Origin: Candidatus Sulfotelmatobacter sp.
Lineage (GTDB): Bacteria > Acidobacteriota > Terriglobia > Terriglobales > Acidobacteriaceae
Direction: 5' to 3'
Length of the DNA: 34,862 nt
NCBI GenBank assembly: GCA_030041215.1
Contig: JASHOH010000083.1
Location: 1-34,862 of the forward strand
The translations under genes were made by a program, and so were the position numbers. Positions 1 through 34,862 of the stretch are shown here, in pieces (the first letter of the stretch is position 1; every line of letters starts with the position of its first letter). The notes under the pieces are model-generated. The model saw only the letters and a program-made list of their open reading frames with translations. It made no database searches and had not been told where the DNA came from.

Positions 1-1
1 G

Positions 2-85
2 CGCCCAACGCGAATAAGCCCAGACCAGCAGAGAACGGGCGGCGATGGTGAAAACGAACATCGCTGCAACGGTCATCGCCTGCAT
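2..85 (-). CDS. possible N-terminus of a membrane protein, cut by the window edge
   Basis: Reading leftwards from an ATG at 85 there are 28 open codons to the window edge. The peptide begins MQAMTVAAMF and continues with a hydrophobic stretch (FTIAARSLLVWAY) that could be a signal anchor. Two further in-frame ATGs lie at 76 and 61, and none has a convincing ribosome binding site. The product cannot be named. It may be a chance reading frame. Confidence 0.22.
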   Translation of the reverse strand, partial: MQAMTVAAMFVFTIAARSLLVWAYSRWA

Positions 86-667
86 TGACTTGAATGGCCG
101 GGGCTGGTTTCCTCGCCATTGCGGGCATTGTCGCATCTGGGCAGGCCTGTTTCAGCATCACTGTCCGTTTGGAGACTCACTCACTGAAATGCGAGTGCTA
201 GCGCTGAAGAATCCCGCATCTAGCCAAGAAGCTGGCGACGTAGAAAAACATTACGAAACTTTACACCAATGTGAGCAACAATAACCGCTCTGCTCGTGTT
301 CAGAATTAATAGGGCGTTAGGCGCAATTCCACTGGCGGGCATTCCGCTTATCATCGGCCCGGCCCCGGGATTACGGAACATTGCAATAGCTCCGTAAGGG
401 CAGACGATGGAAATATTCAGAGAGTCTGCTCCGAGTTGCGCATTAACGCGGCTTATGAATTTCTAGCCCCGCTCCGCAGGTACTGGAGTGATGCTAGACA
501 TCCGAATAGCGACGACCCGCCAGTGTGAAACCAGCGCCCTGCACGCTCTTGGGAGTGCAATTTGGGAGCGTTTGCGAAGCCTTGAATGCACCACTCTACG
601 AAGGTGTGAACGCTGCCAATAGGTAATTAGCGCTTCTCGAACGTCACTTGGAGCGGACGAGGTACAA
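86..667. other. stretch without a recognisable gene
   Basis: About 580 bases in which I find no reading frame with a good ribosome binding site or a recognisable protein pattern. Short open frames exist on both strands, but they are rich in Arg, Ser and Cys without domain character, as expected of non-coding G+C-rich DNA. No tRNA-like cloverleaf or strong terminator hairpin was seen. Confidence 0.5.
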
Positions 668-904
668 ATGTTGACTCGCACAATTGAGTTGCTGAGCGGT
701 CTATTTTCAATCGCCTTGATTTCACTGATCGCGTTTTGCATCCTTGGCTCCGTTGTCGCAGCCTTGCGTGCTATCGGTCGGGGAGATACGTCAGCAAACC
801 GTCGGGAAGTTCTGGAGACTGGTGTGCTCCATCATCAAAAAAATGCAGCTTCGATCCGGGAGAGCCGCTTGAACATGCCTAGACTCTGGAACTGTAAGGA
901 GTGA
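668..904 (+). CDS. small single-pass membrane protein, unknown function
   Basis: A 78-aa product with one clear hydrophobic helix at about residues 9-34 (LSGLFSIALISLIAFCILG), followed by a charged, probably cytoplasmic tail. The ATG is preceded by CGAGG at 658-662 with a 5-base gap. The stop lies four bases before the ATG of the next small gene, so the two probably form one transcript. The family is not recognised. The tail after residue 45 is less protein-like, so only the membrane anchor is really supported. Confidence 0.45.
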   Translation: MLTRTIELLSGLFSIALISLIAFCILGSVVAALRAIGRGDTSANRREVLETGVLHHQKNAASIRESRLNMPRLWNCKE

Positions 905-908
905 ATAA

Positions 909-1130
909 ATGCCACGACATTGGGAAGAGGTTTATGAGATGGCGCTGCTTGAAACGGATCAAGGGAAGCTGACAGAAAAAATTGACGCTGCACTAGTTGT
1001 TCTCCGCAATTCCTTGCAGGAAATTGGCAATTTGCCCGAGAACAGCTGCGAGAGACAGTGGATTGAGGACGCGTTGAGGACTCTAGAGATGATACGACCA
1101 ACGGAGCTGCGAGGTTTCGCAGATAACTAG
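909..1130 (+). CDS. small helical protein, unknown function
   Basis: A 73-aa acidic, probably all-helical protein. The N-terminus MPRHWEEVYEMALLE is followed by a heptad-like stretch (KIDAALVVLRNSLQEI) and an acidic C-terminal half. The start is well supported: TAAGGAG at 895-901 lies seven bases before the ATG and overlaps the end of the preceding small membrane-protein gene, suggesting translational coupling. It has no cysteine pair, catalytic motif or membrane segment. Similar short helical orphans are common in Acidobacteriota genomes; the function is unknown. Confidence 0.55.
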   Translation: MPRHWEEVYEMALLETDQGKLTEKIDAALVVLRNSLQEIGNLPENSCERQWIEDALRTLEMIRPTELRGFADN

Positions 1131-1383
1131 AAGCTTATTGCGGATGAGTGGGCGCCGGGGCATCAGATGACCACCGCCGATGACGGATTTCTGAGCGCCA
1201 AGGACTGCAATCACATTGGCAACTGGTCTCCTCCAGCAAGCAATTCCCGCAAGCGGAACGGAAGGCCCACTTCCTGACGCCAATCATCTCTGCCCGACTG
1301 AGGCTCCGCACATCCGTGGCGATGTCTGTATACGGCATCTGCGACATGAATGAACCGGACGGTTCAAGAAAGGGTGGGGCGTT

Positions 1384-4188
1384 ATGCGGTTAAACTGCAT
1401 GTCGTTTCGGGCGGTACAAAGAAGTAAGAAAGCTGGAAGCCGACCATCATGGAAATGCCTTTTGCTGGTGTTCGCCTCAAGCCTGTGTTTCGGGCTGCAG
1501 TCCGACCGCATCACTGGCGCTATCGATTCCGCCCATATGGTCGCGCTGCATAAGAGTGTCCGTCCTATGGCCCAGCCGCAGGACGACCGCGGAGCAGTGG
1601 AGCTTTCATTCAAACTCGGCTATGTCACGATGCTGATTGTCCCCTCTGCCGCGCAGCAGCAGACGCTTACGGCGCTTCTCGCGCAACAGCAGGACCCGTC
1701 CTCGCCGAACTACCGCAAATGGCTCACGCCCCAGCAGTACGCCGACCGCTTCGGCCTCAGCCAAAATGACTTGAACAAGATCACAGCGTGGCTGAAGTCC
1801 CAAGGGTTCCAGATTCGTAGCACCGGCGCGGGCCGCAATACTGTGGTTTTCAGCGGCACAGCTGCGCAGATCCAAAAGGCATTTCGAACTGAAATCCATC
1901 ACTACACCGTCAATGGCGAGAATCACGTCGCCAATTCATCTCCCGTGATGATTCCCGCCGCCCTCAACGGCATCGTTAGCGGAGTGATGGGTTTGAACGA
2001 TTTTCGGCCAAAGCCGATGATTAGGCGGAGTGCCACAGCTTTCCGCGCTGCTCGCCCAAACTACACAACCACCATTAGCGGCAGTACTTATTACTTCCTT
2101 GCTCCCGGTGACGTCGCGACGATCTATGACATCAATCCGCTGTACGACGCCTCCACTCCCATCAATGGCAGCGGGCAGAAGCTCGCCGTCATGGGACAGA
2201 CCGACATTTACCTTGCCGACCTGACCGACTTTCGCTCTGGCTTCAACCTGCCGTCGTTCACTTGTACCACAGGGACAACTGGCCTTATCACCAGTTGCGA
2301 TACTACCTACTTCGAGTATGTGCTCTACGGCACAGACCCAGGGGCCCCCAATTCGATCCAAGATGATCTTGGCGAGGCCGATCTCGATGTTGAGTGGTCA
2401 GGCGCGACGGCCCCCAATGCTCAAGTCATCTACGTCAACGCCCCCGACCCCTCGGGCAACGGCGTCTTTGACTCCATTACCTATGCCATTGAGAACAGCC
2501 TGGCACCGGTTATTAGCATGAGTTATGGGTTGTGTGAGGCCGATGTGACCGAGTCGCTCGAAACTATCCTGCAGCAGGGCAACAGTGAAGGCATTACCAT
2601 CATCAGCGCTGCCGGGGACGATGGCGCCGCGGCTTGCGATTACAGCCCGCCTGGCACTACCAGCACCTACACCCCGCCACCACCTTACAGTCCAGCCGTC
2701 GGGGGATTGGCTGTGAACTACCCCGCCAGCAGCCCCGAAGTGACTGGCATCGGTGGCACATCGATTCCTTTGGCGGACTTCACGAGTTCTTTCTGGGCCT
2801 CGAGCAATGGAACCACTGGCGGCTCGGCGCTTTCAACGTTAGTGGGACAAGAAATCTCCTGGAACGACGACGTGGAAATCGCCCAGTATTGTCAGGAGAA
2901 TCCCAGCAATACGTTCTGCACTCAGGGCGGTAGTCCGCCTGTCTCCGGTTGGGTTCCGCTCACATCCACCGCGACCGCGGAGCAGGTGCAGGAAGACATC
3001 TGGATTTCCATAGGCGGAGGCGGCGGGAGCAATTGCTGGACCGAGTCCAACACCGGCGTCTGCGAGGCTGGCTTTGCCCAGCCCACCTGGCAGCAGAGCT
3101 TATCCGTCCCCGAGGCCCCAACTGGAGTCCGTTGGGTTCCTGACGTTTCCCTGCTCGCCTCGCCCAACTACCCTGGATTGATTGTCTGCACGCCGCAAGA
3201 GGAGGTTGTTTCGGGCAGCAGCAGTACGGTCAGCACTTGCTATCCCGGCGGGACAACCGGCATTGCCACTGCCGTGGACACCTACTTTTCTATTTTCGGC
3301 GGTACTTCGACGGCAACTCCCATCTTTGCCGGCATGCTGACCTTATTCAATCAATATTTTGGCGGCATTCGACTGGGCAACATCAATCCGACGCTTTACA
3401 GCCTCGCGGCCACGCCTTCGAACGGGGCATTCCATCAAACCATCAGCGGCGACAACAACGTCTATTGCCAGCCTGGGACGCCTTCGAGACAGCCCACCAC
3501 TGTGCAGTGTCCCACCACAGGAGTCTTCGGCTTTAGCGCCTCCAATTACGACGCCGCCACTAAGTACAACCTGGTCACAGGTCTCGGCTCGGTCGACGCG
3601 AACAACCTGGCGGTCGCTTGGGCCGCAACCCTTCCCAGCTTCAGCTTCACCCTGACCCCCAGTGTGAGCACTCTGACCGTGCAACCGGGGCAGACCGCGA
3701 ACAATACGGTGAACCTCACTGTCGCCAGCACCAACGGGTTTGTGGTTAACAGCGCCACAGTCATGCCCTTGACTTACAGCTGCACAATTTCGCCGTCAGT
3801 CGCCAATGGCCCGACTTGCTCGTTCAGCCCGCAGAACGGCCAGAACATCACCACGACGACGCCTTCAGTCGCCATGTTGACTATTGCGCCTAGCGCGCAA
3901 CTGCGTCCGGCGCTGGGGCCTGGCAATGGCATCTTCTACGCCATCTTGCTGCCCGGTGTATTCGGAGCCGTCCTTGTCGCCGGATCGCGCAGGCGCGGCA
4001 TGTGCTTGCTTGCCCTGATGGTGCTGCTGGGTTCCTCCACATTGTGGCTGGGCTCATGCGGAGGCAGCAGCAGTACTCCCTCAAGTCCGGGCACGCCAGC
4101 TGGAAACTATACGGTGACGATCAACGCCGCCACCGGTGGTGCCAGTCCGATTACGGCTTCTGCGTCGTTCACGTTGACGGTGGAGTAG
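1384..4188 (+). CDS. secreted S53 (sedolisin/kumamolisin-type) serine-carboxyl peptidase
   Basis: A 934-aa acid-active endopeptidase of the sedolisin family, predicted to be exported. After a basic N-terminus and hydrophobic segment (about 24-37) comes a pro-kumamolisin activation domain (about 75-215, with YRKWLTPQQYADRFG), which is cleaved off on activation. The catalytic domain carries the family triad: E331 and D335 in GEADLDVEW, and S642 in GGTSTATP. D412 in AAGDDG matches the oxyanion-hole aspartate. The C-terminal calcium site is suggested by VTGLGSVDANN. An Ig-like repeat (FTLTPSVSTLTVQPG) follows, then two hydrophobic stretches around a basic SRRR and a Ser/Gly-rich tail. Such tails are common on acidobacterial secreted proteins and may hold the enzyme at the cell surface. 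No neighbour shares a pathway with it. The ATG at 1384 follows a GGTGGGG tract. Confidence 0.93.
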   Translation: MRLNCMSFRAVQRSKKAGSRPSWKCLLLVFASSLCFGLQSDRITGAIDSAHMVALHKSVRPMAQPQDDRGAVELSFKLGYVTMLIVPSAAQQQTLTALLAQQQDPSSPNYRKWLTPQQYADRFGLSQNDLNKITAWLKSQGFQIRSTGAGRNTVVFSGTAAQIQKAFRTEIHHYTVNGENHVANSSPVMIPAALNGIVSGVMGLNDFRPKPMIRRSATAFRAARPNYTTTISGSTYYFLAPGDVATIYDINPLYDASTPINGSGQKLAVMGQTDIYLADLTDFRSGFNLPSFTCTTGTTGLITSCDTTYFEYVLYGTDPGAPNSIQDDLGEADLDVEWSGATAPNAQVIYVNAPDPSGNGVFDSITYAIENSLAPVISMSYGLCEADVTESLETILQQGNSEGITIISAAGDDGAAACDYSPPGTTSTYTPPPPYSPAVGGLAVNYPASSPEVTGIGGTSIPLADFTSSFWASSNGTTGGSALSTLVGQEISWNDDVEIAQYCQENPSNTFCTQGGSPPVSGWVPLTSTATAEQVQEDIWISIGGGGGSNCWTESNTGVCEAGFAQPTWQQSLSVPEAPTGVRWVPDVSLLASPNYPGLIVCTPQEEVVSGSSSTVSTCYPGGTTGIATAVDTYFSIFGGTSTATPIFAGMLTLFNQYFGGIRLGNINPTLYSLAATPSNGAFHQTISGDNNVYCQPGTPSRQPTTVQCPTTGVFGFSASNYDAATKYNLVTGLGSVDANNLAVAWAATLPSFSFTLTPSVSTLTVQPGQTANNTVNLTVASTNGFVVNSATVMPLTYSCTISPSVANGPTCSFSPQNGQNITTTTPSVAMLTIAPSAQLRPALGPGNGIFYAILLPGVFGAVLVAGSRRRGMCLLALMVLLGSSTLWLGSCGGSSSTPSSPGTPAGNYTVTINAATGGASPITASASFTLTVE

Positions 4189-4436
4189 CTGGGTGACTCC
4201 GTTAAAGGCTGGACTCTGGAAGCCCCGGTCAAGGTTTTTGGAGCAGTATGGATCGGATGGCTGTTGAGCGACAAAAAGGCATTGAGCCGACAGCCGGTTC
4301 ATGGCTTGGCGGACTCTTCCGTTGAAGATAGGTACAGAGGATTCCGTTTCGCGTGCGGCCAATGCTGGCAACCTTGGTCAGCGCACTGAGGGCATGGACT
4401 CAACGCAACGGCCATCGCGTTGCAGGGCCGGCGGGA

Positions 4437-4785
4437 TCAGCTCTTGATCCTTTTCTTCAGGATGTAGTCGAGGAACCTGTGAGTTGTGTCGACGGAAGTC
4501 CATTCGGCGCGAAGCGTCGTTCGTTTATTCACTCGTCTCAAGGCAGAGGGTAGCGTGCGGTTCAGTTCCTTTGCGCTGACTCCTTCCATATCGGCTTCGG
4601 CGATGAACTCTTTGCCCTCTTTCTTGACAGAGCCCTTGGCGGCTAGTTAGTCGAGCACCCGCCGGATAGTCTGTGCGCCGGAGCGGTTGATTCGGGCTTT
4701 GAGCTTGAAGATCACGTGAGAGTTTAGCTCCTCGGTGGACGAGGAGTGACACTCAAAGCGCAGGCCAAACAGAGGAAATCTCCGG
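4437..4785 (-). pseudogene. decayed gene, unknown family, with in-frame ochre stop
   Basis: One minus-strand frame reads as convincing protein from about 4785 to a TGA at 4437-4439, broken by a TAA at 4647-4649. Before the break it includes STEELNSHVIFKLKARINRS; after it, KKEGKEFIAEADMEGVSAKE and a basic C-terminus HRFLDYILKKRIKS. The Lys/Glu-rich helical composition is unlike the Arg/Ser/Pro shadows in the other frames. No ATG in this frame lies upstream of the homologous-looking part; an out-of-frame ATG nearby suggests a 5' frameshift as well. The family is not recognised. The call rests on reading quality only, without a database match. Confidence 0.5.
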
Positions 4786-5012
4786 GCTGATCGAGCGCGT
4801 CATCTCCAGAACGGTTGCTACCAGATGAAGCTATGAGCTATTTCTCCCTGATGCAACCCACGGCAGAATCGCCCGCATCAGAACTTAAAATTGTCTCTCC
4901 TCACGAACTGGGAAATAGAAAGTAAGACTAATTTTTGAAATTCCGAGGCGACAGAGATTCTGTGTCTCAGATCGAAACGCAGGGATTGTCCCGTTACGGG
5001 GATTGATATCGA
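4786..5012. other. intergenic stretch upstream of the radical SAM gene
   Basis: About 230 bases with no recognisable gene. The 4880-5000 part is more AT-rich than its surroundings (AAAATTGTC, GAAAGTAAGACTAATTTTTG) and probably holds the promoter for the plus-strand radical SAM gene. No clear -35/-10 pair was fixed. Confidence 0.35.
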
Positions 5013-6134
5013 GTGGTAACCTCCTTCCAAACAACTGCCAATCAACCGAGCTCCAGTCTTGGGCCGAGCGACTTTGCGCGTGCGTGGTGGCACGTGCTGC
5101 AAGGGCACACGCCAATGCTTTCGATTGAGATCACACGCGAATGCCCGTTAAGCTGCTCAGGCTGTTATGCATATGACGACGGTCATCTGGGTGGCAAGAC
5201 TACTCTGCGCGATTTGAGCGACTTTCGCGGTGACGCGCTTGTGCAGGGCGTTCTTGAACTGGTGCGGCGGCATCGCCCGATGCACGTTTCATTGGTGGGC
5301 GGCGAGCCCATGATTCGAAATCGTGAGTTGGATCGTATTCTTCCGGCGCTTGACGAAATGGGCATCTTCACGATGGTGGTGACGAGCGGTGTGATTCCAA
5401 TTCCAGAGCACTGGATGAAACTGCGACGGCTGCGTGTGGCGGTTTCGGTCGATGGGCTCCCCGAACACCACGACGAACGGCGCAAGCCCGCGACTTATGA
5501 ACGAATTTTCAAGAACATTGCGGGGCGGCAGATCAACGTCCACTGGGTGATTACGCGACCGATGGTGCTGGCAGGAGCTTCGTATCTTGAACAGTACGTT
5601 GATTTCTGGAATGCGCGGCCCGAGGTCGATCACATCTGGGTGAGCCTGTACAGTCCACAGAAAAATGAAGAGAGTGCGCAGCGGCTTAGGCAGGAAGATC
5701 GTGAACTAGTGGCGGACGCTTTACCGCGCCTCCGGCGCACGTATCCGAAGCTACTGCTTCCGGCAGGGGTTGCACGAGCGTTTGTGAAACCGCCAGAAAG
5801 CCCTGAGGATTGCTTGTTTTCGAAGCTGTCAACGAACTATTCCGCCGACCTGCGGACTCATGTGGAACCGTGCGTGTTCGGCGGGGTTCCGGATTGCAAA
5901 CAGTGCGGGTGTTCGATCAGCAGCGCATTGCACTGGGTTCGGGATGTGAAAGTCGTAGGGCCGCTCAAGGTGGGCCATCTGGTGCGGGCATCCCTACGCG
6001 TAGGATTGGTGGCGAAGAAGCTACGTGGCGATTCTACGCTTCCAAACCGCTGGCAACCGGGGCAACGATTCTACGGCCAAAGGGCTCCGCTCGTGCAGAT
6101 TCAGAACGGGACGGGGGCAAGCGGTTGCTCGTGA
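5013..6134 (+). CDS. radical SAM enzyme, unknown substrate
   Basis: A 373-aa radical S-adenosylmethionine protein. The [4Fe-4S] motif CPLSCSGC (C44, C48, C51) follows the first strand, and SLVGGEPMI matches the SAM-binding GGE motif. The overall layout resembles HpnH-like and related single-domain radical SAM proteins. A conserved Cys cluster near the C-terminal end (CVFGGVPDCKQCGC) could hold an auxiliary cluster but is shorter than a SPASM domain. The start is taken as GTG at 5013; the ribosome binding site is weak, and an internal ATG at 5115 (residue 35) sits too close to the catalytic strand to be preferred. No precursor peptide or pathway partner lies alongside, so the substrate is unknown. 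Confidence 0.85.
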   Translation: MVTSFQTTANQPSSSLGPSDFARAWWHVLQGHTPMLSIEITRECPLSCSGCYAYDDGHLGGKTTLRDLSDFRGDALVQGVLELVRRHRPMHVSLVGGEPMIRNRELDRILPALDEMGIFTMVVTSGVIPIPEHWMKLRRLRVAVSVDGLPEHHDERRKPATYERIFKNIAGRQINVHWVITRPMVLAGASYLEQYVDFWNARPEVDHIWVSLYSPQKNEESAQRLRQEDRELVADALPRLRRTYPKLLLPAGVARAFVKPPESPEDCLFSKLSTNYSADLRTHVEPCVFGGVPDCKQCGCSISSALHWVRDVKVVGPLKVGHLVRASLRVGLVAKKLRGDSTLPNRWQPGQRFYGQRAPLVQIQNGTGASGCS

Positions 6135-6260
6135 TGATTGGGCAAAGAAAGCTCTGGCCATTGCGGTGAGGTCTGAGGGGGATGCGCCTCGCTATGCGGC
6201 TAATCCAAGGGTCGAAAGACTTCCTCGTTAATTGCCTTTGCCCTCACATGAGAGGAAAGG

Positions 6261-6545
6261 TCAACCGTACCAAACTGATCCGTGCCTTAGTTGTTCCTTT
6301 GCTTTTTCGGCAAGCGTTCTAACTTCTTTACGGATTGCAAGCACTCGAAACTCCCGCTTATCGTGCGGCAAATGTTCATAACGGGGGGAGGGTTGACCTG
6401 AGCGCAGGGCGTTCTTGAGATCGTTCGAGTCGGCAAACAGCCGGGGTCCATGCGCGCCGAGTAAGACTGCTAGAGCTTCGCCGACAGCCTGCTGTGCCAT
6501 CTCGCTCACGTCGACGGCAGTTCCACCGACGTAGCGGTGAGTCAT
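6261..6545 (-). CDS. small hypothetical protein
   Basis: A 94-aa soluble protein, MTHRYVGGTAVDVSEMAQQA at its start, with a predicted helical second half rich in Arg, Glu and Lys (KREFRVLAIRKEVRTLAEKA). A GAGAG at 6550-6554 precedes the ATG by six bases. It runs towards the radical SAM gene, so the two are convergent. It has no membrane segment, cysteine or catalytic motif that I recognise. The coding call rests on composition and the ribosome binding site. Confidence 0.5.
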   Translation of the reverse strand: MTHRYVGGTAVDVSEMAQQAVGEALAVLLGAHGPRLFADSNDLKNALRSGQPSPRYEHLPHDKREFRVLAIRKEVRTLAEKAKEQLRHGSVWYG

Positions 6546-6653
6546 ACTCGTCTCTCAGAACCGACAGGCCTTGATGAAAATCTTAGACTCAACAGATGGC
6601 CTTTTCAAACCTGGCCAGCGGGGATGGACGCGAATTGCCAGGATACGGCACAT

Positions 6654-7739
6654 CTAATCGACTACAACACGGCGCAATAGTGTGAAATCGTCCAGAAGTT
6701 TAGCTGTGCCGAGTATGACGCTCGTGAGGGGATCGTCGGCGACACATACCGGCAAGCCAGTTTCATCCGTAATTCTCTTGTCCAGGTTCCGCAGCAGGGA
6801 TCCGCCTCCGGCTAGGACAATGCCGCGGTCGCTGATGTCGGCAGAGAGTTCGGGGGGAGTGCGCTCCAGCAACACGCGAATCGCATTGACGATTGTCGAC
6901 ACGGATTCGTTCAACGCCTCGCGGATTTCGCGATCGTCCACGGTGCATCCCTTCGGAATGCCCTCGATAAGACTTCTTCCTTTGACCTCCGTGGTCACCG
7001 GCTTCTCTAGAGGGAACGCCGATCCAATCTCGATTTTGATCTGCTCCGCCGTGCGCTCACCGATCAGCAGGTTGTATTTTCTTTTGATGTAATTCATGAT
7101 CGCCTCATCCATGTGATTGCCAGCGGTGCGGACTGAGCGTGAATAGACCATCCCCGACATGGAGATGAGCGCGACGTCTGTTGTGCCGCCGCCGATGTCA
7201 ACAACTAAGTTTCCGCCAGGCCTCGAAACGGGCAGCCCAGCACCGATAGCAGCCATCATCGCCTGCTCCACCAAATGTACTTCCGCAGCCTTCGCTCGAT
7301 AGGCCGAGTCTGTCACCGCACGCCGTTCGACCTGGGTAATCTCGGATGGGACGCTGATAATGACGCGTGGGTGAACCAGGGTCCTCCGCTGATGGGCTTT
7401 TTGAATGAAATAGCTGAGCATCCTTTCGGTCACCTTAAAATCTGCAATTACACCGTCTCTTACCGGCTTAACAACCTTGATCCGGCCGGGCGCGCGGCCC
7501 ACCATTTCTTTGGCCTCTTTGCCCACAGCCTGGACTTGGCCGGTGCTTTCATCCAAAGCAACCGCAGTGGGCTCGTTCACCACGATGCCGCGACCGCGGG
7601 CATAGACGCGCGTATTAACGGTGCCCAAGTCAATGGCCAAGTCCTCGGAAAACAGACTTGCTAGGGGGCGGAGATTCTCAAGGGAGATTCGCGTTGTCCA
7701 CTCGGGGCGCATAAAACCGACCCGCATGATCGAACACAC
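6654..7739 (-). CDS. mreB: MreB-like bacterial actin, orphan
   Basis: A 361-aa actin-fold ATPase of the MreB family, which polymerises under the membrane and guides lateral cell-wall synthesis in rods. The phosphate-1 motif is DLGTVNTRVY, phosphate-2 is VVDIGGGTTDVA, and the adenosine motif is LAGGGSLLRN, so nucleotide binding should be intact. The segment SLFSEDLAIDLGT matches the normal MreB start, preceded here by about 30 extra residues. The longest frame starts at a GTG (7739), while ATGs at residues 5 and 10 are alternative starts. The usual partners mreC, mreD and mrdA do not accompany it, so this is probably a second, stand-alone mreB paralogue and not the main rod-shape operon copy. 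Confidence 0.88.
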   Translation of the reverse strand: MCSIMRVGFMRPEWTTRISLENLRPLASLFSEDLAIDLGTVNTRVYARGRGIVVNEPTAVALDESTGQVQAVGKEAKEMVGRAPGRIKVVKPVRDGVIADFKVTERMLSYFIQKAHQRRTLVHPRVIISVPSEITQVERRAVTDSAYRAKAAEVHLVEQAMMAAIGAGLPVSRPGGNLVVDIGGGTTDVALISMSGMVYSRSVRTAGNHMDEAIMNYIKRKYNLLIGERTAEQIKIEIGSAFPLEKPVTTEVKGRSLIEGIPKGCTVDDREIREALNESVSTIVNAIRVLLERTPPELSADISDRGIVLAGGGSLLRNLDKRITDETGLPVCVADDPLTSVILGTAKLLDDFTLLRRVVVD

Positions 7740-7759
7740 TCAGGCAGGCCGCTCACGGA

Positions 7760-7777
7760 GCCCCATCCAATTGGGGC
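7760..7777 (-). promoter_or_regulatory. small hairpin in the mreB leader
   Basis: GCCCCA at 7760-7765 and TGGGGC at 7772-7777 pair perfectly around a six-base loop, 20 bases upstream of the mreB GTG. It could be a 5'-UTR hairpin influencing translation. There is no T-tract on either side, so it is not a terminator. Confidence 0.25.
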
Positions 7778-8013
7778 AGAAGACTGCATGAGGACGCTTG
7801 CTCACCCGACATGATTTGTAGCGCCGGTGATGAGACGTGCCTTGACCGGCCCGGCATTGCTTATGCGCACGACCTCACGTTCAAGTGTAATCGCTCCAGC
7901 GGCAACACCCGTGATTACCATCATTGCAATGTGGCAGAGAAAAGGAGCGTAATAAACAAGGAGATGCTAGGGGGACTTGATCAACAGTCCGCCATCGAGC
8001 GAAGGGGGAGTAT

Positions 8014-8151
8014 ATGAATTCCCTTACAGATCACAGGAGACATCCGAACAGCTATTTCCATTTGCATCCGTTGCATGCCATCTACTCCTTATTAATGGGC
8101 GCGCTACTGGCCGCCCTCGCTGTGCTGGCGCTGGTAGTCTCGGCTAAATGA
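8014..8151 (+). CDS. 45-aa single-pass membrane peptide
   Basis: A very short gene with strong translation signals. AGGGGGAG at 8003-8010 lies just three bases before the ATG. The product has a His-rich N-terminal half (DHRRHPNSYFHLHPLH) and one transmembrane helix covering about residues 26-43 (SLLMGALLAALAVLALVV), ending SAK. The His-rich part would lie on one membrane face. Its stop overlaps an ATG (ATGA at 8148-8151) opening a 101-codon frame that I do not believe codes for a natural protein. The function is unknown; a small stress or metal-linked membrane peptide is only a guess. Confidence 0.5.
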   Translation: MNSLTDHRRHPNSYFHLHPLHAIYSLLMGALLAALAVLALVVSAK

Positions 8152-8714
8152 AGGACAAAGCCCGCATTTGGGCTGATGGATATCTGAGTGGAGTTGTGGA
8201 ACATGTCCGGACTTCCCGCTCAACTTCCGTGGAAACATTTTGTCCGCGTTCTTCGCGACCTGGGTATCGGCCCCTCAAGCCGCATCGGGGATCACTGAGG
8301 TACTTCTTTAGTCCTACCCGAAGCCCTGCCGGCATTGATGCACAGAAAACTGGCCAGATGCCAGTGGACGAGTGGCCGAATCTGCTTGATCAGGCAGACG
8401 AATTCGGCAGGCAGTCGAAGCCAATGAGACCTTCGCTCGTCCTCAGGACCTAGGAGACGACGCTTGGTCTTCCTCAAGAACCGGGTCTAGAACTGGGCCA
8501 GATGAACAAACAAAGAAGACCTTGAACCTGAAAAGATTCGGTTTGTCAGCGAGTTTCTTACAGTTACCATTATTTTACGCCCCGCGATCAAGACCTTGGA
8601 GGAGGAGGACGGTGGAGTAACAAGCTACTTTGATTGAAAATTTGCAAGCGGAAAGGATGCGAATATGGCGTATCGGGGAACGCATAGGCGGCCCTTGGGG
8701 CCAGAGTTGGTCAA
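8152..8714. other. stretch without a recognisable gene
   Basis: About 560 bases between the membrane peptide and the Mut7-C gene. A plus-strand frame from 8148 stays open to 8453, and another plus frame stays open from about 8390 to 8620 (including QAVEANETFARPQDLGDDAW), but neither shows a recognisable family or start signal. They may be parts of one decayed gene joined by a frameshift. No repeat, tRNA or terminator was identified. Confidence 0.35.
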
Positions 8715-9461
8715 ATGAAGCAAGCATATTTTCGATTCTATGCGGAGCTGGACGATTTGCTCTCGCCACCCAGAAAAGGCCAGAGTCTCCCGTACGCTTT
8801 TTTTGAAGCCCCATCAGTGAAGGATGTAATCGAGGCACTGGGCGTGCCGCACACCGAGGTTGATCTCATCCTGGTGAACAGCGAGCTCGGAGCTTTTTCC
8901 TACCAGCTGCGAGACGGAGACAGAATCAGCGTGTATCCAGTTTTTCGCCGGCTCAAGATTAGTCCGCTCACACATCTCCAGCCGCCATCGGAAGGCGAAA
9001 TGCGCTTCGTGCTTGATACGCATCTTGGCAAGCTGGCGGCCTATCTACGAATGTTGGGTTTCGACAGTTTGTATCGCAACGACTGCCAGGACGAGGAGCT
9101 TGCACAAATCTCCGCCAATCAGCATCGGATTCTGTTGAGCAGGGATCGCGGGTTGCTGAAGCGCAGCATGGTGACGCGCGGATATCTCGTATGCGCGGCA
9201 CATCCACGCGACCAGCTTATTGAAGTTGTGCGCCGTTTTGATCTGTCCGGCTCGATCGCCCCATTTTGGCGCTGTTTCCACTGCAACGCCCATCTGCGAC
9301 CGGTTGCGAAAGAGATAGTCAATGACCGCCTTCTCCCGCACACGAGGCAGCATTACGATGAATTTCACATTTGCCCGGAGTGCGAGCGTGTTTATTGGAA
9401 AGGATCGCACTATCAACGCATGAAAACGCTTATCGAGCGTATATTTCATGCAATGAACTAA
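8715..9461 (+). CDS. Mut7-C ubiquitin-fold / PIN-type RNase domain protein
   Basis: A 248-aa two-domain protein. Residues 1-80 form a ubiquitin-like beta-grasp of the Mut7-C-associated type (YFRFYAELDDLL, then LVNSELGAFSYQLRDGDRIS). Residues 96-245 form a Mut7-C RNase domain of the PIN superfamily with acidic residues D101 (FVLDTHLGKLA) and D144 (LLSRDRGLL), followed by a zinc ribbon with CFHC (187/190) and CPEC (220/223). The family is widespread in bacteria and predicted to cleave RNA, but its target is unknown. The ribosome binding site before the ATG at 8715 is weak. It stands alone and is convergent with the universal stress gene cluster. Confidence 0.88.
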   Translation: MKQAYFRFYAELDDLLSPPRKGQSLPYAFFEAPSVKDVIEALGVPHTEVDLILVNSELGAFSYQLRDGDRISVYPVFRRLKISPLTHLQPPSEGEMRFVLDTHLGKLAAYLRMLGFDSLYRNDCQDEELAQISANQHRILLSRDRGLLKRSMVTRGYLVCAAHPRDQLIEVVRRFDLSGSIAPFWRCFHCNAHLRPVAKEIVNDRLLPHTRQHYDEFHICPECERVYWKGSHYQRMKTLIERIFHAMN

Positions 9462-9811
9462 CTGGTGAGCTTCGGCCTTGAGCACCTAAGCAAAGGCCAT
9501 TTCCTCAAGGATGGCGGCCGAATCGCCGTCCAGCCGATGAATGTGTCCTGCCTTAGTGGAGAATCGCTTTCCGGGCGCTGCGTCGAGGCTTCATGGGTTT
9601 CACAGAAAGGACAAAAGGTGGTGTCTCGGGTGAATTTCTTGAAGGAAATCGCTGGGCCGGACCGTGTCAGTCTCGTCCACGATCACCCATCGTCCGTGAA
9701 GACATCTTTACGAGACTGGGACATTGTTCCCCTCAGTTGCAAGCTTGACTTGACTGCTTTTACCCGGCTTAGGCTCGCGAGCCGTCGGCTTCCTCAGCAG
9801 GGGAAGCTCAC
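9462..9811. other. convergent intergenic stretch, no gene assigned
   Basis: About 350 bases between two gene 3' ends. A plus-strand frame opens at 9465 but has no ribosome binding site and no family resemblance. No strong T-tailed terminator hairpin was seen on either strand. Confidence 0.35.
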
Positions 9812-10579
9812 TCATCGAGTATCTTTCGAGAAATCGAGATCTCCCCGCGCTACGAGCACCGGACAGTGGGCACGGCACACCACTTGAGCAGCAATTGGCG
9901 ACATCAAACACGGAGCTGCTCTCTCTGGAACTCCCCGAGCACTCATTACAATCAAGCTGGCATGCAGGTTGGCAGCAATCGTAACCAACCCCTCCACGCG
10001 ATCACCCTCTTGAACAGCAAATTCTGACTCCTGCGGCAGCCCCTCTACCGAGTCAAGCAACCTTTCTAGACTTTTTCGAAAAGCTACGATCCTGGAGTTT
10101 CCGAAGTGGAAAGGCCTCATTGTGGGTCCCTGGGAGACATGCACAAATCTGAGCTGCGCACCATAGTCCTGAGACAGAGCGAGTGCATACGGCAACCCGT
10201 CCAAAGAACTAACAGTGTAGTCAGTTATATAAACGATTTGCACAAACTCTCCCTTCGCCAGTTCCAACGGCGTGACCCGCGGTCCTATGATCAGCATGGG
10301 ACACGGCACGGTGCGAAGAATCTCCCCAACAGCCACGTCCAGGTCCGACTTGCGCTCATCCTGAGCTTTGGTTCCGATCACCACCAAGTCGGCTCGCCAC
10401 TTCCCTATGGTCTCGCAAATGGCTGCCGGAGAGGCCGTGCTGGTCAAGGACATTTTCGAGCCGTAGCGGCGTGCGAGACCAACCGCATAAGACAGGATCG
10501 CTTCCGAAGGCTCGGTAAAGACCGTTGCCAGCAATATGTTTTTGATCGAAAGACGGGTTTGCTCTTCGACAAAGGGCAT
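9812..10579 (-). CDS. two-domain universal stress protein, first domain internally deleted
   Basis: A 255-aa cytoplasmic protein with two UspA-type domains. The true start is the ATG at 10579: GGAGGTG sits five bases upstream, whereas the frame stays open by chance back into the next gene. Domain 1 begins IKNILLATVFTEPSEAILSY and ends ILRTVPCPMLIIGP but is only about 85 residues, roughly 45-50 short: the centre is missing at SLTSTASP, between the second strand and CETIGKWRADLVVIGT. Domain 2 (about 110-250) is full length but lacks the G-2X-G-9X-G(S/T) ATP-binding loop, reading SARGVPERAAPCLMSP. It is therefore probably a non-ATP-binding Usp. It is last in the minus-strand row beginning with the Crp/Fnr gene. 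Confidence 0.85.
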   Translation of the reverse strand: MPFVEEQTRLSIKNILLATVFTEPSEAILSYAVGLARRYGSKMSLTSTASPAAICETIGKWRADLVVIGTKAQDERKSDLDVAVGEILRTVPCPMLIIGPRVTPLELAKGEFVQIVYITDYTVSSLDGLPYALALSQDYGAQLRFVHVSQGPTMRPFHFGNSRIVAFRKSLERLLDSVEGLPQESEFAVQEGDRVEGLVTIAANLHASLIVMSARGVPERAAPCLMSPIAAQVVCRAHCPVLVARGDLDFSKDTR

Positions 10580-10736
10580 GATCCACCTCCGTAGCCGACA
10601 ACACTCGGCCTGATAGGTCTGTCCGACAATGCTGACCAAGGTTGGACTCTGGTTCTCCACTTGGGGTTCGGACGTTGTGCCGAACCCCGTGAGGAACAGT
10701 GGCTGTTCCTGGTGTGTGTGATTCCGTTCTACGGTC

Positions 10737-11132
10737 CTATGCGGCTTCCCGGAGCCGCGGCTGCTCCGATGGTTCTTCGAGCCTTTTCGACGGCTCTTCG
10801 AGCTGCTGGATGGTCCCCAGCAACCAGCTTTCGAGTTTCTGCTCGATTTCCTCATTTGTTCCTGTCCGGTACAGGCTGTCCACGGTCTCGCCCATCTCAT
10901 TCAAAGGAATGTGACGACATGGGATGGCTTCGTAGCGGCATTTTGTCGGAACAAAGTTCATCAGCACACAATCGGCATCGGGGCAGGCAGAGCACCGCTC
11001 TTTGGGGCACGTTGGCGAGTCTTCGAAGACCAGCGGAGCTCTCCATACCAGCGGTGCGCGGTAGCCGCCCTTCTGCACAAACTTCAGCTCATTCTTGAGA
11101 ACCTGGAGTGTGTTCTCGTTTGCCCTTTTCAT
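10737..11132 (-). CDS. conserved-looking Cys-rich small protein, unknown function
   Basis: A 131-aa protein starting MKRANENTLQVLKNELKFVQ. The centre has a run of cysteines, CPKERCSACPDADC then KCRYEAIPC, which may bind zinc or an Fe-S cluster. The C-terminus is a Glu/Leu-rich helix. AGAGG lies five bases before the ATG at 11132; a GTG two codons upstream is a weaker alternative. It has no signal peptide or membrane helix. It lies between another small Cys protein and the universal stress gene, all on the minus strand, and may belong with them in a stress or redox response. Function not known. Confidence 0.65.
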   Translation of the reverse strand: MKRANENTLQVLKNELKFVQKGGYRAPLVWRAPLVFEDSPTCPKERCSACPDADCVLMNFVPTKCRYEAIPCRHIPLNEMGETVDSLYRTGTNEEIEQKLESWLLGTIQQLEEPSKRLEEPSEQPRLREAA

Positions 11133-11176
11133 ACGCACCTCTTCGAGCGTAAGAGTTCGCCCTCGGGACCAACCGT

Positions 11177-11464
11177 TTAGGCAGCCATCCCTGTGCGATC
11201 TTCCTTCACGAAAATGTTCTGTGGCACTCCTTGCTTGCGGACCTCGATCACTCCGTGATCTCTATCAGGTTGCAACGTCATGGCAGAACAACATGAGGAG
11301 CACAACCAGAAGTATTGGGGAGTGTGCGATCTGTCCACATCGTCCAGATCAGCTGGCGGCCCCCTCATCGGCGCGTCGGGCATCGGCTCGAACACGAATA
11401 ACTTGCCTTCATGAAGATAAGGGAATTTAGCGACACAGGCTGGATTGGCGCATTTGGCGAGCAT
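11177..11464 (-). CDS. small zinc-ribbon-like protein, unknown function
   Basis: A 95-aa protein with two cysteine groups: CANPAC near the N-terminus (MLAKCANPACVAKF) and CSSCC after FWL in the middle. This spacing suggests a split zinc ribbon. The ATG at 11464 is preceded by GGAGG with a five-base gap, which decides it over the longer frame reaching 11521. A perfect palindrome and a Crp-type site lie upstream. It ends 45 bases before the next Cys-rich gene, so they are likely co-transcribed. No catalytic residues are apparent; a role as an RNA- or protein-binding regulator is possible but not shown. Confidence 0.7.
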   Translation of the reverse strand: MLAKCANPACVAKFPYLHEGKLFVFEPMPDAPMRGPPADLDDVDRSHTPQYFWLCSSCCSAMTLQPDRDHGVIEVRKQGVPQNIFVKEDRTGMAA

Positions 11465-11507
11465 GGAGTCCTCCGCACTCTTAATGTCACTAAGGTGGAA
11501 GGTTGCG

Positions 11508-11524
11508 CCCGTGACGGTCACGGG
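11508..11524. promoter_or_regulatory. 17-bp perfect palindrome upstream of the zinc-ribbon gene
   Basis: CCCGTGAC and GTCACGGG flank a single G, 44-60 bases before the ATG of the small zinc-ribbon gene. The position and perfect symmetry fit an operator for a dimeric repressor. The regulator is unknown. It could instead form a tight mRNA hairpin in the leader. Confidence 0.4.
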
Positions 11525-11632
11525 TATCCACTTGTCTATGGTCTATTCCTCGGGGGATGCCGGCGAGTAGCACTCTCGGAAATCGTTGCTTAAATCGTTG
11601 TTTGCTTTTTACTCCTCGTGCAGCGAAATTTC

Positions 11633-11648
11633 AGTGACCCAGATCACA
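11633..11648. promoter_or_regulatory. Crp-type binding site candidate
   Basis: AGTGA-CCCAGA-TCACA matches the Crp consensus TGTGA-N6-TCACA at nine of ten fixed positions. It lies in the 400-base gap between nadB and the zinc-ribbon gene, about 170 bases before the latter's start. A Crp/Fnr-family regulator is encoded at 14558-15280, but its recognition helix is closer to the Fnr type, so the pairing is uncertain. The rest of this gap (11465-11866) holds no gene that I can support. Confidence 0.35.
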
Positions 11649-11866
11649 AACTCGCTGAACGTGCGTTTGCACCAGTATTGAGGCGGGAGTCTGAACTGAG
11701 ATCGGCTTAGGATTGTCGGCACTGCGGTTTCCGCATCGGATCCGTCCGCACTTGCCAGGGCGGTATTGGCACACTGGCGTTGTGACAGTGTGGCAGTCGG
11801 CACAGATGCCCCATATTGGAGCTGCGCGTGATCCTCGCGACGCTTGGAGGTAGCTACGAGTGGGGG

Positions 11867-13435
11867 TTAGTCGACGCGATAGTGGCAGCCACGGCTTTCT
11901 CTCGCTTGCCGTGCGGATTCGAGAATGAGCAGCGAAGTCAGAATTCCATTTCGCAAGCCGACCACCAAATCGTTCATCTCACACTTTTCATAGAAGCCGG
12001 TGATTTCCAAGTCGAGCTCCTTCAGGATACGGAACGCGCGATTCAACCGCCTTTCACTACGGATCAAGCCTACATAGTTCCACATCGTGTGGCGGATAAT
12101 GAGCCAGTCCTGCGCGATGAGCGCCGGATCGACCGGTTCGCGTTCGTAACGCCAGTCTGAGATTTTCGGAAAGTAGAATTCACGGCCTGACTCGATTTGC
12201 TCACAAGCCTGCTGCCCGGCGCGGGTTCCCCAGACCAGGCATTCGAGCAAGGAAGTGCTGGCTAGGCGATTGGCACCATGGAGGCCGGTGCAAGCCACCT
12301 CGCCAGCCGCCCACAGCCGATCGACGGTCGTGCGGCCCCATTCATCAGTGGCAATTCCTCCGCAACTGTAATGTGCTGCCGGAACAACCGGAATTGGGTC
12401 GCGCGTGATGTCAACACCCCGATCAAGACAGAGCGCGTAGACTCCGGGAAAGCGCTCGCGCAACCAATCTGCCGCCTTGTGGGCTATATCGAGATACATG
12501 CACGGCTCGCCCGTTTCCAGCATCGTCTGGTAAATAGCTCGGGCAGCTACGTCACGGGGAGCCATCGATCCCGCCGGGTGATATCGCTGCATGAACTCCT
12601 TGCCGTGCCGGTCGACAACTCTCCCGCCCTCACCACGAACCGTTTCCGAGATCAGAAAGCGACCATCAGGAGCCAGCAGCGCTGTCGGGTGGAACTGGAT
12701 GAAATGGAGGTTGATGCAACGAGCACCTGCGCGATGGGCCAACGCGATTCCGTCGCCCCGTGCGGCCGGAGGGTTCGTTGTATGAAGAAAAACACCGCCT
12801 AGCCCGCCGGTTGCGAGAATGGTCTCCTTCGCCAGAATCGGAAAGATCTGGGCGTTGCTCTGATTGAGCACGTAGGCTCCAACACAGGCAATCGGACGAT
12901 AGACGTCTGTCGGATCGAGCGAGTGGTGTGACGTGGTGAGCAGATCTACCGCAGTCATGCCCGAAAGAACTTCCACCTTCGGATGCGCGCACACCCGCTT
13001 AACGAAAGTCTTCTCGATGGCAGAGCCTGTCTGATCTTTGTAATGCACAATCCGGGGGATGGAATGTCCCGCCTCGCAGGTGAGATCTAACTCCCCTGGG
13101 TTTTCATGAGAGCGATCGAAAGGAACGCCAAGCTCGTCAATCAGGATGTCCTTGACCAGGCGGGGTCCCTCTTCGGCCAATAGAGTGGCTGCTTGCCGCG
13201 AGCTCAACCCGGCACCGGCTGCAAGAATGTCATTCACGAGTTTTTCAGAAGACTCGTCGCGGCCCCGGTAGATGATGCCGCCCTGAGCCAGGTTCGTGTT
13301 GGTATCGTGAATGTCTTTGGCGCGAGTTAGCAGCGTAACGGTACAACCGCGCCCCGCAGCTCGCCATGCTGCGGAAAGCCCGGCTAGCCCACTGCCGATC
13401 ACGAGCACATCTGTGCGAAGTGCGCTTGTATTCAC
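11867..13435 (-). CDS. nadB: L-aspartate oxidase
   Basis: A 522-aa cytoplasmic FAD enzyme that oxidises L-aspartate to iminoaspartate, the first step of de novo NAD synthesis. The N-terminal dinucleotide fold is VIGSGLAGLSAAW (12-24). The succinate dehydrogenase/fumarate reductase-like signatures follow: NLAQGGI, FIQFHPTAL, SETVRGEGG and PAAHYSCGGI; HGANRLASTSLLECLVWG is typical of NadB. The C-terminal helical domain is complete and the length is normal. It starts at GTG 13435 with a weak AAGG upstream. It lies 159 bases downstream of nadA in the same direction. Iminoaspartate is unstable and passes to NadA, so adjacency fits. Electron acceptors can be oxygen or fumarate, as known for the family. 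Confidence 0.95.
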   Translation of the reverse strand: MNTSALRTDVLVIGSGLAGLSAAWRAAGRGCTVTLLTRAKDIHDTNTNLAQGGIIYRGRDESSEKLVNDILAAGAGLSSRQAATLLAEEGPRLVKDILIDELGVPFDRSHENPGELDLTCEAGHSIPRIVHYKDQTGSAIEKTFVKRVCAHPKVEVLSGMTAVDLLTTSHHSLDPTDVYRPIACVGAYVLNQSNAQIFPILAKETILATGGLGGVFLHTTNPPAARGDGIALAHRAGARCINLHFIQFHPTALLAPDGRFLISETVRGEGGRVVDRHGKEFMQRYHPAGSMAPRDVAARAIYQTMLETGEPCMYLDIAHKAADWLRERFPGVYALCLDRGVDITRDPIPVVPAAHYSCGGIATDEWGRTTVDRLWAAGEVACTGLHGANRLASTSLLECLVWGTRAGQQACEQIESGREFYFPKISDWRYEREPVDPALIAQDWLIIRHTMWNYVGLIRSERRLNRAFRILKELDLEITGFYEKCEMNDLVVGLRNGILTSLLILESARQARESRGCHYRVD

Positions 13436-13594
13436 AAAAGCTTACCTTCGAGATCAGATCAACAAACCGGGCAGACGCGCCAGCGCGCAGTCCCAATGCG
13501 CTCGACGTAGCCTGGGGACACTATTTACGATTTCTCCCAAAATTCAGGTTGCGGTCGCATTATCGCCACCTGCAATTGGTGTATACAGCACCTC

Positions 13595-14524
13595 TTAACT
13601 CATCTGGAGCATTCGTTTGATAGGGTGTAGAGCCTTCAGGCGCAATTCCTCATTGATGGTGATCTCCGGGGTGCGGTCTCTCATGCATAGGTACAACTTC
13701 TCCATGGTATTCCGTTTCATGTGCGGACACTCGCTGCACGAGCAGCCGCCTTCGCCGGGCGCCACGATAAATGCCTTACCGGGACATGCTTTCTCCATCT
13801 GGTGGAGAAGACCACTTTCGGTGGCAACAATAAACTCTGTTGCCGGACTGTTCTCCGCATACTTGAGAATGCCGGTGGTTGAACCGACGTAATCCGCATG
13901 AAGCAAAATGGCTTCGGCACACTCCGGGTGAGCTAACACAATTGCAGTAGGATGCCGCTCCTTCAGCTTGACCAAGTTTCGTTCGGAAAATTGCTCGTGG
14001 ACGATGCAACTGCCGGGCCAGAGCTTCATATCACGCCCGGTTTTCTTGATCAGATATCGGCCGAGGTGCTGGTCGGGAGCGAAAATGATCGGCTGCTCGG
14101 CCGGTATCTGCCGGATGATATGTTCGGCGTTGCTTGACGTGCAGATCACATCGCTAAGGGCTTTTACTTCAGCACTGCAGTTGATATAGCTGACAACAAT
14201 GTGATCCGGGTGTCGCTCGCAAAATAGACGGAACAGCTCCGCCGGACAGCCGTCTGCCAGTGAGCAACCTGCTGCCATGTCCGGTAGCAAAACGAGCTTC
14301 TGCGGATTGAGAATCTTCGCAGTCTCGGCCATGAAGAGGACGCCGCAGAAAACAATCACCTCCGCCGAAACGGCTGCTGCCTTTTGGGAGAGCTGCAGAC
14401 TATCGCCAACAAAATCCGCCACATCCTGTATCTCTGAGTCTTGGTAGTAATGCCCCAGGATCACGGCATTCATCCGGTGCTTCAGTCGGTTGATTTCCTG
14501 CTCGAGGTTGCTCACGCTAACCAT
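13595..14524 (-). CDS. nadA: quinolinate synthase (4Fe-4S)
   Basis: A 309-aa enzyme that condenses iminoaspartate with dihydroxyacetone phosphate to quinolinate. The three-fold pseudo-symmetric family pattern is complete: [23 protein letters not shown]-type N-terminus, first cluster cysteine C87 in [11 protein letters not shown], second in WPGSCIVHE, and third within [11 protein letters not shown]. The oxygen-sensitive [4Fe-4S] cluster is held by three cysteines in this family, leaving one iron open to substrate. The ATG at 14524 has GGAG five bases upstream. It follows the Crp/Fnr gene by 33 bases, consistent with one operon. The length is normal for the short type. Confidence 0.95.
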
Positions 14525-14557
14525 GACGTCTCCGGTTTGTGTTCAGCCAACAGAACC

Positions 14558-15280
14558 TCAGCTATCCCATCGCGGCGCGATCTTTTCCAGGGCAATCCGA
14601 TTGCGGATCACGAGAATTTTCCCTTTAAGCTGCAGCAAACGCTTCTCCTCGAATTTGGCAAACAGGCGGCTGACTGTCTCTCGGGTAGTGTCAAGGATCT
14701 CCGCAATTTCCTCGTGGTGCAGTGTCCGCTTGACCTCCGCAACTCGGCTGTACGGCGCGGTCTTGTTCCACCAGGAAAGCAGAAGTTTGGCGAACTTTTC
14801 CGACGGCGAACGGGTGAGACCAAGCAAGCGGATCTCCTCGTAGGCTGTGTAGTAGTCGCGGCTCAACTCCTCCACCATGCGCAAAGCAACTTCCTCGTGG
14901 TCTTTTCGGAATTGCAGCAAGGAATCGCGGGGAATGAAATTGGCCTGTCCCGATACCATCATTTCAGCGGTAACTTCGTACGGACGGTTAGCAATGACCG
15001 CATTGAGCCTGAGAACGTTCCCTGGCTCAGAAATTTTCGTGATGATGATTTTGCCCGCGAAAGAAGAGGCGGAAAGCTGGGCCTGTCCGGCGCAGAGCAC
15101 AAAAACTCCACGCGACTGCTGCCCCTCCATGAAGATCATGGAAAATTTCGGGTAAGGCGCCGTCGCTTTAATTTCGTTGAGGCGTTCAAGGGCGTGGACA
15201 GAAAAATTACAGAAGAATTGTTCCTTCCTCACCGGGCACTCAACGCAGTTCCCAACCAGATGTACACCAAAGGTGCGCAT
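14558..15280 (-). CDS. Crp/Fnr-family transcription regulator with N-terminal Cys cluster
   Basis: A 240-aa regulator with a cyclic-nucleotide-fold sensor (about 25-140), dimer helix and winged helix-turn-helix (about 188-225). The recognition helix TTRETVSRLF has E201, S204 and R205, the Fnr-like set. The N-terminus carries C12, C15 and C24 (CVECPVRKEQFFC) with a further C63, resembling the four cysteines that hold the oxygen-sensing [4Fe-4S] cluster in Fnr, although spacing differs. It is thus probably an oxygen or redox sensor. GAAGG is six bases before the ATG at 15280. It is the first gene of the nadA-nadB row and may control it; I saw no clear TTGAT-N4-ATCAA site in front of its own gene. 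Confidence 0.88.
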   Translation of the reverse strand: MRTFGVHLVGNCVECPVRKEQFFCNFSVHALERLNEIKATAPYPKFSMIFMEGQQSRGVFVLCAGQAQLSASSFAGKIIITKISEPGNVLRLNAVIANRPYEVTAEMMVSGQANFIPRDSLLQFRKDHEEVALRMVEELSRDYYTAYEEIRLLGLTRSPSEKFAKLLLSWWNKTAPYSRVAEVKRTLHHEEIAEILDTTRETVSRLFAKFEEKRLLQLKGKILVIRNRIALEKIAPRWDS

Positions 15281-15452
15281 AAAGCACCTTCTCCGCTAAT
15301 CCTAACACCGCAACTAAGGCGGTGTGTGCGACCGCGTTCGCCAGGATCCAAGAACTTTTCGGGGATGTCATCGTTCAGTACGGCAGCGAAACGAGCCGAC
15401 TGGTTTCTTGCTCCTGGGGTCGTCTGGGCCTATCATCGGGAAGAGAGTTCGC

Positions 15453-15788
15453 TTGGCTGCAACAGCGTACCGGAAATCGAGTATTTTCTTCTTGGACGAC
15501 GAGTTCGAGCGGCCGTTTGACAATATCGAGAGTGCCCGGGAATACCTCGCGCTTCTGTCTCGGGAATTGGATACGGCGAAGCAGGATACCCTGGCCGACA
15601 TTGCGAGAGAGGCCGATTCTCAGATGCCGCGCCGCCGTGAGGCCCTTCGGATAGTTCTTTATACGCTCGAAAAACTCGAACAGCACATCAAAGTCAGTCG
15701 TCGTTTGCTCAACGATTTGCGCACGCTTCGGCGTCTCCTCCTGGACGAAAGAAGCGAGCCCGTAATTGCCAAAGATTCAAAGCTCTAG
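15453..15788 (+). CDS. helical hypothetical protein
   Basis: A 111-aa product from a TTG at 15453 (AAGAGAG at 15441-15447 upstream). The frame is open back to an ATG at 15324, but that part is Arg/Pro-rich and not protein-like. The body contains DDEFERPFDNIESAREYLAL and a long amphipathic helix to the C-terminus (LEQHIKVSRRLLNDLRTLRR), suggesting a coiled-coil or adaptor protein. It is divergent from the Crp/Fnr gene and shares the intergenic region with it. No family recognised. The start is uncertain. Confidence 0.5.
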   Translation: MAATAYRKSSIFFLDDEFERPFDNIESAREYLALLSRELDTAKQDTLADIAREADSQMPRRREALRIVLYTLEKLEQHIKVSRRLLNDLRTLRRLLLDERSEPVIAKDSKL

Positions 15789-15914
15789 TCCTTCGTTCCA
15801 GGGGAAGAGTGAATCCAGAACAATCGGGAGTTGACAGACTCTTGCCGTCCCGTCGCGCAGTGCGCGAGGCCCCCTGCGCGAGGCATGAACGCTCAGCGCC
15901 ACGAACACGGCCTC

Positions 15915-16026
15915 CACTCCTCACCGTCATTACCGGGCAAGCGGCGCTGTGCACGACTTCATAGGCTGTTACCCACAGCGTGTGGGATGCTGGACCGACA
16001 TGAGCGCTACGGTGCCACATCTGCAC
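15915..16026 (-). pseudogene. C-terminal remnant of a universal stress protein
   Basis: In one minus-strand frame the sequence reads SHTLWVTAYEVVHSAACPVM followed by TVRSG, which matches the last helix and strand of UspA domains (compare the intact copy's SPIAAQVVCRAHCPVLVARG at 9.8 kb). Upstream residues of the domain are missing or scrambled and the normal stop has been lost. No start codon or ribosome binding site fits. It therefore looks like the debris of a second Usp gene. The remainder of 15789-16128 holds nothing else recognisable apart from the toxin-antitoxin promoter. Confidence 0.45.
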
Positions 16027-16075
16027 GGCTCGTTTTGCGATAGTGAGTTTTGGTGTCGCGTCGCCGAATGCATGG

Positions 16076-16104
16076 TTGACATCTGCTCTCCCGAACTATA
16101 CAGT
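16076..16104 (+). promoter_or_regulatory. sigma-70-type promoter of the antitoxin/toxin pair
   Basis: A perfect TTGACA at 16076-16081 is followed after 17 bases by TACAGT (16099-16104), 25 bases before the antitoxin ATG. An overlapping TATACA at 16097-16102 has a 15-base spacing. The AT-rich overlap ACTATACAGTTTACT may double as the autoregulatory operator usual for such pairs. Confidence 0.5.
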
Positions 16105-16128
16105 TTACTCAATCGAAATGGAGAGTTT

Positions 16129-16407
16129 ATGAACGATGGGATTGTTGTCACCGCCCTGGACGCGCGAACAAATTTCGGCAAGCTCCTTCGCCGGGTCGAG
16201 GATGAGGGCCGATCGCTGGTCATCGAGAAGCGCGGCAGCCCGCGCGCAGTACTGCTCAGCATTAGGGACTATGTGCGCCTCGCGGTTCCCGAACCTGAGG
16301 TCCTTCGCATCATCGGGCAGGAGTCCAAACGGAAGGGCACGCACCGGTTGAGCGCCAGGCAGATCGACCAGATCGTCAAAGCTGCTCGAAGCTCCGAGCG
16401 CCAATGA
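16129..16407 (+). CDS. Phd/YefM-type antitoxin
   Basis: A 92-aa DNA-binding antitoxin. The N-terminal Phd/YefM fold reads MNDGIVVTALDARTNFGKLL, RRVEDEGRSLVIEKRGSPRA and VLLSIRDYVRL; the C-terminal tail, basic with short helices, would wrap the toxin. The ATG at 16129 is preceded closely by GGAGAG and a strong promoter; the open frame further upstream is chance. The stop overlaps the toxin start by four bases (ATGA at 16404-16407), typical of coupled toxin-antitoxin pairs. Expected to neutralise the PIN toxin and repress the shared promoter. Confidence 0.85.
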   Translation: MNDGIVVTALDARTNFGKLLRRVEDEGRSLVIEKRGSPRAVLLSIRDYVRLAVPEPEVLRIIGQESKRKGTHRLSARQIDQIVKAARSSERQ

Positions 16408-16826
16408 TTCCGCTCCGGCTTGTCATTGACACAAATGTAGTCGTGTCCGCCGCGCTCAAATCGGAGGGACTGCAGCGGACGGTGGTCTTGCTGGCGATGA
16501 GCAAACCGGCTCGCTGGTATGTCTCCGATGCGATCCTATCGGAATACGCAATGGTCCTGGCCCGTCCTGAGTTCAAGATTCGCAGGAGTTTACGACAACA
16601 ATTGTTGCAGTTGATCAAGAATCGTGCTCACATTGTCACACCTTCGCGTTTGGCTCAAGTCACTTCTGACCCGGCAGACAATAGGTTCCTTGAATGCGCT
16701 GACGCCGCTCGTGCAGACTATCTGGTGACGGGCAACCAACGCCATTTCCCCAGGTTCTGGAAGAACACCAAAATCATCACTTCTCGCGAATTCCTTAGTG
16801 TCGTAGCTCCCCATCTCATCGGCTGA
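16404..16826 (+). CDS. PIN-domain toxin, VapC-like RNase
   Basis: A 140-aa PIN-domain endoribonuclease of the putative toxin family that pairs with Phd-type antitoxins. Acidic metal-binding residues are in the expected places: D9 in LVIDTNV, E47 in LSEYAMVL, D92 in PADNRFLECA and D105 in ADYLVTGN. All are intact, so the toxin should be active when unpaired. PIN toxins commonly cut tRNA or rRNA; this target is unknown. It is translationally coupled to the antitoxin through the ATGA overlap. A strong hairpin follows 13 bases after its stop. Confidence 0.85.
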   Translation: MIPLRLVIDTNVVVSAALKSEGLQRTVVLLAMSKPARWYVSDAILSEYAMVLARPEFKIRRSLRQQLLQLIKNRAHIVTPSRLAQVTSDPADNRFLECADAARADYLVTGNQRHFPRFWKNTKIITSREFLSVVAPHLIG

Positions 16827-16838
16827 ATGGCCATTGTT

Positions 16839-16873
16839 GCCCCTGGCCTCGCACCCCTTGGTGCGACAGGGGC
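16839..16873 (+). terminator. strong hairpin after the toxin gene
   Basis: GCCCCTG (16839-16845) and TCGCACC (16849-16855) pair perfectly with GGTGCGA (16860-16866) and CAGGGGC (16867-16873), giving a 14-bp stem with a three-base bulge (GCC) and a four-base loop (CCTT). Only TTTAG follows, so the U-tract is poor. It may be a terminator or an RNA-stabilising 3' end for the toxin-antitoxin mRNA. Confidence 0.5.
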
Positions 16874-17087
16874 TTTAGAATGCCTAGCGCCAATTCCCGA
16901 AAACTCTCCGTCTTCCGCTTTGATGCCCAAATTGAAAACCCAGGAGGTGCTTGTGACCACGAGCATCTCCGCCGTCAACACCTGCGTAAACTCAGAGGAG
17001 GATCGCAATCGCACCTGCTCAGGGCTTCCGACGGCGCAGCTTAGCGCACTTGGGGTCTCAATGGATATGTGTGGCTATGCGCTGCGA
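16874..17087. other. intergenic stretch, no gene assigned
   Basis: About 210 bases between the hairpin and the minus-strand frame that ends at 17088. A GTG at 16953 preceded by AGGAGG opens a 63-codon plus-strand frame, but its composition is not convincing and it runs antisense into the coding-like minus frame. Confidence 0.3.
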
Positions 17088-17267
17088 CTAGGTGCCCACG
17101 AAACAGGGTTGCTGCTCAGAAGGGGGAGTTCCGATCGCCTCTGATTTCCCTAGAACACGCCTTCTGGAAACTGCGGATTTCTTGGCCACCTTGCGCGGAG
17201 TTGCTTTCGGCCGGTTGACCCCCAGCGCTTTCTCTGCCAATTCCTGCGATGCCAAATCTTTCACCAC
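17088..17267 (-). CDS. possible small basic protein, in phase behind two amber stops
   Basis: Fifty-nine codons from a GTG at 17267 to a TAG at 17088-17090. The peptide contains KDLASQELAEKALGVNRPKA and a Lys/Arg-rich centre (PRKVAKKSAVSRRRV), much more protein-like than the other frames. AGGA lies seven bases before the first GTG. It is in the same frame as the 458-aa gene upstream, separated only by in-frame TAGs at 17349 and 17268. It may be a separate small gene, the old C-terminus of the large protein, or a readthrough extension. Family unknown. Confidence 0.35.
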   Translation of the reverse strand: MVKDLASQELAEKALGVNRPKATPRKVAKKSAVSRRRVLGKSEAIGTPPSEQQPCFVGT

Positions 17268-17429
17268 CTACACATCCTGCACAACTTCTTCCGCTCGTGG
17301 TTGTTGAAGCTCGTGACAGTATTCGCAGGATTTCGTAGGCTGACAAACCTACACTTCCTGCATAAGGTCTTCGGTTTGAGATACTTGAAAGTGGTGACAG
17401 TATCCGCAGGATGGTTCCGTTGGGAGCAC
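17268..17429 (-). repeat. 81-bp tandem duplication of a gene's 3' end, stop codon included
   Basis: Two ungapped 81-bp units abut: unit A, 17349-17429, encodes the last 26 codons and TAG of the 458-aa gene; unit B, 17268-17348, follows directly and also ends in TAG. By hand count 53 of 81 bases agree, best around TCCTGCG-ATACTGTCAC. Each unit encodes SC-x-YCH and ends Q-x-V-stop. The copies have diverged yet unit B has kept an open frame. Confidence 0.6.
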
Positions 17430-18725
17430 GTCATAGTCATAGGCCAATCTATGCGCCCGGACTTTAATGGACTTGTCAAGATCGAAACCTTTTCCGGCAC
17501 TACCCAGCCGACGAGTATACAGACCCAGATTTTTCAATACGTGTCCCGCAATTTCGCTGCTGATATGCAATGACTGTCCTTCCTCACGGCAAATTCCGAG
17601 GGCCGCCGCTGCAATGTCTCGAACAAAGACTTTTTGCTGGTTTTCCTGGTGACAGTAAAAGAGAAGCGCCCTTAGCACCACTCCGTCCAGGCTGGTGGCG
17701 CGATCGACTCTAAACTGCTCGTCGCGTTCCCGGAGTAATTCCATGACGCCACGTTGGAGATCAGGTTCGGACACCAGAGCCGCACCCAGCACCTGAGCTA
17801 TCCCGGCCACTTCTGGCCCAAATTGGGATTCCGGTACTCGAAACTTCGAGGTTGCCACGAGCTCACGCCACACAAAGCGATAAAAGAGAAGTTTCCCTTG
17901 AAATTCCTGGATAACGCTTTCGGTCGGCAACGGGAGCAAAACTCTCCGCGATTTTCCCTCGACATGAATATGAATGCCGTCGGGCATTAGCGCCTGCCTG
18001 CAATGCTCACCGATGTAAATGCACTTGGCGCAATAAAGTTCCTGGAAATTCTTACCTGCGCAAGCCAGGTAACCCGGCTGGTTAGAAGCATCAAGCAAGG
18101 CTGCCAGCCGGCGATTCAGCTGCGGCTTACAGATCAACAGCGTAGGCTTCAGCGCAAGCGGGAGATTCAACAGAGTTGCAGAATTTAGATCTGCAAGTGC
18201 CCATGGTCTTCTACACAGAGCCACGAGGGTTCGAAGCAGCCGGGCGGCGGCGCGGGCGGGCCCGGTAACAACCAATGGAGGCAGGGAGGGCAAGAAGTCT
18301 AAAAACCAAGTAGCCATCGACCAATACGCGACGAGTGGGAAATCTTTTTCAGCAAGCGGGACATGATGTCGTAAAAGTGTACCGATGCTGTCGAAGAGTT
18401 CTCGAGTTGATCCGCAACCCCGGATGCCGTTTGGCAAAGTCAGTGAGTCGGATAAGCCAGATGGCAATGTTCTCACTTTCTCCCATAACTCGCCTGCTTT
18501 TTCGCTTTCGTAAGTTTCCTGGATGGTTATAGATTGAGCGCTAATCTCCTTCCGCTCAACAAAATTCCCCGCAAGACTGAGCCGGCTTTGCACAATACTC
18601 AGGGGATCATCGGGGCATCGCAGGAATTCCAGCATTGGGGTGATGTGAATCGGGTTGTTGAGAAACTCGCCTGCGTCGTCTGGACCCGGCGCTTGCGGTG
18701 GCGAATTGTCGCCTGGTTCCTGCAT
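17349..18725 (-). CDS. 458-aa protein with degenerate P-loop, unknown function
   Basis: A soluble protein without signal peptide. Residues 130-300 look like a P-loop NTPase core: hydrophobic strand LVVTG (151-155) at the Walker A place but followed by PARAAARLL, so the Lys-Ser/Thr is lost; then LKPTLLICKPQLNRRLAALL and CAGKNFQELYCAKCIYIGEH, a probable zinc-binding pair. Residues 305-425 are helical (QRGVMELLRERDEQFRVDRA) and recall C-terminal domains of plasmid- or phage-type helicase/primase proteins. The tail has SCGYCHHFQ (C440, C443, H444). The ATG at 18725 has GAGG upstream. I cannot name the family; ATP hydrolysis is unlikely. The 3' end is tandemly duplicated downstream of the stop. 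Confidence 0.7.
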   Translation of the reverse strand: MQEPGDNSPPQAPGPDDAGEFLNNPIHITPMLEFLRCPDDPLSIVQSRLSLAGNFVERKEISAQSITIQETYESEKAGELWEKVRTLPSGLSDSLTLPNGIRGCGSTRELFDSIGTLLRHHVPLAEKDFPLVAYWSMATWFLDFLPSLPPLVVTGPARAAARLLRTLVALCRRPWALADLNSATLLNLPLALKPTLLICKPQLNRRLAALLDASNQPGYLACAGKNFQELYCAKCIYIGEHCRQALMPDGIHIHVEGKSRRVLLPLPTESVIQEFQGKLLFYRFVWRELVATSKFRVPESQFGPEVAGIAQVLGAALVSEPDLQRGVMELLRERDEQFRVDRATSLDGVVLRALLFYCHQENQQKVFVRDIAAAALGICREEGQSLHISSEIAGHVLKNLGLYTRRLGSAGKGFDLDKSIKVRAHRLAYDYDVLPTEPSCGYCHHFQVSQTEDLMQEV

Positions 18726-18773
18726 TTCTGCCCTCGGTAGTCACTTTGCTTTTATGAGTTAAAACCTTCGGCG

Positions 18774-18899
18774 GTGAAGCTCAAGATTACTCGCACCCAA
18801 GTCGCTTACGGGAGTAACATTGGTTCGGATCCGGAACTCGCGCCGACGCAGGTAGAGCAGCTTCAGTTCTCGTCTGAGGCCTTCGAGGCCGATGGCTGA
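18774..18899 (+). CDS. possible 41-codon reading frame, weak
   Basis: From a GTG at 18774 the plus strand reads VKLKITRTQVAYGSNIGSDP, then an acidic end to a TGA at 18897. The composition is protein-like, but there is no ribosome binding site and it lies between two minus-strand genes. It could be the front of a decayed gene. The rest of 18726-18953 shows nothing. Confidence 0.2.
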   Translation: MKLKITRTQVAYGSNIGSDPELAPTQVEQLQFSSEAFEADG

Positions 18900-18953
18900 G
18901 GACAGACCTTGGGCTGGAATGGCACTTCTGCCGTTTAAGAGAACTATTCTTGC

Positions 18954-19430
18954 TTACTTGTCAATCGCCCTGAAAATATCTTTCTTCCTCTCTTCAAGCT
19001 CCTGGAAGAAGAGCCCTGCCCACGTTTCAACGATGAGTTGTTGGTTGGGAACCGTCCGCTTCAGGCAATCGACGGCGACCTCTGCAATCGTATCCACAAT
19101 CTCATTGAGCTTGCCTTCCCAGTCGGTGTTGTCACGATCTGGGAGACTCTCGATGACCCTAGCGAGCATGCGGACACCTCTGTGTCGAGTCATCAGGCAT
19201 TTTGCATGCTGGCGCAGTGCTTTATTTCTGCGATGGAACCGACTAGGCGAACTCGCCTCCATTAATTGTCTGTGTTCTTCCAGAATGGAAGTCATCTCTA
19301 AACATACGAGATTTAGCAAGTCTCGCTGGGAAGCACCTTCCAACAACTTTTTCTGAATTTCGGGTAAATACGAGTCCCTACCGAATCTCGGCTTCGAGAC
19401 GTTCATTTCGCTTTTGTTTTCTGGGGTCAT
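18954..19430 (-). CDS. helical hypothetical protein
   Basis: A 158-aa, largely helical soluble protein. The start is the ATG at 19430, with AGGAGG six bases upstream, which overrules the longer open frame to 19499. The sequence starts MTPENKSEMNVSKPRFGRDS and contains charged helices such as DLLNLVCLEMTSILEEHRQL and FFQELEERKKDIFRAIDK at the end. It has three isolated cysteines with no motif. It precedes the 458-aa gene in the same direction with a 228-base gap, so co-transcription is possible but unproven. No family recognised. Confidence 0.6.
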   Translation of the reverse strand: MTPENKSEMNVSKPRFGRDSYLPEIQKKLLEGASQRDLLNLVCLEMTSILEEHRQLMEASSPSRFHRRNKALRQHAKCLMTRHRGVRMLARVIESLPDRDNTDWEGKLNEIVDTIAEVAVDCLKRTVPNQQLIVETWAGLFFQELEERKKDIFRAIDK

Positions 19431-20056
19431 GTGACCTCCTGTTAAATGAAATTGAGGTTGGAGGCGAAACTGCTCGCCCGCTGGATCCAGCCAGCCCATT
19501 TCGAACCGGGCCGGGCCAACCCCTTATTAGAGATACTGATATTTCTAGGATCTCCCCCGTTTGCGATAGCTCCCGTGCCGCCGCAGTTGAGGCTGACGGG
19601 AACCATCTGGTAGTTGTTCTTTTCTACTCCTGGCGGCCGGGCCGCGAGAGGACTGCTGATGTGAGACCATTCCGGTCCCCGGGCTGATTGAATGCCAAAA
19701 TCTAGCTGCCGATGTCCAGGGCCGCGTTGTGTGACTGACTACTACTTTGTTCCGGCTGGACCAAGTGCGTCGTTTTGACATATGCCGACCTCCGCCCGAA
19801 GCCGGCGAAACCCGGAAATTAGGGGCAACAGCGAGGAAGACGCGCCCGAGCGCAGAGTAGGAAGGCGGATACGAGGCGCTACTGACAGGAAGACGGCGCC
19901 TCATCGGACGGGGCGCTTTCCTGGAATCGGGATCAGCTTCGCCCGAGGCTGGGATGGGACGCTGTTGACCTGCGGATGGAAGTCTTCCTTAAGGCAGGGG
20001 CGGGATACATCGGGCACTGATGGGGCGGACTGCTCATACCCTGAAACCGCTGTCCA
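19431..20056. other. stretch without a recognisable gene
   Basis: About 625 bases. A minus-strand frame (19545-19904) includes MSKRRTWSSRNKVVVSH, and a second minus frame over 19520-19780 is interrupted twice by TAG; both read like eroded coding DNA, but no family could be fixed. No terminal inverted repeats or target duplications were found, so no insertion sequence is claimed. Confidence 0.4.
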
Positions 20057-21229
20057 CTAGCCCAATTCCGTCACCGGTATCGCCCGAAAACCGTTGCCGA
20101 GCGGATACCCGTTTGGCGTACGGCAGATAACAGCACCAGCGGCAATCCGAGACTTGCCCACCACATTGCGGACGAACTCGAGGTTCACTGCATCACTCGG
20201 TCCTGGAACTTCCGTCCATTTTGCCTCAAACAACTCTAACCGGCCCCCGACCTCAATGACGAAATCGACTTCGCGCGTCCGGTCGCGCCAGAAGAAGAGG
20301 CTACCCACTCTCCCGGCACGCCGTTCCCGCTCCCGGAGTTGAGCAAACACGAACGTCTCCCATATTGCCCCCACTGCTGGCGCCTCATATAGCGCTTCTT
20401 CCGAGCGGATATTAAAGCGGATATTAAGCAGAGCACAAAGCAACCCGCTGTCGGCGAAATAGAGCTTAGGGCTCTTGACAATGGATTTCGTGCGATTCGA
20501 GAACCACGGCTCGAGCAGCACGACTTGACCGGAAGCCTGCAATGTGGACAGCCAATGGTTAGCCGTGGTGGGAGAAACGCCAACATCGCGAGCGAGGTCG
20601 GCCTTATTTAAGAGGTTCGCGGAGCGAAGGGCACACGCCCGCAGGAACCGCTCGAAATCGCGGAGATTCCCTATGTTTGCAAGAGACCGGACATCGCGCT
20701 CAAGGTAGGTCGCTAGATAAGAGTTATAGAAAGCTATGTGGTCGATGCTGGGATTAGCCTGCAGCTCGGGGAACCCTCCCCGCACCATCGCGCTCTCGGG
20801 GGTAGTTCTTGGCAACACGGACCGGATTTCTGCCAACGAGAGAGTCTCGAGTTCCACGATGTCGGCGCGGCCGGCAAGAGACTCGGACACGTTTCCCATC
20901 AAGCTAAATTTCTGCGAGCCGGCGATGAGAAACTGCCCATTGTGGCCCCGGTTGCTGTCTACTGCAACCTTCAGGTATCGGAATAAACCAGGCGCATACT
21001 GCACTTCATCGATAATGACCGGGGATGGGTGTCGACGCAAGAAGCTTTGCGGCTCCTTCTCGGCCTGTTCAGCCTCCGTGGGCAGATCAAGGGTCACGAG
21101 TTCGTAGTCGGGGAACAGCCGTCGAAAGGTGGAGGTTTTGCCGGTTTGGCGCGCGCCCGTCAGCACCACCACAGGTCGGGTCCGGGCTGACCGTTGCAGG
21201 CGCGGCTCAGCGTCTCGAGGAATCCACGT
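20057..21229 (-). CDS. DUF4143-family P-loop ATPase, start codon apparently ACG
   Basis: A protein of about 390 aa of the common AAA_14/DUF4143 type, function not established and often linked to mobile or stress islands. The N-terminal ATPase has Walker A LTGARQTGKTS, Walker B PVIIDEVQYAP and the family sensor IAGSQKFSLM. A winged-helix region (RDVGVSPTTANHWLSTLQAS) and a C-terminal nuclease-like DUF4143 domain with LFFWRDRTREVDFVIE and LFEAKWTE follow. Family members start with IPR..EPRLQR before the first strand; here those 19 residues are encoded upstream of the first GTG (21172), and the codon where Met is expected is ACG at 21227-21229, preceded by an in-phase TAA. Either ACG/ATT initiates, or translation starts at the GTG and drops a conserved segment. 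Confidence 0.85.
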   Translation of the reverse strand, partial: TWIPRDAEPRLQRSARTRPVVVLTGARQTGKTSTFRRLFPDYELVTLDLPTEAEQAEKEPQSFLRRHPSPVIIDEVQYAPGLFRYLKVAVDSNRGHNGQFLIAGSQKFSLMGNVSESLAGRADIVELETLSLAEIRSVLPRTTPESAMVRGGFPELQANPSIDHIAFYNSYLATYLERDVRSLANIGNLRDFERFLRACALRSANLLNKADLARDVGVSPTTANHWLSTLQASGQVVLLEPWFSNRTKSIVKSPKLYFADSGLLCALLNIRFNIRSEEALYEAPAVGAIWETFVFAQLRERERRAGRVGSLFFWRDRTREVDFVIEVGGRLELFEAKWTEVPGPSDAVNLEFVRNVVGKSRIAAGAVICRTPNGYPLGNGFRAIPVTELG

Positions 21230-21234
21230 GTGTT

Positions 21235-21259
21235 AAATATCCAATATAAATGGATATTT
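21235..21259. promoter_or_regulatory. 9-bp inverted repeat upstream of the DUF4143 gene
   Basis: AAATATCCA (21235-21243) and TGGATATTT (21251-21259) are perfect inverted copies around the seven bases ATATAAA. The element lies six bases from the apparent start of the minus-strand ATPase gene and is strikingly AT-rich for this region. It probably combines the promoter -10 with an operator, or hides the start in a hairpin. Confidence 0.5.
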
Positions 21260-21445
21260 TGCAAGCAGTTGAACTGGGGTCGGCAGCAGCGCAATCCGGC
21301 TCAGCATCGTTCCGAACCGCCGCCCGTTCAAATGGGTGCGGGAAAGCACTGCATACGCGCCGCTTTGACCGCGTCATAAGGCTCTGCATTACGGGATCTA
21401 CACCAGCGGCTCGGCGTCCGAGTGCTTGTGTCGTGCCTAGCCCTT

Positions 21446-21694
21446 TCAGCCTTGCCAGGGACCGCGCAACGCTCGCGCGACTAGACCGACCGCAGTGACC
21501 GGGAAGAACATCCGGAGATCATTGGCAAACAGTTCGGATTGTTCGAGGGCTGCAAAATGCCCGCCCTTGGGCATGTGTGTCCAGCGTTGAACATTGTATC
21601 GGCGCTCAACCCAGCGCCGTGGGGGAAACGGTGCCTCCTTCGGAAAATGCGCAATCCCACAAGGCACAACGCGGCCCACACGGTATCTATTGCC
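21446..21694 (-). pseudogene. C-terminal fragment of an epoxide-hydrolase-type alpha/beta hydrolase
   Basis: The frame reads GRVVPCGIAHFPKEAPFPPR, then RRYNVQRWTHMPKGGHFAAL and EQSELFANDLRMFF. This matches the end of epoxide-hydrolase-like alpha/beta hydrolases, where the His of GGHFAALEQ completes the catalytic triad. The nucleophile half is absent: a TGA lies in phase at 21695-21697 and no further hydrolase sequence precedes it. The original C-terminal stop is also gone, as the frame runs on. It is thus a short remnant, probably left by rearrangement. Confidence 0.6.
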
Positions 21695-21780
21695 TCAAGG
21701 CTTCGCTCTCGCGAAATCTTAAATCGAATACAGAATCTAGGGAGTAAAGAGCGGCGGCCCGGCCGCTACCGCCCACCCCG

Positions 21781-22208
21781 CTAGAACGACCCGGAGAACC
21801 GCATCTCAAGAAACTCTCCCAATTTGGCAGTCGCCTTGAATTGCGCAATGGGTTCCAGTTCCTTGAATGCCGATGTAAACGCATTCGACAGACTCCAGAT
21901 CGTCCGCGGCTTGAACTCCTCGTACTTCGGCTCGAAGTAGAGGTCATGGACAGGTCGGGCCAGATGCTTCGGAGCCTCCAGCCTGCCTCCACCAAAGCTT
22001 CGTAGATGACCACCTTCGTCGTGACATCGGTGAGTTCACTTCGTTGCCATGCCTCTACCTGTTTTCGCATCGGCTCGAAGTTGCGCTGCATCCGGTCCAC
22101 GCCAACTGAGATGCAGTCAATGAGAGAAAACGACTTCGAGTGCTTTGCGAGCACGGGCGTGAATGCGTCTGAGACAATGCGACAATATCCCGCGATTGAA
22201 AGCACCAT
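21781..22208 (-). pseudogene. frameshifted, 5'-truncated DUF932 gene
   Basis: The first part, minus strand from 22208, reads VSDAFTPVLAKHSKSFSLID and VDRMQRNFEPMRKQVEAWQR up to IYEALVEAG. Around 21978-21990 the homologous reading moves to another frame, LEAPKHLARPVHDLYFEPKY, IWSLSNAFTSAFKELEPIAQ and FKATAKLGEFLE, ending at TAG 21781-21783. Together these are the C-terminal half of DUF932 proteins, found on plasmids, phages and integrative elements. The N-terminal half is missing, cut where the symporter gene begins divergently. The gene is dead by truncation and frameshift. Confidence 0.75.
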
Positions 22209-22313
22209 GTCTGGAGCTGAACATTCAGATCGTGCCGCGGGAATAGAATCTGCTGAGGATGCGATCGCAGCCTTGCATCGGCGGCGAAAGTCTTGCTTCC
22301 TGGCAGTCGACTC

Positions 22314-24104
22314 ATGAACCTCACCAGGATCGACTGGTCGATACTCGGGCTGTATATCGTTTTCGTGCTGGGCATCGGCTTGGTAGTGAAGCGCTACACG
22401 AAGACGAGCACTGATTTCTTCCTCGCCGGCCGTTCCGTCCCTGCCTGGGTCTGCGGACTGGCTTTCATCTCCGCCAATCTCGGCGCACAGGAAGTGATCG
22501 GCATGGCGGCGTCCGGCGCGAAGTATGGAATCGCTACCAGCCATTTCTACTGGATCGGTGCAATTCCAGCGATGGTGTTTATTGGCATCTTTATGATGCC
22601 GTTCTATTACGGTTCGTCCGCGCGCTCCGTGCCGGAATATCTAAGGCTGCGTTTCGACGAGAAGACCCGGGGACTGAACGCAATCGCATTCGCCACCATG
22701 ACAGTATTCTCTTCGGGCATTTCGATGTACGCCATGGCCAAGCTGATCGAGGCACTGCACGTTTTCGACGCGCCACTAAAGACTCTGGGACTGTCGCCCG
22801 GGTTGACGTTTCATCTCAGTATCGCCATCTCCGCGGTCATCGTTCTCGGTTATATTCTTCTGGGCGGGCTAACGAGCGCAATCTACAACGAAGTCCTGCA
22901 ATTCTTTCTCATCGTTGCGGGATTTTTGCCTCTCGTGTTACTTGGACTGAAGGACGTTGGGGGATGGAGCGGGCTTAAGGCGCGGCTACCCCCCGGTTAT
23001 ACACACTCCTGGCAAGGACTGGCCCACGCACACAGCAATCGACTCGGGGTTGAGTGGTTTGGGCTGGTGATGGGGCTGGGCTTTGTGTTGTCGTTCGGCT
23101 ACTGGTGCACGGATTTTCTGGTGGTACAACGTGCAATGGCGGCGGAGTCCATGAGCGCCGCACGCAGAACCCCGCTGATCGCCGCTCTACCCAAGATGTT
23201 CTTTCCTTTTCTCGTCATCTTTCCTGGACTCATTGCCGTGGCGCTGCCGACGACTGCGACGCCCAGCGGCGCACGCTCGCTGCCGGTGGCCGAGCTGCAG
23301 GTTGGCAAGGGCCTGATTCCGGTGAAAGTGGATTATGCTACGGGACAGGTAAAGCTGGACAGGAACGGCGATCCTGTCCTCGACTACGACCTGGCTGTGC
23401 CGAACATGCTGCTCCATTATTTTCCTACGGGGATGCTGGGGCTGGGCCTGACGGCGCTGCTGGCCAGCTTCATGTCAGGCATGGCGGGCAACGTCACCGC
23501 GTTCAACACCGTCTGGACTTATGACATTTATCAGGCGTACATCCGCAAGCACGCCAGCGATGAGCACTATCTGCGAATGGGCCGGCTGGCAAGCGTCTTC
23601 GGGGTGGGGCTTTCCATAGCTGCGGCCTATGCGACGACGCGGTTCAACAATATCATGGACTTTCTGCAACTCGTGTTCGCCTTCGTGAATGCTCCACTGT
23701 TCGCGACATTCTTGTTGGGAATGTTTTGGAAGCGCGCTACCGGACACGGTGCGTTCGCTGGCCTGCTCTCCGGGACAGCAGCAGCCGCCCTCCATCACGG
23801 CCTCACTCTTTCTGAAGGCGCCGTGACCGGCATCAAGGGCGGCTGGCTCGCTACTGTGCATTTGTATCCCAGCGAAATGGCCCAGAACTTTTGGACAGCC
23901 ATTTGGGCGTGGACGGCATGTTTTGTGGTTACGATTGCGGTGAGCCTGATGACAACGCCCCGCAACGATAGCGATCTGGTTGGGCTAGTGTATTCGTTGA
24001 CAAAACGCGCTAGCGACGAGCATGTGCCGTGGTTCCGGCAGCCGGTTTGGCTGGGCGCCATCGCGCTCATGCTGGCGCTGCTGCTCAACATTGTTTTCTG
24101 GTAG
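22314..24104 (+). CDS. sodium:solute symporter (SSS/SLC5 family), probably galactose
   Basis: A 596-aa inner-membrane transporter with 13-14 hydrophobic helices. It starts MNLTRIDWSILGLYIVFVLG, and the SSS signatures include TSTDFFLAGRSVPAWVCGLA, NLGAQEVIG and GYWCTDFLVVQRAMAA. A loop of about 65 residues (330-395, with TGQVKLDRNGDPVLDYDL) sits between helices. It resembles the SGLT-type sugar branch. The operon continues with a 2-TM protein, galK and galT, so galactose is the best-supported substrate; this is inference from context. The ATG at 22314 lacks a good ribosome binding site; a TTG at 22293 is the other option. The promoter region is shared with the DUF932 debris. Confidence 0.88.
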   Translation: MNLTRIDWSILGLYIVFVLGIGLVVKRYTKTSTDFFLAGRSVPAWVCGLAFISANLGAQEVIGMAASGAKYGIATSHFYWIGAIPAMVFIGIFMMPFYYGSSARSVPEYLRLRFDEKTRGLNAIAFATMTVFSSGISMYAMAKLIEALHVFDAPLKTLGLSPGLTFHLSIAISAVIVLGYILLGGLTSAIYNEVLQFFLIVAGFLPLVLLGLKDVGGWSGLKARLPPGYTHSWQGLAHAHSNRLGVEWFGLVMGLGFVLSFGYWCTDFLVVQRAMAAESMSAARRTPLIAALPKMFFPFLVIFPGLIAVALPTTATPSGARSLPVAELQVGKGLIPVKVDYATGQVKLDRNGDPVLDYDLAVPNMLLHYFPTGMLGLGLTALLASFMSGMAGNVTAFNTVWTYDIYQAYIRKHASDEHYLRMGRLASVFGVGLSIAAAYATTRFNNIMDFLQLVFAFVNAPLFATFLLGMFWKRATGHGAFAGLLSGTAAAALHHGLTLSEGAVTGIKGGWLATVHLYPSEMAQNFWTAIWAWTACFVVTIAVSLMTTPRNDSDLVGLVYSLTKRASDEHVPWFRQPVWLGAIALMLALLLNIVFW

Positions 24105-24112
24105 AGACAGCT

Positions 24113-24349
24113 ATGCGACTGGATATTCGTCTTCCCATCGGCCTGCTGTTCGCGGCGCTCGGCTTACTCTTGGGGACATTTGGCCTGTTTGGTGACCCAT
24201 CTATTTACCAGCGCTCACTCGGTGTCAACATCAACCTGGGGTGGGGAGCCGTGCTCTTGATGTTCGGTGTAATCATGCTCACCTTTGGATACCGGGGGGA
24301 GAGAACCAGACGCCCGGATCAGAGTCCACAGGTCGTTGCGAGACCGTGA
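24113..24349 (+). CDS. small two-helix membrane protein in the galactose operon
   Basis: A 78-aa protein with two transmembrane helices (LPIGLLFAALGLLLGTFGLF and LGWGAVLLMFGVIMLTFGY) joined by a short loop with DPSIYQRSLG, and a charged C-terminal tail. It begins eight bases after the symporter stop, and its own stop directly abuts the galK ATG, so it is firmly embedded in the operon. It may be an accessory subunit of the symporter or a folding/stability factor; there is no direct evidence. Not a known transporter family by itself. Confidence 0.75.
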   Translation: MRLDIRLPIGLLFAALGLLLGTFGLFGDPSIYQRSLGVNINLGWGAVLLMFGVIMLTFGYRGERTRRPDQSPQVVARP

Positions 24350-25540
24350 ATGCCAACCATTGCTCCCAACCTTGATTGCATTGCCGGCTCCCTGGCCGAG
24401 CGATTTCAGAAGTTGTACGGGACGTCGCCCCACATTTTTCTGGCGCCCGGTCGCGTCAATCTGATCGGCGAACACACGGACTACAACGATGGCTTTGTGA
24501 TGCCGGCCGCGATCGACTTTTATATATGGGTCGGCGTGGCAAAGCGTCCGGATCGTATCTTGAACGTATACTCTGAGCACTTTGCTGAGATGGTGCAGTT
24601 GTCCCTGGCGGCATTGGCAGGTCCGCCGCGAAAACACTGGAGCGATTATGTCCGCGGCGTCGCCGCCGTTCTTCAAGCTGCGGGCCGCACCCTATCGGGG
24701 GCAAATCTCATGATTTACAGTCAAGTGCCGCTCGGTGCAGGACTGAGTTCTTCCGCTTCACTCGAAGTTTCAACCGCGCTGGCTCTGATGGCAATATCTG
24801 AGGTGGAGTTTTCGCCGCTGGAGTTAGTGAAGATATGTCAGCGGGCGGAACATGAGTACGCTGGCACCCGGTGCGGCATCATGGACCAATTTATTGCTGT
24901 TTGCGGCCGCGCCGACTGCGCTTTAATGTTGGACTGCAGGTCTCTCGAGCATCAGATATTGGCGCTCCCTGACGACGTTTGCATCGTCATTTGCAATAGC
25001 ATGGTGAAGCACGAGCTCGCGGCAGGAGAATATAACCGCCGGCGCGCCGATTGTGAGTCCGGCGTGAAGATTTTGCAACGTCATCTACCAAACATGAGGG
25101 CGCTACGGGATGCGACCCTGGCGGACCTGCAGCAGAACCAACCTCTGCTGCCACAGCGGATTTGGCGGCGATGCCATCACGTGGTCAGCGAAAACCAGCG
25201 CGTGCTTGGCGCCGCGGAGGCGCTGCGCTCTGGAGATCTGGCTGGGTTTGGCCGGCTGATGTACGAATCTCATGCCAGCCTGCGCGACGATTACGAAGTC
25301 AGTTGTCGAGAACTCGATCTTCTGGTCGAATTGGCCTCGACATGTGAGGGCATTTATGGCGCACGCATGACGGGCGCAGGTTTTGGCGGATGCACGGTGA
25401 ATCTGATTCGTTCGGAGGCGGTCGACAGTTTTCAATCTCGCGTCACGGAAAGCTACAAAAAGGCGACGGGAAAAACTCTTGAAGTCTATGTGTGTGCGGC
25501 AGCGCAAGGCGCGAGAGCCTGGCAACCATTGGTCGGATGA
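24350..25540 (+). CDS. galK: galactokinase
   Basis: A 396-aa GHMP-family kinase that phosphorylates alpha-D-galactose to galactose-1-phosphate. The galactokinase signature [13 protein letters not shown] is at 34-46; the ATP loop [14 protein letters not shown] is at 127-140; the catalytic Asp is D179 in GIMDQF; the third GHMP motif [11 protein letters not shown] is near the C-terminus. The length is normal. Its ATG follows the stop of the small membrane gene without a gap, and its own stop overlaps the galT start (ATGA at 25537-25540), giving tight coupling. The pathway continues with galT. galE and the phosphoglucomutase are not in the window. Confidence 0.96.
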
Positions 25541-26607
25541 CGCTTGAAACCCTCACCCTCGAAACACTGAATCGCTCGCCCCACCGGCGCTTGAATCCGC
25601 TCACTGGAGAGTGGGTGCTGGTCTCGCCGGAGCGAGCGGAGCGCCCCTGGCGCGGGCAAGTTGAGAGAAGCGCTAGTGCCAAGCCGGTCGCTTACGATCC
25701 CAACTGCTATCTATGCCCTGGAAACGAGCGGGCCAGAGGCGTGCGCAATCCAAATTACAGCACGACCTTTGTGTTTACGAACGATTTCTCGGCACTCACG
25801 CCGCAGGTCGCCGACGCAAGATTGGATTATTGCGAGAGAGGGCTGCTGGTCGCGGAACGCGAGGGCGGCACTTGCAGAGTGGTGTGTTTCTCGCCGCGCC
25901 ATGACCTTACGCTGGCGCAGATGAGCGTCGAGGAGATCACAGCAGTCGTCGATCTCTTGGCTGCTGAGTCCGGTCAGCTCGGGTCATTGCCTGACGTCAA
26001 TTACGTGCAGATCTTCGAAAACCGTGGCGAGATGATGGGCTGCAGCAATCCTCATCCTCATGGCCAGATCTGGGCAAATCACACCATTCCCAATGAACCC
26101 CGCAAAGAGCAGGACTTGCAACTGGCCTACACGCAGAAGCACAAGTCCTGCTTGCTATGCGATTATCTGGAGTTGGAGGGGACAGCGAAGGAGCGAATTG
26201 TCTGCGAGAACGCTCATTTCACCGCTCTGGTGCCTTTTTGGGCGGTTTGGCCGTTTGAAGTACTGCTGGCCTCGAAGAATCACGCGCGCGATCTCTTATC
26301 TCTGGATCAGCTGGCGAGAAGCGATCTGGCTGACATTCTTAAACGTCTCACCACGCGTTACGACAATCTGTTCGAGATTTCATTTCCTTACTCGATGGGC
26401 TTCCACCAGGCTCCCACAGGTGGCGAGACGCATGAGGAATGGCATTTCCATGCCCACTTTTATCCTCCGCTGCTACGTTCCGCAACCGTTCGCAAGTTCA
26501 TGGTGGGGTACGAAATGCTGGCTGCCCCACAGCGGGACATCACCGCCGAATGGGCAGCCCGCACGCTGAGACAGGTCAGCGAGACTCATTATTCTCTCCG
26601 GCGTTAA
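25537..26607 (+). CDS. galT: galactose-1-phosphate uridylyltransferase
   Basis: A 356-aa HIT-superfamily enzyme that exchanges UDP-glucose and galactose-1-phosphate to UDP-galactose and glucose-1-phosphate. The active-site motif [10 protein letters not shown] places H173 and the nucleophile H175. Metal-site residues include CYLC (57/60), and the C-terminal half has [24 protein letters not shown], the second histidine group (quoted here only by its ends: GFHQAP and HFHAHF). The ATG at 25537 overlaps the galK stop by four bases. The first ten residues are repetitive ([10 protein letters not shown]), perhaps a later extension. It is the last gene of the galactose operon; a 190-base gap follows. 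Confidence 0.95.
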
Positions 26608-26696
26608 CTTTCAACATCTCCGGCCGATCCGGCTGGAACATCGTCTTCAAAGCTGAAATCCGGTGCCTCGCCGGAGCGAGTTCGCGATTCTTTCGT

Positions 26697-26733
26697 TCAC
26701 ATACATGCCCGATTTTTGGATATTGTATATAAG
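26697..26733 (+). promoter_or_regulatory. promoter/operator of the metallopeptidase gene, copy 1 of a shared element
   Basis: ATATTGTATATAA at 26720-26732, preceded by TCACATACAT at 26697-26706, is repeated almost identically before the glycyl-radical activase gene. TATAAG (26728-26733) could act as the -10 box, so a factor binding the 13-mer would cover it. The TTGTATA core resembles GntR-family operators. Confidence 0.5.
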
Positions 26734-26796
26734 ATCTAGTCGTCGCCATTCTCCAGCTCTCACTTCGCTTTCGCCGGATGGCGAATCGGAGGTTAT

Positions 26797-29046
26797 GTGA
26801 AGAAAACCATCGGCGATCTATTGCGGTGCGGAATTTTTGTTTTGTTTGGGCTTCTTCTATATTCCGGGCTGTCCTACGCGGAAGAGGGCGTGGAGCCGGG
26901 GCATCCTATTGGCAGGGTCTCGATCAATGGAGACCTGATCGTCATGGAGTTGAACGACGGTGCACTTGGCAAGGCCAATCTGTTCGACCTCGTCGGTCAC
27001 ACGCTGCACTTTGTTCCAGAGGGTTCCCGTTATCGCGTGGAGAGCGAAGCCTTGCAGTGGGATCAGGACTTCGGCAATGAACTCAGCGGCGCGGAGGTTA
27101 CCCTCCATCAATTCGCGTTCCCTTTTTCCGGCAAGCCCTGGAGCTCGTTCCAGGTGGGGACAACCGGATCGATCAGCTTTGGCAGGCCGGAAAACGACAG
27201 CCGCCCCGGACCTCGCGGACAAAGCGATGGAGGAGTGTCGATTGGCCGATTCGACCAGTTGGCAGAAGCGGCCGGCACACTAATAAGTAGCGCCCCGGCG
27301 ATCTGCGTGTTCTTCAAGCCGCGCACGTCCGGACCTCATTATGTGAAGGAGCTGCCGGATCGTGTGATCATCACCTGGGATCTCACGGAGCCCTTCGGGA
27401 ACATTCAAGACTTCACCTGGTTCAAAACAGTCAATCGCTTTCAGGCTGTGCTGCATCGCGACGGTTCGATTGAGATGTCATATAAGGAACTAGCCGCGAA
27501 AGATGCCATCGTGGGCGTGTATCCCGTGCTCTCGGGCGCGGAAAAGCCACTGGCAACGATCACCGCCGATCCGCATCCGCTGCTTCCGCCGCATCTCGAT
27601 GTGCAAAAAGTCAAGCTTTCGATTGTTGATGCCGTTGTGCTGAGAGTCACGTTTGAAACCCGCGGGCCGGTGCCGTCCGAAGGAGACCGCGCCATGGAAG
27701 GGATCGGATTTCGGGTTAGCTTTGGCGCTCCGAATCCCCGTCCCGATGGCTCACATCCGATTGCGGCTTGGATCGTTGAAGGTATGGCACCGCCAGAGAA
27801 TCCAAGTGGCAGTCGCGCCAGATACTTTGTGTTTGGCTCGGGTGTCTTCCTGAAGGCGAGGATAAGTGGGAACTCGATCACTCTTGAGGGAGTCCTGCCT
27901 GGCGCGCTGCGTGGGGCCGAACAGGTTGCAGTCTCCGCCGAGGTTATTAGCGCGGGGAGTTCCGGCAAGCCAGTCGAGCGGCTGGCACCTCATGTCGTTC
28001 GGTTGACCGGAATTCATAGTCCTGAAGTTCACTTTTCTTCCCTGACGCGTAGGGATGGCCCGTTTACAGTGGCGTACGAATCGTTTCACTACCTGGCTTT
28101 GCCCAAACCTCAGGATCTGTCTTGCACTGTCATCAACGGGCTCGGCGACAAATTCGATTTCCTTGCGTACTACTCCGACTTCCGCATCGATAACCAAGAG
28201 GCGGGGACTCCGAGTGATGGCCCTTTGGGGGGCAATGTGACCGGGATCGGGCAAACACAGCACGATCTTGAGAGCTACTGTAGCCAGGGCAGGTTTCAGT
28301 GGGAATACGTGCAGCCTGTATACGTCAACTCGAACCAAATGCAGGAGCGGCCTCCCGACGGAGCACCCGTCGGGACTGATCGCGATATAACCTTTTACTC
28401 CCGCCAACTCTCGGAGAGTTCACCGGACAGAAAGATTCGTCCTTACAACTACGCGATGTCGCAAATTGGGCACGAGATGGGCCACCGCTGGTCTGCGTTT
28501 GTCTCGGCGAAAGTCAATGGTGAAACCATTTCCCTTGGCCCCGTACATTGGGCGCGAGGGTTGCAGGCGCCGGCTGCGTTTCCTTATCAGCGGCCCACTG
28601 AGGCATCCGCCATGGGAGGTGGCGTCTGGCAGGATAACTTTGATGGAACGTATACGCAGCTGGACGACGACTACTACGTGCCAGCGACAGGCTATTCCCA
28701 TCTTGACCTGTACTTGATGGGCTTGATCTCTGCCGCGGAGGTGCCGGATTTCTTTATCCTGAAAAACCTCGTGCCCGTCGGGAAGGACGGAAACGGACAC
28801 CCGATATTCAAGGCAGACCGAACTAAAGTGACGATTCAAGACGTGATTGCCGCAGAGGGACCGCGGTTCCCTGATGTGGATCACGCGCAAAGGAAATTCA
28901 ACACCGGGATCGTGGTCGTGGTCGTGCACGGGAAAAATCCGAGCCGCGAACTTATCGAGCGAGCCAATGGCATTTGCCGGCAGTGGATCGATTACTGGGA
29001 GACGACAACCGGACACCGCGCGTCTATGACAGCGAATCCACAGTGA
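26797..29046 (+). CDS. secreted zinc metallopeptidase-like protein (HExGH)
   Basis: A 749-aa exported protein. Residues 1-28 form a signal peptide (GIFVLFGLLLYSGLSYA, then EE). Residues 30-430 are beta-rich with no identified domain, probably for substrate or cell-surface binding. The C-terminal part holds the zinc-binding helix SQIGHEMGHRWSAFV with H559, E560 and H563; a third ligand may lie in GYSHLDLYLMGLI. This layout matches large uncharacterised bacterial peptidases with HExxH and a YSxLDLYLMG segment, which I cannot tie to a named MEROPS family. The start is the GTG at 26797 with GGAGG four bases upstream. It shares an upstream element with the activase/hypD operon, suggesting joint control and a role in releasing peptides. 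Confidence 0.8.
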   Translation: MKKTIGDLLRCGIFVLFGLLLYSGLSYAEEGVEPGHPIGRVSINGDLIVMELNDGALGKANLFDLVGHTLHFVPEGSRYRVESEALQWDQDFGNELSGAEVTLHQFAFPFSGKPWSSFQVGTTGSISFGRPENDSRPGPRGQSDGGVSIGRFDQLAEAAGTLISSAPAICVFFKPRTSGPHYVKELPDRVIITWDLTEPFGNIQDFTWFKTVNRFQAVLHRDGSIEMSYKELAAKDAIVGVYPVLSGAEKPLATITADPHPLLPPHLDVQKVKLSIVDAVVLRVTFETRGPVPSEGDRAMEGIGFRVSFGAPNPRPDGSHPIAAWIVEGMAPPENPSGSRARYFVFGSGVFLKARISGNSITLEGVLPGALRGAEQVAVSAEVISAGSSGKPVERLAPHVVRLTGIHSPEVHFSSLTRRDGPFTVAYESFHYLALPKPQDLSCTVINGLGDKFDFLAYYSDFRIDNQEAGTPSDGPLGGNVTGIGQTQHDLESYCSQGRFQWEYVQPVYVNSNQMQERPPDGAPVGTDRDITFYSRQLSESSPDRKIRPYNYAMSQIGHEMGHRWSAFVSAKVNGETISLGPVHWARGLQAPAAFPYQRPTEASAMGGGVWQDNFDGTYTQLDDDYYVPATGYSHLDLYLMGLISAAEVPDFFILKNLVPVGKDGNGHPIFKADRTKVTIQDVIAAEGPRFPDVDHAQRKFNTGIVVVVVHGKNPSRELIERANGICRQWIDYWETTTGHRASMTANPQ

Positions 29047-29056
29047 GCGTTCTGCT

Positions 29057-30226
29057 TTAGATCAGAACGACCTCTTGCTGTATGCGGCCGGTTACTTCCG
29101 CCGAGCCCTTGCGCACAAGCATGTTGACTTCACTCCGCAGACCGAACTCGGGCAGGTAGATTCCGGGCTCGATGGAAAAACAAGTATTGGGGATCAGCTC
29201 CCGATCATCGTGCGACTCGAAGTTGTCCATATTGGCGCCGTTCCCATGGACCTCGGTGCCAATCGAATGCCCCACACGGTTGTTAAGATACTGCCCGTAT
29301 CCCGCAGCTGCGAGCACGTCGCGCGAAGCCTTATCCACCTCCCAGCCACAGAGTTTTTTTCCGCCTCCAACATCAGTGCGGACCTTTTCAATGGCCGCGT
29401 CCCGTGATCGCCGAACGATTTCGAAGATCTCGCGCACACGATCAGGCAGTGAGTGTCCGACAAAACCTGTCCAGCTGATGTCATAGTAGACAGCGCCCGG
29501 CGTGTTCTTCTTTCCCCAGACATCCAGCAGAACGAAGTCGCCTTCGCCAATTCGGGCGCAATGTTCTGAGGAGGGCAGGTAATGCGGATTTCCGCTGTTT
29601 TGATTTACCGCGACGATGGGCGGCCCATCCGCGACCAAATAGTCGCGCCGAAAAGCGTCGACCAGCCACTGCTGAATCTCGAACTCGGACGTACCACCGT
29701 TCCGCGCTCGTCGCCCAATTTCCGGAAATACGGCGGCCATGATGGAGTCGATGGAATCGCGGGCCGCGAAGTGCGAGCGTATCTGCTCTTCTGTCCAGGT
29801 GGCTTCGAATTGTGCCACCAGGTTCGCGGAGCTGACGACGTTCTTGCCGAAACTGCGGATCAGATCCACCGTGCCCGCGTCCACGACGGACACGGTGAAT
29901 ATCATGTTGTTGGGAGAAAACTGCATGGCAACGTCGCGCACTCCGGAAAGCATTTCGCGCAGCCGCTCGACAAGCTCCTGCCACGCGGCGTAGACACGCT
30001 TGTTGCCCGGCAACGAATCCAGGTGGAAAGGTTCGATTCGGTGCAGCAGTTTGACCGGTTCCCCGTGGGCGGGAATCAAGTAAAACCAGCGCCTGGAAAC
30101 CATCAGCGATTCTGGCAAGCCCAAAATCCGGTAGGCGATCGCGTCGCGGTGCTGGTGATCGCAAAAGAGCCACGCGTCGATAGAGCGGTCGCACAGGGCA
30201 GCTTGAATATCTTCAATTTTGGTCAT
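29057..30226 (-). CDS. M24-family peptidase (Xaa-Pro dipeptidase/aminopeptidase P type)
   Basis: A 389-aa cytoplasmic metallopeptidase with a creatinase N-terminal domain (about 1-135) and a pita-bread M24 catalytic domain. All five metal ligands are present: D235 (LLDVW), D249 (YYDISW), H320 (VGHSIGTEVHG), E353 (SIEPGIY) and E366 (RSEVNML). Enzymes of this type cleave bonds before or after proline, and prolidases also accept hydroxyproline. It begins at ATG 30226 and is divergent from the activase/hypD operon, with 130 bases between starts. Placed between a secreted peptidase and a hydroxyproline dehydratase, it probably frees imino acids from short imported peptides. The exact specificity is not determined. 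Confidence 0.88.
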   Translation of the reverse strand: MTKIEDIQAALCDRSIDAWLFCDHQHRDAIAYRILGLPESLMVSRRWFYLIPAHGEPVKLLHRIEPFHLDSLPGNKRVYAAWQELVERLREMLSGVRDVAMQFSPNNMIFTVSVVDAGTVDLIRSFGKNVVSSANLVAQFEATWTEEQIRSHFAARDSIDSIMAAVFPEIGRRARNGGTSEFEIQQWLVDAFRRDYLVADGPPIVAVNQNSGNPHYLPSSEHCARIGEGDFVLLDVWGKKNTPGAVYYDISWTGFVGHSLPDRVREIFEIVRRSRDAAIEKVRTDVGGGKKLCGWEVDKASRDVLAAAGYGQYLNNRVGHSIGTEVHGNGANMDNFESHDDRELIPNTCFSIEPGIYLPEFGLRSEVNMLVRKGSAEVTGRIQQEVVLI

Positions 30227-30297
30227 CGTCTCTCGCCGACCCGCCGCGTGAATCGGACGGGAATGTCATTGGGACGAGCATGAGCCGGAGACTGCTG

Positions 30298-30340
30298 TCA
30301 CATACATCGGAGTCATTCATGGCATATTGTATATAATATG
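30298..30340 (+). promoter_or_regulatory. promoter/operator of the activase-hypD operon, copy 2 of the shared element
   Basis: TCACATACAT (30298-30307) is followed after 16 bases by ATATTGTATATAA (30324-30336). Here the 13-mer lies in a 7-bp inverted repeat, GCATATT (30322-30328) and AATATGC (30335-30341), around GTATAT. TATAAT (30332-30337) is a perfect -10 box, 20 bases before the activase ATG, so a bound repressor would block polymerase. Confidence 0.55.
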
Positions 30341-30356
30341 CAGCGGGGCAAAGAAA

Positions 30357-31310
30357 ATGGGCAGCCTCGAGCAAACCGCTCACAGCCATCCCAGTCTGCG
30401 ACCCGGGGGGACAGTCACCGGTCTGGTCTTTAATATTATGCGTTTCTCGCTCCACGATGGGCCAGGCATTCGCACCACTGTATTTCTGAAGGGTTGTCCT
30501 TTGCACTGCTGGTGGTGCCACAATCCCGAGAGTCAACTCCCGGAAACAGAACTCATTTATTTTGAGGGGCGCTGCATCCGTTGCGGCAACTGCGTCCGTG
30601 CATGCCCAAACGGCGCGCTTCGTTTACACCAGCGGCTCATCCACGATTCTGATCTCTGCCAGCGTTGCGGAGCATGCGTGAATGCCTGCCCGGCAGCTGC
30701 GCGTCAACTCGCGGGTCGCTGGATGACGGTGTCTGAAGTCGTAGCGGAGGTCTTAAAGGACCAAATCTTTTTTGACGAATCCGGTGGCGGTATTACAGTC
30801 TCCGGCGGTGAACCGCTGATGCAGGCAGGGTTTGTGGAAGCTCTGCTAGACGCCTGCCGGGCCCGAGGGATTCGAGCCGTCCTCGACACCTGCGGCTTTG
30901 CAAATTCCAAAGTCATTCACCGAATCAGCGCGAAGGTAGATCTCTTCCTCTACGATCTGAAACTGATGGACTGTGAAAGACACCGGGACTTCACCGGCGT
31001 GAGGAACGACTTAATTTTGCGGAACCTGAAAATGTTGGCTGAACGTAAGAGCGCGGTTGTCGTCCGCATTCCCATAATTCCGGGAGTGAATGACGACAGC
31101 GACAACATAGAGGCTTTCTCCGAGTTTCTATCTCCCTTGGGTCTTCGAGAAATCGATCTTCTCCCTTTTCACCGGATCGGAAGCGACAAGTACCGCAGGT
31201 TGCATTTGTCCTACGGGATGGGGGGAGTGGACCCACCCACCGCGGAGCAGATGGAAAGCATCGCACTGCGCCTGAGGCGGGACGGGTTTAGTGTGCGAAT
31301 TGGAGGCTAA
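30357..31310 (+). CDS. glycyl-radical enzyme activase
   Basis: A 317-aa radical SAM protein of the PflA/HypE-like group that installs the glycyl radical on its partner enzyme. The SAM cluster motif GCPLHCWWCHNPE gives C47, C51 and C54. Two ferredoxin-type clusters follow, CIRCGNCVRACP (C73-C83) and CQRCGACVNACP (C101-C111), as in activases of dehydratase-type glycyl-radical enzymes. SGGEPLMQ is the SAM-binding GGE motif. The start is the ATG at 30357; an earlier TTG in the same frame lies inside the promoter and is dismissed. The partner gene begins two bases after its stop codon, making a two-gene operon. Its product is oxygen-sensitive, so activity implies anoxic microsites. Confidence 0.93.
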   Translation: MGSLEQTAHSHPSLRPGGTVTGLVFNIMRFSLHDGPGIRTTVFLKGCPLHCWWCHNPESQLPETELIYFEGRCIRCGNCVRACPNGALRLHQRLIHDSDLCQRCGACVNACPAAARQLAGRWMTVSEVVAEVLKDQIFFDESGGGITVSGGEPLMQAGFVEALLDACRARGIRAVLDTCGFANSKVIHRISAKVDLFLYDLKLMDCERHRDFTGVRNDLILRNLKMLAERKSAVVVRIPIIPGVNDDSDNIEAFSEFLSPLGLREIDLLPFHRIGSDKYRRLHLSYGMGGVDPPTAEQMESIALRLRRDGFSVRIGG

Positions 31311-31311
31311 T

Positions 31312-33699
31312 ATGAACGAACGCGTGGCCAGACTGAGACAAGCTACACTCGAAACAAAACCTCGGCTTTCCATCGAACGCGCATTGCTTCTCAGCGAATT
31401 CTATCGCCAGGATAAGACTGTCTCGGTTCCCATCCGCCGGGCTCGTGCCTTTCAATACCTGATGGAGAACAAAGAGATCTACATTGGAAAGGGCGAACTA
31501 ATCGTTGGCGAGCGTGGCCCCGCGCCCAAGGCAGCTCCCACTTTCCCGGAACTGTGCTGCCATAGCCTCGAGGACTTTGACATCCTGAATTCGCGCGAAA
31601 AGATCGCCTATTCCGTGGATGAGCGCGCCCGACAAGCGCAGAAGGACGAGGTCATTCCGTACTGGCGTGGCCGCTCGATGCGCGATCTCATTTTCGCGGA
31701 GATGACCCCGGAGTGGAAGACCGCATACGAGGCTGGCATCTTCACCGAGTTTATGGAACAACGTGCCCCCGGGCACACGGTGTTAGGGGATGTGATCTAT
31801 CGAAATGGCTTGCTGGATCTGAAAACCGATATTGAGTCTGCTTTGCGGCAACTCGACTTTTTCAACGATCCCGAGGCGTCTGCAAAACGAGATGAACTGC
31901 GGGCCATGGCGATCGCCGCCGACGCCGTAATCCGCTTTGCCGAACGCCATGCGGAAAAAGCGGAGGAACTGGCTCGTGTAGAAAATCAGCCCGACCGCCA
32001 AGCGGAGTTACAGAAGATCGCCGAGGTTTGCCGTCACGTGCCCGCACACGCTCCGCGCGACTTTTGGGAAGCGTTGCAGGCTTACTGGTTCGTTCATCTA
32101 GGCGTAGTGACCGAGCTGAACACGTGGGATTCCTTCTGTCCGGGGCGCTTCGATCAGCATCTTTATCCTTTCTATCAGAAAGGAATGGAAGAGGGCCTGT
32201 TGACCCGGGACAATGCCAAGGAGCTGCTCGAATGCTTGTGGGTCAAGTTCAACAATCAGCCCGCTCCCCCGAAGGTCGGGGTGACGGCGGCGGAAAGTGG
32301 TACTTACACGGATTTCGCGAATATTAACAATGGCGGTCTGAGGCGTGACGGGTCGGACGGGGTGAATGACGTCACCTATCTGATTCTGGAGGTCGTTGAT
32401 GAAATGCACTTGTTGCAGCCCTCCTCGAACCTGCAACTGAGCAGGAAGGACCCGGATCCGTTTCTGAAGCGTGGGCTGGAGATCGTACGCCAGGGCTGGG
32501 GCCAACCGTCGATCTTTAACGCGGACATGGTCGTTGAAGAGTTGTTAAGGCAGGGAAAGTCGGTGGAGGATGCACGGTGCGGCGGAACCTCGGGCTGCGT
32601 GGAAACGGGTGCCTTTGGAAAAGAAGCCTATATCCTTACAGGATACTTCAATCTCCCCAAGGTGCTTGAGATCACACTGAACAACGGAGTGGACCCACGC
32701 ACCGGGAAGAAGATCGGAATCGAGACTGGGGATGCTCGCACTTTTTCTTCCTACGAGCAACTGTTTGCAGCTTTCCGCGAGCAGCTCCACTACTTTGTCG
32801 ATATCAAGGTGCGCGGCAACAATGTCATTGAGCGGCTATATGCAGACTATATGCCGGCCCCGTTCCTCTCGCTGCTCGTGGATGACTGTATCGCAAAGGG
32901 CAAGGACTACAACAACGGCGGCCCGCGTTACAACACTACATACATCATGGGCGTAGCGCCCGCGACGTGCACTGACAGTCTTGCCGCCATAAAGTACCAC
33001 GTGTTCGACCGCAAGACCTTACCCATGGACGAGTTGCTGGAAGCGCTGGCCCACAACTTCGAGGGTCATGAAAAGTTGCGCTTGGTATTGTGGAACAAGA
33101 CGCCGAAGTTCGGAAATGATGATGACTTTGCGGATGCAATTCTCATAGATGTGTTCAACATCTTTTTCGACGACATAGATGGGCGGCGAAATACCAAGGG
33201 CGGATACTACCGGGTAAATTATCTTTCGACGACCTGCCACGTGTATTTTGGTTCGATGACCGGAGCTACACCGGACGGACGCCGCGCCTGGGAGCCCCTT
33301 TCCGACGGCATCTCGCCGGTTCAGGGCGCGGATCGCAACGGGCCCACCGCAGTCATCAAGTCCGCGGCCAAGATGGATCATGCCCGTACCGGAGGAACGC
33401 TGCTTAACCAGAAATTCACCCCGCAGTTGTTAAAAGGAGATGCCGGACTGGACAAAGTGGCTCAACTGGTCCGCTCCTACTTCCGCCTGGGTGGACATCA
33501 CATTCAGTTCAATGTGGTCACTGCGGCCACCTTGCGCGCCGCGCAGGCGGATCCCGAGAAGTACCGCGATCTGATCGTGCGAGTCGCCGGTTATAGCGAT
33601 TACTTCTGTGATTTAACCCGTGCTTTGCAGGACGAAATCATTGCGCGTACTGAGCATGAGGCCTTCGCACCTGCCATACCGGAGACAACCGCGGTCTGA
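31312..33699 (+). CDS. hypD: trans-4-hydroxy-L-proline dehydratase (glycyl-radical enzyme)
   Basis: A 795-aa glycyl-radical enzyme. The radical loop VRVAGYSDYF puts the radical on G760, and the thiyl cysteine is C429 in GGTSGCVETGAFGKEAY with E431 beside it. Relative to Clostridioides difficile HypD numbering as I recall it, all key residues fit a constant offset of five: H155, D273, S329, F335, C429, E431, T640, G760. Further segments (CLWVKFNNQPAPPKVGVTAA, YFRLGGHHIQFNVV) are also as in HypD. It removes water from trans-4-hydroxy-L-proline, giving (S)-1-pyrroline-5-carboxylate, which ProC reduces to proline; proC is not in the window. GGAGG is five bases before the ATG at 31312. It follows its activase directly. 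Other glycyl-radical dehydratases are less likely. Confidence 0.92.
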   Translation: MNERVARLRQATLETKPRLSIERALLLSEFYRQDKTVSVPIRRARAFQYLMENKEIYIGKGELIVGERGPAPKAAPTFPELCCHSLEDFDILNSREKIAYSVDERARQAQKDEVIPYWRGRSMRDLIFAEMTPEWKTAYEAGIFTEFMEQRAPGHTVLGDVIYRNGLLDLKTDIESALRQLDFFNDPEASAKRDELRAMAIAADAVIRFAERHAEKAEELARVENQPDRQAELQKIAEVCRHVPAHAPRDFWEALQAYWFVHLGVVTELNTWDSFCPGRFDQHLYPFYQKGMEEGLLTRDNAKELLECLWVKFNNQPAPPKVGVTAAESGTYTDFANINNGGLRRDGSDGVNDVTYLILEVVDEMHLLQPSSNLQLSRKDPDPFLKRGLEIVRQGWGQPSIFNADMVVEELLRQGKSVEDARCGGTSGCVETGAFGKEAYILTGYFNLPKVLEITLNNGVDPRTGKKIGIETGDARTFSSYEQLFAAFREQLHYFVDIKVRGNNVIERLYADYMPAPFLSLLVDDCIAKGKDYNNGGPRYNTTYIMGVAPATCTDSLAAIKYHVFDRKTLPMDELLEALAHNFEGHEKLRLVLWNKTPKFGNDDDFADAILIDVFNIFFDDIDGRRNTKGGYYRVNYLSTTCHVYFGSMTGATPDGRRAWEPLSDGISPVQGADRNGPTAVIKSAAKMDHARTGGTLLNQKFTPQLLKGDAGLDKVAQLVRSYFRLGGHHIQFNVVTAATLRAAQADPEKYRDLIVRVAGYSDYFCDLTRALQDEIIARTEHEAFAPAIPETTAV

Positions 33700-33843
33700 G
33701 TGAACTCGTTCGCAATCAGTGTTGAACGACAATGAACACTTGCCCGAGACTTTTCTGCTGGCTGAATCGCCGCCGAGTGCGGACTCACGCGAACACTTCG
33801 ACGTGGTATCTGGCAGCATTCCGTGGTTCCAGGAGAAACGAGT

Positions 33844-34862
33844 GTGAATAGGAAGAGATCAATCTTGCTGGCTGTTGTTACTTGCTGCCTCATCTTCAGT
33901 GTCACATCTCCCGCCCAGAACAACCTCGCAATGACGCCCCCGATGGGCTGGAACAGCTGGAATCACTTCGCTGAGCGCATCGATGACAAAACGGTTCGCG
34001 CACAGGCCGATGCCATGGTGTCAAGCGGATTGAAGGACGCCGGATACGTCTACATCAATATCGATGACACTTGGGAAGGACAGCGTGATGCCAGTGGGAA
34101 CATTCACCCCAATGAAAAGTTTCCCGACATGAAAGCCTTGGCCGATTATGTCCACGGCAAGGGCCTCAAGCTCGGGATCTACTCATCCCCAGCCGCAAAG
34201 ACCTGTGCGGGTTATGAAGGCAGTCTGGGACACGAGAGGCAGGACGCGCAGACCTACGCGCAGTGGGGCATTGATTACTTGAAATATGACTGGTGTCAAT
34301 CGACCGGCAGCCTTGAAGAAATGAAAACCGCATATACGAAGATGCACGAGGCACTGAAAAAGACCGGACGACCGATTGTTCTCAGCCTTTGTGAATACGG
34401 CTGGAACAAGGTCTGGGAGTGGGGTCCCGCCGTCGGCGGCAACCTGTGGCGCACGACCGGCGACATCAGCGACCAATACTGGGTGATGGCGGAGATCGGC
34501 TTCAATCAGAATGGCCTGGAAAAATTTGCCGGCCCCGGTCACTGGAATGATCCCGACATGCTGGAAGTTGGAAACGGCGGCATGAATGAAGATGAATACC
34601 GCACTCACATGAGCCTTTGGGCAATACTGGCCGCCCCTCTCATTGCAGGAAACGACCTCGCCAAAATGACTCCCTACACGGTCGAAATGCTGACCAATCG
34701 CGAAGTCATTGCTGTGGACCAGGATCCGCTCGGCAAACAGGGCTTTCGGGTAGCGCAGGAGGGACCGTTCGAGGTTTGGATGAAGCCCATGGCCGACGGT
34801 ACCAAGGTCGCAGGTTTGTTCAACCGGCAGCGTACGATCGAATCAATGACGGTCAACTTCTC
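33844..34862 (+). CDS. secreted GH27 alpha-galactosidase, cut by the window end
   Basis: The first 339 codons of an exported glycoside hydrolase family 27 enzyme, open to the window end. A signal peptide (RKRSILLAVVTCCLIFSV, ending about TSPAQ) precedes the (beta/alpha)8 barrel. TPPMGWNSWNHF is the classic GH27 opening; the nucleophile is D149 in LKYDWC; the acid/base Asp lies in HWNDPDML (236-238); CEYGWNKVWEWG and AVDQDPLGKQG complete the pattern. It releases terminal alpha-linked galactose, which the symporter, galK and galT upstream could use. It starts at GTG 33844 with AGGAG eight bases upstream and lies 144 bases after hypD in the same direction, so it may belong to that transcription unit. 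Confidence 0.95.
   Translation, partial: MNRKRSILLAVVTCCLIFSVTSPAQNNLAMTPPMGWNSWNHFAERIDDKTVRAQADAMVSSGLKDAGYVYINIDDTWEGQRDASGNIHPNEKFPDMKALADYVHGKGLKLGIYSSPAAKTCAGYEGSLGHERQDAQTYAQWGIDYLKYDWCQSTGSLEEMKTAYTKMHEALKKTGRPIVLSLCEYGWNKVWEWGPAVGGNLWRTTGDISDQYWVMAEIGFNQNGLEKFAGPGHWNDPDMLEVGNGGMNEDEYRTHMSLWAILAAPLIAGNDLAKMTPYTVEMLTNREVIAVDQDPLGKQGFRVAQEGPFEVWMKPMADGTKVAGLFNRQRTIESMTVNF

What the first reader, a model, noticed from the sequence alone, without database searches (positions are those of the whole stretch)
22314..34862. Candidate locus for eating hydroxyproline-rich galactosylated glycoproteins
Seen: galactose symporter, galK, galT, secreted HExGH peptidase, M24 Xaa-Pro-type peptidase, activase, HypD and a secreted GH27 alpha-galactosidase lie in one 12.5-kb block. 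Known: plant extensins and related proteins are rich in trans-4-hydroxyproline, extensin serines carry single alpha-linked galactose, and HypD turns free hydroxyproline into 1-pyrroline-5-carboxylate. Inference: the block strips alpha-galactose, digests the protein core, frees imino acids and feeds both galactose and hydroxyproline into central metabolism. A combined sugar-plus-hydroxyproline module of this kind is not one I know as described. Collagen is an alternative source, but its galactose is beta-linked.
Basis: partly seen in the sequence, partly recalled or inferred. Interest (0 to 1): 0.78.

Follow-up and report, generated by a model that had tools for sequence, protein, structure and literature searches.

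The report
Hydroxyproline-peptide cassette beside galactose operon
A soil bacterium's DNA carries a small gene set that most likely digests proteins rich in hydroxyproline, possibly plant cell-wall glycoproteins, sitting next to what looks like a separate galactose-eating operon; in some related bacteria the same genes and control signal are joined by enzymes that remove plant-type sugars.

Summary
The named genes are present; GH27 runs off the contig end. The block reads best as two modules.

(1) HExGH protein, M24 peptidase, activase and HypD form a hydroxyproline-peptide cassette. Close relatives have M24 beside hypD in 3, and HExGH in 1, of 80 hypD loci. A motif, ATATTGTATNYA, precedes HExGH and activase-hypD and occurs nowhere else in the 5.03-Mb genome. 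It occurs 14 times in 255 kb of hydroxyproline loci, 0 in 308 kb of control DNA; in segments fetched after the pattern was fixed, 4 in 54 kb (P 0.0005). Relatives' loci add a GntR/FCD regulator, S9 peptidases, a permease, the aerobic hydroxyproline pathway and, in some, GH127, GH51 or GH27, suggesting plant glycoprotein as food.

(2) Symporter-galK-galT-GH27 is contiguous in a congener without detected hypD and carries no motif: probably an independent operon enclosing the cassette.

The listings I saw show no such combination. Nearest precedent: the Streptomyces HypR regulon. Transcription, peptidase activity and regulator binding are untested.

The parts
22314..24104 (+). SSF-family symporter, first gene of the galactose operon
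   Evidence: TIGR00813 over cut-off; best PDB relative 2xq2, a sodium/sugar cotransporter; 66-77% relatives in other genus genomes, beside galK in G418, G427 and G443
24350..25540 (+). galactokinase galK
   Evidence: TIGR00131 381 bits, over cut-off
25537..26607 (+). galactose-1-phosphate uridylyltransferase galT; start overlaps the galK stop by 4 bases (read)
   Evidence: TIGR00209 474 bits, over cut-off
26720..26735 (+). shared operator-like motif ATATTGTATATAAGAT upstream of the HExGH gene
   Evidence: one of two ATATTGTATNYA sites found in the 5.03-Mb genome
26797..29046 (+). 749-aa protein with HEMGH motif, presumed secreted metallopeptidase
   Evidence: no Pfam/NCBIfam match; hydrophobic N-terminus by eye; 74% relative between M24 and activase-hypD in L066
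29057..30226 (-). M24 peptidase of Xaa-Pro dipeptidase type, no signal peptide seen by eye
   Evidence: PF00557; best PDB 5xev Xaa-Pro dipeptidase, 203 bits; 71-82% relatives near hypD in L065, L066, L072
30287..30302 (+). weak CRP/FNR-like box GGAGACTGCTGTCACA, 2 mismatches to TGTGA-N6-TCACA
   Evidence: 6 of 8 activase-hypD promoters have 0-1 mismatch; the window's has 2, no better than the best sites before galK and GH27 here
30322..30341 (+). near-perfect palindrome GCATATTGTATATAATATGC holding the shared operator-like motif
30357..31310 (+). radical SAM activase of HypD
   Evidence: NF043069 best model, 388 bits, below its 425 cut-off; TIGR02494 over cut-off
31312..33699 (+). trans-4-hydroxy-L-proline dehydratase HypD
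   Evidence: NF043068 1330 bits over 1100; PDB 6vxc 1115 bits, mapped active-site residues kept
33823..34862 (+). GH27 (alpha-galactosidase type) with signal-like N-terminus by eye, cut by the contig end
   Evidence: PF16499; best PDB alpha-galactosidases 6f4c and 1uas; contig end

Best explanation
The right half of the block (HExGH, M24, activase, HypD) is this genome's part of a hydroxyproline-peptide regulon. A GntR/FCD protein, whose orthologue sits elsewhere in the genome beside an amino-acid permease, an S9-like peptidase and an outer-membrane beta-barrel protein, probably binds the ATATTGTATNYA motif before HExGH and activase-hypD and lets go when hydroxyproline is present. The HExGH protein and S9 peptidases would cut the protein core outside the cell, the M24 enzyme would split Xaa-Pro/Hyp dipeptides inside, and HypD with its activase would turn hydroxyproline into P5C without oxygen, which P5C dehydrogenase takes to glutamate. 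The food is most likely plant hydroxyproline-rich glycoprotein. The galactose genes and GH27 are probably an older alpha-galactoside operon in which the cassette now lies; its GH27 may still help. Shown: genes, motif sites, neighbourhoods. Inferred: the reactions, the repressor-motif pairing, the substrate and the insertion.
For: HypD assignment. Close M24 in 3 and HExGH in 1 of 80 hypD loci, many cut short. In G398, GH127a-M24-HExGH run in one direction behind one motif site and directly before activase-hypD. In G412, epimerase and activase-hypD diverge from a gap with two motif sites. Motif: both genome-wide sites are in the block; 14 in 255,089 bp of hydroxyproline segments, 0 in 308,181 bp control, 0 in 78,553 bp of galactose loci, shuffle mean 0.01; in the four segments fetched after the pattern was fixed, 4 in 53,842 bp (P 0.0005). 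GntR orthologue at 80% beside permease (76%), S9-like and outer-membrane genes. M24 3 against 0, permease 4 against 0, epimerase 6 against 0 in hydroxyproline versus control segments with own-genome hits left out. P5C dehydrogenase 724 bits, over cut-off. G443 SSF-galK-galT-GH27, no hypD detected.
Against: HExGH and hypD lie together in one relative only; G249, G291, G203 and G330 have 47-62% HExGH relatives with no hypD on the fetched stretch. Glycosidase enrichment is not significant when corrected (4 against 1, P 0.13; the uncorrected 9 against 1, P 0.005, used queries taken from those very loci). The own genome has no GH127 and no close aerobic oxidase (best 27%). The exact motif is absent from the activase promoters of L064, L065, L066, L129 and L069 (degenerate forms by eye in the first four) and from all of L166 (the own GntR contig), L184 and L185. 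HExGH fold prediction failed (pLDDT 36.6) and the first His of HExxH is Gln or Arg in 9 of 29 aligned sequences, so peptidase activity is not secure.
Confidence: 0.66

Rival explanations
1. One functional module: symporter, galK, galT and GH27 serve the same glycoprotein as HypD, stripping and using alpha-galactose of extensin serines or of arabinogalactan proteins.
For: All genes but M24 are on one strand, and GH27 starts 123 bp after hypD; G397 has a 67% GH27 next to a GH51-type gene on the 28-kb contig that also holds hypD; L076 has a 59% GH27 about 3 kb upstream of the activase, and L070 and L075 have 30-31% GH27 relatives within 6 kb of hypD.
Against: galK, galT and SSF in 0 of 18 hydroxyproline segments outside the window; over the 80 hypD loci only a partial 47% galK in L123 and 23-26% SSF in L112 and L114; no motif before SSF, galK or GH27; SSF-galK-galT-GH27 in G443 and GH27-galK-galT in G441, no hypD detected in either, though G441 is only 82% complete; restriction-modification genes lie between GH27 and the activase in L076. 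A 7-sequence GH27 tree does not resolve which context the window GH27 came from.
Confidence: 0.2
2. The hydroxyproline comes from collagen or another animal protein, as proposed for the Streptomyces HypR regulon.
For: A GntR/FCD regulon joining hydroxyproline use and putative collagen-degrading enzymes is described in Streptomyces (PMC6608401, abstract and passages). Corrected glycosidase enrichment is not significant.
Against: GH127-type and GH51-type genes inside some relatives' loci, one GH127 with the motif 21 bp upstream; two characterised GH146 enzymes act on arabinose linked to hydroxyproline (PMC10850190, passages); several record labels read bog, fen or palsa.
Confidence: 0.18
3. Chance neighbours: HypD and its activase arrived by transfer with no functional tie to HExGH and M24.
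For: HypD over cut-off is patchy: 66 of 396 phylum genomes and 5 of 45 genus genomes. HExGH relatives occur without hypD nearby.
Against: Both genome-wide motif sites precede HExGH and activase-hypD; M24 recurs at 71-82% near hypD in three relatives in different orders.
Confidence: 0.08

Closest known systems
HypR regulon of Streptomyces coelicolor (PMC6608401; abstract and passages read)
   Same: GntR/FCD (FadR-subfamily) repressor of hydroxyproline use together with putative protein-degrading enzymes
   Different: Collagen is the proposed source; the motif is CTNTGC(A/C)ATGTCAC rather than ATATTGTATNYA; I saw no glycyl-radical HypD and no arabinofuranosidase in the passages read
HypR regulons of Proteobacteria (PMC5343134; passages read)
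   Different: There 'hypD' names an enzyme of that aerobic route (a deaminase, recalled), not the glycyl-radical dehydratase; no peptidases or glycosidases in the passages read
C. difficile HypD (PDB 6vxc; PMC7077986, passages read)
   Same: Same enzyme family, with all mapped active-site residues
   Different: No plant link: 'plant' and 'extensin' do not occur in the main text
Bifidobacterium and Xanthomonas HypBA systems (PMC10850190 passages read; PMC7263609 and PMC6085000 search listing only)
   Same: Beta-L-arabinofuranosidases acting on hydroxyproline-rich glycoproteins
   Different: Sugar removal and use; I saw no hydroxyproline catabolism in what I read
Latescibacteria single-cell genomes (PMC4454575; passages read)
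   Same: In-silico proposal of extensin degradation with GH127 and peptidases
   Different: No HypD, regulon or gene cluster in the passages read

Membership tests
trans-4-hydroxy-L-proline dehydratase (HypD) | Curated family score over cut-off | tested here: met
   1330 bits against 1100
trans-4-hydroxy-L-proline dehydratase (HypD) | HypD residues D278, S334, D339, F340, Y450, T645 and the CXE motif | tested here: met
   Hand mapping on the 6vxc alignment; residues from PMC7077986
trans-4-hydroxy-L-proline dehydratase (HypD) | Dedicated activase adjacent | tested here: inconclusive
   A glycyl-radical activase is adjacent (TIGR02494 over cut-off); the HypD-specific NF043069 is the best model but 388 bits is below its 425 cut-off
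trans-4-hydroxy-L-proline dehydratase (HypD) | Converts hydroxyproline to P5C | not testable with these tools
   needs an enzyme assay
GntR/FCD hydroxyproline regulon (HypR-like) | GntR plus FCD domains in the regulator | tested here: met
   L065 regulator PF00392 and PF07729; own-genome orthologue 80% identical over residues 3-233, its domains not scanned separately
GntR/FCD hydroxyproline regulon (HypR-like) | Shared operator before hydroxyproline genes | tested here: met
   14 sites in 18 segments, 2 in the window, 0 in control; out-of-sample 4 against 0
GntR/FCD hydroxyproline regulon (HypR-like) | Regulator binds that operator | not testable with these tools
   needs gel shift or footprint; the motif differs from the Streptomyces one
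Leloir galactose operon | galK and galT with a transporter, conserved in relatives | tested here: met
   SSF-galK-galT on one stretch in G443 and G427
Plant hydroxyproline-rich glycoprotein degradation system | Beta-L-arabinofuranosidase (PF07944) present | tested here: not met
   0 PF07944 matches in the own genome; present in relatives' loci G398, G404, G203
Galactose-specific SGLT symporter | vSGLT sugar-contact residues kept | tested here: inconclusive
   E88 and N260 (recalled positions) align by eye with Y and D
HExxH zinc peptidase | HExxH and zincin fold | tested here: inconclusive
   HEMGH present; first His is Q in 7 and R in 2 of 29 aligned sequences; fold prediction failed

The most novel reading that the evidence does not exclude
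Soil and peat Acidobacteriota have a dedicated, GntR-controlled regulon for eating plant hydroxyproline-rich glycoproteins. It joins beta- and alpha-L-arabinofuranosidases, alpha-galactosidase, prolyl peptidases and an outer-membrane receptor to two hydroxyproline routes, one aerobic through epimerase and oxidase and one anaerobic through HypD, with a CRP/FNR-like box that favours the HypD branch under some condition such as low oxygen. The window genome holds a reduced, HypD-only version. (Odds lowered from 0.5 after the corrected glycosidase count.)
Probability: 0.45. Interest if true: 0.75.

Novelty: new variant of a known kind. Interest (0 to 1): 0.58.

Why it matters
Nitrogen-bearing biopolymers of plants are said to be dominated by hydroxyproline-rich glycoproteins (PMC5648890, passages), yet the listings I saw show no described bacterial route from both their sugars and their protein core to central metabolism. 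A motif-defined regulon names the genes to test, proposes a role for HypD in soil, and makes three uncharacterised families (HExGH, the 800-aa u1346 family, DUF5695) candidates for glycoprotein breakdown.

Tried and rejected
Rejected: a single combined sugar-plus-hydroxyproline operon in this genome. Chance adjacency of HExGH and hypD. Led nowhere: a 7-sequence GH27 tree (unresolved); HExGH fold prediction from 2 sequences (mean pLDDT 36.6, so no fold search was made); phmmer of HExGH against solved structures (nothing at E up to 5); Rfam (nothing at gathering score); tRNAs (none).

Corrected on re-check: the glycosidase enrichment (9 against 1, P 0.005) used queries taken from the same loci. 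Leaving out hits in each query's own genome gives 4 against 1, P 0.13 (this also drops a GH127 in another locus of G398). I lowered the best-explanation confidence from 0.68 to 0.66 and the novel reading from 0.5 to 0.45, and raised the collagen rival from 0.15 to 0.18 and the chance-neighbours rival from 0.07 to 0.08.

Limits. The motif was first noticed in the window and shaped with relatives' sites seen; L184, L185, L243 and L244 and the controls were fetched later. The 18 hydroxyproline segments are 17 from relatives and one (L166) from the own genome. The 18 control segments were picked for weak GntR or oxidase hits, or from the same contig as a GntR locus, before their content was known; L199 turned out to hold an S9 gene, part of a DHDPS gene and DUF885, and L203 an S9 gene and a GH127; all 18 stayed in the counts. 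Three genomes with hydroxyproline segments (G401, G412, G445) have no control segment. Same-genome loci met through two handles (L246 with L167; L247 with L066 and L171) were counted once. Literature: one search listed 20 of 24 papers, 15 of 80; two searches found 0 papers.
Full report
Observation. The gene list is right. HMM searches confirm the SSF symporter, galK, galT, M24, a glycyl-radical activase, HypD and GH27. The 749-aa protein at 26797-29046 has no Pfam or NCBIfam match and no solved relative at E up to 5; it has a hydrophobic N-terminus by eye and HEMGH at 559-563. HypD scores 1330 bits against a cut-off of 1100, its best solved relative is the HypD of 6vxc (1115 bits), and the 13 residues from the passages of PMC7077986 that I mapped by hand are all kept. 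The activase's HypD-specific model scores below its cut-off (388 against 425). The window is a whole contig, so GH27 is cut off.

Hydroxyproline cassette. HypD is patchy: 66 of 396 sampled phylum genomes over cut-off and 5 of 45 genus genomes. The six nearest, at 83-90% identity, are Acidobacteriota records by their titles. M24 lies near activase-hypD at 71-82% in L065, L066 and L072, and L066 also has HExGH at 74%: 3 and 1 of 80 loci, many of them cut short. L065 adds an amino-acid permease, an S9 peptidase and a GntR/FCD regulator; L066 adds S9, GntR, two Pfam-confirmed GH127-type genes and a third that clusters with one of them.

Wider set in relatives. The GntR protein led to further loci. 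In G397 one 28-kb contig holds an S9 gene, an unknown 797-aa protein, a GH27 67% identical to the window's, an arabinofuranosidase (PF06964), GntR, two beta-propeller-type proteins, aldehyde dehydrogenase, DHDPS-type, flavoprotein and DAO-type genes, an epimerase match in two pieces, the permease, S9, GntR, M24, activase and hypD. Proline-racemase-family genes confirmed by Pfam lie in G398 and G396, with similar genes in G399, G404, G411 and G412; DAO and DHDPS accompany them in all of these but G412, where only the epimerase was on the stretch. This matches the known aerobic hydroxyproline route (PMC5343134, passages). The own genome has the GntR orthologue (80%) beside an outer-membrane protein, an S9-like peptidase and a permease, but no close DAO (best 27%) and no GH127. 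It has a P5C dehydrogenase over cut-off. ProC and the epimerase were not searched in the own genome.

Shared motif. I saw the motif before HExGH and before the activase in the sequence (then 14 and 17). ATATTGTATNYA occurs twice in the 5.03-Mb genome, both here; the reversed pattern 0 times. An earlier, slightly different pattern gave the same 2 sites but its reversed control also gave 2. The shorter ATATTGTAT occurs 5 times, 2 of them here; the 3-kb stretches around the other 3 show no module gene. CATATTGTATCCATAA is exact at 5 places in relatives, at permease or epimerase promoters. Over 18 segments outside the window (255,089 bp) the motif occurs 14 times. Against the gene maps these lie before the permease and/or epimerase (5), activase-hypD (4), outer-membrane proteins (2), GH127 (1), GntR (1) and an unknown 643-aa gene after hypD (1). 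Outer-membrane genes of this kind are also common in control DNA (7 segments), so those two are weaker. There are 0 sites in 18 control segments (308,181 bp), 0 in galactose loci (78,553 bp), and shuffles average 0.01. Because the pattern was shaped on some of these loci, the fair test is the four segments fetched afterwards: 4 sites in 53,842 bp against 0 in control, P 0.0005; all four sites are in two of the four. Against: the exact core is missing from 5 activase promoters (L064, L065, L066, L129, L069); four have degenerate forms by eye, L069 none.

Second box. A CRP-like palindrome TGTGA-N6-TCACA with 0-1 mismatch lies before activase-hypD in 6 of 8 promoters tested; the rate in random control stretches is 0.1%. 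L072 has 3 mismatches. The window has 2, a level reached in 3.9% of control stretches and also before galK and GH27 here, so the window's own box is only suggestive. None of 13 other promoters tested has it with 0-1 mismatch. Which protein would bind is unknown.

Plant source. The first count, 9 glycosidase genes (GH127, GH51, GH27) against 1 in control, was biased because most queries came from those loci; with own-genome hits left out it is 4 against 1, P 0.13. What remains is qualitative: in G398 a GH127-type gene carries the motif 21 bp upstream and is followed by M24 and HExGH in the same direction. That protein is nearest 5opj, which I recall as BT0349, a GH146 enzyme. Two other GH146 enzymes are reported to act on arabinose linked to hydroxyproline (PMC10850190, passages); BT0349 itself is tied to pectic arabinan there. 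So this is support, not proof.

Galactose half. SSF, galK and galT are absent from all 18 segments; over the 80 hypD loci there is only a partial galK (47%, L123) and two SSF relatives at 23-26%. In the genus, G443 has SSF-galK-galT-GH27 in a row (GH27 61%) and G441 GH27-galK-galT; no hypD was detected in either, G441 being 82% complete. The simplest reading is that the cassette came to lie between galT and GH27 of an older alpha-galactoside operon. The direction of events is inferred, and the 7-sequence GH27 tree does not settle it. GH27 may still assist, since G397 and L076 also have one near hypD.

Novelty. In the listings returned by searches I saw no report joining HypD or hydroxyproline catabolism to plant-glycoprotein glycosidases in one bacterial regulon. 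The nearest are the Streptomyces HypR regulon (PMC6608401) and the Latescibacteria proposal (PMC4454575). Most subscription papers are not held. I therefore call it a new variant of a known kind.

Noticed in passing
window 26797-29046 and L034-L063: HExGH relatives occur in 67 of 396 phylum genomes; the first motif His is Gln in 7 and Arg in 2 of 29 aligned sequences while E560, W565, S604 and G608 are invariant, so it may not be a classic zincin.
   Followed up: partly
L072:1349-3823, L167:1135-3525, L168:10019-10411, L243:17737-19899: A family of about 800 aa, without Pfam match in the two members scanned, recurs in 4 hydroxyproline segments and 0 of 18 controls.
   Followed up: no
L067:3494-6331, L072:6044-8833, L243:4634-7279: DUF5695-type proteins lie next to activase-hypD in three genomes (Pfam in L067; by similarity in L072 and L243).
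   Followed up: no
L085:5299-12364: Desulfosporosinus sp. FKB has two HypD-like enzymes and two activases in a row, one HypD-like only 36% identical to the window's.
   Followed up: no
L069:9148-9995: The activase matches in two frames beside an intact hypD, so this copy may be broken or carry a sequencing error; only noted.
   Followed up: no
window 24114-24347: Small open frame of about 78 aa, hydrophobic by eye, between the symporter and galK.
   Followed up: no
window 8715-9461: Mut7-C RNase domain with an N-terminal ubiquitin-like domain.
   Followed up: no
L147:2476-11657: In G330 a GH127-type gene lies 5 kb from an HExGH relative on a 12-kb contig without hypD.
   Followed up: partly
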